Shown in pieces: positions 1 through 55,287 of a DNA stretch of 55,287 nt (position 1 is the first letter of the stretch; each line of letters begins with the position of its first letter). The DNA comes from a virus, in the IMG/VR virus record IMGVR_UViG_3300024999_000131, positions 1 through 55,287 of that record; one strand, given 5' to 3'. A program made the translations under genes and the position numbers. Under the pieces are notes generated by a model. It did no database searches and had not been told where the DNA came from. It saw nothing but the letters and a program-made list of their open reading frames with translations.

Positions 1-1
1 T

Positions 2-727
2 AAAACTCAACCTCCAAAAGCAAAAGGAATTATAGTACATCAAGGTAGTAGTTCTTATTCTGATGGATATGTAGAAAAACCAGAGATTAAGGATAATGAA
101 ACAACTGTAAAACAAGGAGAGATTATTTTAAACAATGATCAACCTGTATTTTATATTGGATTTTCAGAAGTTGAGAAATACGAATATAAACTCAATGTAG
201 TAAAACACTATAATTTAAAAATAATTATTGCAAGAAATAAAATTGAGGAAGAAATTCTTAAAAACATGAAAGATTCTGATAATGTATTACATATTTCAGA
301 ACTAATTGAAGATGTAATAGTAACTGGAATATTGTCAGATACATCATTGAATATTAGAGAACATAGAGCGTTGATGTTATTTGACATGATTAGTAGGATG
401 GTAGGACTATCTTATAATGCTTTTGTAATAGGTAATTTAGCTGTTACAAAGAATATAAAGGTAGAAAGTTTAGATATTAATACTCAAATCATTGAAGATA
501 GTATTGTAATTATTAGAGATATTGATGCAAATAAAGTTTATGTAGATAGGAAAATTATTGACCAAACTAATCTAAGGGAAGATTTAGAAGTCAATTTGGA
601 TATCAGTGATTATAAATTTATTTTGGGAAATCTTTATAATATTGTTGAAGAACTTAGACTCTTAGAGCATAAAAATAAAGATGACTATATGAATACAATA
701 TTAAGTATTTTAGGAAGTTCAATATAA
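2..727 (+). CDS. Unknown phage protein, 5' end outside window
   Basis: The frame is open from base 2 to the stop at 725-727, so at least 241 codons are present and the start lies outside the window. An internal ATG at 266 has no ribosome binding site and is unlikely to be the start. The visible part has a Lys/Gln/Ser-rich stretch, then a mixed region (residues about 45-90), then a mainly helical C-terminal half ending in ILGSSI. No motif identifies a function. It runs in the same direction as all following genes. Confidence 0.75.
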   Translation, partial: KTQPPKAKGIIVHQGSSSYSDGYVEKPEIKDNETTVKQGEIILNNDQPVFYIGFSEVEKYEYKLNVVKHYNLKIIIARNKIEEEILKNMKDSDNVLHISELIEDVIVTGILSDTSLNIREHRALMLFDMISRMVGLSYNAFVIGNLAVTKNIKVESLDINTQIIEDSIVIIRDIDANKVYVDRKIIDQTNLREDLEVNLDISDYKFILGNLYNIVEELRLLEHKNKDDYMNTILSILGSSI

Positions 728-764
728 ACAAATTTAGATTTTGTTGTATTAAAGGAGAAGAAAA

Positions 765-926
765 ATGAATAAGAACATATTAGCAAAAAGCATAAGTGAA
801 ATAGCAACCAATATCAACACCATTATGGAACACATTAAAGAAGGAGACAGTGCTGAAGAATTAGAACTAAAAATATTAAACGAAACGATTAAACTTTATA
901 ATATTGCAGATATGATTTCTAATTAA
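765..926 (+). CDS. Small helical protein, unknown
   Basis: This is a 53-residue ORF beginning MNKNILAKSI, with the ribosome binding site AAAGGAG seven bases upstream of ATG 765. It is predicted to be almost wholly helical and acidic in the middle (KEGDSAEELELK). It sits 37 bases after the first gene and 18 before the YqeY-like gene, so it is probably cotranscribed with both. No function is recognised. Confidence 0.7.
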   Translation: MNKNILAKSISEIATNINTIMEHIKEGDSAEELELKILNETIKLYNIADMISN

Positions 927-944
927 GAAAGAAGGAAAACAAAA

Positions 945-1388
945 ATGTTAATCAATCAAATTAAATCAGACTCTCTCGAAGCACGTAAGGCACGACAAAC
1001 CAACACGGCCACATTATTAACAACCCTATATTCTGAAGCATCCATGATAGGAAAGAATGCCGGAAACAGAGAATCTACTGATGTAGAAGTATTACAAGTC
1101 ATTGAGAAGTTTGTTAAGAATGCAAATGAAGTTAAGGATATTCTTTTAAAAAATAATAAAGATGTAAGTCATGTAGATAATGAGATTAAAGTTTTGAGTA
1201 AATATTTGCCTCAGAAAATGAGCTATGAAGAACTTGGTCATACAATTAGAGGAATAATTAAAGGATTGAGAAAAGATAAGTCTCCAAAATTAATGGGAGA
1301 AGTTATGGGGATGCTTAAGATATTACACGGTGGGATGTATGATGGTAAAATGGCAAGTGAAATTGTTAAGAAGGGATTGAGTAATTAA
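945..1388 (+). CDS. YqeY/GatB C-terminal-domain-like protein
   Basis: The 147-residue product matches the YqeY family in length and layout. It has an N-terminal helical region with ARKARQTNTATLLTTLYSEA, a middle segment with EIKVLSKYLPQKMSYEEL (the family's typical LxxYLPxxLSxEEL), and a C-terminal GEVMGMLKILHGGMYDGK helix pair. In bacteria this domain is the tail of GatB of the tRNA amidotransferase and occurs alone as YqeY, where a tRNA-linked role is suspected but unproven. Here it is followed three bases later by the next ORF. A translation-related role is an inference. Confidence 0.78.
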   Translation: MLINQIKSDSLEARKARQTNTATLLTTLYSEASMIGKNAGNRESTDVEVLQVIEKFVKNANEVKDILLKNNKDVSHVDNEIKVLSKYLPQKMSYEELGHTIRGIIKGLRKDKSPKLMGEVMGMLKILHGGMYDGKMASEIVKKGLSN

Positions 1389-1390
1389 TA

Positions 1391-1624
1391 ATGAATAAAG
1401 CAGAACTTTGGGATGAATTAAAATCCTATTTGGTAAAAGCAGTTCCTCAATTATATGATATGGCGTTTAAAGCAGGATATCATATAAGCGTAGAAAGACT
1501 TACTAATAAAGCAAGAGGTATGGATTTAGCTCTAATAAAGATGAATGAACTTGAAAGAGATTTATTAGACAAACAAGAAATTTGTATTGGATGCTCAAAT
1601 TGTGATAATCATTGGTATCACTAA
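1391..1624 (+). CDS. Small protein with C-terminal Cys/His cluster
   Basis: This is a 77-residue protein starting two bases after the YqeY-like stop, so translational coupling is likely; AAGGGATTGAG upstream can serve as ribosome binding site. Most of it is helical, and it ends in CIGCSNCDNHWYH, a compact cluster of three Cys and two His that could bind zinc. The frame continues past the stop directly into an integrase relic, so the original end of this gene may have been changed by recombination. Confidence 0.6.
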   Translation: MNKAELWDELKSYLVKAVPQLYDMAFKAGYHISVERLTNKARGMDLALIKMNELERDLLDKQEICIGCSNCDNHWYH

Positions 1625-1795
1625 CTTAAACTTAATATATCAGATGTAGTAGACACAAATGGGAAAGTAAGAGACAGAATAACTGTTCGAGAAAAGAAAA
1701 CTTCTAAACCAAAAACATTTCCTTTTAGTGCAAAAGTAATAGAATCTTTAACAGAATATATTGCTTCTCTAGATCCATCTCAGCATTGCAATTAG
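1625..1795 (+). pseudogene. Tyrosine recombinase (integrase) fragment
   Basis: This stretch has no start codon but translates in the same frame as the gene before it, immediately after that gene's stop, into 56 residues. It contains LNISDVVD, GKVRDRITVREKKT and TFPFSAKVIESLTEYIASLD. That is the middle of a phage tyrosine integrase: the LRISDLLxLxxxDV segment with the strand pair and helix after it. The catalytic HxxR and Tyr regions are missing, and the frame stops at TAG 1793. It is a dead relic, implying that an ancestor, or a recombination partner, carried an integrase. Confidence 0.7.
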
Positions 1796-1920
1796 CAAAT
1801 AAATTGTGGTCAATATGTGATATTGCTGAGAATGGAAATTGTGATTATAGAATTGAAGAAAGATATAATCACTGTATTGAATGTATAATTATGAGAGCAG
1901 GAAAAGAACTAAGTAGATAA
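1786..1920 (+). pseudogene. 3' fragment of an unknown Cys-containing gene
   Basis: In the frame one base off the integrase relic, about 44 codons read LQLANKLWSICDIAENGNCD and then RIEERYNHCIECIIMRAGKE, ending at TAA 1918-1920. Three of the four Cys and the coherent amino acid choice look like genuine coding sequence, but there is no ribosome binding site or credible start. The most economical reading is the 3' end of a small phage gene fused to the integrase fragment by a deletion near 1780-1795. Whether it is translated is unknown. Confidence 0.45.
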
Positions 1921-1958
1921 AAATATGCTTTAAGCTAATTGAAATGGAGGTTAAATTT

Positions 1959-2195
1959 ATGATATTAGTCGGAATTGATATTGGTTTATGTATTGGTTTT
2001 GGATTCGCATTTTGGAAATTATATTCATATAGAAAGATGTTGGTCTCAAAATCTGTTAAAGGAAATAGAACATCTGAAAAAATTGGTGATGAATTTTATT
2101 ATATTGTACCTGCTGATGAATATATAGAAATGGAACAATTAGCATTGTTTAGGAAGATGGATGAATTTAAAGCAAAGGAGAGATTAAATGATTAA
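1959..2195 (+). CDS. Small single-pass membrane protein
   Basis: The start is placed at ATG 1959 rather than 1944 because GGAGG at 1946-1950 lies eight bases upstream of 1959. The 78-residue product opens with a transmembrane segment (MILVGIDIGLCIGFGFAFW), followed by a basic stop-transfer region (YSYRKMLVSKSVKG) and a cytoplasmic acidic tail. No enzymatic motif is visible. The 3' end overlaps the start of the cREC-like gene by eight bases, so the two are probably coupled. Confidence 0.7.
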   Translation: MILVGIDIGLCIGFGFAFWKLYSYRKMLVSKSVKGNRTSEKIGDEFYYIVPADEYIEMEQLALFRKMDEFKAKERLND

Positions 2196-2511
2196 CTTAT
2201 ACCTTGATGATTTACGTCCTTGCCCTGAACGCTTTATTTTGGCAAAAAATGCTCTAGAGTGTCGTTTATTGCTATTAAGTAACGATGTAAATATTCTATC
2301 ACTTGACCATGACTTAAGTGAAACTGAGACAGGTTATGACTTATGTAAATGGCTCGTTGAAGCAGGACAATATAATCCAAATATTTATCCTAAAGTAATC
2401 TATCTTCATACAGCAAATGGAGTAGGTAGAGATAATATGTTTAAACTGTTAGAGAGATATAAACCTGATTGGGTTAAGTTACATCGTGGGCCTATTCCAA
2501 ATAATGATTAA
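2188..2511 (+). CDS. cREC-type cyclic-phosphate processing receiver domain protein
   Basis: The 107-residue protein has a receiver-like fold pattern: acidic pocket LYLDDLRP at residues 4-11, the second motif ILSLDHDLSETETGYDLCKWL at about 36-56 (read in two parts, LSLDHDL and TGYDLCKWL), and a C-terminal LHTANGVGRDNM. This matches the family proposed to process cyclic phosphate ends of RNA (cREC), found in phages and RNA-repair contexts. No RNA ligase or kinase lies nearby, so its partner is unclear. It has the ribosome binding site AAAGGAG. Confidence 0.72.
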   Translation: MINLYLDDLRPCPERFILAKNALECRLLLLSNDVNILSLDHDLSETETGYDLCKWLVEAGQYNPNIYPKVIYLHTANGVGRDNMFKLLERYKPDWVKLHRGPIPNND

Positions 2512-2522
2512 CAAAATTAAAA

Positions 2523-2551
2523 GGAGAAGACGTAGGGTTTCCGTCTTCTCC
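2523..2551 (+). other. Strong intergenic stem-loop
   Basis: A perfect 10-bp stem (GGAGAAGACG with CGTCTTCTCC) closes a nine-base loop TAGGGTTTC just after the cREC-like gene. The bases after it (ACAAACGTG) contain no U-tract, so it is not a standard intrinsic terminator. The 156-base gap from 2512 to 2667 otherwise holds nothing recognisable. Confidence 0.7.
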
Positions 2552-2667
2552 ACAAACGTGAAAACTTGTATTAAATATAGTATAACCACTGTAAACTATT
2601 TTATACATTAGAAAACTAATTTAATAATCATAGAAAACGACAATTTGAAAGGATGAGGTGAAATACA

Positions 2668-2874
2668 TTGTTTGCTATTTTAAATTGGTTTGATGATCCG
2701 AGATTAAGCGAAGTAGAAAAAGTTGAAAAAGGAGACAGGGTAAAGTCTGTTGTAAATGATTTTAATTTAACCGAAGACAAAGAATATGAAGTTATCGAAG
2801 TGAATAGCCCAACGATGATTACAATTATGAATGATGCTAATAAATTTGATATAATATACTGTAGAATATTTTAA
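2668..2874 (+). CDS. Small SH3-like protein, unknown
   Basis: The start is TTG 2668, with AAAGGATGAGGTG upstream. The 68-residue product contains VEKGDRVKSVVNDFNLTEDK and then EYEVIEVNSPTMITIMND, a pattern of short strands with a GD turn typical of small SH3-like or KOW-like barrels. A specific role cannot be read from it. Confidence 0.6.
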   Translation: MFAILNWFDDPRLSEVEKVEKGDRVKSVVNDFNLTEDKEYEVIEVNSPTMITIMNDANKFDIIYCRIF

Positions 2875-2924
2875 ATTATAGTTCGAAATACAGAATTTAT
2901 GTTATTAGAAAGGGATGGTAAATT

Positions 2925-3101
2925 ATGAAAATAAAATGGCAGTTATTTAAACTAAGTATACAAAGCAAGTTATTTAAATCATTATCAATACTTATTAAAC
3001 TATTTGGATGGGCTATAGTTGGATTGATATATGCGATAATTTTCGGAGGGATATTAGCCTTGTTTGCTATACCAATTGTATTGTTATTTAAATTAATTTA
3101 A
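2925..3101 (+). CDS. Small membrane protein
   Basis: The ORF encodes 58 residues starting MKIKWQLFKLS, with AAAGGGATGG upstream. After a basic amphipathic N-terminus there is a long hydrophobic stretch (WAIVGLIYAIIFGGILALFA, then IPIVLLFKLI), probably two tight membrane passes or one hairpin. It is followed 19 bases later by a zinc-ribbon gene. Function unknown. Confidence 0.65.
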   Translation: MKIKWQLFKLSIQSKLFKSLSILIKLFGWAIVGLIYAIIFGGILALFAIPIVLLFKLI

Positions 3102-3120
3102 ATTAAAGGAGAGATATTAA

Positions 3121-3315
3121 ATGAAAGAATTTAAATTAATCCAATATAAAGAATGTCCATCATGTGGATTCAATATTAAACCAGAAGTTAAACATGCATA
3201 TGATAATAATTGGTGTCCTCATTGTGGTTTTGGTTATAAAGAAACAATTCAAAGAAAAGAACCAGAATATGTTAGTAGTGGGCATGATGATGCAGTTAGA
3301 AGTGGATTATTATAA
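3121..3315 (+). CDS. Zinc-ribbon small protein
   Basis: The product has 64 residues with two CxxCGF knuckles: CPSCGFNI at about residues 13-20 and CPHCGFGY at about 36-43. This is a textbook zinc ribbon of the kind used for nucleic-acid or protein contacts. The tail is charged and probably unstructured. The ribosome binding site AAAGGAG lies nine bases upstream. Confidence 0.7.
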   Translation: MKEFKLIQYKECPSCGFNIKPEVKHAYDNNWCPHCGFGYKETIQRKEPEYVSSGHDDAVRSGLL

Positions 3316-3331
3316 TTAGGAGTGATTAATT

Positions 3332-3583
3332 ATGTGTTATGGAACTTGCAATTTTGAAGAGTATATGGGTGAATGCGGTGTCTATGGAATTAGTAATCAA
3401 ATTAAAATTGAGTTAGGCTTTACTCCTTGTTTTATTGGTGGACATGTGATCTGCAAAGAAGAAGATGAATATTATCAAGGATTATTAAAACAAGGTAAAA
3501 TTAAAGAGTTGAATGAAAAAGTATGGAATATGAGATTCCCTGTAAAGGTTTCTAGTAGGATTTATGAATATGTGAAAGTATAA
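3332..3583 (+). CDS. Cys-containing small protein, unknown
   Basis: The 83-residue product has five Cys in its first half (MCYGTCNF, GECGVYGI, TPCFIGGHVIC) and a charged helical C-terminal half. The Cys are spaced irregularly, so metal binding is possible but not clear. The start ATG 3332 has TTAGGAGTG upstream. No known family is recognised. Confidence 0.6.
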   Translation: MCYGTCNFEEYMGECGVYGISNQIKIELGFTPCFIGGHVICKEEDEYYQGLLKQGKIKELNEKVWNMRFPVKVSSRIYEYVKV

Positions 3584-3590
3584 AGGAGGA

Positions 3591-3683
3591 CTATTTACTC
3601 AAGTAATAAATCAACGTGCCTATAAATGGGGTAGCAATAACAATCAGACCTAAAATTATAATCACAATTCTTTTAATATCCAT
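3591..3683 (-). CDS. Possible 30-residue membrane peptide on the minus strand
   Basis: On the minus strand an ATG at 3683 opens a 30-codon frame ending at 3591. It reads as basic MDIKR, a hydrophobic core (IVIIILGLIVIATPFIGTLI) and a short YYLSK tail, like many tiny phage membrane peptides. The nearest purine-rich site (GAAGGG) is about 18 bases upstream, which is far, and a minus-strand terminator-like hairpin lies just before it. It fills a gap of over 240 bases without + strand genes. Confidence 0.35.
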   Translation of the reverse strand: MDIKRIVIIILGLIVIATPFIGTLIYYLSK

Positions 3684-3718
3684 AATATTTCTACTCTAAT
3701 TCCCTTCTATTTATAGTT

Positions 3719-3745
3719 AAAAAGACCCTGCTCAAGAGCAAGGTT
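3719..3745 (-). terminator. Terminator- or attenuator-like hairpin, minus strand
   Basis: On the minus strand the sequence forms CCTTGCTC-loop-GAGCAGGG (eight pairs with one mismatch and a short loop), followed by TCTTTTTAAC. The five-U tail makes it the clearest intrinsic-terminator shape in the window. It lies just upstream of the small minus-strand ORF, so it could attenuate that gene. Confidence 0.4.
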
Positions 3746-3825
3746 GGATGTAGGACGAGAATGAATTTAGTACGAGATTATCATATCCAAGTCAGGGATA
3801 ATTATACAGAAAGGAGAGAATAAAA

Positions 3826-3993
3826 ATGAATAAATTTATGTTTGTTTTTGAATTGAATTCTGAAGAACAAGATAATTTATGGATACATAGCGAATGCCCA
3901 AAATGTAAAAGCTCTATTATTGAAAAGAGTATGAATTGCGATGAAGCTTACTGGAAATGTTCGAGATGTGATATTCTCTATATAATTGAATAA
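3826..3993 (+). CDS. Zinc-ribbon small protein
   Basis: This is a 55-residue ORF (start MNKFMFVFELN) with AAAGGAGAG upstream. It carries ECPKCKSS at about residues 27-34 and KCSRCDIL at about 43-50, two CxxC knuckles 15 residues apart, forming a likely zinc ribbon. Much of the N-terminus is acidic. Function unknown. Confidence 0.68.
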   Translation: MNKFMFVFELNSEEQDNLWIHSECPKCKSSIIEKSMNCDEAYWKCSRCDILYIIE

Positions 3994-4035
3994 ATAAATA
4001 TAACACATAAGGAATGAAATGGAGGGGCGATTAAA

Positions 4036-4248
4036 ATGAAATGTATAAGAAATAATTGTAGAATGCCACATTTCTCAGGTGAGTGTGGATTCTGCAATGA
4101 ACTAGAAACATTTATTTTTGGTAGTGAAGCAGAATGTCCTTTACCTGATAAGATTTTGCAACTTGAGAAGCAATTGAGAGAATATAATTGCATTATGGAT
4201 AAGGTGATTGTTTATCATGCTAAGAATAATGGCGAAAAGGAAGTATAA
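4036..4248 (+). CDS. Small Cys-containing protein
   Basis: The product has 70 residues with Cys at CIRNNC, ECGFC and ECP in the first 37, then a helical, probably coiled-coil segment (KILQLEKQLREYNCIMDKV). The ATG at 4036 is preceded by GGAGGGG. It stops two bases before the Ntn-hydrolase gene, so translational coupling is likely. The role is unknown. Confidence 0.65.
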   Translation: MKCIRNNCRMPHFSGECGFCNELETFIFGSEAECPLPDKILQLEKQLREYNCIMDKVIVYHAKNNGEKEV

Positions 4249-4250
4249 GT

Positions 4251-4844
4251 ATGAGCGTAGTTGTAGCAATTAAAGATGGAGATAAAATTTGGTTAGGTTG
4301 TGATAGTCAAGTTACATACGGTTATACAAAGTCTACACTTAAATCACAAAGAAAAATATGGAGAGTAGGAGATGAAGATAATTTAGTTATGGGGTTAGTA
4401 GGTGTTTGTAGAGACATGGACATATTATCTACATCAGAGGATTGGATTGAAGAATTGCCCAAATTAAAGAATGAAGTAAATTTTAAATATGTAGTTAGAA
4501 AAGTTGTTCCAAAGATTTTTAGTGAGTTAAATAAATTTGGCAGAATGGAAATAAAGAATAATCAATGGTATATAGATTCTAGTGTAACATTTGCTTATAA
4601 AGATAGTGCTTATCAAATTGGTCATAATGGAGAAGTTATGGAAATTGATGATATTTTAATTAGTGGTTCTGGGCGTAATTTGGGTATAGGAGCATGGAAT
4701 GGATTGAAAGATAATAAAGAAATGAGTATTAAGGATAAGTTAATACAAGTGGTTAGGTCTGCTTGTGAAAGTGATTTATATGTTAATTATCCAATTATTA
4801 TTATGAATACAATAGATAAAGAAGAAATTATAATTGAGAAGTAA
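4251..4844 (+). CDS. HslV/proteasome-like Ntn hydrolase
   Basis: The 197-residue protein begins MSVVVAIKDGDKIWLGCDSQ, which aligns with the HslV/proteasome beta start (TTIVAxRxxGxxxxAGDxQVT): a small nucleophile after Met, two short strands, then the conserved Asp of GCDSQVT. Residue 2 is Ser rather than Thr, as in the B. subtilis HslV homologue CodW, which uses an N-terminal Ser. A later ISGSGRNLGIGA matches the family's SGSGxxxAxGA strand-turn. No HslU-like ATPase is present, so it may act alone or with host unfoldases. Confidence 0.75.
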   Translation: MSVVVAIKDGDKIWLGCDSQVTYGYTKSTLKSQRKIWRVGDEDNLVMGLVGVCRDMDILSTSEDWIEELPKLKNEVNFKYVVRKVVPKIFSELNKFGRMEIKNNQWYIDSSVTFAYKDSAYQIGHNGEVMEIDDILISGSGRNLGIGAWNGLKDNKEMSIKDKLIQVVRSACESDLYVNYPIIIMNTIDKEEIIIEK

Positions 4845-4849
4845 AGAGA

Positions 4850-5026
4850 ATGAAAATGATAAAATTAGATTCTTATAATTGGCAAGATGCAGAGTGGTGG
4901 TATGAAGATGAACCAGAAGTATTTGAGTTTATGCGAGAAAATGAAGATATGATTATTCAATATTCTTTAGAAAATGGAATGAATATTAGGAATGGTATTG
5001 AGTATTTGTTTAAAATTAGGGACTAG
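4850..5026 (+). CDS. Small acidic protein, unknown
   Basis: The 58-codon ORF starts MKMIKLDSYN, five bases after the Ntn-hydrolase stop, with AAAGAGA as a weak binding site. It is strongly acidic and aromatic (DAEWWYEDEPEVFEFM). It ends just before the ribosome binding site of pth2. Function unknown. Confidence 0.6.
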   Translation: MKMIKLDSYNWQDAEWWYEDEPEVFEFMRENEDMIIQYSLENGMNIRNGIEYLFKIRD

Positions 5027-5038
5027 GAGGGAATTAAA

Positions 5039-5374
5039 ATGGATGATGAGTTAATAGAATATTTTATTGTAAACTCTGAATTAAACATGAGTCCTGGCAA
5101 GATAACAGCACAAGTAGCTCATGTTGCTACAATTATTGCAGTAGAATTTACTGAATTTGATGATGATTTTAATGCTTGGTACACAAAAGATCAAAAGAAA
5201 ATAATATTAAGAGGCAAACAAAAAGATTTAGAAAAATTAGTAGATCAAAGATTTTATTATATTAGAGACAATGGACTAACTGAAATTCCGCAGGGAAGTC
5301 TTACAGTAGTAGGTCTTCCACCTATGTTAAAAAGTGATGCAAGAAAATATGTTAAGAGATTACAGTTACTATGA
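5039..5374 (+). CDS. Peptidyl-tRNA hydrolase, Pth2 type
   Basis: The 111-residue product carries the Pth2 signature: an early MSPGKITAQVAHVA at about residues 17-30 (family KMxxGKxAAQxxHA), IILRGKQKDLEKLV in the middle, and GLTEIPQGSLTVVGLPP near the end (family DAGxTEIxxGxxTVxGIGP). Pth2 frees tRNA from prematurely released peptidyl-tRNA and is typical of archaea and eukaryotes, with scattered phage members, so transfer is likely. The binding site TAGGAGGG precedes it. It could protect tRNA pools during heavy phage translation. Confidence 0.88.
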   Translation: MDDELIEYFIVNSELNMSPGKITAQVAHVATIIAVEFTEFDDDFNAWYTKDQKKIILRGKQKDLEKLVDQRFYYIRDNGLTEIPQGSLTVVGLPPMLKSDARKYVKRLQLL

Positions 5375-5407
5375 AAAATGTATTTGAAAGGAAGGTAGGA
5401 AATTAAT

Positions 5408-5668
5408 TTGTATATGGGAAGAAAATCAGATTATGCAATGATGATATTATATACTGTAGGTTTAGATATAAGAAGGGTATTTAAAAAGATATTTGGTTAT
5501 TGTGATTATTGTCATAAGTATTTTCTTTATCCACAAAGAAGACATATGAATACAATGTATGAAAATGAAGAATCTAATTATTGTACTTGTTGTGAAAGTT
5601 GTTTTGACCAAATAGAAGAATATTGGGCAGAACGTTGGAAGGAGTACAACGATAGTAGAGGTTGTTAG
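5408..5668 (+). CDS. Small protein with two Cys pairs
   Basis: The start is TTG 5408 (GAAGGTAGGA upstream), with an in-frame ATG two codons later. The 86-residue product has a hydrophobic-to-basic N-terminus, then CDYCHKYF at about residues 32-39 and CTCCESCF at about 59-66, a four-Cys zinc-knuckle pair. The C-terminus is charged. Function unknown. Confidence 0.65.
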   Translation: MYMGRKSDYAMMILYTVGLDIRRVFKKIFGYCDYCHKYFLYPQRRHMNTMYENEESNYCTCCESCFDQIEEYWAERWKEYNDSRGC

Positions 5669-5712
5669 GTTAATCACAGCAAATCAGAATTTTAATTGAA
5701 AGGAGGTATATT

Positions 5713-6039
5713 ATGAAATTCTCATGCCCAGTAAATTGTAAATTAGACGATTGCTCATCAAAAGAATATGGTTTAACTTGCGATACATGCTTTCATTCTT
5801 ATAAAAATAAATATAATTCACCAGATTACAATTCAATATCTTGTAAAGAGTTTGGTCAATCAGATGGAATGAATGGTTCTTGTCATTATTGTTTGAAAGA
5901 AACTCCTTACCAGTGGGAAATGTGTAGTGATGAATCTTGGAAAAAGAGTTTGATGAGAGCATCAAGTAGGATTCCTAATTGTTCGGAATGTTATGCTATT
6001 GAATTTATAAATAACTATAAGAGTAAATATTGTAAATAA
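5713..6039 (+). CDS. Cys-rich protein, unknown
   Basis: The 108-residue product has about 13 Cys, including CPVNCKLDDC, CDTC, CHYC and CSEC, so it very probably folds around two or more zinc ions. Start ATG 5713 follows AAAGGAGG. It has no signal peptide, so the Cys are likely metal ligands rather than disulphides. No family recognised. Confidence 0.68.
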   Translation: MKFSCPVNCKLDDCSSKEYGLTCDTCFHSYKNKYNSPDYNSISCKEFGQSDGMNGSCHYCLKETPYQWEMCSDESWKKSLMRASSRIPNCSECYAIEFINNYKSKYCK

Positions 6040-6053
6040 GGGAGGAATAAGAA

Positions 6054-6251
6054 ATGAGTAAACCATTAATTGAACTTATAGTTTGTGAATCTGGGGATTG
6101 GGAAGTATTAAGAGTTAATTTTGGCGAAGATTTTAAATGCGAAGGTCACTCAATATCTAATTATGGGTGGATTGGTTTATTAGAAATATTGGGTTTTGAA
6201 GTTGAGGTTAAGGAAATATCGGATAAAGACATGGAAGATGAGAGATATTAA
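6054..6251 (+). CDS. Small protein of a paralogous pair
   Basis: The 65-residue product contains ESGDWEVLRVNF, GHSISNYGWIGLLEILGFEV and an acidic tail. The same pattern (SDDWNAIYVNG, HSINWEWFLQVL) recurs in the 79-residue product at 20090-20329, so the two are paralogues with a conserved DW...HSI...W core. AAGGGAGG precedes the ATG. Function unknown. Confidence 0.7.
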   Translation: MSKPLIELIVCESGDWEVLRVNFGEDFKCEGHSISNYGWIGLLEILGFEVEVKEISDKDMEDERY

Positions 6252-6301
6252 AGCATTTCAATGAGAAGTTTAGACGAAATTTAGAAAGGATGAAAGTAAA
6301 G

Positions 6302-6574
6302 ATGGCAAGAATTTATTATAAAAAAGATGAACTTTTAAAAGAAAGAGTTAAAGTAGAACAGGGTGATTTTGTTTATTGTAAAGCTCATGGAGGAGCTTGT
6401 AGTTTTTGGGGAATATATGGATCACAAATTGGCATTGTTAGCTTAGATGGAGGAGGTAATGGATATATTCCAGATGAGGATGGGATATATCTAGGAGAGA
6501 TTTATCATTATTGGTTAATAGATAAAATAATTCCTTGCAATAATGCACAAATAACTATTGATGAACTTGAATAA
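6302..6574 (+). CDS. Unknown small protein
   Basis: ATG 6302 is preferred over ATG 6290 because the binding site AGAAAGGA ends at 6290, leaving 11 bases. The 90-residue product has VEQGDFVYCKAHGGACSFWG and GIVSLDGGGNGYIPDEDGIY, a beta-rich, Gly-rich region of SH3-like character. No function is recognised. Confidence 0.65.
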   Translation: MARIYYKKDELLKERVKVEQGDFVYCKAHGGACSFWGIYGSQIGIVSLDGGGNGYIPDEDGIYLGEIYHYWLIDKIIPCNNAQITIDELE

Positions 6575-6617
6575 GTACTTGGAATTTGTGAATTCATTCT
6601 AAATGAAAGGAGAAAAT

Positions 6618-6914
6618 ATGAAAAAATTAATATGTGCAACTTTAATTACAGTATTTTTATTAACCGGATGTGGATCTTATAGAGGTGATTTAGTCGAGCA
6701 AAAGTTGGTGATGACTCAGGTTGTAAGTAAGGATAAAAGATGGGTTGGTAAATTCTATTGTTATTATGTAACTGTAAAATATGAAGCCTTAGAAGTAGAA
6801 CTAAACAGTTCGAGACTATATAACATTGTGAATCCTGAAGATAATCTGCAAATGCTGTATAGTAAATATAAAAATGATGGTGGATATTTAGTAGAATTAG
6901 AATCACCTCAATAA
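6618..6914 (+). CDS. Small lipoprotein
   Basis: ATG 6618 is the start (AAAGGAG six bases upstream), not ATG 6603. The N-terminus MKKLICATLITVFLLTGCGS is a complete lipoprotein signal with lipobox LTGC and lipid-carrying Cys at residue 18. The mature part of about 80 residues is mainly beta. It would sit outside the cell membrane. A role in superinfection exclusion is common for phage lipoproteins but cannot be shown here. A second lipoprotein is at 19059. Confidence 0.75.
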   Translation: MKKLICATLITVFLLTGCGSYRGDLVEQKLVMTQVVSKDKRWVGKFYCYYVTVKYEALEVELNSSRLYNIVNPEDNLQMLYSKYKNDGGYLVELESPQ

Positions 6915-6937
6915 CAATAAACTTAAATATAATTTAT

Positions 6938-6990
6938 TTGACAACGACTTCATTTGTGTGGTATCATAAGACATAGACATAAATGAAGTC
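6938..6990 (+). promoter_or_regulatory. Promoter with overlapping inverted repeat (operator candidate)
   Basis: TTGACA at 6938-6943 and TATCAT at 6962-6967 are 18 bp apart. A perfect 10-bp inverted repeat, GACTTCATTT at 6946-6955 and AAATGAAGTC at 6981-6990, begins in the spacer and encloses the -10 element. The arrangement suits a repressor or activator site controlling the DNA ligase gene. As RNA the second arm would be followed by TAAATTTTTAA, so an attenuator is also conceivable. Confidence 0.65.
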
Positions 6991-7022
6991 TAAATTTTTA
7001 ATAAGAAAGAGGAGAGATATTA

Positions 7023-8984
7023 ATGGAAAAGATTCAAAGAATACAAAAATTAGTTAAGGAACTCAATGTAGCCTGTGACGCTTATTATGTTAAAGATAAT
7101 CCAATCATGTCAGACAAACAATATGATGCCTTGTACGATGAATTAACAGCCTTACAGAACGAAACAAACTACATATTATCCTCATCACCAACACAGAAAG
7201 TTCAAGGTACGGTTATCGATTCATTAAAAAAAGTACAACATACAGAACCAATGTTATCGGCTGAAAAATCAAAAGATATTAGTGATGTGATTAAATTCAT
7301 GGGGAATCAAGACTGTGTTTTATCATGGAAACTAGACGGCCTGACGTTAGTTTTAAGATACAATGAAGGTAAGCTTCAACAAGCAATTACCAGAGGTGGA
7401 GGAGATGAAGGGGAAGACGTAACCCATACAGTAAAAACTTTTTCAAACGTTCCTCTAACAATTGACTATACTGGATATTTAGAAATTCGTGGAGAGGGAT
7501 TAGTTACTTTTAAAGACTTTGAGAGAATTAATGAAGAGTTAATAGTTAATGGGGAAGAACCTTATTCAAGTCCAAGAAACTTAGCTGCTGGATCGGTAAG
7601 ACAATTGAATGCCAACATTACTAAAAAGAGGAATCTACTTTTTATTGCTTTTGGAATTGTGAAGTGTGAAAATATTTTAGATTTTAAACATGAACAATTT
7701 GAATTTTTAGCAAAACAAGGATTTAGTATAGTGGAAGCAGTCAATATAAATAAAAAAGAAATTGAGGAATATGTAGAACTATTTAAAAGTAAACTTGAAA
7801 ACCTCCCTTATCTTACTGATGGATTAATTATTGAATTTGATGATATTATTTATGGGAAAGCACAAGGTTTTACTGGCCACCACACCAAAAACCTCTACGC
7901 CATGAAATGGAACGACGACTGTTTTGAGACAACATTTAAATTTGTTGAATTAAATACAACAAGAACTGGTATAGCATCTGTGACAGCAATATATGAAGAA
8001 GTTGATTTAGATGGAGCAATGAATACGAGAGCTAGTTTGCACAATTATGATATCTTTGAAGATTTTCAATTAGGGGTAGGAGATATTCTTACTATTTATC
8101 GTGCAAATGGAGTTATACCTCAAGTTGAAGACAATTTAACACGTTCTGGAACATACAAAATTGATATGATATGTCCATCGTGCGGAGGAGAACTTGTGAT
8201 TAGAGCACCAAAAGAAGCAAGGTTCTTATTCTGTGACAATGAAGATTGCCCTGCACAATTGGTCAATAAATTTGTTCACTATTGTTCAAAAGTCGGTATG
8301 AATGTGGATGGATTTTCTGATGCAGGAATAGAACTTTTTATTAATGAAGGATTTTTAAAAACATTTGCTGATATTTATAAACTAGAACAATATAAAAGCA
8401 AAATTGTAAAATTAGAAGGTTGGGGAGCAAAAAGCTATAATAAATTAATTCAAGCAATTGAGAAATCAAAGAGTGTTAAGATGGAAAATTTCTTATACGC
8501 TCTTGGGATTAATAATGTAGGAATTGGAGGGTCAAAAAGACTAACAGAACATTTTAGTAATGACATTAATAAATTATTTGAAGCAATTGAAAGTCATTAT
8601 AATTTTAGTCAGATTGTAGACTTTGGTGAAATTACCGCACAATCAATTCATGATTATTTTAATAAACCACAACATAATAATGTGGTTAGTGAATTAATTG
8701 ATTATGTCAAATTTATTAAAGAAGAAAAGAAGGAAGTGTTAAATGTGGATAGTTTCCTAAATGGTAAAAAATGTTATTGCACTGGCAGTTTTCAGTCGTA
8801 CAAGAAGGAAGAATTAAAAAGTATTGTCGAAGGTTTAGGTGGTATTTTTACAGGAGGATATGTAAAATCTTTGGATTACTTAGTGGTGGGAAAATTAAAA
8901 GGATCTTCAAAGGAAGCAAAAGCATTAAAAGATGGAATTAAAGTTTTACAAGAAGATGAATTTTTATCAATGATTGGAGAATAG
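7023..8984 (+). CDS. ligA: NAD-dependent DNA ligase
   Basis: This is a full-length LigA of 653 residues. The Ia domain has DAYYVKDNPIMSDKQYDALY at 19-38 for NAD binding. Adenylation uses the Lys of SWKLDG at about 103, then TRGGGDEGEDVT, LEIRGE and NLAAGSVRQL. The zinc finger is CPSCGGEL...CDNEDCPAQ at about 383-412, followed by helix-hairpin-helix repeats (YALGINNVG) and a C-terminal BRCT domain (KCYCTGSFQSYKKEEL onwards). It seals nicks during phage replication. It has its own promoter and possible operator. Confidence 0.97.
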   Translation: MEKIQRIQKLVKELNVACDAYYVKDNPIMSDKQYDALYDELTALQNETNYILSSSPTQKVQGTVIDSLKKVQHTEPMLSAEKSKDISDVIKFMGNQDCVLSWKLDGLTLVLRYNEGKLQQAITRGGGDEGEDVTHTVKTFSNVPLTIDYTGYLEIRGEGLVTFKDFERINEELIVNGEEPYSSPRNLAAGSVRQLNANITKKRNLLFIAFGIVKCENILDFKHEQFEFLAKQGFSIVEAVNINKKEIEEYVELFKSKLENLPYLTDGLIIEFDDIIYGKAQGFTGHHTKNLYAMKWNDDCFETTFKFVELNTTRTGIASVTAIYEEVDLDGAMNTRASLHNYDIFEDFQLGVGDILTIYRANGVIPQVEDNLTRSGTYKIDMICPSCGGELVIRAPKEARFLFCDNEDCPAQLVNKFVHYCSKVGMNVDGFSDAGIELFINEGFLKTFADIYKLEQYKSKIVKLEGWGAKSYNKLIQAIEKSKSVKMENFLYALGINNVGIGGSKRLTEHFSNDINKLFEAIESHYNFSQIVDFGEITAQSIHDYFNKPQHNNVVSELIDYVKFIKEEKKEVLNVDSFLNGKKCYCTGSFQSYKKEELKSIVEGLGGIFTGGYVKSLDYLVVGKLKGSSKEAKALKDGIKVLQEDEFLSMIGE

Positions 8985-8991
8985 AAAAATA

Positions 8992-9100
8992 ATATGGAAG
9001 TATGAAATTACACCTTCCAAATGCTCTCTCATGCTTCCATATACTCCATATTCCTAACGCAAAATTGCCTACAATTAAAATAACTATTTCCTCGGATAAA
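8992..9100 (+). repeat. Intergenic region homologous to 13508-13600
   Basis: The gap after ligA starts with an inverted repeat (ATATGGAAG 8992-9000, CTTCCATAT 9034-9042) and contains CTTCCAAATGCTC, TACTCCATATTCCTAA and CGCAAAATTGCC. The gap at 13508-13600 has CTTCCGAATGCTC, TACTACGTTTCTTAA and CACAAAATCCAC in the same order and spacing. The two look like diverged copies of one noncoding element. Confidence 0.5.
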
Positions 9101-9120
9101 GAAAGGATGAAGTGAATAAA

Positions 9121-9321
9121 ATGAAATGCATATGTGGAAACCCCTTACAATTTTCAGACAATAGTGTTGAGACGGAAGATGGTAAATATGGAGAGATACG
9201 TCCTGTATATTATTGTGATACATGTAATGTAGTTTATGATGGTTATGAATTAGATTGTGAAGATAACTATACTATTATTTCAAACAAATATGTTAAGTGG
9301 TTTGATAAACACAATACTTAA
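9121..9321 (+). CDS. Small zinc-binding-type protein
   Basis: The start is ATG 9121 or GTG 9112; GAAAGGATGAAG lies too close to 9112 and 13 bases from 9121. The product of about 66 residues has CICGNP at the start and YYCDTCNVVYDGYELDC in the middle, a Cys-pair zinc-ribbon arrangement, and an acidic C-terminal part. Function unknown. Confidence 0.6.
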   Translation: MKCICGNPLQFSDNSVETEDGKYGEIRPVYYCDTCNVVYDGYELDCEDNYTIISNKYVKWFDKHNT

Positions 9322-9329
9322 GAAGATAA

Positions 9330-9475
9330 CAACAACTATTTGAAAGATTTCTAAATGCATCTTTTGAACTAAAAACAGAATTAATGGAAAAGCTTTTTCA
9401 AGATAGGGAACATATTTGAGTGATAAAGAGCAAGAATTTTCAGTTGCTTTAAGTGAATGGCACAAGATTATTTAA
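9330..9475 (+). pseudogene. Frameshifted remnant of a small helical gene
   Basis: One frame reads QQLFERFLNASFELKTELME, KLFQDREHI, then TGA at 9417-9419. A shifted frame starting at 9419 reads SDKEQEFSVALSEWHKII, then TAA at 9473. Together they look like one amphipathic helical C-terminus broken by a single frameshift near 9417. There is no start codon or ribosome binding site, so it is probably a relic. Confidence 0.35.
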
Positions 9476-9507
9476 AGAACTATTTTAAGGGAGTAGGAGG
9501 GGAGACT

Positions 9508-9678
9508 ATGGACATTAAATTAGGAAGTAACGAAATAGCTTGTATTATTGATTGGTTTAAAGTTGCTCATTCAAAAGGAAAAGCAACACATTTTGAAGAA
9601 GACTTATGCGATAAACTTGAAGACTTTAGAATGTTTTTAATTAAAAATAATTCTATGTTCATCCATATTTGGTTGTGA
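9508..9678 (+). CDS. Small protein, unknown
   Basis: The start ATG 9508 is chosen over the upstream ATG 9457 because GTAGGAGGGGAG is directly before it and 9457 lies inside the neighbouring relic. The 56-residue product (MDIKLGSNEIACIIDWFKVA) is mixed helical. No function recognised. Confidence 0.65.
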   Translation: MDIKLGSNEIACIIDWFKVAHSKGKATHFEEDLCDKLEDFRMFLIKNNSMFIHIWL

Positions 9679-9700
9679 ATTTTAAGGAGGTAAAATACTT

Positions 9701-9946
9701 ATGGAAATAAATATTAATACAAACTTTGATGAATCGGACAGGGCGTTTATGCTTACTATTGATAATACATATACACCAGTTGAAATAATTCAGATACATT
9801 CTGTTGAGCATGATGTGAATGCTTATTGTGTTAGTATTTTTAAAGTAATCTACGAAGTAAAAACTCTAAACCCGTTCAGACGATATACGGTCTATGAAGA
9901 TAAACTTTATTCACTAGAAGATATGGAAAAATTATTGTTCAATTAA
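9701..9946 (+). CDS. Unknown protein
   Basis: An 81-residue ORF with TAAGGAGGT upstream. Its alternating hydrophobic pattern (RAFMLTIDNTYTPVEIIQIH, VNAYCVSIFKVIYEV) suggests a beta-rich fold with a short C-terminal helix. No known motif. Confidence 0.65.
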   Translation: MEININTNFDESDRAFMLTIDNTYTPVEIIQIHSVEHDVNAYCVSIFKVIYEVKTLNPFRRYTVYEDKLYSLEDMEKLLFN

Positions 9947-9975
9947 AATTATGGATTTATGGGGTGGGAGGTAAG

Positions 9976-10386
9976 ATGTATAAAATTGCTATAGTTGGAA
10001 TATCAAATAAACCAGATTGTAGTCCATTAGATAATAGTACAAATACTGGTAAAATAATAAATAGAATAATTGATAATTTTCCTGGAGTAGAATTTTATAA
10101 AACAAACCTTGTTAACTTTGCTCCACTAAATGAATTAGGAAAATTGCGCTATCCAACTAAACAAGAAATTGAAGATAATATGGAGTATTTATTAAACGAG
10201 ATTAGTGATTGTAATTTAGTGATTTGTTTAGGAAGCAAGGTTACAAAATATTTAACTAATAAAGCAAGTAATATAATTAGTATTAAACATCCGTCTTACA
10301 TATGGGTTTATAAACGAAAAGAATTAGATAGTTATATAGATAAGGTTGTTAATATAATCACATTATTGATACAACAAGAAACATAA
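9976..10386 (+). CDS. Uracil-DNA-glycosylase-superfamily-like protein
   Basis: ATG 9976 follows GTGGGAGG and gives 136 residues. The order of motifs recalls the UDG superfamily: an early loop with CSPLDNSTNTGKIINRII, then FYKTNLVNFAP, LRYPTKQEIEDNMEYL, a strand LVICLGSKVTKYL, and a late IKHPSYIW corresponding to the HPS loop. The canonical catalytic Asp/Asn of motif 1 is not clear, so activity on uracil is uncertain; it might bind damaged or deaminated DNA. It stands among genes of unknown function. Confidence 0.6.
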   Translation: MYKIAIVGISNKPDCSPLDNSTNTGKIINRIIDNFPGVEFYKTNLVNFAPLNELGKLRYPTKQEIEDNMEYLLNEISDCNLVICLGSKVTKYLTNKASNIISIKHPSYIWVYKRKELDSYIDKVVNIITLLIQQET

Positions 10387-10404
10387 TTAATGGGAGTTGA
10401 GGTT

Positions 10405-10593
10405 TTGAGATATTTTGCGGTCACAGATAGAGGTTATATTAAAGGTGATATTCTACAAGAAATGATAGAGTTTGTGGAGAAAGAAAATGCATGGCAATTT
10501 ACCGTTGAAGAAGTTAATGCTCGGGGTAATACTATTTGTGAAATTATATTTGATTATTATAAATGTAACAAATTTTGGTTTGAGAAAGTATAA
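10405..10593 (+). CDS. Small protein, TTG start
   Basis: TTG 10405 is taken as start because GGGAG at 10392-10396 lies eight bases upstream; ATG 10390 has no binding site. The product of about 62 residues (RYFAVTDRGYIKGDILQEMI) combines strands and one helix. Function unknown. Confidence 0.6.
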   Translation: MRYFAVTDRGYIKGDILQEMIEFVEKENAWQFTVEEVNARGNTICEIIFDYYKCNKFWFEKV

Positions 10594-10646
10594 TGCTTTA
10601 AAAAGAACATTTTAACCCAAATAAAATTTAAGAAAGAGGATAAGTA

Positions 10647-11192
10647 ATGGAAAATATTTTTAGATGTTCAATTTGTAAAAAAGAATTTAGTGGTTATGAC
10701 GCTGAAAAAGACTGTTTAAACGATGAAATTGAATGTAGAAACCTAAAACCAGAATTCCATAATACTGTTCAAGAGGCAATTAATATACTCACAAAAGATT
10801 ATGGTGTTGAATTTTTAGAAGAAAAACATAATGTAATGGCTGACTCTGATAATCATGGTATGGATTACAGTACTTATATGTATTTTAATGGTGAAGCAAA
10901 ATATAAAGATAATATATTTAAGTTTTATATCAGTAATGGTCAAATGAATGAAGGTTATGCTTTAGAATCTTCTAGTGGAATAGTGAATAGTTTTGTTTAT
11001 AAATATCTAAGAGAAAAAGAAATTGAATCAAATGAGATAATTGGGATTGTAGAAAGATATGAAAGTAATAGTATAAATGAAGAGGATGGTTATCACTATT
11101 ATAGAAGTGGTCATACAGTCGGGAATCAAGATATAAACGAATTAATGTATGATTTGGAAGGTAAGAAAATAAAAATTGAAGTATTAGAATAG
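10647..11192 (+). CDS. Unknown protein with N-terminal Cys pair
   Basis: The 181-residue product opens with FRCSICKKEFSGYDAEKDCL, a CxxC zinc-finger-like start with later Cys at 23 and 30. A long acidic mixed alpha/beta region follows, with HYYRSGHTVG near the end. AAAGAGGAT precedes the ATG. It is one of the longer proteins of this segment, but no family was recognised. Confidence 0.7.
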   Translation: MENIFRCSICKKEFSGYDAEKDCLNDEIECRNLKPEFHNTVQEAINILTKDYGVEFLEEKHNVMADSDNHGMDYSTYMYFNGEAKYKDNIFKFYISNGQMNEGYALESSSGIVNSFVYKYLREKEIESNEIIGIVERYESNSINEEDGYHYYRSGHTVGNQDINELMYDLEGKKIKIEVLE

Positions 11193-11240
11193 ATTAAAAT
11201 AAAATTGCATGTTTATGTGATTGAAAGGTGGTGAGATAAA

Positions 11241-11399
11241 ATGAACAGAGAACTATTTTATAAATCCGAGGGAGTTAGAGATTGTGTTAAATGGCTTGAA
11301 AAGGAAATTAAAGCAGGTAAATATCTAACTTCTGTTAATATAAAGATTGGTTTGGAGAAATATATGAGAAAATTAAAACATCAAGCAGAAGAAGAATAA
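11241..11399 (+). CDS. Small helical protein
   Basis: A 52-residue ORF with AAAGGTGGTGAG upstream, beginning MNRELFYKSEG. It is mostly two charged helices (VKWLEKEIKAGK, LEKYMRKLKHQAEEE). It stops 17 bases before the TTG of the next gene. Function unknown. Confidence 0.65.
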   Translation: MNRELFYKSEGVRDCVKWLEKEIKAGKYLTSVNIKIGLEKYMRKLKHQAEEE

Positions 11400-11416
11400 A
11401 GGAGGAAAATTAAAAG

Positions 11417-12478
11417 TTGAATAGTACTATATTTTTACCTAAAACAATTAAAGTAGGTTATCAAGAACGCAAAGATACATATACAGGTCAATTAGCTTAT
11501 ATTATTTATTATGACCAAAAGAATAAATTAAGAAAGGAGACCTCTTGGAATAGTTGGCGTGATGATAAAATTGAACCACAAGAGTTTTCAAATGAACCAA
11601 CTTCAGGATTTGTCTTAAATAAGAAAGTAGGTGACTATTCAAACGGATGGGATCATCGAAAATCATATTGTAGAGTATTCGACCCTCGTAATTTTGAGTT
11701 TGAAATCACCATAGAAAATCTACTTTACATACTTGAAAATGCTAACTCTATCAAAGGCAAAGGACTAGAAGGCGATTTTGTTTATGGTTGGGATGGAAAA
11801 GACCTACTCTTAATGCCAGTTGATTCTCCTGATTACATTGAACTATCCAAATTAAATGATTTGAGACATGAGAAAAAGAAATTTGATGGTAAGAATTTAA
11901 TTTTAGGTGCAACATACAAATCCAATTCTAATAATGAATTGATTTATTTAGGTAGATTTTATGAAAGCAACAACGATAGCAAAGAAACAAAAACATATTT
12001 TTTCTACAATAGAAATGTAAGTTACGGAAAGATTAAATCTATAAAATCTTTGTCAGGTAATATTATTGATATAATAGATGAGAATTGCGTTGAAGACTAT
12101 TCTAATTTGATGGATGAATTATTAAAGAGTAGTAGTTATTCTGCCAGAGAGCCTAAATATGATACATATTTAGATTATACTTTAGAAGAGTTTAAAGAAA
12201 ATTTAAAAGAATATGCTTATTGGAGACATAAATATTTTACTCAAATAAACAATAAGTATATAAAATATCAAATAGAAAGATACAGTGATTACAGTTGGCG
12301 TTATAGTTACAACAAAGAACCAAAGAATTATACTTATGACGTTTATGCTATGAGTAAAGGGCATAGAGATGAGAAGATAATGGGATCAGCTTCTCCAGAC
12401 CAAATTTTTAATAAACTAAATCCTAAATATTTGGTAACTTATAATCAAAATAAAGAAATAATTAAGGAGTGGAAATAA
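11417..12478 (+). CDS. Conserved phage protein of unknown function
   Basis: The start is TTG 11417 with AAAGGAGGA upstream. The 353-residue product begins LPKTIKVGYQERKDTYTGQL and has a conserved-looking aromatic N-terminal half (SWNSWRDD, SGFVLNKKVGDYSNGWDHR, CRVFDPRNFEFEITIENLLY, FVYGWDGKDLLLMPVDS), followed by a Lys/Tyr-rich C-terminal half. I believe similar proteins occur in many large phages, but no biochemical role is known to me. The next gene starts two bases after its stop. Confidence 0.8.
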   Translation: MNSTIFLPKTIKVGYQERKDTYTGQLAYIIYYDQKNKLRKETSWNSWRDDKIEPQEFSNEPTSGFVLNKKVGDYSNGWDHRKSYCRVFDPRNFEFEITIENLLYILENANSIKGKGLEGDFVYGWDGKDLLLMPVDSPDYIELSKLNDLRHEKKKFDGKNLILGATYKSNSNNELIYLGRFYESNNDSKETKTYFFYNRNVSYGKIKSIKSLSGNIIDIIDENCVEDYSNLMDELLKSSSYSAREPKYDTYLDYTLEEFKENLKEYAYWRHKYFTQINNKYIKYQIERYSDYSWRYSYNKEPKNYTYDVYAMSKGHRDEKIMGSASPDQIFNKLNPKYLVTYNQNKEIIKEWK

Positions 12479-12480
12479 AA

Positions 12481-12885
12481 ATGGCAAATGAAACAAATGA
12501 TCAAAAGATTATGGAACTGAAGAAACAAATAGAGGATAAAAAAGCAAAACTAATTAAATCTCAGAAGTTCACACCAATCACTAACTGTTCAATTGAGGTT
12601 GATGGTATTCGTTATAATCTTCAAGTCTTAAACAAAGAGCAATTAATTACTTTATTAGTTAAACTTAATTCATATAGAATTTCTGCGAAAGATTTAGAAG
12701 TAGAATATGTTATCAGTGGATTTAATGTTGTGGAATGGATTATTGATATTAAGTCAAAACTTGATTTTGTAAGCAGGAAAGAAGAAGAAAATAAACTTAA
12801 AGTTATGGAATCTAAATTACATCAATTACTTTCCAATGAGAAAAAAGTAGAACTTGAAATTGACGAAATTATGAAATCTTTGTAA
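12481..12885 (+). CDS. Coiled-coil protein, unknown
   Basis: ATG 12481 follows AAGGAGTGGAAATAAAA, within the end of the preceding gene. The 134-residue product starts and ends with predicted coiled coils (KIMELKKQIEDKKAKL; KLKVMESKLHQLLSNEKKVE) around a mixed central domain (SIEVDGIRYNLQVLNKEQLI). It is probably coupled to the previous gene and may form a complex with its product, which is an inference from spacing. Confidence 0.75.
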   Translation: MANETNDQKIMELKKQIEDKKAKLIKSQKFTPITNCSIEVDGIRYNLQVLNKEQLITLLVKLNSYRISAKDLEVEYVISGFNVVEWIIDIKSKLDFVSRKEEENKLKVMESKLHQLLSNEKKVELEIDEIMKSL

Positions 12886-12902
12886 TAATGTAAATTTAGA
12901 AA

Positions 12903-12932
12903 GTGGCCTCTAGCAAGGGTTTTAGAGGCCAC
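12903..12932 (+). other. Intergenic stem-loop with AAGTGGC/TAGCAAGGGTTT motif
   Basis: A perfect 10-bp stem (GTGGCCTCTA with TAGAGGCCAC) encloses a 10-base loop GCAAGGGTTT. It is followed by ACAAACCG, with no U-tract. The AAGTGGC core recurs at the stem-loop 16433-16477 and at 27954-27960, and TAGCAA recurs in the first. It could be an RNA processing or stability element. Confidence 0.7.
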
Positions 12933-12976
12933 ACAAACCGATAAAAGATACATTTGTTTGGATTAGGAGGTGAAAA

Positions 12977-13168
12977 ATGTTCGGATATGATTATAGGATT
13001 AAAAGAGATGACCAAGGCAATAAAGTTTTAGATATTTCTATAAATTTAGAATACATTTCGAAATTTGATGATATTCAAATTGATGAGTTGGAATGTATTT
13101 TGAATGATTATAATCCAGTTGGATTATTAAGAGAAATTATAAAAAGTATTCACTGCCGAGATTACTAA
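12977..13168 (+). CDS. Small protein, unknown
   Basis: A 63-residue ORF with a strong AGGAGGTG binding site. The N-terminal half is beta-like (FGYDYRIKRDDQGNKVLDIS) and the C-terminal half helical. It is the first gene after the stem-loop at 12903. No function recognised. Confidence 0.65.
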   Translation: MFGYDYRIKRDDQGNKVLDISINLEYISKFDDIQIDELECILNDYNPVGLLREIIKSIHCRDY

Positions 13169-13190
13169 AATATGATAAAAGGAGAATCGA

Positions 13191-13502
13191 ATGAAAGAAT
13201 TTAATGATTTCTTACTAAAGTTTAAAATTACCAACGACAAACTCAAAATGGAAATAAGTCTTAAAGATTTAGTGTGGTTGTTTCATAATAGTCCTGAAAA
13301 TATAGGTGAAGACGGTGACAGTCCATTTGCAAAAGTAAAACGTGGAAAAAGACAAGATTTCGCAGAATACTTTGTAAAGATACTTATGGAAGACGCTCCA
13401 TACGAAAGAGATTGCTTTAGATGGGGAGAGCCATTTGAAGATGTATTTAGAGAAATTACTGAGAGTGGAGTAGATTTTTGTAAATATGAGGATGAAGACT
13501 AA
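13191..13502 (+). CDS. Unknown acidic protein
   Basis: The 103-residue product begins MKEFNDFLLKFKITNDKLKM and ends with an acidic, aromatic stretch (GEPFEDVFREITESG, KYEDED). A short basic segment (KVKRGKRQD) lies between. The binding site AAAGGAG precedes ATG 13191. No motif of known function is seen. Confidence 0.68.
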   Translation: MKEFNDFLLKFKITNDKLKMEISLKDLVWLFHNSPENIGEDGDSPFAKVKRGKRQDFAEYFVKILMEDAPYERDCFRWGEPFEDVFREITESGVDFCKYEDED

Positions 13503-13507
13503 AATTT

Positions 13508-13600
13508 ATCTTCCGAATGCTCACGAATGCTCTTGTTTACTACGTTTCTTAAACACAAAATCCACATAAAATGAATATTTATTGTATTTGGAAAGGAGAA
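13508..13600 (+). repeat. Second copy of the intergenic element at 8992-9100
   Basis: The region contains CTTCCGAATGCTC followed by a second GAATGCTC nine bases later, then TACTACGTTTCTTAA and CACAAAATCCAC, matching the post-ligA gap in order. No ORF or promoter consensus is seen in it. Confidence 0.5.
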
Positions 13601-13605
13601 TTAAT

Positions 13606-13827
13606 TTGAAAGAATTAAATGGTTTTGTTGATGTATTTCATATCTTAGGTAATCTTCAATCCACAGAATTTATTGATAATAATGGTGATATGGGAGTTAC
13701 AGATCCGACTTTAGCTAAAAGATTTGATTCATATAGAGAAGCATCAGATTATTACCAAACCAATAAAGATAATTATTATGACAATTTATATCCACAAGGA
13801 GTTAGGATTACTGTTGAACTGGTTTGA
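13606..13827 (+). CDS. Small protein of a paralogous pair
   Basis: TTG 13606 with AAAGGAG seven bases upstream is preferred to the earlier TTG 13582. The 73-residue product shares its framework with the product of 14128-14367: FHILGN/FYVLGS, AKRFDSYREASDYY/AKKFDTVKEALEYY, and GVRITVELV/RVRVIVELI. The pair is separated by one gene and a promoter. Function unknown. Confidence 0.7.
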   Translation: MKELNGFVDVFHILGNLQSTEFIDNNGDMGVTDPTLAKRFDSYREASDYYQTNKDNYYDNLYPQGVRITVELV

Positions 13828-13864
13828 AATCTGACTTTCAAAGAATTAAGAAAGGATAAGAAAA

Positions 13865-14023
13865 ATGGGATTTGATTTATATTCGGCAAAAGAAATAATT
13901 ATTAAACCAAATAAAGATAATGTTACATTTAATGTGCATGTAAAATTTGATGGAGAAATAGAGTTTATTTATCCAAGAGTATATATTAATAAGTTTGATG
14001 TAGATATTCTTACTGAAAACTAA
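13865..14023 (+). CDS. Small protein, unknown
   Basis: A 52-residue ORF starting MGFDLYSAKEIII, with AAGAAAGGATAAG upstream. It is beta-rich (NVTFNVHVKFDGEIEFIYP). It lies between the two paralogues and ends just before the promoter at 14033. Confidence 0.6.
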   Translation: MGFDLYSAKEIIIKPNKDNVTFNVHVKFDGEIEFIYPRVYINKFDVDILTEN

Positions 14024-14032
14024 AAATATACT

Positions 14033-14061
14033 TTGACTTTAACTAAAAATAAGTGTATAAT
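14033..14061 (+). promoter_or_regulatory. Sigma-A-type promoter
   Basis: TTGACT (14033-14038) and TATAAT (14056-14061) are separated by exactly 17 bp in an intergenic region. It would drive the gene at 14128 and those after it, with a leader of about 60 bases. Confidence 0.8.
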
Positions 14062-14127
14062 ATCAATAAAACAAGAAATAATAAATCCCAACAATACATC
14101 TTAAACAATCAGAAAGGGGATTTTATT

Positions 14128-14367
14128 ATGGAAACAGTTCAAAGTATACCAAACGGTTACATCAAATACTTCTATGTTTTAGGAAGTAAAACAGGTGATG
14201 GATTTATGAATCACAACATTAAAAGCAACAAACTTGTTACAGATCTATTAAGGGCTAAGAAATTTGACACGGTTAAAGAAGCACTTGAATATTATAAAAA
14301 AGTGAAATGTAATTATCTAGAAGAATTGATTTCACATCGTGTTAGAGTTATTGTTGAGTTGATTTAA
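14128..14367 (+). CDS. Small protein of a paralogous pair
   Basis: ATG 14128 follows GAAAGGGGATT; the ATG at 14053 lies within the -10 region of the promoter and is rejected. The 79-residue product has FYVLGSKTGDGF, AKKFDTVKEALEYYKK and a C-terminal RVRVIVELI, the same frame as the product of 13606-13827. It is the first gene of its transcription unit. Function unknown. Confidence 0.72.
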   Translation: METVQSIPNGYIKYFYVLGSKTGDGFMNHNIKSNKLVTDLLRAKKFDTVKEALEYYKKVKCNYLEELISHRVRVIVELI

Positions 14368-14376
14368 ATTTGAAGA

Positions 14377-14418
14377 TATGGTGCAATATAAGTTAGAAAT
14401 AATAAATATTGCACCATA
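14377..14418 (+). other. Strong intergenic stem-loop
   Basis: A perfect 13-bp stem (TATGGTGCAATAT with ATATTGCACCATA) closes a 16-base A-rich loop. It is followed by AAATTAGAAGGG, not by a U-tract. It lies between the promoter-proximal gene and a truncated SLOG-type ORF. Confidence 0.75.
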
Positions 14419-14439
14419 AAATTAGAAGGGAGGAAAAGT

Positions 14440-14487
14440 ATGAGAATAATTATTGCAGGCGGAAGAGATTTTAGTGCTTGTGGTTAA
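14440..14487 (+). pseudogene. Truncated DUF2493/SLOG-type gene start
   Basis: With the good binding site GAAGGGAGG, ATG 14440 opens a 15-codon frame, MRIIIAGGRDFSACG, and stops. The first 11 residues are the hallmark start of the DUF2493 (SLOG-fold, nucleotide-binding) family, MRxIIAGGRDF. The rest of the gene is absent from the following 60 bases, so this is a deletion relic whose start is still translatable. Confidence 0.6.
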
Positions 14488-14551
14488 TTGTTAACACATG
14501 AAAGCTAATTTTCATCGTACTAAAATAATAAATGAAAGATAGGAGGAACAT

Positions 14552-15187
14552 ATGCTAACGTCATGTAAAGAAAATCAATATCTCGTATTTTATTTTGATG
14601 ATGGGAAAAATGTAAAATATAATTTATCAACAGGAGAAACGATTGGTAAACTAGGTAAGCCTGTAAAAGATATCTGTACTCAACTTAGAGGTAATGATTT
14701 ATTGCAAGTTATAAAATCATTTCAAGACCAAAACTACAGTAATTTCTTAACCTTTTTAGACAAAAACTTTATCAATAAATCACACGCTAAAAAACGGTGG
14801 AGCAGTTATACCACTAGAGTAGATCGGATTACAAATATAGGCAGTTTTCTTTCGAAAATTGATAATTATAAATATCTTGAACAATATTTTGCATGTGGAA
14901 TTGAAAAACTTGATCCTACAATAAAATATAAAATAACTGAAATTCCAAAAAATTTAATTAAATTATGTAAAACATATAGTATTAAATTAACTAATGGTTT
15001 AATCGAATCATACAAACAAAAACCAGATTTATTTTCTAATTTATTAAATTATGAATTTACATCAATTAGTAGAAATAATATACAAGACATATTATTTCTA
15101 AATAAATATGGTAAAGACAAATTTGATCAGTTAATTAATAATTATAACTACAAACCAACATCATTATTACAATACATAGATAAATAA
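14552..15187 (+). CDS. PcfJ-like protein, N-terminal part
   Basis: ATG 14552 (AGGAGGAAC upstream) encodes 211 residues ending in SLLQYIDK. This is the helical N-terminal region of PcfJ-type proteins, found in conjugative elements and phages, with a LLxYI sequence that normally continues into the C-terminal domain. That domain is encoded in another frame from 15192. Joined, the two parts make about 385 residues, a normal PcfJ-like length. A +1 shift at the stop (AAA TAA C) would join them. PcfJ function is not established. Confidence 0.65.
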   Translation: MLTSCKENQYLVFYFDDGKNVKYNLSTGETIGKLGKPVKDICTQLRGNDLLQVIKSFQDQNYSNFLTFLDKNFINKSHAKKRWSSYTTRVDRITNIGSFLSKIDNYKYLEQYFACGIEKLDPTIKYKITEIPKNLIKLCKTYSIKLTNGLIESYKQKPDLFSNLLNYEFTSISRNNIQDILFLNKYGKDKFDQLINNYNYKPTSLLQYIDK

Positions 15188-15191
15188 CTTA

Positions 15192-15713
15192 ATGACATAT
15201 GAGGCATTGGATAACTTTCATTCCGTAGTTGGTGAGTTATTAGATTATTGCAATATGATGAGTAGAATTAGTCCAAAATATGAGAAGTATCCAAAAAATT
15301 TCTTAACAACTCACAAAATTGCTACACGAAATTATAACCGTTTGAAGGAGGTATTTATAGAAGAAGACTTTAAAAAAGTTATTGATTTAAAATTAGAGCA
15401 TACATATGATGATTATAAAATTGTTTACCCTAAGACTACACAAGATATTAAAGATGAAGCTGTACAACAGAATCATTGCGTAGCAAGTTATATACAAAAT
15501 GTTATTGATGGAAAAACGCATATTTTATTCTTGAGGAATAAAGAAAATATTGAAAGGAGTTTAGTAACATTAGAAATAAGAAATTATAAAGTTGTTCAGG
15601 CTAAAGGAAAATTTAATAGAGATGTGACTAAAGAGGAACAAGTTGTAATTAATAGGTATAATGAGAGGTTAAATAAAATTTATAATAAAAGGAAAGAGGA
15701 AATAGCATGTTAA
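15192..15713 (+). CDS. PcfJ-like protein, C-terminal part
   Basis: The 173-residue frame carries the PcfJ C-terminal signature: LLDYCNMMSRI, YPKNFLTTHK, and QNHCVASYIQNVIDGKTHIL (family LxHCVGxYxxxxxxGxxxI), then SLVTLEIRNYKVVQAKGKFN. ATG 15192 has no ribosome binding site, and the frame is open from 15180, overlapping the end of the upstream frame. It is therefore either the second half of a frameshifted gene or depends on translational coupling. It ends overlapping the next start by seven bases. Confidence 0.72.
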   Translation: MTYEALDNFHSVVGELLDYCNMMSRISPKYEKYPKNFLTTHKIATRNYNRLKEVFIEEDFKKVIDLKLEHTYDDYKIVYPKTTQDIKDEAVQQNHCVASYIQNVIDGKTHILFLRNKENIERSLVTLEIRNYKVVQAKGKFNRDVTKEEQVVINRYNERLNKIYNKRKEEIAC

Positions 15714-16417
15714 ATAAAAATTATATTGGGAGTAAAGTTAAGATAATTAATTTTAATAATTGGGTAGGTAAAAAAGAATATGCATATAAGGAAAATTATA
15801 TTGGAAAAATAGGAATAATTAAATCTGATTGGGGAAGTGGCAATAGGTTTAGTCTAAAATATGATGATCTAAATCTTCAAGAAATAGATAATGAAAATGG
15901 TAATTTGCTTTTTAGGCGTGAGAATTTAGAATTCTTATCTAATGAAAAAGAAGAAATCAAAGAAGAGAAAGAAGGAAATAAAATGAGTGTAAATATTAAT
16001 AAGATTGAAGTAGGTATGAAGGTAAAACAAATTAAGGAATTGCCGGGATTTGATTATATTGGTACAGAATTTAAAGTTACAGAAATTAAAGATTCAGTTG
16101 TAATGTGTGCAAATAGAATGATGGGGCTAGGAATATCGCAAGCTGAGTTTTTTAATTATTTCGAAGTAGAAGTTGAAAAAGAAAAATTTGAGTTTATAAC
16201 TATTGAAATTAAAGATGGTATTAAGATCACTAGAAAAGGTAAATTGACGCTTGTGGAACTTCCTGATGGTTCTCGTGGAGCATCTAAGTGTTTGCCTACA
16301 GATACATATGATAGGCAAAGAGGATATGATATTGCGTTTCTAAAAGCGGATATTAGAGCAGATGAAAAAGTTATGAAATTGAAGTTGCAGAAGTTAGCGG
16401 AGTTGAGAAAATACTAG
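15707..16417 (+). CDS. Two SH3-like domains fused, with internal start
   Basis: The 236-residue frame starts at ATG 15707 (AAAGAGGAAA upstream). Residues 1-80 form an SH3-like domain (NYIGSKVKIINFNNW, YIGKIGIIKSDWGSGNRF). An acidic linker (EKEEIKEEKEGNK) leads to an in-frame ATG at 15983 with its own AGAAGGAAATAAA site, after which a second domain begins (KIEVGMKVKQIKELPG). The linker looks like two formerly separate genes joined after stop loss, and the shorter product of 144 residues may also be made. Function unknown. Confidence 0.7.
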   Translation: MLNKNYIGSKVKIINFNNWVGKKEYAYKENYIGKIGIIKSDWGSGNRFSLKYDDLNLQEIDNENGNLLFRRENLEFLSNEKEEIKEEKEGNKMSVNINKIEVGMKVKQIKELPGFDYIGTEFKVTEIKDSVVMCANRMMGLGISQAEFFNYFEVEVEKEKFEFITIEIKDGIKITRKGKLTLVELPDGSRGASKCLPTDTYDRQRGYDIAFLKADIRADEKVMKLKLQKLAELRKY

Positions 16418-16432
16418 GTAAAAAATAATAAA

Positions 16433-16477
16433 TGTGTTTTCTGAAAGTGGCTTGTAGCAATGCTTTCAGAAAACACA
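16433..16477 (+). other. 15-bp intergenic stem-loop with AAGTGGCTTGTAGCAATG loop
   Basis: A perfect 15-bp stem (TGTGTTTTCTGAAAG with CTTTCAGAAAACACA) holds the loop TGGCTTGTAGCAATG. AAGTGGC and TAGCAA match the stem-loop at 12903, and AAGTGGCTT matches 27954-27962. No U-tract follows (ATATAACATC). It is the joint longest perfect intergenic stem in the window. Confidence 0.78.
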
Positions 16478-16530
16478 ATATAACATCAAACGAATCGTTT
16501 ATTGGATTATAAAAGGAGTAAAATAATTAA

Positions 16531-16785
16531 ATGAAAATAGATGAAATGATTAAACTTCTTGATAAAGAAGAAAAATCTCTTCTTGAAGAAATCAGTGAAA
16601 GAGAAACAAGACTTAATGAAATTCAAATAACTAAAAGTGAATTATTAAGATTTAAACAGCAATTAAAGTTAAAATGCGACAAATGTAATGGTACTGGTAA
16701 GGTATTTAGAAGGTCTTGTGCAGAAGATGATGGAGATTATTATAATTGTGAAAAATGTAATGGAAAAGGAATATTAATACCATAA
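16531..16785 (+). CDS. Coiled-coil protein with DnaJ-type CxxCxGxG zinc finger
   Basis: The 84-residue product has an N-terminal coiled coil (LDKEEKSLLEEISERETRLN, about residues 9-45) followed by CDKCNGTGKV at about 50 and CEKCNGKGIL at about 73, a pair of CxxCxGxG motifs like half of a DnaJ zinc domain. A related motif is at 25087-25308. Such modules bind proteins. Phage partners are unknown. AAAGGAG precedes the ATG. Confidence 0.75.
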   Translation: MKIDEMIKLLDKEEKSLLEEISERETRLNEIQITKSELLRFKQQLKLKCDKCNGTGKVFRRSCAEDDGDYYNCEKCNGKGILIP

Positions 16786-16827
16786 ACTTAACCTTTCAAC
16801 CCAAATAATAATTAGGAGGATAAGATA

Positions 16828-17187
16828 ATGAAACAAAAATACACGTTAGTAAAGAGAGAACCAGTTAAGGAAAAGACTTTTAGGGTAATAATTGTAGCAG
16901 ATTCAAATGATGCTGATTATATTACAGAAGATGCAATATATACAGAACAGGAATTTAATGATTCTGTCAATATTTTAATAGACTTAATTAAAAATCATAG
17001 TGGCAGACATGAATTTGAAAATTTTCGAAATGAAACTGAAGAAGGTTATATAGAGATACCTTACTGCGAATGGGGAAGTTGCCACTCCTTAGAAAGTATT
17101 GAAATTACTTGTGAAGATGTTGACGGAATTATTTACAACGTTGAATTAATAGATGATGAAGGAAAATTGATTCCCTCGAAAAACTGA
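16828..17187 (+). CDS. Unknown acidic protein
   Basis: The 119-residue protein (TTAGGAGGAT upstream) has a beta-rich start (FRVIIVADSNDADYITEDAI), a helix (FNDSVNILIDLIKNH) and a second beta region (YIEIPYCEWGSCHSLESIEI). The acidic composition and layout are coherent, but no family is recognised. Confidence 0.7.
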   Translation: MKQKYTLVKREPVKEKTFRVIIVADSNDADYITEDAIYTEQEFNDSVNILIDLIKNHSGRHEFENFRNETEEGYIEIPYCEWGSCHSLESIEITCEDVDGIIYNVELIDDEGKLIPSKN

Positions 17188-17212
17188 ATTTAAGCTATGG
17201 AAAGGAGAAAAT

Positions 17213-17542
17213 ATGAAGATTATATTTTTCGGAAGCACAAAACAATCTGCATTTGACGAATTAGAACATCGTATCAAAACACAAATTAACAAAGGAGATA
17301 TAAAGATAATTCAAAAATCCATGTATGATTACATAGTATGTTTAAATAATGGAGATTCACTAAGAGCAATGAGAGGAACAGAAACTATTCGTGGATATAA
17401 ATGTGATAAAGCAATTGTAGACTCAAAAGTAGATGAGGATATCATTCAATATATTCGATATTCATGTTTATGTTGCTCTTCAGAGTTACCAGAAGAAGAC
17501 AGATTTATACGATATCCATTTGGGATTGGATATACCCTATAG
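17213..17542 (+). CDS. Unknown protein
   Basis: A 109-residue ORF with AAAGGAG upstream. A central GDSLRAMRGTETIRGYKCDKAIVD is reminiscent of the RGxRxDxxIVDE strand that ends the ATPase core of phage terminases and helicases, but there is no P-loop and the protein is too short for either. CLCC follows near the C-terminus. The likeness may be fortuitous. Confidence 0.65.
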   Translation: MKIIFFGSTKQSAFDELEHRIKTQINKGDIKIIQKSMYDYIVCLNNGDSLRAMRGTETIRGYKCDKAIVDSKVDEDIIQYIRYSCLCCSSELPEEDRFIRYPFGIGYTL

Positions 17543-17587
17543 AAAAAGAATTTGATCCTATAATTTAAAGAAAGAAGGAATATAATA

Positions 17588-17887
17588 ATGCCACATTATA
17601 AAAAGAAACCAGTGATTATTGAGGCAGTTCAATGGGTGGGAGACAACGCAACAGAAATAATGTTGTTTGTTGGTAAAAAATTGAAAGTGTCTAGACCTCC
17701 TTATGGTATGGAACTAGATAAAGATATTCCAAAAGAAGCATACACGATTATTATTCCAACATTAGAAGGAGACATGAAAGCTTCTAAAGGAGATTTTATT
17801 ATCAAAGGTGTAAATGGAGAATTTTATCCTTGTAAACCTAATATTTTTGAAAAGACATATGAATTGGTTGAGAGTTATTTTAATTAG
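17588..17887 (+). CDS. Conserved phage protein (GDFIIKGVxGEFYPCKP family)
   Basis: The 99-residue product begins HYKKKPVIIEAVQWVG and ends KGDFIIKGVNGEFYPCKPNI, FEKTYELVE. This head-and-tail pattern is very common in Firmicute phages, always without known function. A paralogue at 26398-26673 (KAIIIEA, EGDYIITGVKGERYPCKPDI) lies 9 kb away. AAAGAAGGA precedes the ATG. Confidence 0.8.
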   Translation: MPHYKKKPVIIEAVQWVGDNATEIMLFVGKKLKVSRPPYGMELDKDIPKEAYTIIIPTLEGDMKASKGDFIIKGVNGEFYPCKPNIFEKTYELVESYFN

Positions 17888-17930
17888 TATAAAAATACAG
17901 TTTCAAGTGATAGAGAAAGGAAATAAATAA

Positions 17931-18080
17931 ATGAAGTGTAATACATGTATCCATGAGTGGACATATTCTGCTGATTGGACTTCTCCTTATGGAGAATGGG
18001 CTTGTATGAAAACAGAAAATGATTTATATGGAACTAGGTCAGAAGACGTAGAAAATTGTGAACATTACATAGAAAAATAA
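17931..18080 (+). CDS. Small Cys-containing protein
   Basis: A 49-residue ORF with AGAAAGGAAA upstream, beginning MKCNTCIHEWTYSADWTSPY and ending ENCEHYIEK. CxxC plus two later Cys (GEWACMK, ENCEH) resemble the four-Cys pattern of other tiny proteins here (18848, 24839, 50099). Likely zinc-binding; function unknown. Confidence 0.68.
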   Translation: MKCNTCIHEWTYSADWTSPYGEWACMKTENDLYGTRSEDVENCEHYIEK

Positions 18081-18127
18081 TAATCCTATAATACCACTGA
18101 TTTATTGTATTATGAAAGGAGAAAATA

Positions 18128-18319
18128 ATGTTTCCTCTTAAATTAGAAAGTGAAAGCTATTATGCTGGGATGGGAGAATATGAAACAAGAAGTGTTATAA
18201 GTTTTCAAAGTGGACAAAGAATTGCTCATGTAGATTATTTGAATTGGGAAAACATCTATAAGATTAATAATTATGTTAAGAGTTTGGAAGATGAGATATT
18301 AAGATTAAAGAACATTTAA
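18128..18319 (+). CDS. Small protein, unknown
   Basis: A 63-residue ORF (MFPLKLESESYYAGMGEYET) preceded by AAAGGAG. A beta-like N-terminal half is followed by a helix (IYKINNYVKSLEDEILRLKN) that could form a coiled coil. No known family. Confidence 0.65.
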   Translation: MFPLKLESESYYAGMGEYETRSVISFQSGQRIAHVDYLNWENIYKINNYVKSLEDEILRLKNI

Positions 18320-18352
18320 AAATGCTATTTGAAAGGACGGGAGTATTATAAT

Positions 18353-18604
18353 ATGTCTTTAGATAAATATGTTTCTAAATTAAAATCTAGATTACATCCT
18401 CTACAACTAAAACGTATAGACATAGAATCATCTTACAGGGAGCAAAGAAAGAAATTGGAAACTGATTTCAAAGAACAAATACAAGCTATTCAAGATGTGT
18501 GTACACATCGTTGGGAAGATGGAAAGAGTGCTTTAGATTCCACTTCTCCACCATTCTGCGATACATATTGTCAGATATGCAATAAATTTGATTTTAGTGG
18601 TTAA
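18353..18604 (+). CDS. Coiled-coil protein with C-terminal Cys/His site
   Basis: ATG 18353 is preferred over the earlier TTG because AAAGGACGGGAG precedes it. The 83-residue product has a basic coiled coil (LQLKRIDIESSYREQRKKLE) and a C-terminal part with CTHRWEDG and CDTYCQICNKF, probably one zinc site (Cys-His-Cys-Cys). Function unknown. Confidence 0.68.
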   Translation: MSLDKYVSKLKSRLHPLQLKRIDIESSYREQRKKLETDFKEQIQAIQDVCTHRWEDGKSALDSTSPPFCDTYCQICNKFDFSG

Positions 18605-18646
18605 GCACACGAAACACAATATTTAAGGGTTAGGAGGAAAATAAAA

Positions 18647-18802
18647 TTGATTGTAAAAGCACTTATTGAAATTAACGGGGATAATTTGGAAGGAATTGAT
18701 TCAGAAGATGCTACTTATATTTTAGAAACAATTCTTCATGATGGATGTGAGGTATGTCAGTTAGACGGAAGCATTGAAGTATTAGAATTTATAAATCTAT
18801 AG
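18647..18802 (+). CDS. Small protein, TTG start
   Basis: TTG 18647 with AGGAGGAAA upstream begins a 51-residue frame (IVKALIEINGDNLEGIDSED) that is acidic and alternates strand and helix; it contains CEVC. The composition and binding site support it as a real gene without an ATG. Confidence 0.6.
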   Translation: MIVKALIEINGDNLEGIDSEDATYILETILHDGCEVCQLDGSIEVLEFINL

Positions 18803-18847
18803 ATTGAATTCCAAATTTGCAAGTATTTTAGAAAGGAGATAAGTCAA

Positions 18848-18964
18848 ATGTGTAAATATGGGACTTCTGAACATCATTGTGTTATCACAAAAGGAAAGTG
18901 TGATCAAAAGTCTGATGAAGAATGTATAGTATATATTTCTTACGAAGAAATGATTAGAGAATAG
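18848..18964 (+). CDS. Tiny Cys-containing protein
   Basis: A 38-residue ORF, MCKYGTSEHHCVITKGKCDQ onward, with AAAGGAG upstream. Four Cys and two His in 30 residues suggest a single zinc site, as in the neighbouring tiny proteins. It ends just before the promoter at 18979. Confidence 0.62.
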   Translation: MCKYGTSEHHCVITKGKCDQKSDEECIVYISYEEMIRE

Positions 18965-18978
18965 TTGGAAAATAAAGT

Positions 18979-19007
18979 TTGACTTCTTAGTATAAACATA
19001 ATATAAT
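18979..19007 (+). promoter_or_regulatory. Sigma-A-type promoter
   Basis: TTGACT (18979-18984) and TATAAT (19002-19007) stand 17 bp apart in the gap before the lipoprotein gene at 19059. Transcription would begin about 40 bases before that gene's start. Confidence 0.8.
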
Positions 19008-19058
19008 AAATGTATACATAGGAGACATGAAAGATTTCTTTTATAGGAGGTGAGAATT

Positions 19059-19361
19059 ATGAAGAAAATAAGTTTCCTTATTGGGACATTAATTTTATCT
19101 GTAGCACTTACTGGTTGTGGGGCAGAAATTACCGAAAAACCAGTAAAATTCAAAATTATTGATGTATCTGCAAACAATTACGGAACTATTTTGATTTTGG
19201 TTGATGAAACAAATAATCGTGTTACAAAGCATACAGTTTATGATAACTACAAATTTAATACGGATTTTAAAATTAAAAGTAAAGAAGATTTGATTGGAAA
19301 ATATCTTTATAGTGATGTATATTCAAGCTTAAAACAAAATACAGTAATTAAATCAGAATAA
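19059..19361 (+). CDS. Small lipoprotein
   Basis: ATG 19059 follows ATAGGAGGTGAG. MKKISFLIGTLILSVALTGC is a full lipoprotein signal, with lipobox ALTGC and lipidated Cys 20. The mature domain of about 80 residues is beta-rich (KFKIIDVSANNYGTILILVD) and ends KQNTVIKSE. It is the first gene after a consensus promoter, so it is probably made early. It is similar in size to the lipoprotein at 6618 but not clearly homologous. Confidence 0.78.
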   Translation: MKKISFLIGTLILSVALTGCGAEITEKPVKFKIIDVSANNYGTILILVDETNNRVTKHTVYDNYKFNTDFKIKSKEDLIGKYLYSDVYSSLKQNTVIKSE

Positions 19362-19406
19362 AAAGTCTAATTCGAAGGAATTTAAAATAAAAAGGAGAGA
19401 ATACAA

Positions 19407-20051
19407 ATGTTTTACGATGACGAAAGTAGAGAACCTTATTATAATCCAGAAGATTTTTTAGAGGAATACGAAGTAAACCTAAGGGAAATTATTGCCAAAG
19501 CAGTTAATGACAAGATTAAGAATACAATTGAAAAACTACAATTGACAGAAGACGAAAACAAGAGACTCAGTAAAGAAATCAGTGAATTAAAAAGAGGCAT
19601 ATTTAATACTGATAGATTACATAAGGAACAATTAGACAAAGCGTTGAAAGAAAAAGAATTAGAAATTCAGAGGAAATTAAATTGTGGTTTTGTCCCCCAT
19701 GATAAAGTTTGGTATATTGAATCAAAAGCAAAACAGACAAAATGCGAACAATGTAATGGGAATTATAATGTTGAAGTTGAAGTATTGGGTAAGAAGACAA
19801 AGGCTAGTTGTCCACATTGTTCTTATGGGAATATCACAACTTATACATATTCTGTAAAACAAGATATTGTATCTTCTATTTATTATAATTATCATAGAGA
19901 AGATAGAAATAAAAATCAGGGAATAATTCTAAATGTAGATAAAATATATTTGGATAAGTATGATGGTCAAAAAGATTTAAAGAATTTATATAAGACCCTA
20001 GAAGAGGCTCAGATAGAATGTGATATTAGGAATGCAAAGGCAATAGGATGA
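19407..20051 (+). CDS. Coiled-coil protein with zinc finger
   Basis: The 214-residue product has an acidic N-terminus, a coiled coil at about 30-95 (KLQLTEDENKRLSKEISELK), then CEQCNGNY at about 111 and CPHCSYGN at about 133 forming a probable zinc finger, and a C-terminal mixed domain. A layout of coiled coil plus Cys-pair finger is frequent among phage early proteins. AAAGGAGAG precedes the ATG. Function unknown. Confidence 0.72.
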   Translation: MFYDDESREPYYNPEDFLEEYEVNLREIIAKAVNDKIKNTIEKLQLTEDENKRLSKEISELKRGIFNTDRLHKEQLDKALKEKELEIQRKLNCGFVPHDKVWYIESKAKQTKCEQCNGNYNVEVEVLGKKTKASCPHCSYGNITTYTYSVKQDIVSSIYYNYHREDRNKNQGIILNVDKIYLDKYDGQKDLKNLYKTLEEAQIECDIRNAKAIG

Positions 20052-20089
20052 AAAATTAGATTTATCGTATTTAGAAAGGAGGAAGGTAT

Positions 20090-20329
20090 GTGTTAGAAAT
20101 AGTTAGTGTTAAATCTGATGATTGGAACGCAATTTATGTAAATGGAGAGAAGTTGGTTGAACATCACAGTATTAATTGGGAATGGTTTCTTCAAGTCTTA
20201 TCAGATAGGGGATTAATTACATATAAACTCAGAGAATATGAGCTTACTGAAAATGCTGTAGAAAAAGTTTTGAAATGTAGTTATCCTGAAAAAGTAAGTG
20301 AATTTCCTAAAAAGTTGCACATAGTATAA
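20090..20329 (+). CDS. Small protein of a paralogous pair, GTG start
   Basis: GTG 20090 is the start, with AAAGGAGGAAGG upstream. The 79-residue product shares the DW...HSI...W core (SDDWNAIYVNG, HHSINWEWFLQVL) with the product of 6054-6251, but has a longer basic tail. Function unknown. Confidence 0.7.
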   Translation: MLEIVSVKSDDWNAIYVNGEKLVEHHSINWEWFLQVLSDRGLITYKLREYELTENAVEKVLKCSYPEKVSEFPKKLHIV

Positions 20330-20369
20330 AAGTTTCATTTGCTAGGATTATAAAGGAGGAAAATAAAAA

Positions 20370-20693
20370 TTGAATTGTGTAATTTGTGATAAAGAGATCA
20401 AAGAGAGTAGTTATAGTCATAAAATAATTTGTGGTGATAAATGCTTTTATATTGATTTTTGGAATGATAAGGTAAAAATTAAAGACAACAAGAACACTGT
20501 AAGAATTGATGGAAAGCACTATCATATTGGAAACGAAAATAGTAGAAGTTCGTTTAGAGGTTTTGGTGGAGATAAATGTATAATCAAATTCTTTGATGGT
20601 AGAGAAGTGGTTACTACTAACCTTTGGCATAATGGTACTATTCCAGAAAGTCATAAAGAATTACTGCCAGATAATGCAAAGTTTATTAAATAG
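20370..20693 (+). CDS. Zinc-finger-like small protein, TTG start
   Basis: TTG 20370 lies after AAAGGAGGAAA. The 107-residue product starts NCVICDKEIKESSYSHKIIC with a further GDKC, a four-Cys zinc-finger-like start, followed by a basic, beta-rich domain (VRIDGKHYHIGNENSRSSFR). Possibly nucleic-acid binding; not assigned. Confidence 0.68.
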   Translation: MNCVICDKEIKESSYSHKIICGDKCFYIDFWNDKVKIKDNKNTVRIDGKHYHIGNENSRSSFRGFGGDKCIIKFFDGREVVTTNLWHNGTIPESHKELLPDNAKFIK

Positions 20694-20740
20694 TATCCAT
20701 AGCAGTATATGATTTGAATTTAAATAAGGAGTGATTTATT

Positions 20741-20920
20741 ATGAAAAAGATTGATCTGTTTATATCATTTGGAGCAGGATTAATGACATTTGGTTCTATC
20801 TTTAATTATCTTACTTGTGATTATGCTTGGGCATTAATTCAATTTAAAATTGTATTGGGGTTTGGAGTTGTCGCGTTTCTAAGAAATAGAGCTATTAAAA
20901 CTAAATGGTGTACAAAATGA
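20741..20920 (+). CDS. Small two-pass membrane protein
   Basis: A 59-residue ORF with AAGGAGTG upstream. Two hydrophobic segments (LFISFGAGLMTFGSIFNYL; ALIQFKIVLGFGVVAFL) flank a short loop, and the C-terminus is basic (RNRAIKTKW). It overlaps the next gene by four bases (ATGA), a typical coupling arrangement. Confidence 0.68.
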   Translation: MKKIDLFISFGAGLMTFGSIFNYLTCDYAWALIQFKIVLGFGVVAFLRNRAIKTKWCTK

Positions 20921-21084
20921 GCAAAGACGGATTAACAAATAAACATCTTCAAATTATTCGTGAAGGTATTATAATGTTAGAGTGTGATTCTTGTTCTTTA
21001 GTTAAAGAATGTCAACGAAGTGACAATACTTTTTGTAGTGATATTGGTGAGTGGTTAAAAATAAGAATGGAGGTAAATAATTAA
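20917..21084 (+). CDS. Small Cys-containing protein
   Basis: It starts at the ATGA overlap with the membrane-protein stop and encodes 55 residues. CDSCSLVKEC followed by TFCSDIGEW gives a four-Cys cluster, probably zinc-binding. Translation probably depends on the upstream gene, since no independent binding site is visible. Confidence 0.65.
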   Translation: MSKDGLTNKHLQIIREGIIMLECDSCSLVKECQRSDNTFCSDIGEWLKIRMEVNN

Positions 21085-21086
21085 AA

Positions 21087-21422
21087 ATGAACATTGATTT
21101 TAATATTTATAAATTAAAGAAAGATAGCAAAACATATAAACAATGGTCAACAAAAGATTACATGCAAAAAGAATTAGATTGTGACATTATCATTGTTGGA
21201 GAAGAAATGTTAGGTGATAAATTATATCTTAGAGGTCTTACTGTCGGTGAGAAAGGGTTATGTTTAATTGGTGGATTATTGTTAGATGAATCTGGATACT
21301 TAATTCCAGAAGAAGATTTAGAATACACATCTTGTTCATCAGAGTTTAACATTCATAAGAAGTATCTAAATGTGAGAATTATCGAAGATATTCAGAGAAT
21401 CAATGAGAGATTGGTTAAATAA
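21087..21422 (+). CDS. Unknown protein
   Basis: The 111-residue product (ATGGAGGT upstream, inside the end of the previous gene) contains DCDIIIVGEEMLGDKLYLRG and GEKGLCLIGGLLLDESGYLI, a beta-rich domain with conserved-looking Gly turns. No family recognised. Confidence 0.68.
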   Translation: MNIDFNIYKLKKDSKTYKQWSTKDYMQKELDCDIIIVGEEMLGDKLYLRGLTVGEKGLCLIGGLLLDESGYLIPEEDLEYTSCSSEFNIHKKYLNVRIIEDIQRINERLVK

Positions 21423-21446
21423 ATAAATTAGGAAGAAGGAATAAAA

Positions 21447-21890
21447 ATGAAAAGTATTTTCAAAGGCAAGAACATTCAAAAGGTATATAAGTTTGAAAAA
21501 TATTCCAGTTACCAGTATAATAAAATTCCATATATTTTAATAGTTGATGAAATTGAAAGCTTTGAAACTATTTTAGAAACAGAATTAGATAAACCACCTC
21601 TTAGTATGCATGATCAATTTTACTTGGTAAAAGAAGACAAAATTATAAATATTGAAAAAGCATTGCGTGGAACAGATAATGTAATGGTTTATTTGACTGA
21701 TGTTGTTTTAAGCACAAAAGAAGAGACAGATGAATCACTTAAAGAAGCAATCAAGAAGAGAGACAAATATTTAATTGATTTAGAAAAATATAATAAAGAT
21801 TATGCTCGAAGAGAAAAGATTGAAGATTATAGAAGAAAATATAGAGACACATTGTTTTTTGTACGATGGTTTATGAAAAAACCAGAGTAG
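21447..21890 (+). CDS. Unknown protein with helical C-terminus
   Basis: The 147-residue protein has a beta-rich first half (YILIVDEIESFETILETELD) and a highly charged helical second half (DESLKEAIKKRDKYLIDLEK; RREKIEDYRRKYRDTLFF). AAGAAGGA precedes the ATG. No known motif. Confidence 0.68.
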   Translation: MKSIFKGKNIQKVYKFEKYSSYQYNKIPYILIVDEIESFETILETELDKPPLSMHDQFYLVKEDKIINIEKALRGTDNVMVYLTDVVLSTKEETDESLKEAIKKRDKYLIDLEKYNKDYARREKIEDYRRKYRDTLFFVRWFMKKPE

Positions 21891-21933
21891 ATTTTTCTAA
21901 TAAACGAATTATTTAAGTGAAGGAATGAATAAG

Positions 21934-22143
21934 ATGTTAGATTTTGTTGAAAACGACATACTGCTTTTTAGATTGTTAGAGGATATTGGAAATAGAATTG
22001 AAGGATATAATTATATTAAATTCAGTGAAACAGACAAATATAATACATGGAATTTAGAAAAGGATTTATTAAATCGCAAAGAAAGACTTAATAAAGACAT
22101 AAATATTTTAGTTCAACATATTCTAGAAACATATAAGTCTTAA
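21934..22143 (+). CDS. Small helical protein
   Basis: ATG 21934 is preferred to 21925 because GAAGGA ends nine bases before it. The 69-residue product (MLDFVENDILLFRLLEDIGN) is nearly all helix and charged. Unknown function. Confidence 0.62.
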   Translation: MLDFVENDILLFRLLEDIGNRIEGYNYIKFSETDKYNTWNLEKDLLNRKERLNKDINILVQHILETYKS

Positions 22144-22171
22144 ATAAATAAAATGAAGGAGAATTAAACGT

Positions 22172-22489
22172 ATGGAACTGCTAAATTTACATGACAAAGT
22201 TTATGACTGCTATACCAATAAAGTCAAAGGAAATAAACTACTCACATATGAAATGGTTCAGCGAAAATTAACTCGTAATTATCACTTATCCAAGAAAATA
22301 AAATTAGGTTCACAGGAATTATGTCTGTACGGGTGTTTGACATTTCTTGTGAGCGAAGGTTGTATTTTGTGGATAAAGAACTATATAGGCACTGATACCT
22401 CATGGTTTACAAAAGATATGAAGAAATACAACAAACTCAATGAGCAATTAGGAATTGATAATAATTTAAGAGAATTTAAGCTTGACTAA
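22172..22489 (+). CDS. Unknown basic protein
   Basis: The 105-residue product has a Lys-rich mixed fold with CLYGCLTFLVSEGCILWIKN in the centre. GAAGGAG precedes ATG 22172. Its last codons overlap the -35 element of the promoter at 22482, so the next transcription unit begins inside this gene's end. Confidence 0.67.
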   Translation: MELLNLHDKVYDCYTNKVKGNKLLTYEMVQRKLTRNYHLSKKIKLGSQELCLYGCLTFLVSEGCILWIKNYIGTDTSWFTKDMKKYNKLNEQLGIDNNLREFKLD

Positions 22490-22510
22490 ATATAAAAATA
22501 ATTATATAAT
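22482..22510 (+). promoter_or_regulatory. Sigma-A-type promoter
   Basis: TTGACT (22482-22487) is 17 bp from TATAAT (22505-22510). The -35 lies in the last codons of the preceding gene. The start site would fall only about 10 bases before the next gene's ribosome binding site. Confidence 0.75.
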
Positions 22511-22527
22511 GAAAGAGGAATAATGAA

Positions 22528-22677
22528 TTGGCTGAAATGATATTAGCATATCTTAAAAAGGAAGCAGATAAAGAAGTTATAAGAAAAGCTAAAGCAAAAG
22601 AGCAAGATATAAGAGGATACATAATTGGGAGTGTTTATAAGGCACAAAAGAAGCGAAGAAAGTATATGGGGAGGTAG
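22528..22677 (+). CDS. Small basic protein, TTG start
   Basis: TTG 22528 with AAAGAGGAA nine bases upstream opens a 49-residue, strongly basic helical frame (AEMILAYLKKEADKEVIRKA, ending QKKRRKYMGR). It follows directly on a promoter. It could bind nucleic acid by charge, but nothing specific is seen. Confidence 0.58.
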   Translation: MAEMILAYLKKEADKEVIRKAKAKEQDIRGYIIGSVYKAQKKRRKYMGR

Positions 22678-22730
22678 AAGAGAATATATGTAGAATACCA
22701 ACAAATGACTCATTTATTGGAGGTGAATTA

Positions 22731-22925
22731 ATGATTGAAGAATCAAACGTATATAAAGTATTTTATAGTTTTAAAAGAAATAATAAGTCAGAATGGGAAG
22801 ATACTTTTCAATATGTTCAGGTTAAGACAAAAGATGAAGCTATATTTTCTACTGAAAGGATGATAAGTAATCAAGGTCATCATAGCTGGTTTGTCGGAGC
22901 AGGACAATTAATCCCAAAAAATTAA
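22731..22925 (+). CDS. Small protein, unknown
   Basis: A 64-residue ORF with TTGGAGGTG upstream. It starts with strands (VYKVFYSFKRNNKSEWEDTF) and a helix (KTKDEAIFSTERMISN), the beta-beta-alpha pattern seen in many small phage proteins. No function. Confidence 0.65.
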   Translation: MIEESNVYKVFYSFKRNNKSEWEDTFQYVQVKTKDEAIFSTERMISNQGHHSWFVGAGQLIPKN

Positions 22926-22956
22926 GAATTCATTGGAAAGAGAGGAAGATATAAGA

Positions 22957-23229
22957 ATGGAAAATGTTATTGTTGGTCAATTAATTGAAGTTTCTCAGAA
23001 TAAAACATGGTGTTATGGAGTTGTTGTGGAAGTTTTTGATGATATGTACCATATTGAAAAAGAATATGGCGGTAGAGTGATGTCACACGATAGAGATAAA
23101 ATGGATCAGCAAGAAATTAATGATTCCCTAGTTTTAAATTTATATACTAGACCACTATATAAAGATGGCAAACCTGTAATGTCTAGGAAGAATTTGTTTG
23201 GTAAATATACGTTTAAACCAAAATATTAA
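22957..23229 (+). CDS. Unknown SH3-like protein
   Basis: ATG 22957 with AGAGAGGAAG upstream is chosen over TTG 22933. The 90-residue product begins MENVIVGQLIEVSQNKTWCY followed by GVVVEVFDDMYHIE, the start of an SH3-like barrel, and has a Lys/Arg-rich tail. Function unknown. Confidence 0.65.
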   Translation: MENVIVGQLIEVSQNKTWCYGVVVEVFDDMYHIEKEYGGRVMSHDRDKMDQQEINDSLVLNLYTRPLYKDGKPVMSRKNLFGKYTFKPKY

Positions 23230-23275
23230 CCTTGGAAATGTAGTTTTTAATGGATTGAAAGGAGGGGTGATATTT

Positions 23276-23446
23276 ATGGATACATTAATATGGATTAAAT
23301 TAATTTCATTAGTAATTGCAATTTGGTTTTCTATAGTTATTGTTGCTAAAATTATTTATAAGCAAAATGTAACGCAATTGACATTTATGATTCATGCTGT
23401 TTCTTTAGTAGCATTTTTAACAATTCAATTTAGGTTATATCAATAA
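23276..23446 (+). CDS. Small two-pass membrane protein
   Basis: ATG 23276 follows AAAGGAGGGGTG. The 56-residue product has two transmembrane segments (LIWIKLISLVIAIWFSIVIV; LTFMIHAVSLVAFLTIQF) joined by a short basic loop. It is immediately followed by the secreted PspC-like gene. Confidence 0.7.
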   Translation: MDTLIWIKLISLVIAIWFSIVIVAKIIYKQNVTQLTFMIHAVSLVAFLTIQFRLYQ

Positions 23447-23477
23447 TAAGTAATATTATGGAAGAAGGAATACATAA

Positions 23478-23777
23478 ATGAAAAATATTATTATCACTTT
23501 AGTATTATGTTTATCATTATTATTTGTAACAACTAGCGTAGCTTTTGCAGAAGGAGTAACAATTCAACAAGGAACACAACAAAATATTCATGTTGTTAAG
23601 AAATTACATCTTTCTACTACAGATAAATCTATTGGTGGTGTGTGCGGAGGTCTTGGAGAATATTTTGGGATTGATTCGTCATTTATTAGAATTGGCTTTG
23701 TAGTGTTTACTTTAGCAGGAGGAGCAGGAATTTTAGTTTATTTAGTTATGTGGGCAATATTACCCGAAGGAATTTAA
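23478..23777 (+). CDS. PspC-domain membrane protein with signal peptide
   Basis: The 99-residue product starts with a signal-peptide-like MKNIIITLVLCLSLLFVTTS ending in AFAEG. A PspC domain follows: LSTTDKSIGGVCGGLGEYFG, IDSSFIRIGFVV and ILVYLVMWAILPEGI, giving one further transmembrane segment. PspC proteins take part in the phage-shock envelope-stress response. A phage copy may stabilise the membrane during infection, which is inference. An added signal peptide is unusual for this domain. Confidence 0.85.
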   Translation: MKNIIITLVLCLSLLFVTTSVAFAEGVTIQQGTQQNIHVVKKLHLSTTDKSIGGVCGGLGEYFGIDSSFIRIGFVVFTLAGGAGILVYLVMWAILPEGI

Positions 23778-23824
23778 ATAATACGATGAAAACAAGTTTG
23801 AATGGATTGGAGGTGAAAATATAA

Positions 23825-24040
23825 ATGGAAGAAAAGATTAATCAATTACATCAATTAATAAAGGATATTTTTCCTGATGCGGTTTATGTTGAAGTTATTG
23901 TAAATAGTCAAGAGATACAGGTCAATCCTAAATTTAAAACAAACGTATCAGAATTTACGATGAAAACTATTACAGGGAAATGGGTTAAACGTAACACCTA
24001 CCATTATTATGATTGCATGGGTTATGCTTGCTTTTATTAA
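23825..24040 (+). CDS. Unknown protein, probably truncated by frameshift
   Basis: ATG 23825 (GGAGGTGAAAA upstream) encodes 71 residues: a helical start (KINQLHQLIKDIFPDAVYVE), a beta region, and an odd aromatic end (NTYHYYDCMGYACFY) that looks like out-of-frame sequence. The next frame, open from 23964, reads as membrane protein through the same bases. A single frameshift between about 23964 and 24010 would fuse the two. Confidence 0.55.
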   Translation: MEEKINQLHQLIKDIFPDAVYVEVIVNSQEIQVNPKFKTNVSEFTMKTITGKWVKRNTYHYYDCMGYACFY

Positions 24041-24200
24041 AGGTTCAGTTTTTAAGAAAATGGACTTATCAATAGAAGAAAATCGCAAAATATATTTAGC
24101 AAAAGCTTACTTATCTAAGCGAACATTGCGTGGGATTATTTTAAATTTAGCATTTCTTAGTTACTTTGGGTATATGTTTTATTTATTAGTGTTAATTTAA
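24009..24200 (+). CDS. Membrane protein, probably the 3' part of the frameshifted gene
   Basis: This 63-residue frame overlaps the previous one by 32 bases and has no ribosome binding site before ATG 24009. It contains two hydrophobic segments (MIAWVMLAFIKG; LRGIILNLAFLSYFGYMFYL) and a basic loop. Its frame is open upstream to 23964 with plausible coding (TPTII before the Met). It is most simply the displaced C-terminal half of the 23825 gene. Confidence 0.5.
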   Translation: MIAWVMLAFIKGSVFKKMDLSIEENRKIYLAKAYLSKRTLRGIILNLAFLSYFGYMFYLLVLI

Positions 24201-24215
24201 GGATGGTGAATAGAA

Positions 24216-24539
24216 TTGAATACAATAATTATTAATGGGACTAAGATTCAAACAAGTGGAAATAATATTTCAGTTGTAAATGGCAATGTATATGTTGATG
24301 GTAAAATCACTTTGTCTGGTCTATCAGGTGATGTAAATATTAAATTTGAAGGTGATTTAGCATCTTTAAAATGTGATGGAGGTGCTGAGATAACTGGTAA
24401 TATTAAAGGCAATGTAAATGTAGGAGGATCATTAGAATGTGGTGATATTGGCGGTTCAGTTGATGCAGGAGGTTCTGTAAGATGTGGTAAAGTATTTGGG
24501 GATATCGATGCAGGTGGAAGTGTTAAGTGTAGTAGATAA
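24216..24539 (+). CDS. Beta-helix repeat protein (bactofilin-like pattern)
   Basis: TTG 24216 (AAGGATGGTG upstream) begins a 107-residue protein. After INGTKIQTSGNNISVVNGNV it consists of short degenerate repeats (VDGKITLSG; SGDVNIKFEG; GNIKGNVNVGGSLECGDIGG; SVDAGGSVRCGKVFGDIDAG). Regular Gly/Val turns every 8-10 residues predict a small right-handed beta-helix similar to bactofilins or to phage polysaccharide-contact modules. It may polymerise, which is inference. Confidence 0.72.
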   Translation: MNTIIINGTKIQTSGNNISVVNGNVYVDGKITLSGLSGDVNIKFEGDLASLKCDGGAEITGNIKGNVNVGGSLECGDIGGSVDAGGSVRCGKVFGDIDAGGSVKCSR

Positions 24540-24558
24540 GAATAAAGGAAAGAATAAA

Positions 24559-24813
24559 ATGCTTAGAGATAAGATTATTTTCAGAATAGAATCTAAAAAT
24601 AAATCTCAAGTCTTCATTGAATTAAGAAGAAATGATATTTTAAATTATGATAGTATATTAGATTGGTGGCAACATAAATACACGGCAGAATGCGGAGATA
24701 TTACAATTACAGACTCTAATATGTTGTTTGCTATATGTAAATTAGCATTAAAACTTCAAGAAGATAGGGTTGGGTATTACAGAGAACTTGAAGAACGTGG
24801 ATTTAGAAAATAA
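24559..24813 (+). CDS. Unknown protein
   Basis: ATG 24559 with AAAGGAAAG upstream is preferred to the in-frame GTG/ATG inside the previous gene. The 84-residue product (MLRDKIIFRIESKNKSQVFI) has a beta-rich start, a WWQHKY motif and a helical end (LALKLQEDRVGYYRELEERG). No family. Confidence 0.62.
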   Translation: MLRDKIIFRIESKNKSQVFIELRRNDILNYDSILDWWQHKYTAECGDITITDSNMLFAICKLALKLQEDRVGYYRELEERGFRK

Positions 24814-24838
24814 ATTCAAATAGAAAGGGATTGTATCA

Positions 24839-24988
24839 ATGTTAATTCATTGCAGAAATTCGCTTTGTAAATATTATTGGGAAGATTCATGCACTATTAT
24901 TCTAGAGAATAAACTTGTAGCACTTGATGAGAACGGTAAATGCGAAGAGCAAAAAGAAGGCATTAGCGATTGGTATAAAGAAGGATGA
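24839..24988 (+). CDS. Tiny four-Cys protein
   Basis: A 49-residue ORF (MLIHCRNSLCKYYWEDSCTI, later GKCEEQK) with AGAAAGGGATT upstream. The C-x4-C...C...C pattern matches several other tiny proteins in the window. Zinc binding is probable; function unknown. Confidence 0.63.
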   Translation: MLIHCRNSLCKYYWEDSCTIILENKLVALDENGKCEEQKEGISDWYKEG

Positions 24989-25015
24989 TTTTATTAAATA
25001 TAAAAATAAAATTGT

Positions 25016-25044
25016 TTGACATATGGTTGTGAAAATGTTATAAT
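25016..25044 (+). promoter_or_regulatory. Consensus sigma-A promoter with extended -10
   Basis: TTGACA (25016-25021), 17 bp, TATAAT (25039-25044), a perfect consensus. The context AAAATGTTATAATTATTA, with TG one base before the -10, is repeated almost exactly at 28011 and similarly at 41031. Confidence 0.9.
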
Positions 25045-25086
25045 TATTATGAGTCAAAAAATTAAAAGAAGGGAGAATTAAACTAA

Positions 25087-25308
25087 ATGAACGATCCATA
25101 TTTAAAAGTTGGTAAAATATTCTATCCTGTTCATCCGATTTATAAAACTACATATGTTACAGTAGGAAAACCACATTGTTGTCCTGTTTGTCATGGAAGT
25201 GGAATAGTAGACAAAGGATTTTTTAATAGAACAGGTGATTCTTGGGTTAATAGTGGTGGTACAGAAAAATGTAAAGCTTGTGATGGTAAAATGATTGTTT
25301 GGGGCTAA
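25087..25308 (+). CDS. DnaJ-type CxxCxGxG zinc-finger protein
   Basis: The 73-residue product has CPVCHGSGIVDKGFF at about residues 32-46 and CKACDGKMIVWG at the C-terminus, with a Gly/Ser-rich loop between. This is a CxxCxGxG zinc pair like the one at 16531, here without a coiled coil. It is the first gene after a perfect promoter, so it is probably highly expressed early. Function unknown. Confidence 0.75.
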   Translation: MNDPYLKVGKIFYPVHPIYKTTYVTVGKPHCCPVCHGSGIVDKGFFNRTGDSWVNSGGTEKCKACDGKMIVWG

Positions 25309-25352
25309 CATATTATCAAGGTAATGCAATGTGCCGAAAAGGAGAATTAACT

Positions 25353-25745
25353 ATGAAAATATCTAATTTCACAAATATCTTTAAATTTATGCAAACTAAA
25401 TTCCCAGTGGAAGAATGCATAGAGAAAGACAAGAAAGAAGAAGCAATATATAATTCAAAGAATAAATATTTATGTTTAGTTATTGATAAAAGATTTAAAG
25501 ATAATATAGAATTAAAAATTATGACTCCTTACATATGGGTAGGAAACGAATCAAGATATTCAGGACATGAAGATTTTAAAGACTTTATTGGTTATGGATG
25601 GATTAATGAAAATGGTTATTATATTGATAATTTTGAGAATCCCATACATGTTGTTGATGATGAAATTGTAATAGGATTTGTACCATATGAAGATAAAAAT
25701 AGCGACGATTTGAAATTATGGGATATTGTAAAGGAAGAAGATTAG
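25353..25745 (+). CDS. Unknown protein
   Basis: ATG 25353 (AAAAGGAG upstream) is the start, not the ATG or TTG inside the preceding gene. The 130-residue product is a coherent mixed alpha/beta acidic protein (NIELKIMTPYIWVGNESRYS, GYGWINENGYYIDNFENP). No known motif. Confidence 0.68.
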   Translation: MKISNFTNIFKFMQTKFPVEECIEKDKKEEAIYNSKNKYLCLVIDKRFKDNIELKIMTPYIWVGNESRYSGHEDFKDFIGYGWINENGYYIDNFENPIHVVDDEIVIGFVPYEDKNSDDLKLWDIVKEED

Positions 25746-25783
25746 TAAATATTTTAGATGTGAATCGAGGTGATAATAATTAA

Positions 25784-26365
25784 TTGAATTATAATAGACC
25801 TAAAAATGAGACAGAAACACATTTTCTATTAAAAGAAATATCAAAATACATATTATTCGGTTGGGGATATAATAAATTAGGCACAGAAGTAGGTTCTATG
25901 TGGGATAATGACATATCAAAATTATTTAACAAACAAGGTAAGTCACAGAAAAATATTGTGGATTGTGTTGGTTTAAAGAAGGTATCATTAGGTAGAGGTA
26001 AGTTCTATTATGACATGAAAGCAATTGAAGCAAAAGCAAGTTTAAGTGATTATAAAAATGGTTTTTGTGGAGCTTGTGCAAGGACATATATTATAAGCAC
26101 AGTAAATACCATACCAATTGAACTTTTGCCAAAACACATAGGATACATAGAAATTGATCTTGATAAATTTGAACTAAAGAAGTATTCTCAGAAGATTTCT
26201 GATATGCAAGGTGTTAACTTAGTCCGACAAGCTAAAAAGAAAATTGATTCAAGATTTAAAGATGAAGAAAAGTATAAAAAATGGTGTGCTGAAAGTTTGG
26301 AAAGAGTTGCTTATAGAAGTAGTAGCGAATTGTTGTTTTGGAGGAATTTCATAGAGTTTAGTTGA
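25784..26365 (+). CDS. PD-(D/E)XK-fold nuclease-like protein
   Basis: TTG 25784 follows CGAGGTGATAATAAT. The 193-residue product has a short helical start (NETETHFLLKEIS), LGTEVGSM, NIVDCVGLKK, then MKAIEAKASLSDYKNGFC. The last gives an Asp...Glu-x-Lys pattern typical of the PD-(D/E)XK core, and HIGYIEIDLDKFEL supplies a following strand. Proteins of this shape include MmcB-like repair and restriction-type nucleases. A role in DNA processing is likely, with substrate unknown. Confidence 0.62.
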   Translation: MNYNRPKNETETHFLLKEISKYILFGWGYNKLGTEVGSMWDNDISKLFNKQGKSQKNIVDCVGLKKVSLGRGKFYYDMKAIEAKASLSDYKNGFCGACARTYIISTVNTIPIELLPKHIGYIEIDLDKFELKKYSQKISDMQGVNLVRQAKKKIDSRFKDEEKYKKWCAESLERVAYRSSSELLFWRNFIEFS

Positions 26366-26397
26366 TAGAAAATAATAAATTTAGGAGGAAATACGCA

Positions 26398-26673
26398 ATG
26401 TCTAAATATCGTAAGAAAGCAATAATAATTGAAGCAAAAGTTTATCAAAGTGGAATGGAAGATGGGTATGCTTGTTACGCAATAGGTGGTAAATTTATAG
26501 GATACTATGATAAAAATGGAGCATTACCAAAAACAAGTAGAATTCCAGCAATTAAAACGCTTGAAGGATTTCATGAGATTGACGAAGGCGACTATATCAT
26601 TACAGGTGTAAAAGGTGAAAGATATCCTTGCAAACCTGATATTTTTGAAATGACGTATAAATTAATAGAATAG
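26398..26673 (+). CDS. Conserved phage protein, paralogue of 17588-17887
   Basis: ATG 26398 (TTAGGAGGAAA upstream) gives 91 residues: SKYRKKAIIIEAKVYQSG at the start and DEGDYIITGVKGERYPCKPD, IFEMTYKLIE at the end. It shares the family frame of the product at 17588 but has a different central segment. The family is common in phages and uncharacterised. Confidence 0.78.
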   Translation: MSKYRKKAIIIEAKVYQSGMEDGYACYAIGGKFIGYYDKNGALPKTSRIPAIKTLEGFHEIDEGDYIITGVKGERYPCKPDIFEMTYKLIE

Positions 26674-26721
26674 ATTAAAAGTTTAGTTTAATGGGATAAA
26701 GAATAAATTGGAGGAAAGAGT

Positions 26722-27003
26722 ATGAAATTATTAACTAGAGAAAATTTAATTAAATGTTATAAAGGGGCTAAGTCATACGAAAAGAGATATGTTGGAGTAT
26801 TAATTGAAATGACAGGTTTTGAAAAACCAGAAGTAATTATTAATCAAAGTGAAAATTTTGATAAGAAATTAGCATATTATATTGATGCTTACGATGAAAA
26901 TCTTAATCACAAACACGCTCAAGGAATTAAGATCATTGGTTTTACACACGGTAATTACTTTGACGACATCGAAGAAGACTTACTCGTTGGTTTTTATAGA
27001 TAA
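26722..27003 (+). CDS. Unknown protein
   Basis: A 93-residue ORF with TTGGAGGAAAG upstream. It has KRYVGVLIEMTGFEKPEVII, an alpha/beta middle (DKKLAYYIDAYDENL), then IKIIGFTHGNYFDDIEEDL. The acidic composition and strand/helix alternation are coherent; no family is recognised. Confidence 0.68.
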   Translation: MKLLTRENLIKCYKGAKSYEKRYVGVLIEMTGFEKPEVIINQSENFDKKLAYYIDAYDENLNHKHAQGIKIIGFTHGNYFDDIEEDLLVGFYR

Positions 27004-27045
27004 TCCATCAAACAGTTAATTTATGGTATTTAAAGGAGGTGAAAC

Positions 27046-27222
27046 ATGAGAAAAGTAAGATTCCTTAAAGATTTTAATTCTTTTAAGAAAGACACTTATA
27101 GAGTTATCATGGAAGAAACTGCATTCCATTATCGCATTCAAGTTAATTTACATAGTGATGAGTTGTATTGGATTCATAAGGTAGATAACGGTGATATTTA
27201 TCAAGTAGTAGAGAGGAATTAG
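27046..27222 (+). CDS. Small protein, unknown
   Basis: A 58-residue ORF with AAAGGAGGTG upstream: MRKVRFLKDFNSFKKDTYRV, then FHYRIQVNLHSDELYWIHKV. This is a small beta-barrel-like pattern (KDTYRV...YRIQV). It ends two bases before the next gene's ATG, so the two are coupled. Confidence 0.67.
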   Translation: MRKVRFLKDFNSFKKDTYRVIMEETAFHYRIQVNLHSDELYWIHKVDNGDIYQVVERN

Positions 27223-27224
27223 AA

Positions 27225-27914
27225 ATGAAATTAAAGCATATAAAAATTGGTCAAAAAGTAGTCCCTCATTCAAAGAGCAAAGGAAGTCATTTTAATTCAA
27301 GTTGTTGGAGAAAAGTAAAAGAAAATAAAGATCCATATTTATATGTAATAAGAATTGATGGAAATACAATTGTTTTAGATGATGAAAGAGATGCTGAACT
27401 AGGTGATTATTTCTTACCAGAAGATTTAGAACCATACATAGAAGTAATAAAGCAAAATAATAATGAAAGTAGGAATACTAAAATGAAAAAATCACAATTG
27501 AATAGTTCAATGCTTTTCAAAATGAGAGATGGAGACTTATGTGCTTTGTTAGATGATATTGAAAATGAAAAAATGTTCTGCAATAAAGAAGATATTCAAT
27601 TAGGGTATAGTGATTATGGAATATCAATTAATGATTATGATGAAGATTTATCTCCAGAGGATGAAGCCTATGACATTGTAGCAATTAAACAATTAAATAC
27701 TTGTGTGAAAGTTATTGCTGATGTTTTAGATGAGAATGAGCCAGAAGAGTGGGATTGGGTAGAGGAGGTTGAGAAAGAAGATCCAAAAGTTGAAAATGTT
27801 GCCCAAAATATTACAATTAATATTACCATTGATTCAAAATATGATATTGATAATATTATGTGTCAAATAGAAAATAGTATCAGAAATTTAAATTTTAATC
27901 GTTTTGCTATATGA
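27225..27914 (+). CDS. SH3-like domain fused to second domain, internal start
   Basis: The 229-residue frame opens with an SH3-like domain (LKHIKIGQKVVPHSKSKGSH; YLYVIRIDGNTIVLDDERDA; GDYFLPEDLEPYIE). An Asn-rich linker (KQNNNESRNTK) leads to an internal ATG at 27483 preceded by GTAGGA, after which an acidic domain follows (MLFKMRDGDLCALLDDIENE). The design parallels 15707-16417: two ORFs probably fused by stop loss with the second start kept. Function unknown. Confidence 0.7.
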   Translation: MKLKHIKIGQKVVPHSKSKGSHFNSSCWRKVKENKDPYLYVIRIDGNTIVLDDERDAELGDYFLPEDLEPYIEVIKQNNNESRNTKMKKSQLNSSMLFKMRDGDLCALLDDIENEKMFCNKEDIQLGYSDYGISINDYDEDLSPEDEAYDIVAIKQLNTCVKVIADVLDENEPEEWDWVEEVEKEDPKVENVAQNITINITIDSKYDIDNIMCQIENSIRNLNFNRFAI

Positions 27915-27921
27915 TGATTTT

Positions 27922-27977
27922 CAAAACATAACTTCTATTGAATGTGGAATTTTAAGTGGCTTATGTTTTGTTAGAAG
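27922..27977 (+). other. Stem-loop with alternative pairing, AAGTGGC motif
   Basis: CAAAACATAA (27922-27931) pairs perfectly with TTATGTTTTG (27961-27970). The adjacent CTTCTA (27932-27937) pairs with TAGAAG (27972-27977). The order A-B-A'-B' allows either stem, or a strained pseudoknot, since only one base joins A' and B'. AAGTGGC (27954-27960) matches the motif in the stem-loops at 12903 and 16433. Confidence 0.55.
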
Positions 27978-27992
27978 TAATAAATAAAATGT

Positions 27993-28021
27993 TTGACATT
28001 GAGATTAGAAAATGTTATAAT
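27993..28021 (+). promoter_or_regulatory. Consensus sigma-A promoter of the replication module
   Basis: TTGACA (27993-27998), 17 bp, TATAAT (28016-28021). The -10 surroundings AAAATGTTATAATTATTA are nearly identical to the promoter at 25016. It lies 31 bases before the HD-domain gene and probably drives the replication block. Confidence 0.9.
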
Positions 28022-28052
28022 TATTAAGTTGAGTTAATGAAAGGAGTAACGA

Positions 28053-28628
28053 GTGGATAGATTAAATATTTTCAAAACAGAACTCTCATACATATTAAAT
28101 CCTAAGATCAAAGAATTCACAGAAAAAGCTTTAAATAACTTACCAGAATATTTCTTCTCAATTCCTGCATCATCTTCAGGTAAATATCATCCGCAATATG
28201 CTTTGGGAGAGGGAGGTTTGGTGAAACATACCCAATCAGCAGTAAGAATTGCAATAGAAATGTTTAGATTAGATGTTTTTAAATATACCGAAGATGATAA
28301 AGACATAATTATAGCATCACTAATTTTACACGATGGATGTAAATCAGGATTAGATAATAGTTCTCATACCGTCACAGAACATCCATTAATTGTTGCAAAT
28401 ATGCTAAGAAATAATCAAGAAATAAATAGTTGTATAGACAAAGATACGTTGAATATGATTGTTGGTAATATTGAGTCGCATATGGGAAGTTGGTGTTTTG
28501 ATTATAAGACAAAGAAACAAGTGTTACCAAAACCAAAAAGTAAAATACAACACTTTGTACATTGGTGTGATTATTTGGCTAGTAGAAAATGTTTAGAATT
28601 CAATTTCGATGTTAAGGTTGTAAGATAA
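28053..28628 (+). CDS. HD-domain phosphohydrolase
   Basis: GTG 28053 (AAAGGAG upstream) encodes 191 residues. It has the HD superfamily metal ligands: His in GGLVKHTQSAVR at about residue 58, the His-Asp pair in LILHDGCKSG at about 92-93, a later EHPLIVAN and ESHMGSW, and the final Asp in HWCDYLASRK at about 177. HD enzymes hydrolyse phosphomonoesters or cyclic phosphodiesters of nucleotides. As first gene of the replication unit it may adjust nucleotide or signal-nucleotide pools. The exact substrate cannot be told. Confidence 0.82.
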   Translation: MDRLNIFKTELSYILNPKIKEFTEKALNNLPEYFFSIPASSSGKYHPQYALGEGGLVKHTQSAVRIAIEMFRLDVFKYTEDDKDIIIASLILHDGCKSGLDNSSHTVTEHPLIVANMLRNNQEINSCIDKDTLNMIVGNIESHMGSWCFDYKTKKQVLPKPKSKIQHFVHWCDYLASRKCLEFNFDVKVVR

Positions 28629-28651
28629 AATAATAATAATAGGAAGGAAAG

Positions 28652-28759
28652 ATGTTTATTAAAACAAAAGCATGGGGCCAAGTTCCTATCTGTAGAAGTA
28701 AGCCACCTCCTTCTTTCAATTATATTTTAATAAATCATGTGAATAGAATAATAAAATAA
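28652..28759 (+). CDS. Possible 35-residue ORF in the leader of the SSB-like gene
   Basis: ATG 28652 follows AGGAAGGAAAG closely and encodes 35 residues (FIKTKAWGQVPICRSKPPPS, then FNYILINHVNRIIK). The triple Pro codon and the overlap with the 5' arm of a long inverted repeat recall leader peptides, but composition alone does not prove translation. The bases 28660-28710 might instead be a structured RNA. Confidence 0.3.
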   Translation: MFIKTKAWGQVPICRSKPPPSFNYILINHVNRIIK

Positions 28760-28776
28760 AATAATTGAAAGAAGGA
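28708..28776 (+). promoter_or_regulatory. 15-bp inverted repeat covering the next gene's ribosome binding site
   Basis: TCCTTCTTTCAATTA (28708-28722) pairs perfectly with TAATTGAAAGAAGGA (28762-28776). The 3' arm contains the ribosome binding site (GAAAGAAGGA) of the ATG at 28786. Folding would hide that site. The loop holds the end of a small ORF, so ribosome passage could open the stem: a translational switch, by inference. Confidence 0.6.
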
Positions 28777-28785
28777 ATACATATA

Positions 28786-30027
28786 ATGGCAAAAAAAGAA
28801 GAGCAATTAGGTCTTAAAAAAGGGAAAGCACAATTCTTACTCATCGGAGAAGCAAAAGTTAATGACTATACTTTTACAATGGATAAAGATACTACTAAAT
28901 CAGATTGGGTTTGGAATCAAATGAATCTTGGTGTAGATTGTGGAAATGGCAATGTCATCTATTCAGATATGATGGGTGGTTACGGATCAGAAAGAGATAA
29001 TGTAGTATATGTTCATGGTATAAAAGAAGTAGATGGTAAAAAACAAGAAGACTTTGATAATAAATTCACCATTGATTGGGACGATAGATTTGACGAAACA
29101 ATTCTTGAGTCTGTAGCAGATTCTTGTTTCATTAAAGTTGGTTTAAAAAAAGATACAAAAGATAAGACATTCAAAAATAAATTTTTGTCTGCTTATGATG
29201 CAATTCAATACATACAGCAACATCTTGAAAATGGAATGGTTGTTAATGTTAAAGGGAAATTAAAATATCAAGCTTATAATGATAGTGTATCCATTAAAAA
29301 AGAAGTGTCTTCTATATTTCTATCTAAAGCTAAACCCGAAGAATATAAAGCAGTATTCACACAAACAATGCTCTGTGATGCCAGCGCAGTAGGTAAATTA
29401 GATAAAGAAAAAGCATCATTTCCAATTACAGGTTATGTAGTTGATTATGTTGGAAAATATGATGGGAAAGAAATCAAAAAAACAGTTGCGTTCACAAAGA
29501 CATTTGAATTAGAAGTTGATAAGGTAAAACCAGAAAACACAAAAAAATTCATTGCTAAGTTTTTAAATCCAGCAAAAAAAGGAACACTCGTAGAAGTCAC
29601 TGTAGAAGGAGAAATGCTTGAGGGGGCAAGTGTAGTAAGTATTACACTAGACGATCTTCCAGAAGATATTCGAGAACTTATTGAACTTAATGTTATCACA
29701 GAGGAAGAAGCTCTTAGTAAATGTGCAATTGGTGGAAATAAAGAAAAAAGAATGCTTATAAAAAGACCTTTAATTACATTTGAAGGCGAAGGAGAAACAA
29801 AAGTTCCAATTTTGGCAATCAATAAAGATAAATATAAAGAAAGTGATTTAGTTTTCCTTTCTCAATTTATTGAAGTTGAAGAAGAGAAGGAGGAAGAAAC
29901 AGAAAGCTTAGAAGAAAGTGTTACTAAATTTGAAAAAACATTAGATAAAAAAGAAGACGATGATGATACCGAAGAAGACGAAGTAGTTAATGATGATGCT
30001 GCTTGGATGAAACTGTTAGATGACTAA
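28786..30027 (+). CDS. Putative single-stranded DNA-binding protein
   Basis: ATG 28786 gives 413 residues. The body is beta-rich and Lys-rich with OB-fold-like segments (VVNVKGKLKYQAYNDSVSIK; FPITGYVVDYVGKYDG), suggesting two copies of a barrel. The C-terminus is long and very acidic, ending DDAAWMKLLDD, like the protein-interaction tail of SSBs. Its place at the head of the replication genes and next to a RecA-fold ATPase supports ssDNA binding. There is no sequence signature that proves it. Confidence 0.6.
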   Translation: MAKKEEQLGLKKGKAQFLLIGEAKVNDYTFTMDKDTTKSDWVWNQMNLGVDCGNGNVIYSDMMGGYGSERDNVVYVHGIKEVDGKKQEDFDNKFTIDWDDRFDETILESVADSCFIKVGLKKDTKDKTFKNKFLSAYDAIQYIQQHLENGMVVNVKGKLKYQAYNDSVSIKKEVSSIFLSKAKPEEYKAVFTQTMLCDASAVGKLDKEKASFPITGYVVDYVGKYDGKEIKKTVAFTKTFELEVDKVKPENTKKFIAKFLNPAKKGTLVEVTVEGEMLEGASVVSITLDDLPEDIRELIELNVITEEEALSKCAIGGNKEKRMLIKRPLITFEGEGETKVPILAINKDKYKESDLVFLSQFIEVEEEKEEETESLEESVTKFEKTLDKKEDDDDTEEDEVVNDDAAWMKLLDD

Positions 30028-30043
30028 TTAATATTAAATTAAT

Positions 30044-30068
30044 ATCAGGAGGTTAAATACCTCCTGAT
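30044..30068 (+). other. Intergenic stem-loop
   Basis: ATCAGGAGGT and ACCTCCTGAT form a perfect 10-bp stem with a five-base loop, right after the SSB-like gene. The following AAACAAAATAA is not a U-tract. The stem contains an AGGAGG sequence with no start codon at the right distance, so it is a hairpin rather than a binding site. Confidence 0.7.
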
Positions 30069-30120
30069 AAACAAAATAATTATAGAAATAAAATAATAAA
30101 ATATAAAGGGGATTGAATAA

Positions 30121-31122
30121 ATGGGTTTTCAGAAAAAAGAAGAGATTTTAGCATATGTTGGTGGGAAAGTATTAGCGTTTGGGGCTACGGGTTCAGGAAA
30201 ATCAACTTTTGCAGGAACATTCCCAAATATTAACTTAGTAGATAGTGAAGATGGTAATACATATTATCTTGAAAGCAATCCTAATATTCTTGGTATTATG
30301 CGTACAACATCTGCATCAGAAGTTCAAGACACATTAGATGAATTAAATGACGAAGAAGCATTGAAAGAATTTGATACTATTTCAATCGATAGTGGAACAA
30401 AATTATATGAAAATATGCAATCGGCAGCTTACGAAGTTGTAGAAAAAAGATCACGAAAACAAGTTAGAAAAGGCAAAGACATTGATTTAGAGGATTTAAA
30501 TTTGAGTCAACGTGATTGGGGCCATATCAAGAGATGGAATCAAGCATTAAAAACAGCTTACATTATGTTTTCATCACAAGGAAAATGGGTTGTTGAGGTT
30601 GCCCATCAGAAAGATGTTTTTAGAGATCCTACAGATGACGAAAAGAAAAAGGGTATCGATAGGGTTAAAATTGGGGAAGCACCAGATTTAGCTAAAAAAG
30701 CAGATTATGATTTTGATATTGTAATTCAAATGTTTACCAAAGAAGATAAAGATGGCAATGTAACTTACTTTGGAAAAATCTATAAAGATAGAACAGGAGT
30801 AACAAAAAAAGGAGAAATCATAGAAAATCCTTCTTTTGAAATTTGGAGAGCCAAATGGGAGAGTACAAAGAAATTCGGAGTGAAAAAAGCTGTAGATTTA
30901 TCAGTAGGAGTAAATAAAGACAAAGAATCCATGGAAATAGAGGATGAAAAAGCAGAAGATATTTCTAATAATATTAAATCACTTCTTAAAAATAGTTCAG
31001 AAGAGAATCAAAAAAAAATAGGCAAGAAAATGAGGGATTTAGAAATTAACATTAAAGATTTAATTAATAATGATCTTGAGAAACTTACAGAAGTTCTAGA
31101 GTTCGCCACAATGCTTAAATAA
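30121..31122 (+). CDS. Sak4-like RecA-fold ATPase
   Basis: The 333-residue product carries an N-terminal Walker A (FGATGSGKSTFAGTFP, about residues 20-35), an early Asp-rich strand (NINLVDSEDG), Walker B-like FDTISIDSGTKLYE and KWVVEVAHQKDVFRD, the layout of phage AAA_24/Sak4 ATPases. These act with a phage SSB as recombination mediators. Its position directly after the SSB candidate fits. The C-terminal 60 residues are a helical extension. Confidence 0.78.
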   Translation: MGFQKKEEILAYVGGKVLAFGATGSGKSTFAGTFPNINLVDSEDGNTYYLESNPNILGIMRTTSASEVQDTLDELNDEEALKEFDTISIDSGTKLYENMQSAAYEVVEKRSRKQVRKGKDIDLEDLNLSQRDWGHIKRWNQALKTAYIMFSSQGKWVVEVAHQKDVFRDPTDDEKKKGIDRVKIGEAPDLAKKADYDFDIVIQMFTKEDKDGNVTYFGKIYKDRTGVTKKGEIIENPSFEIWRAKWESTKKFGVKKAVDLSVGVNKDKESMEIEDEKAEDISNNIKSLLKNSSEENQKKIGKKMRDLEINIKDLINNDLEKLTEVLEFATMLK

Positions 31123-31135
31123 ATACATCTTTTTT

Positions 31136-31169
31136 AATAAGGGGTTATTGTCTTTAATAACCCCTTATT
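31136..31169 (+). other. 14-bp intergenic stem-loop
   Basis: AATAAGGGGTTATT and AATAACCCCTTATT pair over 14 bp around the loop GTCTTT. A T-run precedes the stem (CTTTTTT), while CCTATAAAC follows, so it is not a + strand terminator. It separates the Sak4-like gene from the rest of the replication genes. Confidence 0.75.
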
Positions 31170-31193
31170 CCTATAAACTATTGAGGTGATTTA

Positions 31194-31658
31194 ATGGAAG
31201 AAAAATTAACTAAGAAACAAGAACAGATAGACTGGTTAATATTATGTGACTACATTTTTAAAGAAATTCTACAATATGAAACAGGTTTAAAATTTCCAAA
31301 GTATTTAGCACTAAGACTTAAAGGATTACATAAAGGAACGTTTATGGCGAACAAAAAGCAAAAACCACAAGCAAGTTATGATTACAAAATAATGTTAATT
31401 ACTTGTAAATATTGTAAATATACTATTTTACAATACATAGGGCCAAATAGAGAGAAAATTAAGGATGAACGACATCTTATAAACACAATAATGCTTATTA
31501 TTGAAGGGGAAATAAACAATGTTGTATCAAGATTAAAAAATTCTAAGAAGGCAGAAGAAAAAACAGTAAATATAGAATTGGAAAATCAAATACATGAAGG
31601 AGCTGAATATAAGTCAAAAAGTAAAAATGTTAATAAAGAATTAGAGGGGTTATGGTAA
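31194..31658 (+). CDS. Replication-module protein of unknown function
   Basis: The 154-residue product (TTGAGGTGATTT upstream) is helical and basic, with CKYCKYTILQYIG in the middle and a Lys/Glu-rich tail (SKSKNVNKELEGLW). It lies between the ATPase and the helicase and ends exactly one base before the helicase ATG, so it is probably translated in step with it. By position it might be a helicase loader or partner. Confidence 0.7.
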   Translation: MEEKLTKKQEQIDWLILCDYIFKEILQYETGLKFPKYLALRLKGLHKGTFMANKKQKPQASYDYKIMLITCKYCKYTILQYIGPNREKIKDERHLINTIMLIIEGEINNVVSRLKNSKKAEEKTVNIELENQIHEGAEYKSKSKNVNKELEGLW

Positions 31659-33179
31659 ATGGTCGTAGCAAAGAAGACAAAATCAACTACAAAAAAAGAA
31701 CCAACTGCTTACGAAACAGAACTTATAAATGCTGTACAAAAAATTAAAGAATTTAAATTAAATTGTGAAGCAAATATAGTCAGTATCATGTACAAGAATC
31801 CAGAATTAATCTATACAAATGAAAAAATGAGAGTTGAAGATTTTAGTAATAATATTTGGAGAGTTTATTTCAATATAGCTTATGATATTGTAATAAAAGA
31901 AAAAAAACAATCATTAGACGAAATAACTGTTGGTTTATATCTTGAAAAACATGATAAATTAAAAGTTAAGTATGATGAATATAATGGATATGAAACGATT
32001 GAAAAAGCTAAAGAGTATGTTAAGGAAGAAAATTTAATTGGTTATATTGAAGAATTATATAAGTGGAATTCCGTATTGGGATTATTGAAGGCAAAATTTC
32101 CAGTATATGATCAACTTAGTAAGTTTGTTGATATGAACCAAGAGGAAATATATGCATATTATGAAACTCATTTGAATCATATATTTATCAATGTCGAAGG
32201 AGAAGTAAAAAGTTATAATATTGCAGATGAAATAGATGAGTTAATAGAAGAGCTAGATAAAGGATTTGCAGTTGGTTTATCTTATCATAATCTTCCGATG
32301 GTTACTAAGGAGACAGGTGGTATGTTATGTGGAAACATTACTTTAATAGGAGGGCTATCTAATGTAGGAAAATCATCTATTGCTAGAAATGCTATTATTC
32401 AAAGCATCATAGATAATAAAGAAAAAATAGTAATTATGCTTAATGAAGATGGATTAAAGAAGTGGCAGAGGGAATACATTGTATATATTTGCAATAATAT
32501 TCTTAAAGAAGATATCCAAAAATATATTGTTAGAGATGGAAAGTATAGTGAAAAATTAAAAGAAACTTTATTTAAAGCTGCTGAAATTATAAAACAACAA
32601 AAGGAAAGTAAAGCAATCACTATTATTCCATTTCAAAGATATTCAACAGCGAAGGCAATCAAAATAATTAAGAAATATTCTAGTCTTGGTGTTACCCAAT
32701 TTATGATAGACACATTTAAAAATGATGCTGGTAAAGTTTCTGATAATGCATGGTTAGAAATGATGCAAAACATGGTTGAAATATACGATGTTGTAAAACC
32801 AGAATCAAAAAACCTACATATTACAATTACATTTCAATTAGAAAAAGGTAAAACAGCAAGACAGAGATTTTATAGTCAAGATAATATTGGTATGAGTAAA
32901 AATATGATTGATCCTGCGTCAACTTGTATTATGGTAAGAAATATCTTTGAAGACGAATATCCAGGTGGTAAGAATGAGTTAAAAGTATTTAGATTAGAAG
33001 GTAAAAATGGGAAAACAAAGATTCCAGTAACATTAAGTAGAGATAAGAATTATCAAATATTATTTATAGTTAAGAACAGAGAAGGATCTGCTAATACATA
33101 TCAAATAGTCATAGAACATGATCTTTCTCGTAATTTGCTTAAAGAGGTAGGAATTACTTCTGTACCAGTAGACTTTTAG
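31659..33179 (+). CDS. DnaB-like replicative helicase
   Basis: The 506-residue product has an N-terminal helical domain and a RecA-fold motor. Walker A is LIGGLSNVGKSSIARN at about residues 228-243, followed by KIVIMLNEDGLKKWQRE, Walker B VTQFMIDTFKND near 345, and MKNI-type motifs (LHITITFQLEKGKTARQRF; IGMSKNMIDPASTCIM). It resembles the SF4 (DnaB/gp4-type) helicases of large Firmicute phages. With the primase, two genes on, it would form the replisome core. Confidence 0.85.
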   Translation: MVVAKKTKSTTKKEPTAYETELINAVQKIKEFKLNCEANIVSIMYKNPELIYTNEKMRVEDFSNNIWRVYFNIAYDIVIKEKKQSLDEITVGLYLEKHDKLKVKYDEYNGYETIEKAKEYVKEENLIGYIEELYKWNSVLGLLKAKFPVYDQLSKFVDMNQEEIYAYYETHLNHIFINVEGEVKSYNIADEIDELIEELDKGFAVGLSYHNLPMVTKETGGMLCGNITLIGGLSNVGKSSIARNAIIQSIIDNKEKIVIMLNEDGLKKWQREYIVYICNNILKEDIQKYIVRDGKYSEKLKETLFKAAEIIKQQKESKAITIIPFQRYSTAKAIKIIKKYSSLGVTQFMIDTFKNDAGKVSDNAWLEMMQNMVEIYDVVKPESKNLHITITFQLEKGKTARQRFYSQDNIGMSKNMIDPASTCIMVRNIFEDEYPGGKNELKVFRLEGKNGKTKIPVTLSRDKNYQILFIVKNREGSANTYQIVIEHDLSRNLLKEVGITSVPVDF

Positions 33180-33201
33180 AAAAGTAGGTGAACATACTTG
33201 A

Positions 33202-34281
33202 ATGACCTCTATTGAGCTTAAACAATACATATTAGAGAATAATAAATTACAAGAAATATTAAAATCACTAGATTGTCATGGTATTAAGGAATATACAAAA
33301 GAGTATAGATCAGGATTGCCTAATCATACATCTAATAATAATATTGCTATAAACAAAGAAACATTATCTACTAAGATATTTCAATCTGATAGTGATATTA
33401 TTAGAGGTGATATATTGACATTAGTAATGACAATTAAAAATATATCATTTCCAAAGGCAAATAAATATTTACATAAATTATTAGGGTTGGAGTACAATTT
33501 TAAAATAAAAGAAGATAAACCTGATAAAAAAGATCCATTGAACGTATTCAAAAAGGTTAAAAGGAAACGATGCGTTGTTAATCTAGATGAGCTTGAGACA
33601 TACGATGATAGTATCATTAAAGAATATACACCATTGGTTCACATCTCGTGGCTTAGAGAGGGCATTCTGCCTTTTACATGTGATGTATTTAAGATAGGAT
33701 ATAGCGCAGAAAAGAAAAGAATAGTTATACCAACAAGATATTGGTGTGGAGAAGAAAACGACTTCATAGGAATTATGGGTCGAACAACAATTAATGAATG
33801 GGAAATGTTGGATATACCAAAATATTTTCCACTCAAAAAATATTTCAAGTCGCTTAATATTTATGGACTTCAAGAAAATTATAAAACTATTCAAGAATCA
33901 GGTTTCTGTGTAGTTGCAGAATCACAAAAATCTGTTTTAAAAAGACATAGTAGAAAAGATGGTACGGTAGTAGCAATTGAAAGTCATGATATGTCTCCAG
34001 AACAAGTAATAATATTAATAGGACTAAATATTGATATAGTAATTGCAATGGACGTAGGAGTAGATTTACATCATATTAGAAGTATGTGTGAAAAATTTTA
34101 TGGTATACGAAATATTTATTACATTTATGATAAATATAATTTGTTAAAAGACAAACAAGCCCCTATGGACGCACCTAATAAAATATATGAATACTTATTT
34201 AAATACAAAATTTTGTATGATGAAATAGAACATAAAAAATATATTAAAGAGAGGGATAAAAGACTTGAGAAAACAGTTTGA
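33202..34281 (+). CDS. DnaG-type primase with TOPRIM domain
   Basis: ATG 33202 with AGTAGGTGAAC upstream gives 359 residues. The N-terminal third is a degenerate zinc-binding-type domain lacking the four Cys. The core has HISWLREGILPFTCDVFKIG and RIVIPTRYWCGEENDFIGIM. TOPRIM follows: FCVVAESQKSVLKR at about 234 (catalytic Glu) and IVIAMDVGVDLHHI at about 277 (DxGxD-type Asp pair). It would synthesise primers for the polymerase two genes later. Loss of the zinc ligands suggests a changed template preference. Confidence 0.8.
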   Translation: MTSIELKQYILENNKLQEILKSLDCHGIKEYTKEYRSGLPNHTSNNNIAINKETLSTKIFQSDSDIIRGDILTLVMTIKNISFPKANKYLHKLLGLEYNFKIKEDKPDKKDPLNVFKKVKRKRCVVNLDELETYDDSIIKEYTPLVHISWLREGILPFTCDVFKIGYSAEKKRIVIPTRYWCGEENDFIGIMGRTTINEWEMLDIPKYFPLKKYFKSLNIYGLQENYKTIQESGFCVVAESQKSVLKRHSRKDGTVVAIESHDMSPEQVIILIGLNIDIVIAMDVGVDLHHIRSMCEKFYGIRNIYYIYDKYNLLKDKQAPMDAPNKIYEYLFKYKILYDEIEHKKYIKERDKRLEKTV

Positions 34282-35416
34282 AGAAATTCAATTAATAGCA
34301 AATAAATTAGATTGTGACGAGATATATTCTTGGTCAAAATATAATCAATATAAAGGAGATACGTACACTTTCTTCTTACGATATATACTTAAAATACCAG
34401 AGGACAGAAAAGATTCAATATATGGAGTATTTGGCAACGCATCTCATGATATATTAGAGAAATATTATAATAAAGAAATATCATATGAAAATATGATAGA
34501 AATATTTGAAGAAAAACTATTTGAATTTACTATTGGTGGACTTAAATATAATAGAAGTGATGAAGACAAAAATAATAAAATAGGAAATAAATATGAATCA
34601 TGTATGAGACACTTCTTTAAAAATCATCAACAAATTCCATATAAATTAAAGTGTGAGGTGTTTGTTCCTATAAAAATAAATAATATATTAATTCAAGCTT
34701 ATATTGATGCTATACATATGGAAAAAAGAGATGATAAAGACATTTTCGTAATTACTGACTTTAAAACTTCAAGTATATATAAAGGTAAAAAGATTGATAA
34801 AGAAAAAGGCCAGCTCATCCTTTATTCATACGGTGTCCACAAAAAGTTAAACATACCAATGTATCAAATTGTAGCTAGATGGGCGTTCCTCAAATATGTT
34901 GAAGTGGAATGTATGCAAGCTAATGGCAAATTAAAAAATCGTATTATTGAAAGAAATGATATAGGAAATAGTTTATCTTCAAATGCTAAGATGTGGTTAA
35001 AGAAATCAGATAGTAAATTTTCAGAAGAACAAATTGATGATTATCTTAGTCAAATGATAGTTGATAATTCTATAGATTGTTTACCCGAAGATATTAAAAG
35101 TAAATTTTTAGTTAAAGATTGCTATATTGAAATATCTTTAGATGATGAATCAATTCAAGAATTACTCGATGATATTGTAAAGACAGTAAAAGAAATAAAA
35201 ATAAAACAAGAAGAGTATAAAACAACATTGGATAATAAAATATGGTGGCAAGATGTTACAGATACAGAAAGTTATTTCTTAGCGAATTTGAATGGATATT
35301 CATCAAAAATACATGCTCCATATAAGGCATATCTTGATACTTTAGACATGTTTAAAAATAAAGATAATAAGGTTGATGAAAATGATTTAACGTGGATGGA
35401 AGGACTTATGGATTAG
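34265..35416 (+). CDS. RecB/Cas4-family PD-(D/E)XK exonuclease
   Basis: TTG 34265 lies inside the end of the primase gene (17-base overlap). The 383-residue product has the AddB/RecB-type nuclease pattern: GVFGNASHDILEKYY near 55-70, LKCEVFVPIKINN, IQAYIDAIHM, then VITDFKTSS at about 161-169 (catalytic Asp and Lys) and KGQLILYSYGV (motif Gln-Tyr). Four Cys for an Fe-S cluster are not evident. It may process ends for Sak4-mediated recombination. Confidence 0.82.
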   Translation: MRKQFEEIQLIANKLDCDEIYSWSKYNQYKGDTYTFFLRYILKIPEDRKDSIYGVFGNASHDILEKYYNKEISYENMIEIFEEKLFEFTIGGLKYNRSDEDKNNKIGNKYESCMRHFFKNHQQIPYKLKCEVFVPIKINNILIQAYIDAIHMEKRDDKDIFVITDFKTSSIYKGKKIDKEKGQLILYSYGVHKKLNIPMYQIVARWAFLKYVEVECMQANGKLKNRIIERNDIGNSLSSNAKMWLKKSDSKFSEEQIDDYLSQMIVDNSIDCLPEDIKSKFLVKDCYIEISLDDESIQELLDDIVKTVKEIKIKQEEYKTTLDNKIWWQDVTDTESYFLANLNGYSSKIHAPYKAYLDTLDMFKNKDNKVDENDLTWMEGLMD

Positions 35417-35426
35417 GAGGAGTAAT

Positions 35427-38400
35427 ATGAATAATTATATTAGATACCATATTCATGATGATACAAGTAATTGTAATGGTTATTCTGATTCGTGTACTAG
35501 TTATAAAGAGTATATTAAACTTGCTAAAAAAGAAAAATGTAAAGCATTAGCGTTTTCTAACCATGGAGGAATGTACGATTGGATAAAAAAGAAACAGGAT
35601 TGCGATAAGGCAGGAATTAAATACATACATGGCATTGAATCATACTTATGTACTAAATTCGAAGCAGATGAAAGAGGATATCATATTGGATTATATGCCA
35701 AGAATTATGATGGAGTATTAGAATTAAACACTTTAAATTCCAAATCTACTTCCAAAGGAAAATTAGATGACAAAACAGATAGGCATATGTATTATAATCC
35801 TAGAATATCATTTGAAGAATTAATGAATACAAGTGAAAATATTATAATTACAACTGCTTGTTTAGCATCAATATTATGGAGAAAAAAAGATGACGAAGAT
35901 AGTTATGTACAAAGATTTCTAGAGTGGATGTCTAAAAATAGTCATAGATGTTTCTTAGAGATCCAGTACCACACACACGAACATCAAATAGAATACAATA
36001 AATTACTGTGGGGCTGGAGTAAACAATATAATATACCTCTAATAGCTGGTACAGATACACATTCATCTTCAAAATATAAAGCAGAGTGTAGAAAAATTCT
36101 CCAAATATCAAAAGATAGTTTCTACGGAGAAGAAGATGAATTTGACCTTACTTGGAAAAGTTTTGATGAATTGGTTGAATGTTTTAGAATTCAAAATGCG
36201 TTGCCCGAAGAGGTATGGATGGAAGCTATATCTAACACAAATAAATTTGCTGATATGGTTGAAGAATTTAAATTAGACAAATCATTTAAATATCCTAATT
36301 TATACGGAAACAACGCAGTAGATATTTGGAAAGAAACTATTTCGAAAAAGTTTAAAGCAAAAAAGGATAATAATATTCTTGATTTAACTAAATTAGATGA
36401 GTATAAGAAAAAAATAAATGAAGAATTTGAAGCAATGAAAAAACAAAATATGGAAAGCTTTATGATGTTTATGTCTGAATTAGTTGATTACTGTAATGAG
36501 AATGAAATACCATATGGGTTTTGTCGTGGTTCTGTTGGTGGTAGTGAAGTTGCTTTTATTACAGATATTACTGATGTAGATCCTATCAGATGGAATACTG
36601 TTTTTTCAAGATTTTGTAATGCTGATAGAGTTTCTCTCGCAGATATTGATATAGATTTCGCTCCAGAGGATCGTGTAAAAGTTTATGAATATATTATCAA
36701 AAGATTTACACCAGAGAAAACGGCATATATATCAGCATTTTCAACTTTAAGAGATAGAGGAACTATTGATGTATTAGCAAAAGGTTTAAAATATGAAAAT
36801 TTAGATGTGGTAATGGATATTAAAAATCAATTTGATAAACTATTTGATGAGTATTTCAAAATAATTCAAGAAGAAGTTAATCTAGAAGAATTAGATGAAC
36901 AGGATGCTAAGTCCGTAGATTTTGACTATCATGAAGTTTATTGTAATCGAATAAGAAATAATAAAGCATTGACAAGAGTTAATACTTTAAAAAAAGAATT
37001 CAAAAATTTAAAAGATAATAATAAGGATTTATTTTATTATTTTGACGGTTTGAAAGGAACTATTATAGCTAAAGGTACTCATCCAGCAGGTATTATTGGT
37101 TCTCCAATTACACTTGCAGATAATCTAGGAGTTTATTATAAAGATGGGAATGAATCTCAACCTGTATCAATATGTTCGATGAAAGCAGTAGATTCAGTAA
37201 ATTTTGTGAAATTTGATATTCTAGGATTAAAAACTGTTGGTATAATGAAAGATGTATATAAATCAATAGGTTCTCATTATCTTAAAGCTCATGAAATTGA
37301 TTGGAATGATAATAAAGTTTGGGATAATATGATTACTTCTAGTGTAGGTGTGTTTCAATTTGAAGGAGATTATGCTTTTTCGTTACTTAAAGATTTTAAA
37401 CCTAGATTTATTAATGATATGTCTTTGGTAAATGCTGCGCTACGTCCATCTGGTAAATCATATAGAGATAGATTAATTAAAAAAGAACTTAATATAAATC
37501 CTTCTGAACAATTGGATAATTTATTGAAAGATAATTATGGGTATTTAGTATATCAAGAAGATACTATTAAATTTCTAACAGATATTTGTGGATTTAGTGG
37601 ATCTTTAGCAGATACCACTAGAAGAGCAATCGGAAAAAAAGACATAGTTTTGCTCAACGAACAATTGCCAAAAATTCTTGAAGGATATTGTGATAAATCA
37701 GATAAATCAAGGGAAACAGCAGAAGAAGAGGTAAAACAATTTCTACAAATTATCGACGATTCTTCTGAATATCAATTTGGATATAATCATTCTACTGGTT
37801 ACAGTATGAATGGATATGCAGAGACTAGATTAAGAACTTATTACCCGTTAGAATTTGCTACTGCTTACTTAGATAGAGCAGAAAACAAAGAAGATACAAA
37901 TAGAGGGGTGTCATTAGCTAACCAATTAAATGCAAAAATTAATCCTATTTCATTTGGTAAATCAATCGCAAAATACACATTTGATAAAAAAGAAAATAGT
38001 ATTTATAAAGGTATTTCTTCAATTAAATTTCTTAACGAACAAGTGCCAAATGAATTATATGCTTTAGCACAACAAAAAAATTATACAGATTTTATTGAGT
38101 TATTAAGTGATATAAAAAATACATCAGTAAATTCTCGTCAACTTAAAATATTAACTGGATTAAATTTCTTTAGATGTTTCGGAAAAAATAAAAAACTTCT
38201 TCAAATTATAGAACTATATGATAAGTTTGCTTATTCCAAACAAATTAATTTTAAAGATATAGAAAAACTTAAAATTAATGAAGAAATTTTAAAAAAATAT
38301 TCACAAAAAACAACAAAAACCCTTTATAAAGAATTGAATATGATTGAATATATTAAAGAGATAATTAAAGACATTGAAGACAAACCATTATCAATTAAAG

Positions 38401-38723
38401 AACAAGTAAAATTCGAAATGGAATTCCTTGAATATACAGAATATGTCAACGAGAATGCAGGAGATAAATTTTATATAATTATTAAGTATGAAGTATATAA
38501 GGATAAAACTAAACCATATGTCACATTACGCCAAATAAATAATGGAAAAGAAATGAAAACAAAAATCAAAGATGGAAAGATATTTTCTCAAAACCCATTC
38601 AAGTTGTACGATGTCTTAAAAGTTAATGAATTTAAGACACAAAAGAAAACTAAGAACGTGGGTGGAAAGTGGATGAAATCAGACGAAGACGAAGAAATCC
38701 TTATCAATTATGATGTATATTAG
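35427..38723 (+). CDS. DNA polymerase III alpha subunit (DnaE type)
   Basis: The 1098-residue protein has an N-terminal PHP domain (YHIHDDTSNCNGYSD; ALAFSNHGGMYDWIKK; AGTDTHSSSKYK). A C-family palm follows: PYGFCRGSVGGSEVAFITDI near 363-382, the catalytic SLADIDIDFAPEDR near 405-418, and GTIIAKGTHPAGIIGS near 545. A thumb and fingers part ends in VYQEDTIKFL and GYNHSTGYSMNGYAETRLRT. There is no proofreading exonuclease insertion, so it is of DnaE rather than PolC size. It is the phage's replicative polymerase. Confidence 0.96.
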   Translation: MNNYIRYHIHDDTSNCNGYSDSCTSYKEYIKLAKKEKCKALAFSNHGGMYDWIKKKQDCDKAGIKYIHGIESYLCTKFEADERGYHIGLYAKNYDGVLELNTLNSKSTSKGKLDDKTDRHMYYNPRISFEELMNTSENIIITTACLASILWRKKDDEDSYVQRFLEWMSKNSHRCFLEIQYHTHEHQIEYNKLLWGWSKQYNIPLIAGTDTHSSSKYKAECRKILQISKDSFYGEEDEFDLTWKSFDELVECFRIQNALPEEVWMEAISNTNKFADMVEEFKLDKSFKYPNLYGNNAVDIWKETISKKFKAKKDNNILDLTKLDEYKKKINEEFEAMKKQNMESFMMFMSELVDYCNENEIPYGFCRGSVGGSEVAFITDITDVDPIRWNTVFSRFCNADRVSLADIDIDFAPEDRVKVYEYIIKRFTPEKTAYISAFSTLRDRGTIDVLAKGLKYENLDVVMDIKNQFDKLFDEYFKIIQEEVNLEELDEQDAKSVDFDYHEVYCNRIRNNKALTRVNTLKKEFKNLKDNNKDLFYYFDGLKGTIIAKGTHPAGIIGSPITLADNLGVYYKDGNESQPVSICSMKAVDSVNFVKFDILGLKTVGIMKDVYKSIGSHYLKAHEIDWNDNKVWDNMITSSVGVFQFEGDYAFSLLKDFKPRFINDMSLVNAALRPSGKSYRDRLIKKELNINPSEQLDNLLKDNYGYLVYQEDTIKFLTDICGFSGSLADTTRRAIGKKDIVLLNEQLPKILEGYCDKSDKSRETAEEEVKQFLQIIDDSSEYQFGYNHSTGYSMNGYAETRLRTYYPLEFATAYLDRAENKEDTNRGVSLANQLNAKINPISFGKSIAKYTFDKKENSIYKGISSIKFLNEQVPNELYALAQQKNYTDFIELLSDIKNTSVNSRQLKILTGLNFFRCFGKNKKLLQIIELYDKFAYSKQINFKDIEKLKINEEILKKYSQKTTKTLYKELNMIEYIKEIIKDIEDKPLSIKEQVKFEMEFLEYTEYVNENAGDKFYIIIKYEVYKDKTKPYVTLRQINNGKEMKTKIKDGKIFSQNPFKLYDVLKVNEFKTQKKTKNVGGKWMKSDEDEEILINYDVY

Positions 38724-38738
38724 AAAGCAGGTAATTAA

Positions 38739-40994
38739 TTGAAAAATAAAATAGTTTATGAATTCAAAGGAGTCGTAGTCGCAAACCCCTACAATACTGA
38801 TGATTACAAAATATATGCACTAGAAGTCGATGATACTAAATATCCGCATATAGCAAAAAATTCATATAATAATGTTAGTATTTTAGGTAATCTACCTGAT
38901 CTTGAGATTGGTATAGAATACACAGTAAAAGGCGAAGAAAAAGAAAGTAAAAATGGAATATCTTATAAAGTAATTAATATAGGAAGAGATATGCCTAAAA
39001 CAGAAACATCAACTAGATTATTTCTACAAAGTATATTAGATAGTTATAGTCAAGTTGATGAAGTAATGAGGGAATATCCAGACATTATTGATAGAGTTAT
39101 TAATAATCGTTTGGACGATATTGACTTGAAGAAACTCTATAATATTGGAGAAGTTAGATTTGAGATTATCAAAAGAAAAATCATTGAAAATTTTGTATTA
39201 GGAGAGTTAGTTACAGAATTTAAAGGATTTATTGAATTCAAAATCTTAAAAGCTTTATATGATAAATATGGTTCAGTTGATAAGATTAAAGAAAAACTAC
39301 AAGACAATCCGTATAAGTGCTTATGCGGATTGTCAAGAATAGCCTTCAAAACTGCCGATAAGATACTCCTTGAATTCAATAAAGATTGCATAGCAACAAA
39401 AGCAAGAGGAGAAAAGCCACCTATTGATTTTACTTTTGATTTACAAACTTCTAGCCAAAGACAAAAATCAGCAATTATGTTTTTATTAGAAGAAAATGAA
39501 AATGATGGAAATACTAAAATTGATGTAAAAGTCCTACGAAAACAATCTGAATCTTTAGCTAAAAAATGTATTGAACATTATGTTGATATTATCAAAAACG
39601 ATAAGGATATTCACTTTGATAAAAAAATAAATACTGTTGCTTTAGAAGAAACATATCAAACTGAATTATATATTGCTAATAGGATTTTAGAAGGTTTAAA
39701 GGTAGAAAATAAGTGGGATATAGATATTGAAAAATATAAGATAAATTCTGAAGTAACTCTCACAGATCAGCAATATAAAGTTTTACCTATGGTATGTAAT
39801 TCTAATGTATGTATATTGAATGGTTTTGGGGGTAGTGGTAAGAGCCAAACTACTAAATCTTTAATTGATATGTTAAGAGACAATAATAAATCATTTTGTT
39901 TATTTGCACCGACTGGAAGAGCAGCAAAAGTTTTAGCAGAATTTACAAAAGAAAACGCTTCCACTATTCATAGAGGATTAGCTTACATGCCACCAGAGTG
40001 GGGTTATAACGAAGAACATAAATTACCTTATTCTGTAGTGATAGTTGATGAATTTTCTATGTGTGATGTCTTTTTAATGAGACACTTATTAGAAGCAATT
40101 GATTTTTCTAAAACCAAATTATTGATGATTGGCGATTCTGCCCAAATTCCTTCCGTTGGAGCAGGAAATGTATTTTATGATTTGATTAATTCAAAACTAC
40201 TTTCTATAGTTTCTCTTACTCAAATATTTAGATATGGAGAAGGAGGGGTATTAACAGTTGCAACTAAAACTAGAAATAGCGAAAAGTTTTTAGAAGACCA
40301 CCAAAAACCACAAATATTTGGCGATGATAAAGGTTATATGTTTATATCTATGCAACAAGAAAATATAATTAAAAATGTAGTAGCTTTATATCAAAAACTA
40401 TTAACATCAGGAAATTCTATAGAAGATATTATGATTTTATCTTCATACAATATAGGTGATTATGGTACAGTAGCAATAAACAAACATCTACAACCAATTG
40501 CAAACCCAAATGTAATATTAAAAGGAATTAATATTCAAATTGGAGATACGAAGTTTTATGAGAATGATTTAGTAATCCAATCTGTTAATAATTATAAAGC
40601 GATAAGATATAAAGAAGATGGATGGATAGACGAAGATGATAAAACATTTGTTGCAAATGGAGAAATCGGTAAAATAATTAAAATTGAATATGGCAAAGTA
40701 ATTATAATGTTTGATGAATTGGTTGTTTATACCAAGAATGATTTATTAAATGTTAAACTTGCTTATAGCATCAGCATAATGAAGAGTCAAGGAGGACAGT
40801 GTAAAAGAGTTATAATGATTACTCCCAAGGCACATACGTTCATGTTGAATAGTAATCTTATCTATGTAGCACAAACTAGGGCAAAACAAAAAGTATTTCA
40901 CTTTGGAGAAAACGAAACGGTAAATAGAGCCATTAAAAAGAAAGCAGATTTCAATAGGAAGACATATCTAAAAGAATTATTGCTAAACACATAA
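38739..40994 (+). CDS. RecD-like SF1 helicase
   Basis: TTG 38739 with AAAGCAGGTAA upstream encodes 751 residues. An N-terminal OB-like and helix-hairpin-helix region (LYNIGEVRFEII; YKCLCGLSRIAFKTADKIL) precedes the motor: Walker A NGFGGSGKSQTTKSL at about 361-375, FAPTGRAAKVL, Walker B VVIVDEFSMCDVFLMRHL near 431, GDSAQIPSVGAGNVF, and a C-terminal YSISIMKSQGGQCKRVIM with YVAQTRAKQKV. This is the RecD2/Dda-type 5'-3' helicase layout, likely involved in replication start or recombination. Confidence 0.9.
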   Translation: MKNKIVYEFKGVVVANPYNTDDYKIYALEVDDTKYPHIAKNSYNNVSILGNLPDLEIGIEYTVKGEEKESKNGISYKVINIGRDMPKTETSTRLFLQSILDSYSQVDEVMREYPDIIDRVINNRLDDIDLKKLYNIGEVRFEIIKRKIIENFVLGELVTEFKGFIEFKILKALYDKYGSVDKIKEKLQDNPYKCLCGLSRIAFKTADKILLEFNKDCIATKARGEKPPIDFTFDLQTSSQRQKSAIMFLLEENENDGNTKIDVKVLRKQSESLAKKCIEHYVDIIKNDKDIHFDKKINTVALEETYQTELYIANRILEGLKVENKWDIDIEKYKINSEVTLTDQQYKVLPMVCNSNVCILNGFGGSGKSQTTKSLIDMLRDNNKSFCLFAPTGRAAKVLAEFTKENASTIHRGLAYMPPEWGYNEEHKLPYSVVIVDEFSMCDVFLMRHLLEAIDFSKTKLLMIGDSAQIPSVGAGNVFYDLINSKLLSIVSLTQIFRYGEGGVLTVATKTRNSEKFLEDHQKPQIFGDDKGYMFISMQQENIIKNVVALYQKLLTSGNSIEDIMILSSYNIGDYGTVAINKHLQPIANPNVILKGINIQIGDTKFYENDLVIQSVNNYKAIRYKEDGWIDEDDKTFVANGEIGKIIKIEYGKVIIMFDELVVYTKNDLLNVKLAYSISIMKSQGGQCKRVIMITPKAHTFMLNSNLIYVAQTRAKQKVFHFGENETVNRAIKKKADFNRKTYLKELLLNT

Positions 40995-41012
40995 ATCAAT
41001 AAATAAAATTAT

Positions 41013-41041
41013 TTGACTTACCATTCCCATAATGTTATAAT
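41013..41041 (+). promoter_or_regulatory. Sigma-A promoter before the nucleotide-metabolism region
   Basis: TTGACT (41013-41018), 17 bp, TATAAT (41036-41041), with the same TGTTATAAT extended -10 as at 25016 and 27993. It follows the replication module and would drive genes from 41232 onward. Confidence 0.85.
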
Positions 41042-41231
41042 ATTCACAGGAGGTAAAAACAAATAATCTCAAAACTAAAATTCAGAAATCATGTAAACAT
41101 TGAATTGTCATAAAACACCTCTCTCATACTTCGATTATCTCTGATTATCTTCAAATTATTACCTAATATGTTTTGAAATATCCTTTAAAATGTTCAACTT
41201 AAAGGATTATTAATTTAAGGAGGTGAATTAA
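41042..41231 (+). promoter_or_regulatory. Leader region with hairpin and AGGAGG before a 16-codon ATA frame
   Basis: The leader starts with AGGAGG at 41048-41053. Nine bases later an ATA (41063) opens a 16-codon frame (ISKLKFRNHVNIELS) that recalls the first strand of RecF/SMC-type ATPases. A 9-bp hairpin follows (ATCCTTTAA 41180-41188, TTAAAGGAT 41199-41207). No conventional ORF of useful size is present. The function of the leader is unknown. Confidence 0.45.
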
Positions 41232-41243
41232 ATGCACGATTAA
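41232..41243 (+). CDS. Three-codon minigene (Met-His-Asp)
   Basis: TTTAAGGAGGTGAATTAA precedes ATG CAC GAT TAA, an ideal ribosome binding site with eight-base spacing in front of a three-codon frame. The next gene, 41 bases on, has a copy of the same site (TTAAGGAGGTG). Phage lambda has toxic two-codon bar minigenes that release peptidyl-tRNA, so this may be a real minigene or a leader that tunes the next gene. It may also be a deletion relic. Confidence 0.4.
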   Translation: MHD

Positions 41244-41284
41244 AATAATATAATTTACATTAACTTAAGGAGGTGATAAACAAA

Positions 41285-41431
41285 ATGAACACTCAAAAAC
41301 TTATTAATCGTATTGACGGAGTATGGACTACATGCTCTTCCCAAGAATACAATTCCCAAGATACAGCTAATTTCATGTTTAGCAAAAATCGTGAAACTAA
41401 TATTACTACATATTATAAGAAAATCGGTTAA
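41285..41431 (+). CDS. Small protein, unknown
   Basis: A 48-residue ORF (MNTQKLINRIDGVWTTCSSQ, ending TNITTYYKKIG) with the near-perfect site TTAAGGAGGTG. The strong promoter and binding site suggest high expression. It is polar with one Cys; no function recognised. Confidence 0.7.
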   Translation: MNTQKLINRIDGVWTTCSSQEYNSQDTANFMFSKNRETNITTYYKKIG

Positions 41432-41485
41432 TAATTACACAATAAACAGACATAATTAATGTTCATAAAGCATAAAAATAAAATG

Positions 41486-41538
41486 TAGCAAGAATTTGAT
41501 CACATATCTTATAAATACCACCAATCAAATTCTTGCTA
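41486..41538 (+). other. 15-bp intergenic stem-loop
   Basis: TAGCAAGAATTTGAT (41486-41500) and ATCAAATTCTTGCTA (41524-41538) pair perfectly over 15 bp around a 23-base loop. There is no U-tract after it. TAGCAAG is shared with the loop at 12911-12917, here inside the stem. It sits seven bases before the next gene's ribosome binding site. Confidence 0.78.
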
Positions 41539-41559
41539 TAATCAAAAGAGGTGATACAT

Positions 41560-41757
41560 ATTAAAATTTTACATGGCAGAGATGGCGATTGGATTCAATG
41601 TGACTTTGAAGAGTATGAGAAGAACTATACCGACAAAGTTAATTATGCATTTATTGTCGATCAGGACACCAATAAAGGTAATTATTATAAAAAGGTGAGA
41701 ATTGAAGTTTTTGATAATGAAATGTCAGAAATTAAGAATGAGAGGATGGAAGATTAG
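41560..41757 (+). CDS. Small protein with probable ATT start
   Basis: The frame contains GTG at 41551, but this lies inside the ribosome binding site (AAAGAGGTGAT). The spacing of eight bases points to ATT 41560. The next gene but one shows the same layout with ATT. The product of about 65 residues (KILHGRDGDWIQCDFEEYEK) is acidic and mixed in structure. Function unknown. If GTG is used, three residues are added. Confidence 0.55.
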   Translation: MKILHGRDGDWIQCDFEEYEKNYTDKVNYAFIVDQDTNKGNYYKKVRIEVFDNEMSEIKNERMED

Positions 41758-41759
41758 GT

Positions 41760-41957
41760 TTGGTTAGTTTTGGATTATGTTCTCATGACATTTGTGAAAA
41801 ATCTAATGAGTGCAAACGTTATTTAAATAGGGACTCGCCAAATGCAAATCCTGTTTATTTTAGATTCAAAAATATTTGTAGTGAAAGTAATGGATACCAA
41901 TGGTTAATGAAAGTAGAATCTAGTGACTTAATTCCAAAAGAAGAAGGTGATACATAA
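41760..41957 (+). CDS. Small Cys-containing protein, TTG start
   Basis: TTG 41760 comes two bases after the previous stop, with AGAGGATGGAAG upstream. The 65-residue product has CSHDICEKSNECKRYL, then NICSESNGYQW, giving four Cys as in other small zinc-type proteins here. Its stop (TAA) overlaps the ATT start of the next gene by one base. Confidence 0.65.
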   Translation: MVSFGLCSHDICEKSNECKRYLNRDSPNANPVYFRFKNICSESNGYQWLMKVESSDLIPKEEGDT

Positions 41958-42205
41958 TTTATATAAATAATATTTCTTTACATGGTATTGACTTTCACAA
42001 ATATGTAGTCATAAAGCAAGATGATTTATACAAACATGCTTCAGAGCAAGATCAAATTGATTTGAGTAGGATTCTTAAAACAATTAGATTTGGCAGGAAA
42101 GAAGTTGGCAAGAAGACGGACAATAAGTATTTGGTGATTAATATTGACGAGGATTATGCTAAAGATGTTATTGAGATATTAAAGAAAAATAATCATTGGA
42201 AGTAA
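41957..42205 (+). CDS. Small protein starting at ATT
   Basis: The frame is open from 41951 and coherent for over 80 codons (YINNISLHGIDFHKYVVIKQ, IDLSRILKTIRFGRKE, YLVINIDEDYAKDVIEILKK), but it has no ATG, GTG or TTG near its 5' end. ATT 41957 lies nine bases after AAGG of AAGGTGAT and overlaps the previous stop as TAATT, just where TAATG would be expected. AUU initiation is known for infC. The product has about 82 residues of unknown function. Confidence 0.6.
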   Translation: MYINNISLHGIDFHKYVVIKQDDLYKHASEQDQIDLSRILKTIRFGRKEVGKKTDNKYLVINIDEDYAKDVIEILKKNNHWK

Positions 42206-42265
42206 ATACCTTAAAAGAATCTATTTATTCTATAAATATTAAAATAAAATTATTGGAGGATGCAT

Positions 42266-42463
42266 ATGGTATTATATTCAAATGATTGCCCTAAATGTAA
42301 AATATTAAAACTTAAACTAGATAGTAAAAATATTCAATATGAACTGTGTTCTGATATAGATGTCATGATTTTTAAAGGATTCCAATCAATGCCAATGTTA
42401 GAAGTAGAAGAAGAAACAATGAATTTTAATGAAGCTATAAAATGGGTTTTACAAAATGAATGA
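42266..42463 (+). CDS. Glutaredoxin/NrdH-like redox protein
   Basis: ATG 42266 is preferred to 42260, which touches the binding site TTGGAGG. The 65-residue product has a thioredoxin-fold start MVLYSNDCPKCKILKLKL with the redox pair CPKC, and FQSMPMLEV with the cis-Pro. The placement directly before nrdG and nrdD suggests it supplies electrons for nucleotide reduction, though class III enzymes usually use formate. It overlaps nrdG by eight bases. Confidence 0.85.
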   Translation: MVLYSNDCPKCKILKLKLDSKNIQYELCSDIDVMIFKGFQSMPMLEVEEETMNFNEAIKWVLQNE

Positions 42464-42974
42464 TGTTTATGTGACATTACAGAATAGCATAAATAATGAT
42501 GGGTTATGGTATCCTTCATTATCAATTTACTATAGTGGTTGTGATAATCCTAACAAATGTATAGATTGTCAAAATCCAGAATTAATTCTACAAGGGGTAG
42601 GTTATAAAACAAATAACGACAAATTAATAAAAGATATAGAAAATAAATTGGCCGAATGGTTTGATACATATAAAACAATGTCAATTTGTTATGTAGGTGG
42701 CGAGCCATTATCAGAATGGAATAGAGATTCTGTATTTAAAATATCTAGATATTTTAAAGAAAAATATGGTAATAAAATATGTAATATCATATATTCTTGG
42801 CGATATATTGAATATTTAAAAGAATTACAACAATATATTTCATATTTAGATTATGGTGTTTTAGGGAGTTTTCAGATAGAAAATGTAAATATAAATTATA
42901 TACCATCATCTACGAATCAGTATATATATGATTTTAAAAACGAAGCAATAATTGCTCCAATAAAGAAAGGTTGA
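42456..42974 (+). CDS. nrdG: Anaerobic ribonucleotide reductase activating protein
   Basis: The 172-residue radical-SAM protein has the cluster-binding stretch YYSGCDNPNKCIDCQNPELI at about residues 27-46, YVGGEPLSEWN (the GGxPL SAM motif) near 87, and the short NrdG length. It would generate the glycyl radical in NrdD. The Cys spacing is C-x5-C-x2-C rather than the usual C-x3-C-x2-C, a two-residue insertion in the loop. It sits between glutaredoxin and nrdD. Confidence 0.88.
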   Translation: MNDVYVTLQNSINNDGLWYPSLSIYYSGCDNPNKCIDCQNPELILQGVGYKTNNDKLIKDIENKLAEWFDTYKTMSICYVGGEPLSEWNRDSVFKISRYFKEKYGNKICNIIYSWRYIEYLKELQQYISYLDYGVLGSFQIENVNINYIPSSTNQYIYDFKNEAIIAPIKKG

Positions 42975-42978
42975 TTAT

Positions 42979-44946
42979 ATGAAATTAAATGATCATAGCC
43001 AACAAGATACTACATTTAGAATCGAAATTACATTGGATGAGGATTTTAAAATTCAATTTCAAAAACTTAAAAGAAAATACGGTGAAGAAATGTTTGGAAT
43101 TGAAGGTTTAAGCAAAGAAAATCTAAACATTACTAACTTTTTTGACAAATTTATGAATAGTAATAATGTTGCCAATGCTTCAATTGACGATAATAGTAAT
43201 GTTACTGATAAAAATATTTCCATTATGCTTAGTGAAAGTAGAAAGCCATATAATAAATTGCTATCACATAATAAAATATACATAGAATTAAAAGAGAAAT
43301 TTGGCAAAGAAACTGCCGATAAATGGTTAGAATTGCAAATTAATGGTGCTCTTTATTCCCATGATTCTCATGAATCAACCTTAAAACCATATTGTTTTGC
43401 ATTTTCATTAAAACCAATTGTTGAAAAAGGATTGTATTTTATTAAAGATATGAAAGCTCAACCTGCAAAACATTTAGATACATTTAATCATCATGTTTTA
43501 GAGTTTATATCTTATGCTACCAATATGCAATCAGGGGCTGTAGGAATCCCAGACTACTTAATTTACGCTTATTATTATTGGAAAAAAGATGTGGAATTAC
43601 ATTATGTTAAGGATGCGACAATATACAAAAAACAAAAATGGCAAGAAATATTATTTAATTTGAATCAACCATATTTAAAAGGAGGAGAACAATCTGCCTA
43701 CACAAATTTCAGTATTCTTGATAGGGATCATATTATTGGATTATTGGGTGAAGAATCTTTTCCAGATGGCAGTTTGATTATTGATCATTTAGAAGATATC
43801 ATTCAATATCAAAAAGACTTCCTTGATTATGAAAGAGAATTAAGACATGAAAAATTCTTCACATTTCCAGTAATATCTGCAAGTTTATTATTTAAAGATG
43901 GTAAATATGTAGATGAAGATGTCGCTAGATTTGTAAGCAAACATAATATGGAATGGCAAGATGTTAATGTTTATAATGCAAAGGAAATAGATGGAATGTC
44001 TAGTTGTTGTAGACTTACCTCTTCTTTAAAAGATATTCAAGAAGACGAAGCAGAAGAGTTACAAGGACATTTTAACTCAATTGGTGGATCTTCGATTTCT
44101 ATAGGTAGTGCAAAAGTTAATACATTAAATCTAGTTAGAATTGCATTAGAATCAAAAGGAAACTTTAATGAGTATAAAAAGATATTAAAAGATAGGGTAG
44201 ATTTATCACATAAATATCTATATGTACAAAGAGAAGTATTAAAGAAAAATATCATAAAAGGATTGTTACCGCTATATTCTTATGAATTACTAGACATGAA
44301 AAGACAATTTAGCACAATTGGTATTACTGGAGTATTTGAGGCAATTAAAATACTAAAAGGCGTTAGTGAAAATTCAACTGGTGTTTATTATAATGAAGAT
44401 GGAATAAGAATGGCAGGAGAAATACTAGATATTATTCAAGAAATGAATAAAACAACTACAAAACTGTATGGTTATAATGCTAATACAGAACAAATTCCTT
44501 CTGAATCATGTTCAATAAAGATTTGTAAAAAAGATAAATTAATGTTTGGACAGGATTGTGTAGATACATATATTTACGGAAATCAATGGATACCACTCAA
44601 TCAACATTGTGATGTAATGGAAAGAGTTAGAGCATCCTCTATCTTAGATGATAAATGTGGTGGTGGGGTAATGCTCCATATTAATCTGGCTGAAAATTTC
44701 AAAGATGAAGAGCAAGCATGGCAATTAATGAATAAACTTGCCAGAGAAGGTGTAGTTTATTTTAGTTTTATCCAAAAGATTAATGTATGCAAAAATGATC
44801 ATTCGTTTCATGATAAAAAATGTCCAATTTGTAATGGTGATGTAGTGGATTCATATATTAAAATTGTAGGATATTTAGTAAAAGCATCTTCATATAAAAA
44901 GGAAAGAGCAACTGAGATGAAAGAAAGAGTTTTTTACAATGTTTAA
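42979..44946 (+). CDS. nrdD: Anaerobic (class III) ribonucleoside-triphosphate reductase
   Basis: The 655-residue enzyme has the substrate-site MSSCCRLTSS near 339-348, PYLKGGEQSAYTNFS, FSTIGITGVFEAI, and a C-terminal zinc site (CKNDHSFHDKKCPICNGD, near 604-621). The glycyl-radical loop KIVGYLVKAS has Gly near 632, matching the family RVxGYL. It lacks most of an N-terminal ATP-cone. It makes dNTPs from NTPs under anaerobic conditions for phage DNA synthesis. A homing endonuclease gene follows it. Confidence 0.95.
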   Translation: MKLNDHSQQDTTFRIEITLDEDFKIQFQKLKRKYGEEMFGIEGLSKENLNITNFFDKFMNSNNVANASIDDNSNVTDKNISIMLSESRKPYNKLLSHNKIYIELKEKFGKETADKWLELQINGALYSHDSHESTLKPYCFAFSLKPIVEKGLYFIKDMKAQPAKHLDTFNHHVLEFISYATNMQSGAVGIPDYLIYAYYYWKKDVELHYVKDATIYKKQKWQEILFNLNQPYLKGGEQSAYTNFSILDRDHIIGLLGEESFPDGSLIIDHLEDIIQYQKDFLDYERELRHEKFFTFPVISASLLFKDGKYVDEDVARFVSKHNMEWQDVNVYNAKEIDGMSSCCRLTSSLKDIQEDEAEELQGHFNSIGGSSISIGSAKVNTLNLVRIALESKGNFNEYKKILKDRVDLSHKYLYVQREVLKKNIIKGLLPLYSYELLDMKRQFSTIGITGVFEAIKILKGVSENSTGVYYNEDGIRMAGEILDIIQEMNKTTTKLYGYNANTEQIPSESCSIKICKKDKLMFGQDCVDTYIYGNQWIPLNQHCDVMERVRASSILDDKCGGGVMLHINLAENFKDEEQAWQLMNKLAREGVVYFSFIQKINVCKNDHSFHDKKCPICNGDVVDSYIKIVGYLVKASSYKKERATEMKERVFYNV

Positions 44947-44968
44947 ATAAAAAGAAGAGAGGTAATTA

Positions 44969-45682
44969 ATGAATTGTATAATATGCAATAAAGATTTGTC
45001 TAATGGAAGGATTAGAAAATGCAAAGAAGAATTTTATTGTGATAGACATTATAGGCAAATGTTAAAACATGGTCACATAATTAAAACTAGATGTGACCCA
45101 AATGAAATAGTATTAATTGGTAAATATGCAGAAATAATTTTAAATGATATAAATAATAAGGAAATCGAAAAAGCAAAAATCGACCTAGAAGATATTGAAA
45201 AAATTAAAAATTTTAAATGGTTTTATGATAAAAAATCAGGTTATGTTTGTACTCATTATGTAAATAATGTATACCATTTACATCAAATAATACTTGGAGA
45301 TAATTATGATCATATTGATAGAAATAAGTTAAATAATTTAAAAGAAAATTTAAGACCAATTACCAAAAGTAGAAATATGATGAACTCTAACATCTCTACT
45401 AGAAATAAAACAGGGGTTAAAGGAGTTTCTTGGGACAAAAGTAGAAATAAATGGACTTCACATATTAGAAAAGATAATAAAACAATAAATATTGGAAGAT
45501 TTTCTTCTTTTGATGAGGCAGTAAAACAAAGAATGATTATAGAAGCAAAATTATTTAATATTTATTCAGCATACCACAATAAAACGACAAACTTGATTGA
45601 ATTAACTTTTAAATCTATAGATACAAATACTTATAAAATGATAAAAATAAATATGAACGGAGAAGTGATATATTTTGAGTAA
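44969..45682 (+). CDS. HNH homing endonuclease with AP2 DNA-binding domain
   Basis: The 237-residue product has an N-terminal Cys region (CIICNKDL, YCDRHYRQM), an HNH core (VYHLHQIILG, DHIDRNKLNNLKENLRPIT; His, Asn and the second His positions readable), and a C-terminal AP2-like domain (GVKGVSWDKSRNKWTSHIRK, IGRFSSFDEAVKQRMI). This is a free-standing homing endonuclease. It is inserted between nrdD and dut and overlaps dut by eight bases, so it is an intruder in a nucleotide-metabolism operon. Confidence 0.88.
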   Translation: MNCIICNKDLSNGRIRKCKEEFYCDRHYRQMLKHGHIIKTRCDPNEIVLIGKYAEIILNDINNKEIEKAKIDLEDIEKIKNFKWFYDKKSGYVCTHYVNNVYHLHQIILGDNYDHIDRNKLNNLKENLRPITKSRNMMNSNISTRNKTGVKGVSWDKSRNKWTSHIRKDNKTINIGRFSSFDEAVKQRMIIEAKLFNIYSAYHNKTTNLIELTFKSIDTNTYKMIKINMNGEVIYFE

Positions 45683-46130
45683 AATTAGAGGTTTTGAATC
45701 AGTATCAGAATTATTCAAAAAACAAAATGTCCCTACTATCCTCCCACAAAGAGGTACAAAAACATCGGCAGGATACGATTTTTCTACTCCTATTCAAGTA
45801 GCAATACTTCCTCATAAACAATATCTTATTTGGACAGACGTAAAAGCATATATGCAAGAAGGAGAAGTTTTAATTCTTGATGTACGAAGTTCAATCGGAA
45901 TTAATAAAAGTTTAGAATTAGCAAACACAATTGGGATTGTGGATCAGGATTATTTTTCAAATCCTAAAAATGATGGTAATATTGGAATCTGTTTATATAA
46001 TAAATCAGATGAAATAGTTGCTCTAGACGTAGGGGAGCGTATTGCTCAAGGGATATTTATTCCATTTCTTGAGGCAGATAATGGAAATACAGAAAAAGAA
46101 CGTATAGGTGGAATTGGTTCTACAAACTAA
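45675..46130 (+). CDS. dut: dUTPase
   Basis: TTG 45675, with GGAGAAGTG inside the end of the HNH gene, encodes 151 residues. All five dUTPase motifs are present: AGYDFSTP (1), VRSSIGI (2), NTIGIVDQDYF (3), GERIAQGIF (4) and a C-terminal ERIGGIGSTN (5, family RGxxGFGSTG). It hydrolyses dUTP to dUMP, preventing uracil incorporation and supplying thymidylate synthesis. Motif 3 carries an insertion (SNPKNDGNI). Confidence 0.93.
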   Translation: MSKIRGFESVSELFKKQNVPTILPQRGTKTSAGYDFSTPIQVAILPHKQYLIWTDVKAYMQEGEVLILDVRSSIGINKSLELANTIGIVDQDYFSNPKNDGNIGICLYNKSDEIVALDVGERIAQGIFIPFLEADNGNTEKERIGGIGSTN

Positions 46131-46137
46131 TAAATAT

Positions 46138-46161
46138 GGAGAGGTTGAAATACATCTCTCC
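46138..46161 (+). other. Short intergenic stem-loop
   Basis: GGAGAG (46138-46143) pairs with CTCTCC (46156-46161), extended by a G-T and a T-A pair, just after dut. No U-tract follows. It lies upstream of the dCMP deaminase binding site AGAAAGGA. Confidence 0.5.
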
Positions 46162-46189
46162 TACCTTCCTAGAAAGGACTACAAACAAA

Positions 46190-46660
46190 ATGCAAATAAT
46201 AAATTGGGATGATTATTTCATGAGCGTTGCATACATATCATCATTGCGTAGCAAAGATCCAAGAACACAAGTAGGTGCATGTATAGTGGACGCTAATCAT
46301 CGAATCATATCAACTGGTTATAATGGAATGCCTAATAGATGTAATGATTCTGAAATGCCTTGGGAATCGAAAGAAGGATTAGAAAGTAAATATCTATATG
46401 TAGTACATAGTGAACTTAATGCCATTCTCCATGCAAAAGTTAATTTACATGATTGTATTCTTTATTCGACACTATTCCCTTGCAATGAATGTTCTAAAAC
46501 AATTGTTCAATCTGGTATATCTGAAGTTGTATATCTAAGTGATAAATATAAAAACATGGAACAAACTATTGCTTCTAGATTTATTCTAAATATGGCAGGA
46601 GTAAAATATAGGCAATTAATTAGTGATACCAATATACAAATAAAATTAAATAAGGAGTGA
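46190..46660 (+). CDS. dCMP deaminase
   Basis: ATG 46190 (AGAAAGGA upstream) replaces ATG 46136, which would add an unlikely 18-residue leader across a hairpin. The 156-residue product begins with IINWDDYFMSVAYISSLRSK, then VGACIVDANHRIISTGYNGM, the zinc site VVHSELNAILHAK (HxE) and LFPCNECSKTI (PCxxC). It converts dCMP to dUMP, the substrate for thymidylate synthesis. Together with dut it feeds the dTMP branch. Confidence 0.93.
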   Translation: MQIINWDDYFMSVAYISSLRSKDPRTQVGACIVDANHRIISTGYNGMPNRCNDSEMPWESKEGLESKYLYVVHSELNAILHAKVNLHDCILYSTLFPCNECSKTIVQSGISEVVYLSDKYKNMEQTIASRFILNMAGVKYRQLISDTNIQIKLNKE

Positions 46661-46665
46661 TATAA

Positions 46666-46848
46666 ATGAATAAATATTTTAATTTTACTAGTTCAATTAT
46701 ATGGTTTACGATGCTTGGAATGTTTTTATATAATCCACATCAATACACAATAACTTCTACTGGTATTATGCTTGGTTTGTTAGGAGTACAATTTGGTTAT
46801 CATTGTGCAAGAGATATTAAAGATGAAAAAATAGAACACTCGAAATAA
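46666..46848 (+). CDS. Small two-pass membrane protein
   Basis: A 60-residue ORF with AAGGAGTGATA upstream. Hydrophobic segments SSIIWFTMLGMFLY and ITSTGIMLGLLGVQFGY suggest two passes, with a charged tail (RDIKDEKIEHSK). It follows dCMP deaminase by five bases. Function unknown. Confidence 0.67.
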   Translation: MNKYFNFTSSIIWFTMLGMFLYNPHQYTITSTGIMLGLLGVQFGYHCARDIKDEKIEHSK

Positions 46849-46883
46849 ACAATTTCTTGGATTTGAAAGGAGATAATAAATAT

Positions 46884-47033
46884 ATGCAATTTGTACTAGA
46901 AGTATATATAGAAGCAGATTCTTTAGAAACTGCTAAAGATATAGCACATGATATTCATGAGATATTGGGTAATAATGGTATTAACAATAGTATTAATGTT
47001 ATAAATGATACTAATGATGAAAAAGATTTCTAA
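46884..47033 (+). CDS. Small acidic protein
   Basis: A 49-residue ORF (MQFVLEVYIEADSLETAKDI) with AAAGGAG upstream. It has a strand-helix pattern and a very acidic tail (NDTNDEKDF). Unknown. Confidence 0.63.
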   Translation: MQFVLEVYIEADSLETAKDIAHDIHEILGNNGINNSINVINDTNDEKDF

Positions 47034-47088
47034 TATCAAGATTAAATAACATTTAAATTAATTTTAGAAAGAAGGTTTATATAAAATT

Positions 47089-47229
47089 ATGTTGAAAAAT
47101 AAATATTCTCTCAACAATATTTCCATTGAATCAAATTATAAAGACAAATTATTATCTCTAAAAGAGCAGTTCTGTAATTATTATTGTCCTAACAAAGCAG
47201 AAATTGAAGATTGGGAGAATATCTTTTAG
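47089..47229 (+). CDS. Small protein, unknown
   Basis: A 46-residue ORF (MLKNKYSLNNISIESNYKDK) with AGAAAGAAGGTT about 13 bases upstream. It contains CNYYCPNKAEIEDWE. The 148 bases after it hold only the binding sites of the next gene. Function unknown. Confidence 0.55.
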   Translation: MLKNKYSLNNISIESNYKDKLLSLKEQFCNYYCPNKAEIEDWENIF

Positions 47230-47377
47230 ATAGACAATTCGTTTGCCATCTTTGTCAGATAAATGATTACATAACTTTCATCAGAGATGAACTATAATAC
47301 TCACCATTTTAATTAAATAAACATAAAGCAAAAAGACAGAAAGGAGGTGATGAAAAGAAAGGAGGATCAATCTATAA

Positions 47378-47530
47378 ATGGAAGAACTGAAAAAATGGTT
47401 GATTAATGAAATAAATTCTATCAATAAAGATTCACACAATGAAAGTACCTATGCGTGGAGTAAGGGATTTAAAAAAGCTTTATTAGAAGTTTTAGATAAA
47501 ATAAATAAGATTGAAAAGGAGAGAAAATAA
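47378..47530 (+). CDS. Small helical protein next to the TnpB element
   Basis: A 50-residue ORF (MEELKKWLINEINSINKDSH, YAWSKGFKKALLEVLDKI) with AAAGGAGGAT upstream. It looks like a complete small phage protein. Its last codons carry the ribosome binding site (AAAAGGAGAG) of the frame that continues into tnpB, and its stop is followed directly by that ATG. Confidence 0.65.
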   Translation: MEELKKWLINEINSINKDSHNESTYAWSKGFKKALLEVLDKINKIEKERK

Positions 47531-48763
47531 ATGGCAATAAGAACTGAACAAATTGATGTATCATTCAACCTAAAACTTCAAAAAGACCTCCAAGAACATG
47601 AAATTATTTGCTCTTACTGTGAAAATAATATGATAAAGTCTTTTAAAGTTAGACTTGAACCTAATAATAAACAAAATTCTTTACTCTTTGGTTGTGCTGG
47701 AACTGGTAGATGGGCTTATAACTTTGCTTTAGCTAAAATTCAGGAACATTATAAAGAAACTGGTAAATTCTTAAAAGATGGAGAGATTAGAAAACAGATT
47801 ACTCAATTAAAGAAAACTGATGAATTTAAATGGTTAAATAAATATAGTGCATCTACCATATCTCAGCATGTAAAAGATGCCGATAATGCTTATAAGAAAT
47901 TCTTTAAAGGATTAAGTAATTTTCCTAAATTCAAAAGTAAGAAAAAAAGTAAACCTAGTTTTTATAGTAGATACGATAGAATATCTTTTACATTAACACA
48001 TGTGCAATTAGAAAAAATAGGTAAAATAAAATTATCTGAATACAATAGAATACCAATAGGTAAAACTATTAAATATATGAATCCAAGAGTCACGTTTGAT
48101 GGATTAAATTGGTATTTATCTATTGCTGTTGAATTAGAAAATAATATTAATCCTATTTTAATCAATGAAAAATTAGGTATAGATGTGGGTGTAAAAGATT
48201 TGGCAATTGTTAGCAATGGCAATGTGTATAAAAACATTAATAAATCCAAAACTATCAAAAAATTAGAGAAGAAATTAAAAAGATTACAACGAAAAGTTTC
48301 TAAGAAGTATCTGATGAATAAACAAGATAAAAAATTCATTAAGACAAATAATATCAAGAAACTTGAATTTGAAATCCAAAAGGTTTATAAAAGACTTAGT
48401 AACATTCGTACCGATTACATTCAAAAAGTTTCCACAGAGATTGTGAAATTCAAACCATCTCGTATAGTAATGGAAACATTGAATATAAAAGATATGATGA
48501 AAAATAGACATTTATCAAAAGCGATACAACAGCAAAAATTATATGAGTTCAAAATATTATTAAAATATAAAAGTATAAGAGATGGTATTGAATTTATAGA
48601 AGCCGATAGATGGTATCCTTCTTCTAAAACTTGTTCAGAATGCGGATATAAAAAATTAAAATTGAGTTTAGGAGAAAGAGAATTTATTTGTGAAAGTTGT
48701 GGTTGTATTATAGACAGAGACTTAAATGCTGCGGTAAATTTATCACAATATGAAATAGCATAG
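47531..48763 (+). CDS. tnpB: TnpB RNA-guided nuclease (IS200/IS605 family) with foreign N-terminus
   Basis: The 410-residue frame holds a complete TnpB from Met 34: FKVRLEPNNKQNSLLFGCAG, RuvC Asp in LGIDVGVKDLAI near 216, Glu in IVMETLNIKDMM near 313, zinc finger CSECGYKKL...CESCGCI, and the final Asp in IDRDLNAAVNLS near 395. All catalytic residues are intact. Residues 1-33 are unlike TnpB and read as the start of a phage CxxC protein (LQKDLQEHEIICSYC). The element thus seems inserted in frame into a phage gene. There is no tnpA, so it would need one in trans to move. Confidence 0.92.
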   Translation: MAIRTEQIDVSFNLKLQKDLQEHEIICSYCENNMIKSFKVRLEPNNKQNSLLFGCAGTGRWAYNFALAKIQEHYKETGKFLKDGEIRKQITQLKKTDEFKWLNKYSASTISQHVKDADNAYKKFFKGLSNFPKFKSKKKSKPSFYSRYDRISFTLTHVQLEKIGKIKLSEYNRIPIGKTIKYMNPRVTFDGLNWYLSIAVELENNINPILINEKLGIDVGVKDLAIVSNGNVYKNINKSKTIKKLEKKLKRLQRKVSKKYLMNKQDKKFIKTNNIKKLEFEIQKVYKRLSNIRTDYIQKVSTEIVKFKPSRIVMETLNIKDMMKNRHLSKAIQQQKLYEFKILLKYKSIRDGIEFIEADRWYPSSKTCSECGYKKLKLSLGEREFICESCGCIIDRDLNAAVNLSQYEIA

Positions 48764-48951
48764 ATTTTGCTTATATAAGTTATACCATATGTACCGTAAG
48801 TTATACGGGAATTTACGCCTTTAGACTATTAACAAACATGAGTAGTAGAAATACGAAAGTGAGTAGGATGAATAAGGAAATAAACATGGAAGTTATACTT
48901 TTTATAAAGCTATACTTTTTATAAGTTTTATGTAACGGCACAGGACTTCAA
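48764..48951 (+). ncRNA. Probable omega-RNA and right end of the TnpB element
   Basis: The noncoding stretch after tnpB has two GTTATAC-containing hairpin segments (AGTTATACCATATG, AAGTTATACGGG) and a tandem pair of TATACTTTTTATAA. It ends in GGCACAGGACTTCAA. TnpB elements make the guide-scaffold RNA from exactly this region, with the guide just past the right end. TCAA at 48948-48951 matches a right cleavage signal used by IS608-like elements. The exact end is inferred. Confidence 0.55.
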
Positions 48952-48980
48952 GTAGATAATAATAAGCAAGCATCAAATAA

Positions 48981-49082
48981 TTACTTAAAGAACTTCAGGA
49001 ATTTCTAAATAAATGGTGTGAAGAGAACAAACGAGGGACTACGACTTATTATGCTGATTGTAGTGTTGGAATTTTATTATAA
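48981..49082 (+). pseudogene. 3' remnant of a phage gene interrupted by the TnpB element
   Basis: After the element a frame without start reads LLKELQEFLNKWCEENKRGT, TTYYADCSVGILL and stops at TAA 49080-49082. The composition is coherent coding sequence, and a stop (48978) lies just upstream at the supposed element junction. It may be the displaced end of the gene whose start is fused to tnpB, or of a neighbour. Confidence 0.5.
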
Positions 49083-49099
49083 GACAGAGGTGATTGTAA

Positions 49100-49303
49100 A
49101 TGAAATCTTGGGAACATTTTGCTAAGACTTGGTACAACATTGATATTTCATTAGCAATAAAGAATATAAAATCTGGCTCAATTGTAAAGTGTAAAGTAAA
49201 TGATGAAGGATATTTGTTTAATATTCCTAATAAAATTAATCAAAATATAAATTCTGAAATGATTAATAATGGAAAATGGTATGTTTATACTTGGTCTGAT
49301 TAG
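49100..49303 (+). CDS. Small protein, unknown
   Basis: A 67-residue ORF with AGAGGTGATTG upstream: MKSWEHFAKTWYNIDISLAI, then SIVKCKVNDEGYLFNIP. It appears to be a beta-barrel-like small protein. It is the first intact gene after the TnpB element. Confidence 0.65.
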   Translation: MKSWEHFAKTWYNIDISLAIKNIKSGSIVKCKVNDEGYLFNIPNKINQNINSEMINNGKWYVYTWSD

Positions 49304-49344
49304 GTCAATAAAAATAAAATCAATAGTAGAAAGAAGGAAAATAA

Positions 49345-49665
49345 ATGAGTTTATCAATACAAGAAGATACCAATAATATTCTAGGTAGAAAATATAATGT
49401 TGAATATAAAGTAAATAATGATTCAATACATACATTTTCTAATGTCTTAACTAATGTAGATGGTAATTATTTTTGGTTTAGTAGTTTAGAAGATGGATTA
49501 GATATTGTTCGCCAAGATAAAATTGTGACAATGATCTGTTTAGAAAGAAATAAACCATCAACTAAATGCGTAAGTAACAATATAGATTCTTTTGATGTTG
49601 CTGTATATTGTTTTACAGGAGATGATGGAATATTTGTTTGCGACAATTGCGTTGATCCTGATTAA
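49345..49665 (+). CDS. Unknown protein with Sm-like pattern
   Basis: The 106-residue product (AAGAAGGAAAA upstream) has RKYNVEYKVNNDSIHTFSNV, LTNVDGNYFWFSS and LDIVRQDKIVTMICLERN, the five-strand rhythm of small Sm/SH3-like barrels, and ends in FVCDNCVDPD with a Cys pair. No assignment is safe. Confidence 0.62.
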   Translation: MSLSIQEDTNNILGRKYNVEYKVNNDSIHTFSNVLTNVDGNYFWFSSLEDGLDIVRQDKIVTMICLERNKPSTKCVSNNIDSFDVAVYCFTGDDGIFVCDNCVDPD

Positions 49666-49705
49666 ATAAAATAATGATTTTATTCCATGAAAGAAGTTGA
49701 TTATA

Positions 49706-50095
49706 ATGTTTAATCCCTTCGCTAAACAATATAATAAAGGTTTGCAAGATGGTTATACAAAAGGCTATGAAGAAGGTCAAACTGAAGCCTATAATATTGG
49801 CTTTGATAAAGGAGAAAATCATGGTTATCAGAAAGCATATAGTGAAGTGACAGAATACATAAATAAAACTAAACAAGAAAATCCAAACAGAATAGAAACA
49901 AATGAAGAATTGACAGATTCGATAATGTTATTTCTTAAATCCATAGCAGAAATAGTAAATACAAAATTCTTCATACACACATGTTTTGAAACCTCTGATT
50001 CTAAATTTATTAAAAAATATTTAGATTTTATTGATTATGCAGAAAGCAGTTTTGAGTTGAAAGTAAAAATATATTTGATTTGGAAAGGAGAATAA
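49706..50095 (+). CDS. Protein with Gly-Tyr heptad-like repeats
   Basis: ATG 49706 (AAAGAAGTTG upstream) gives 129 residues. The start has repeats spaced four residues apart (NKGLQDGYTKGYEEGQTEAY, NIGFDKGENHGYQKAY), a Gly-x3-Gly pattern typical of a helical ladder in phage and secretion proteins. The rest is helical. The binding site is weaker than average. Confidence 0.65.
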   Translation: MFNPFAKQYNKGLQDGYTKGYEEGQTEAYNIGFDKGENHGYQKAYSEVTEYINKTKQENPNRIETNEELTDSIMLFLKSIAEIVNTKFFIHTCFETSDSKFIKKYLDFIDYAESSFELKVKIYLIWKGE

Positions 50096-50098
50096 ACA

Positions 50099-50236
50099 AT
50101 GGGAACAGAATGTGAATTTTGTTATTACAACTCATTTGGCGAATGCACTAGAGAAAATAATGAAGGTAAAATTGGCGTTTGTTGGATGGAATCGTCTGGG
50201 GAGAATACTAACCACTCGAAAGATAAATTTAATTGA
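50099..50236 (+). CDS. Tiny four-Cys protein
   Basis: A 45-residue ORF with AAAGGAGAAT upstream, containing ECEFCYYNSFGECTREN and IGVCWMESS. The CxxC...C...C spacing matches the tiny proteins at 17931 and 24839. Probably zinc-binding. Confidence 0.65.
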   Translation: MGTECEFCYYNSFGECTRENNEGKIGVCWMESSGENTNHSKDKFN

Positions 50237-50257
50237 TTTAAGAAAGAAGGAAATAAA

Positions 50258-50470
50258 ATGAAAACATTTATATTTGTATTAAAAGATTATAACAATCTAT
50301 ATGATGATGTTTGTATTAAAGTTTTAGCAGAGGATATTCAATCAGCATTAAATAAATTTAAAGATATTGACCTTGATGAATTATTAAAATGGTTTAATTT
50401 TGTAGATGACAATCATAATTTCGACTTTAGATCATTATATGATTTAGATTTGATGTGTGCTATACAATAG
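50258..50470 (+). CDS. Small acidic protein
   Basis: A 70-residue ORF (MKTFIFVLKDYNNLYDDVCI) with AGAAAGAAGGAAA upstream; a strand-helix pattern with IQSALNKFKDIDLDELLKWF. Unknown function, but a coherent fold of the beta-alpha type common in phages. Confidence 0.65.
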   Translation: MKTFIFVLKDYNNLYDDVCIKVLAEDIQSALNKFKDIDLDELLKWFNFVDDNHNFDFRSLYDLDLMCAIQ

Positions 50471-50512
50471 GTTGAAACAACTGTTCCAAAGGCAAGAAAG
50501 GAGGATAATTAA

Positions 50513-50704
50513 GTGGACATCTTACTCTACAACTCAAAAGATGAAGTAGTAACCGCATACACATCAAACATTCCCAACTATAAAAATGGTGAAGAAATGA
50601 CCATCAAAGGTAGCAATAAATCCTACAAAGTTGTTGATATCAATAAATATCGTATTATGGGTTATGATGAACATGTTGCTTTAGAATTAAAAGTTATTAA
50701 GTAA
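50513..50704 (+). CDS. Small protein, GTG start
   Basis: GTG 50513 with AAAGGAGGATAA upstream encodes 63 residues: DILLYNSKDEVVTAYTSNIP, NGEEMTIKGSNKSYKVVDIN, ending ELKVIK. This is a small SH3/OB-like beta pattern. No function recognised. Confidence 0.65.
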   Translation: MDILLYNSKDEVVTAYTSNIPNYKNGEEMTIKGSNKSYKVVDINKYRIMGYDEHVALELKVIK

Positions 50705-50747
50705 TTACATACTAAAAATAAATAATTATCAAAAGGAGTGAAAAACA

Positions 50748-50939
50748 ATGGATAAAAACACTCTCGTCTCATGCACAGATTGTATCAATTGGAATAATTT
50801 AAAAGAAAAGCTAGAAGCATATTTTGGATGTAATACTGCATTATGTAATAAATGCAAATGTAACAATTGTGACTGTAGTTATCCAGAGATAAGTAAGGCG
50901 TTAAACTATAGACAAAAATTTGTACTAAGAAAGAATTGA
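50748..50939 (+). CDS. Small Cys-rich protein
   Basis: The 63-residue product (AAAAGGAGTG upstream) has SCTDCINWN and a dense cluster CNTALCNKCKCNNCDC. Eight Cys suggest two zinc ions or a metal cluster. No family is recognised. Confidence 0.67.
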   Translation: MDKNTLVSCTDCINWNNLKEKLEAYFGCNTALCNKCKCNNCDCSYPEISKALNYRQKFVLRKN

Positions 50940-50943
50940 TATT

Positions 50944-51126
50944 ATGAATCAAAACTGCAATCTCATAAAATGTATTCACAACATGACAAATTCTATTGCT
51001 TTATGTTTAGGTGTTTCTAAGTTAGAATATAATGATTCTAATATTTGTTGGTTGGATATGAAAGTAAAACCTAATAGTTTAAAATGCCCTAAATATAAGT
51101 ACATAGAATCTGCTGATAATCAATAA
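50944..51126 (+). CDS. Small Cys-containing protein
   Basis: A 60-residue ORF four bases after the previous stop (weak AAAGAATTG upstream, so probably coupled). It has Cys in NQNCNLIKCIHN, ALCLGV, ICWLD and LKCPKYKYIE. Likely metal binding; function unknown. Confidence 0.6.
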   Translation: MNQNCNLIKCIHNMTNSIALCLGVSKLEYNDSNICWLDMKVKPNSLKCPKYKYIESADNQ

Positions 51127-51153
51127 ATTGAATTAAAAGGAGAATGATTTAAT

Positions 51154-51330
51154 ATGACTGAAAATACAAAACTTACAAACAAGGAACTAGAAACAAAACA
51201 CTACAATCGCATGATGGAATTTTTAATCACAGATTTTGAGGGCAGAGATTTTGAAGAATGTGATATTATTTTAAGACAAATTATTAAAGTCGCATATGAG
51301 CTATTAAATGAGCCTGACTTATTGAAATAG
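51154..51330 (+). CDS. Small helical protein
   Basis: A 58-residue ORF with AAAAGGAGAATG upstream: MTENTKLTNKELETKHYNRM, then acidic GRDFEECDIILRQIIKVAYE. Predominantly helical. No function. The gap after it (51331-51424) holds only a 7-bp hairpin (TTGTGGT 51381-51387, ACCACAA 51393-51399). Confidence 0.65.
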   Translation: MTENTKLTNKELETKHYNRMMEFLITDFEGRDFEECDIILRQIIKVAYELLNEPDLLK

Positions 51331-51424
51331 AAATGCTTATGTGAGCGATAGAATGGCATGTAGAATGGTTTAGAACTTGATTGTGGTACAAAACCACAAG
51401 GCAAAATTAAAGGAGGAATACATA

Positions 51425-51751
51425 ATGAAAGATTTTGATTTGCAATTCTTTATGGATAAAGTAAACGAAAAACCGATTCAAATTGAATTTATGAATACAG
51501 ATGAAGATTTGGTTGCATTAATTAATTTAGTTATAACTAATGCAGAAATCAAAGAAGAAAGTTATTGGAATATACTTACGATCAATGATGATATAATGAT
51601 TTATTTCGATGACTTTGAAGTTGGTGAATTAGAAACTACTAAAAATGCTTTATGTTTATATAAAGGAGGAGAAGTTTTGATCAATATTTATTTGCCAGAA
51701 GGAGACGATTGGGAAAGTAATACTGGAGTTATTGGATTTGCACGATATTAA
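51425..51751 (+). CDS. Unknown acidic protein
   Basis: ATG 51425 follows AAAGGAGGAATA; the ATG/TTG at 51377 lies in the hairpin and is rejected. The 108-residue product (MKDFDLQFFMDKVNEKPIQI) is very acidic and beta-rich (DEDLVALINLVITNAEI; KGGEVLINIYLPEGDDW). No family. Confidence 0.68.
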   Translation: MKDFDLQFFMDKVNEKPIQIEFMNTDEDLVALINLVITNAEIKEESYWNILTINDDIMIYFDDFEVGELETTKNALCLYKGGEVLINIYLPEGDDWESNTGVIGFARY

Positions 51752-51866
51752 GTGTGGAATGTATTGGATATATGAAATGTATAAATAATTATTTATGTTG
51801 ATCTTGTTAATGAATTAATATATAATTGGTTTTAGGATTACATATAAAAAATAAATTGAAAAGGAT

Positions 51867-52364
51867 GTGAATAAGATAGCAAAAGGCAAAGGAATTAATC
51901 TTACTCCTAGAGAACCAAAAAAGGAAGACAAATATAAGGAAACTAGTGATATTAAGCAAGAATATAAATTTTCTATTGAAAGCAAAGGAATTTACATTGG
52001 ATTTAATGAAGAACACAGAGGACAAGAATGTACTGTTATAAAGAGAAGTGCAAGAAAAAATACTCATTATTATATGATAAAATTTGATGATAATGAAGAA
52101 TTAAAAGATATTACTAATGTATTTTTGAAAACTTTTGAAGAATATGAACAATGGTTGTTAGATCATGATAATGAAAACGAAAATGATACTGAGGATATTT
52201 CTGATATTGAGAGAAAGATTATTGAGGCAGGTCTTATTCCTTATCTAAATTCTAAATCATGTCTATCACCTATTGTTTATACGGAAATGAGGTGCAATGA
52301 ATGCAATTATGAATCTAGATGTATTTATCATTCAAAACATAACTACAAGAAGGCTAAATTTTAA
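51867..52364 (+). CDS. Unknown protein with C-terminal Cys cluster; start uncertain
   Basis: GTG 51867 is only two bases after AAGG, which is too close, while the in-frame ATA at 51876 is 11 bases away and gives a natural-looking start (AKGKGINLTPREPKKEDKYK). The product is about 163-165 residues. It has a basic N-terminus, SKGIYIGFNEEHRGQECTVI (an SH3-like strand pattern), an acidic middle and MRCNECNYESRCIYHSKH at the end, a possible zinc site. Function unknown. Confidence 0.62.
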   Translation: MNKIAKGKGINLTPREPKKEDKYKETSDIKQEYKFSIESKGIYIGFNEEHRGQECTVIKRSARKNTHYYMIKFDDNEELKDITNVFLKTFEEYEQWLLDHDNENENDTEDISDIERKIIEAGLIPYLNSKSCLSPIVYTEMRCNECNYESRCIYHSKHNYKKAKF

Positions 52365-52396
52365 ATAATTTTTTGAGTTAAGAGAGGAAGATTTCG

Positions 52397-53002
52397 TTGA
52401 AAACACAAATAAATAAATATGAAAATGATTGGATAGATGCAAAAAATAAATGTCGCACAACCGTAAATAAAGATTCAACAGAAAATGAACCCAATAGTGA
52501 ATTCAAAACACAACTGCTCATATCCGAACATTCACCATGCAGATTAATTAAAGTAAATTGGATATGGAAGAATATCAAATCATGGGTATCTGTTCATTGG
52601 TCAAGGCATAAATGGGAATGCTTTATAAGTACACAGAGAAGCGATAGAACAGGTATAGACAGAGATAAAGAACCCCAAGGGACATTAGTTACCTTCGAAG
52701 GTGAAGCAAACGCTCAGAATCTAATTGACACAATGAGAAAGAGATTATGCTTTCAGGCTAGTAAAGAAACTAGAGAATTGGCTGAAGATTTAAAGGTTGC
52801 AATTAGTAAAACTGAAGTTGAATTATCAGATGTATTGGTTCCTAATTGTATATATCGGGCAAGCTGTCCTGAATTTGAGAATTGTGGATTTTGGAACAAA
52901 TTTATTGGTAAATATCATGTTGTAGATATGTTAGATATTAAATCAAGATATAAATTATATAATGGAGATTTTTACACTAGAAAAAGAAAGGAGATTGAAT
53001 AA
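52397..53002 (+). CDS. ThyX-like (flavin-dependent thymidylate synthase-like) protein
   Basis: TTG 52397 (AGAGGAAG upstream) encodes 201 residues. WVSVHWSRHKWECFISTQRS, followed by DRTG, resembles the ThyX RHRxxS motif with its following Ser/Gln/Arg-Asp-Arg region. LIDTMRKRLCFQASKETREL resembles the helix containing Ala-Gln-x-Glu-Ile-Arg, here with Ser-Lys-Glu-Thr-Arg. It lies directly before the monophosphate kinase, with dCMP deaminase and dUTPase upstream. That context favours dUMP methylation, but the motifs are degenerate and activity is unproven. Confidence 0.55.
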   Translation: MKTQINKYENDWIDAKNKCRTTVNKDSTENEPNSEFKTQLLISEHSPCRLIKVNWIWKNIKSWVSVHWSRHKWECFISTQRSDRTGIDRDKEPQGTLVTFEGEANAQNLIDTMRKRLCFQASKETRELAEDLKVAISKTEVELSDVLVPNCIYRASCPEFENCGFWNKFIGKYHVVDMLDIKSRYKLYNGDFYTRKRKEIE

Positions 53003-53541
53003 TGCCAATCATAATTCCAATTTCAGGGAAGGCAGAATCAGGCAAGGATTTGACTGCCACACTACTTAAAATAGAATTACAAAAACAAGGTAAAAGAATA
53101 TTAATTATAAATTATGGCGATCAACTTAAATTTCTTTGTCAAAAATATTTTGGCTGGAATGGCGAAAAAGATATTAAAGGTAGAGAATTATTACAGAAAA
53201 TAGGGACAGAAAAGGTAAGAGCAAAAAATAATAATTATTGGGTAGATAATGTAATTGAATTAGTTAAAGTTTTTGAAGATGATTATGACTATGTTCTCAT
53301 ACCGGATACAAGATTCGCTAATGAAATTGAGAGATGGGATAATTATTATGAATTTATATCATTGCGTATTGAAAGATTAAATCATGAAAACAAACTTACA
53401 CCAGAACAAAGATTACATTCTTCTGAAACAGCATTAGATAATTATGATTTTGATTATTACATAAAATGTGAGACTAAAGAAGAAAAAGAACAAGAAGTAA
53501 TTAAGTTTATAGAATATTTGAATGAAAGAGTTGGTGATTAA
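53002..53541 (+). CDS. Deoxynucleoside monophosphate kinase
   Basis: The start overlaps the previous stop (TAATG). The 179-residue product has the P-loop IPISGKAESGKDLTATLL at residues 5-22, a nucleotide-binding NYGDQLKFLCQKYFGWNG, the conserved LLQKIGTEKVR, and YVLIPDTRFANEIE, the order seen in phage dNMP kinases of the T4 gp1 type. It would convert dTMP, dGMP and similar nucleotides to diphosphates. It is probably coupled to the ThyX-like gene. Confidence 0.85.
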   Translation: MPIIIPISGKAESGKDLTATLLKIELQKQGKRILIINYGDQLKFLCQKYFGWNGEKDIKGRELLQKIGTEKVRAKNNNYWVDNVIELVKVFEDDYDYVLIPDTRFANEIERWDNYYEFISLRIERLNHENKLTPEQRLHSSETALDNYDFDYYIKCETKEEKEQEVIKFIEYLNERVGD

Positions 53542-54115
53542 TATAAAACCTCGACTATTTTGTGACATAGATAATCCCATAACCTCTTCTACCGAAGCTT
53601 TCTGTTCAGTTTACTCACAAATTTATAAAGATCATCCTGATTATATTCATCCTATATGGCAGAACGTAAATAAATGGGATTTTGCAGATGAATTACCTTT
53701 GCTCAAAGGAGTTAAAGAAGTAGAAGAGATATTCGGTAAAAGAGATTTCTTTAATAATCTTAAATTTATTAATCACAATACATATGAAGTATTAAAACAA
53801 TTAAATAAAAAATATGAAATTATTCTAGTGTCGATAGGGAGTTTTAATAATATATCATACAAGTCTCAATGGGTTAAAAATAATTTACCATTTATCACTG
53901 AATCTATATTTTTAGTTAATCATGGAAGCAAAATGACAAAATCATTAGTCAATATGTCAGGTAAGGGTAACGTCTTTTTGGAAGATGTAGAAAGTAACTT
54001 AAATAGCGTCATAGTAGAACGACCCATATGCTTTGGAAGTATTAAGTCTTGGAATGAAAATTGGCAAAGTGAGAAAGCTTTTAATTGGACTGATGTTGCA
54101 AATAAATTACTATAG
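53522..54115 (+). CDS. 5'(3')-deoxyribonucleotidase-like HAD protein
   Basis: The frame overlaps the kinase by up to 20 bases. Starts ATG 53522, GTG 53534 or ATT 53537 are all possible; none has a clean binding site. The product of about 193-197 residues has HAD motif 1 LFCDIDNPITSS (Asp-x-Asp), motif 2 EIILVSIGS, and motif 4 NVFLEDVESNL. Cap residues (PDYIHPIWQNVNKWDF) resemble NT5C-type deoxynucleotidases. It could trim unwanted dNMPs and balance pools. Confidence 0.75.
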   Translation: MKELVINIKPRLFCDIDNPITSSTEAFCSVYSQIYKDHPDYIHPIWQNVNKWDFADELPLLKGVKEVEEIFGKRDFFNNLKFINHNTYEVLKQLNKKYEIILVSIGSFNNISYKSQWVKNNLPFITESIFLVNHGSKMTKSLVNMSGKGNVFLEDVESNLNSVIVERPICFGSIKSWNENWQSEKAFNWTDVANKLL

Positions 54116-54157
54116 TATAAGTTTAAAATAAAATATAAAAAGAAGGGATCAAAACAT

Positions 54158-54637
54158 ATGAGAAATAGAAAATTATACATCCCAGATTCGTGCCGGAAGT
54201 GTGATAGGGAAAGTTCATGTACGTACCCCTGTGAGGACGCTTATAATGAGTTTAAAATGCAAAATCCTCAAAATCAAGAAAATTTACTTTGTAACGAAAC
54301 GTACAATCAGCCTGTAGCAAGGGTTTCAGAGGATGATACATACGATAGGACAACACTTTCGTTGGGTTGTGAAGACATAAATTCTATTTTGGAATATGAT
54401 GTCTCAGATCCAGAATACTTACAAATAGTAAATGGCCTTCGAACTCCAAGCGATGCTATAAACTTCAAACTATTACTTGAATATATGAGTGAAGAAAATA
54501 GAGAATATGCAAAAGAAAACAGCTTGTGTGAAATTTGTCATAATGAATTAAAACTTGTTCAAGACAGAGGAGAAGTGTGGGGAGCTAAAAATGTAGTTAT
54601 TGGAGAATATTCTAGTTGCCCAAATGGATGCAATTAA
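54158..54637 (+). CDS. Unknown protein with N- and C-terminal Cys clusters
   Basis: The 159-residue product (AGAAGGGATC upstream) begins with DSCRKCDRESSCTYPCEDAY (four Cys) and ends with CEICHNELKLVQD and SSCPNGCN, a treble-clef-like zinc finger. The centre is acidic and helical. A run GTAGCAAGGGTTTC inside its coding sequence resembles the loop motif of the stem-loop at 12903. Function unknown. Confidence 0.68.
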   Translation: MRNRKLYIPDSCRKCDRESSCTYPCEDAYNEFKMQNPQNQENLLCNETYNQPVARVSEDDTYDRTTLSLGCEDINSILEYDVSDPEYLQIVNGLRTPSDAINFKLLLEYMSEENREYAKENSLCEICHNELKLVQDRGEVWGAKNVVIGEYSSCPNGCN

Positions 54638-54661
54638 TTTATGTGTAAGAGAGCATAAACA

Positions 54662-54937
54662 ATGATTATTGATCCAGGACGAAGTGGATGTACAATATGG
54701 TTTTTAAACAAAAGCAAAATGCAAGTCATAAATGGAACACCTGAAGAATGTGTTAATAGGATTGGAAAATATGCAATTAAATATATTTTAAATGAAGAAA
54801 CAAAAATAGAAGAAAAAGTTCAGTGGTGTAAAATTAGATTGGATACCTCTGGTGGCATAGGGAAGTTATATGCTGATTTGTTTAGAGATAAAGGAATTGA
54901 ATTTGATGCTGTGAAAATTGTTATGGATATATTATAG
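54662..54937 (+). CDS. Unknown protein with RNase H-like features
   Basis: A 91-residue ORF beginning MIIDPGRSGCTIWFLNKSKM (a DPG strand-turn like RuvC/RNase H folds) and containing IRLDTSGGIGKLYADLFRDK, like the DxxGxG-helix segment of terminase and resolvase nucleases. It is short for such an enzyme and the second acidic strand is not clear, so a fragment or regulatory relative is possible. The binding site is weak. Confidence 0.55.
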   Translation: MIIDPGRSGCTIWFLNKSKMQVINGTPEECVNRIGKYAIKYILNEETKIEEKVQWCKIRLDTSGGIGKLYADLFRDKGIEFDAVKIVMDIL

Positions 54938-54986
54938 AAATAAATAAAATTAATGAAATAAAACAATGAAAGAAGGAATTATTAAA

Positions 54987-55064
54987 ATGGCAAAGATTAA
55001 ACAAATTGGTGGCAATCCCAAAGAGATATCTCATGATGCAAAAGATGTATTAATATTGGTTTGA
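54987..55064 (+). CDS. Very short ORF, perhaps truncated
   Basis: ATG 54987 with AAAGAAGGAATT upstream encodes only 25 residues (MAKIKQIGGNPKEISHDAKD, ending VLILV). The good binding site and sensible start suggest a gene cut short by deletion, at the end of the + strand block. A complete micro-protein is the alternative. Confidence 0.4.
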   Translation: MAKIKQIGGNPKEISHDAKDVLILV

Positions 55065-55105
55065 GGGAGGAGAAGAATATATTGAGATTATTAAGGGCTG
55101 ATTGA

Positions 55106-55287
55106 TTACTTTTTACTCTCAACTTCAGTAACTTTAATTTCAACTAAAAATTCTTGATCGTCCTCAGATAAAAATAGAGTTAACCTTTCCAAAAAAGAGG
55201 CCAAGTTCTTAGTATTAAATTTTCTTTTAACATTAATTAAATAATTGTTATCAATAATAATTTCTTTTTGTTGAGTTTGTTGAATAT
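55106..55287 (-). CDS. 3' end of a minus-strand gene
   Basis: On the minus strand a frame enters from beyond the window and ends at TAA 55108-55106. Its 59 visible residues (IIIDNNYLINVKRKFNTKNL, ASFLERLTLFLSEDDQEFLV, EIKVTEVESKK) have coherent codon use and a charged tail. It converges with the + strand genes, marking a change in gene orientation. No function can be read. Confidence 0.7.
   Translation of the reverse strand, partial: IQQTQQKEIIIDNNYLINVKRKFNTKNLASFLERLTLFLSEDDQEFLVEIKVTEVESKK

What the first reader, a model, noticed from the sequence alone, without database searches (positions are those of the whole stretch)
41551..42205. Two neighbouring genes apparently starting at ATT
The 82-codon frame at 41957 has no ATG, GTG or TTG near its 5' end, yet ATT lies nine bases after AAGG and overlaps the previous stop as TAATT, in the place of the usual TAATG. 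The gene at 41560 has the same arrangement GGTGATACATATT, with ATT eight bases from GAGG. A third candidate uses ATA at 51876. AUU starts are very rare (infC) and usually regulatory via IF3. This could make these genes sensitive to initiation fidelity.
Basis: partly seen in the sequence, partly recalled or inferred. Interest (0 to 1): 0.66.

Follow-up and report, generated by a model that had tools for sequence, protein, structure and literature searches.

The report
Phage lineage using AUU/AUA start codons
Two small genes in this phage really do appear to begin with the codon ATT instead of ATG, and its relatives use ATA, ATT and sometimes ATC starts in at least seven gene families about as often as GTG and TTG, something previously documented for only a handful of bacterial genes and invisible to standard gene finders.

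Summary
Gene A (ATT 41560) and gene C (ATT 41957) have strong extended Shine-Dalgarno (SD) sequences at normal spacing and no usable ATG/GTG/TTG. Relatives settle gene A: its homologous start codon is ATT in most, ATA in one, ATG in three, and six relatives carry an extra spacer base that puts the in-frame GTG (41551) out of frame. Gene C has ATT or ATC. The third candidate (ATA 51876) is ATG in two relatives.

Wherever a relative has ATG plus SD, homologous codons in the window and 18 related contigs were ATG 764, TTG 18, GTG 16, ATA 14, ATT 12, TTA 1, nothing else (7 families with ATA/ATT). Eleven Bacillus and Clostridioides phages gave 2 ATA/ATT against 1,356 canonical (p = 1e-9). A homology-free test agrees. 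Cases include a DnaB-type helicase, a YonO-like RNA polymerase, a radical-SAM enzyme, and the primase of C. difficile phage LIBA6276, truncated in GenBank.

Most likely an SD-directed, third-position-mismatched fMet start that lowers yield. IF3 regulation is possible but unproven. The phages encode no IF3 and read internal ATA as Ile.

The parts
41484..41540 (+). conserved RNA hairpin (17 bp stem, 23 nt loop) just upstream of gene A's SD
   Evidence: -19.2 kcal/mol, z = -7.9. The same stem folds in 16 of 17 aligned relatives, with A-U to G-U changes on the 5' arm and an invariant 3' arm. No Rfam match.
41548..41555 (+). extended Shine-Dalgarno GAGGTGAT of gene A
   Evidence: sequence; conserved in relatives
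41560..41757 (+). gene A, 65 aa, ATT start
   Evidence: start-exchange with ATG and ATA relatives; pN/pS 0.126 over codons 2-20
41760..41957 (+). gene B, 65 aa, TTG start (canonical)
   Evidence: TTG at 41760 is TTG in most relatives and GTG in G001 and G005
41944..41951 (+). extended Shine-Dalgarno AAGGTGAT of gene C
   Evidence: sequence; conserved in close relatives
41957..42205 (+). gene C, 82 aa, ATT start, phrog_5992-like, function unknown
   Evidence: close relatives have ATT or ATC at this position; pN/pS 0.15 over codons 2-36; phrog_5992 E = 2.9e-19
51876..52364 (+). 162-aa gene, ATA start
   Evidence: ATA in the window, G003, G004, G005, G009, G014 and L037; ATG at the same place in G001 and L038. 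An in-frame GTG at 51867, 2 nt after AAAAGG, is not excluded by frame.
50513..50704 (+). 63-aa gene, GTG start here; ATG, TTG, ATA or TTA at the same position in relatives
27046..27222 (+). 58-aa gene, ATG start here; of 22 relatives 12 have ATA, 6 TTG, 4 ATG
   Evidence: at least 6 changes of start codon on the tree
41285..41431 (+). ATG-started small gene whose product resembles gene A
   Evidence: resemblance by eye (DGxW..C...EY....YYKK), not scored

Best explanation
Genes A and C are translated from AUU codons. Strong, often extended SD pairing (GAGGUGAU, AAGGUGAU) places the codon in the ribosomal P site, where the initiator fMet-tRNA pairs with the first two bases and tolerates the third-position mismatch, as with the AUU/AUA starts known in infC, pcnB, ccpN and cvfC1. 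In this phage group AUA, AUU and occasionally AUC have become ordinary alternative start codons that interchange with AUG, GUG and UUG at the same position. Shown here: codon position, SD, start-codon exchange, purifying selection, enrichment over control phages, no phage IF3 found, ATA read as Ile internally. Inferred: that fMet is inserted, that yield is a fraction of AUG (10-30% in S. aureus reporters), that the role is to set protein dosage, and that the host is a clostridium-like Firmicute whose own machinery permits this.
For: (1) Start exchange: homologous codons in the window and 18 related contigs ATG 764, TTG 18, GTG 16, ATA 14, ATT 12, TTA 1, none other; controls 2 ATA/ATT against 1,356 canonical, Fisher p = 1.2e-9. 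(2) Homology-free: of 17 ORFs with no canonical start and a strong SD, 12 have ATA/ATT/ATC at the SD position, expected 9.5% (p = 2e-9); no enrichment in controls. (3) 11 of 26 clean ATA/ATT sites have no upstream canonical codon in frame at all. (4) pN/pS 0.126 (A) and 0.15 (C) right behind the start. (5) 58-aa family: 12 ATA, 6 TTG, 5 ATG, at least 6 changes. (6) LIBA6276 primase: ATA at 80660 after TTAGGAGGTGAT, in-frame TGA 9 nt upstream; the annotated start at 80450 removes the N-terminal Cys motif. (7) A YonO/RdRP-like polymerase (ATT) matches phrog_8308 from its second position; radical-SAM (ATA) and DnaB-type helicase (ATT) proteins also match their families. (8) S. aureus AUU/AUA starts with extended SD are shown by Ribo-Ret and reporters (PMC13009471).
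Against: No expression data exist. The counts are clustered in 7 families, so they are not 26 independent events. 15 of the 26 sites carry an in-frame GTG three codons upstream, inside or next to the SD. Gene A is frameshifted in several relatives (L033, L035, L036/G003, and the ATG-bearing G013/L032), so it is dispensable or the contigs have errors. Gene C has no relative with ATG at exactly this position; distant ones use a TTG nearby.
Confidence: 0.87

Rival explanations
1. The real starts are canonical codons: the in-frame GTG inside the SD (41551 for gene A, 51867 for the third gene), and ATT/ATA is an ordinary internal isoleucine.
For: GTG is in frame in 15 of 26 cases, and the ORF finder chooses it.
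Against: At spacing 8 that GTG is in frame by geometry and overlaps the SD. Relatives with a spacer insertion lose it and keep ATT, 11 of 26 sites have no upstream canonical codon, and ATG stands at the ATT/ATA position in other relatives.
Confidence: 0.06
2. These are decaying genes that lost their start (ATG to ATA/ATT) and are no longer translated.
For: Gene A has frameshifted copies in several contigs.
Against: Strong purifying selection behind the start, SD conserved at the counted sites (which the test requires), almost only third-position changes of ATG (plus one TTA) and no random codons, and replication genes among the cases.
Confidence: 0.05
3. AUH starts are a regulatory device: genes are held down by IF3 and released when initiation fidelity falls during infection. 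This adds a purpose to the best explanation rather than replacing it.
For: IF3 represses non-canonical starts (PMC2268962). A conserved hairpin precedes gene A's SD. The S. aureus ccpN AUA start responds to medium.
Against: The same gene position drifts between ATA, TTG and ATG in close relatives, no phage IF3 was found, and the products are functionally mixed.
Confidence: 0.2
4. The phage or its host remodels initiation (altered initiator tRNA, IF3 antagonist or lax host IF3) so that AUH starts work nearly as well as AUG.
For: Frequency equals GTG/TTG; replication genes use them; Clostridioides phages show a few too.
Against: No phage tRNA or IF3 relevant to initiation found; host unknown.
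Confidence: 0.12

Closest known systems
infC AUU/AUA and pcnB AUU starts of bacteria
   Same: AUH start behind an SD, in a real gene
   Different: single regulatory cases in cellular chromosomes; here several unrelated phage gene families with start codons that interchange
S. aureus cvfC1 (AUU), ccpN (AUA), citZ (AUA), PMC13009471
   Same: extended SD directing AUU/AUA in a Firmicute; about 10-30% of AUG yield
   Different: four sites (with infC) in a whole genome; here about 3% of homologous start positions in a phage group
Clostridioides phage LIBA6276 (MF547662) and related large C. difficile phages
   Same: closest known DnaE (57% identity); primase with ATA start; two further ATA/ATT sites in other C. 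difficile phages
   Different: lower observed rate; the LIBA6276 start is not annotated as such
Streptomyces sigR GTC start under IF3 (PMC5472188)
   Same: non-canonical start used in a bacterium, with IF3 effect
   Different: different codon class and a single repression system

Membership tests
genuine AUU/AUA-initiated genes (infC/ccpN type) | SD at proper spacing to the AUH codon | tested here: met
   spacing 8 and 9, SD score 10.0 and 8.5
genuine AUU/AUA-initiated genes (infC/ccpN type) | AUH codon at the position of a canonical start in homologues | tested here: met
   gene A and 51876: ATG in relatives. Gene C only ATT/ATC, so for gene C this feature is not met directly.
genuine AUU/AUA-initiated genes (infC/ccpN type) | no alternative in-frame canonical start | tested here: met
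   gene A relatives with shifted spacer and gene C have none; the window's GTG 41551 lies inside the SD
genuine AUU/AUA-initiated genes (infC/ccpN type) | initiating ribosomes or N-terminal peptide observed | not testable with these tools
   no ribosome profiling or proteomics for this uncultivated phage
IF3-controlled genes | expression falls when IF3 rises | not testable with these tools
   needs reporters
altered genetic code (AUA = Met) | internal AUA aligns with Met | tested here: not met
   internal ATA aligns with I 150, L 59, V 46; Met not among the seven commonest
phage-encoded initiation factor or initiator tRNA | IF3 gene or fMet-type tRNA in the phage | tested here: not met
   no IF3 over cut-off; ARAGORN finds only one tRNA-Thr; some records are fragments

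The most novel reading that the evidence does not exclude
A clade of large phages of clostridia-like hosts has widened the start-codon set to all AUN codons (and perhaps UUA), because the host, or the phage during infection, relaxes IF3-dependent codon discrimination, making AUH starts a routine part of gene expression including replication genes.
Probability: 0.15. Interest if true: 0.85.

Novelty: new variant of a known kind. Interest (0 to 1): 0.68.

Why it matters
AUU/AUA starts were thought to be confined to a few autoregulated bacterial genes. Here they recur across unrelated phage genes and swap with AUG, GUG and UUG between relatives, so nature has already run start-codon replacement experiments in place. 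It matters for annotation: gene finders that allow only ATG/GTG/TTG miss or truncate such genes, as in the LIBA6276 primase, which loses its N-terminal Cys motif. It also gives a testable system for how SD strength compensates start-codon mismatch and whether IF3 levels shape phage gene expression.

Tried and rejected
DNA-level search for relatives in GenBank phages found none. Host identification through the TnpB-like gene at 47531 gave only a phage contig inside an unnamed 0.9-Mb MAG as the nearest match. Phage IF3 was sought; two weak hits lie in frames with stops and were rejected. Codon reassignment of AUA was rejected. The TAATT termination-reinitiation idea was not kept because the overlap is not conserved. 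In the exchange test, several ATA 'hits' at frame 41558 and its homologues came from a frameshifted query (G013) and were removed before the final count. A raw listing of non-canonical codons is noisy and was not used for counts. The pN/pS of gene A codons 21-64 is unreliable because of indels and frameshifts in some copies. Rfam gave nothing for the hairpin.

Full report
What was checked. The window is a 55-kb virus record with no nucleotide match among GenBank phages. The only canonical alternative is a GTG at 41551, inside gene A's SD. With GGAGGTGAT at spacing 8 such a GTG is always nine bases upstream and therefore in frame, which explains why ORF finders pick it.

Relatives. Viral contigs gave 20 relatives of gene C and 15 of gene A. 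In gene A the ATT is kept, and six relatives have one extra base between SD and ATT, so the GTG is out of frame while ATT AAA ATT... continues in frame. One relative (G010/L028) has ATA there and three (G018, G020, G013/L032) have ATG; G013/L032 is frameshifted further on. In gene C close relatives have ATT or ATC after the same SD, and more distant ones use a TTG a few codons away. The third candidate, ATA 51876, has ATG at the same place in G001 and L038. Gene B in between starts with TTG, or GTG in two relatives, so canonical starts are found where they should be. Codons 2-20 of gene A and 2-36 of gene C evolve under purifying selection (pN/pS 0.126 and 0.15).

A lineage-wide test. I took every ATG-started gene with a good SD in the window and 18 related contigs, searched it against the same contigs, and read the codon at the homologous start position when the SD was kept and no other canonical start could serve. 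Result: ATG 764, TTG 18, GTG 16, ATA 14, ATT 12, TTA 1, no other codon (first versions; one frameshifted query removed). The ATA/ATT cases fall in 7 families. The same test on four Bacillus/Lysinibacillus phages of the DnaE-related group and three Bacillus Herelleviridae gave 0 ATA/ATT of 968, and on four Clostridioides phages 2 of 385; the window's group against all controls p = 1.2e-9. By family the excess is smaller: 7 of about 520 against 0 of about 700 in the Bacillus-type phages. A second test without homology looked at ORFs that have no canonical start but a strong SD: 12 of 17 have ATA, ATT or ATC at the SD position where 9.5% is expected (p = 2e-9), and controls show no excess.

Telling examples. 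The 58-aa family (window 27046, ATG) has ATA in 12 members, TTG in 6 and ATG in 5, with at least six changes on its tree. The 63-aa family (window 50513, GTG) shows ATG, GTG, TTG, ATA and TTA at one position. Larger proteins are included: an HNH endonuclease-like protein with ATA in one phage and ATC in another, 73 codons before the next canonical codon; a radical-SAM protein (ATA); a DnaB-type helicase (ATT in G017; the window's helicase has ATG); and a YonO/RdRP-like RNA polymerase (ATT) whose family profile is matched from its second position (the YonO comparison is from general knowledge). In the closest cultured relative, C. difficile phage LIBA6276 (DnaE 57% identical), the primase has an in-frame TGA inside the SD (TTAGGAGGTGATTATAT), and then ATA. 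Primases of staphylococcal phages align from residue 1 of that reading, whereas the GenBank start lies 70 codons downstream and removes the N-terminal Cys motif.

Mechanism. Shown: position, SD, exchange, selection. Established elsewhere: IF3 disfavours non-canonical starts (PMC2268962), and in S. aureus AUU and AUA starts with extended SD motifs are used and yield about 10-30% of AUG (PMC13009471). Extended SDs are common at the phage AUH sites too (AGGTGA in 65% of positions against 14% at ATG sites; by family 31% against 13%, only seven families, not tested for significance). The inference is SD-directed initiation with fMet and reduced yield. The phages carry no IF3 and no initiator tRNA in the parts seen, and internal ATA aligns with Ile in conserved proteins, so the code is standard. 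Gene A's conserved leader hairpin (z = -7.9) hints at additional control of that gene.

Novelty. AUH starts as such are known. A literature search of the held library found no report of a phage group using them at GTG/TTG-like frequency, but that library lacks most subscription journals. I file it as a new variant of a known kind.

Noticed in passing
window 41484-41540 (+): Strong RNA hairpin just upstream of gene A's SD, conserved in 16 of 17 relatives with a variable loop and invariant 3' arm; no Rfam match. Possibly a regulatory leader.
   Followed up: partly
window 41232-41243 (+): Three-codon ORF ATG CAC GAT TAA behind a near-perfect SD (AAGGAGGTGA), upstream of the gene A lookalike; could be a leader peptide or SD decoy.
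   Followed up: no
LIBA6276 MF547662 79599-80660 (-), locus L177: The annotated primase start (80450) omits about 70 residues including the CHNNPNDEC...CFTNC zinc-finger-like motif; the homologous start is ATA at 80660.
   Followed up: yes
G001 (L040:9123-10841): YonO/RdRP-like phage RNA polymerase (PF05183, phrog_8308) apparently starting at ATT after AAAGGAGG.
   Followed up: partly
G001 63-aa homologue (reverse strand, rc position 92008): Apparent TTA start (aaggaggagattaaTTAGATATT) in a family that elsewhere has ATG, GTG, TTG and ATA.
   Followed up: no
G013/L032, L033, L035, L036: Gene A is frameshifted in several relatives, including the ATG-bearing G013 copy: real decay or assembly error.
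   Followed up: partly
window 47531-48763: TnpB-like protein, 80% identical to one on a phage-like contig in MAG FK3.bin15.
   Followed up: partly
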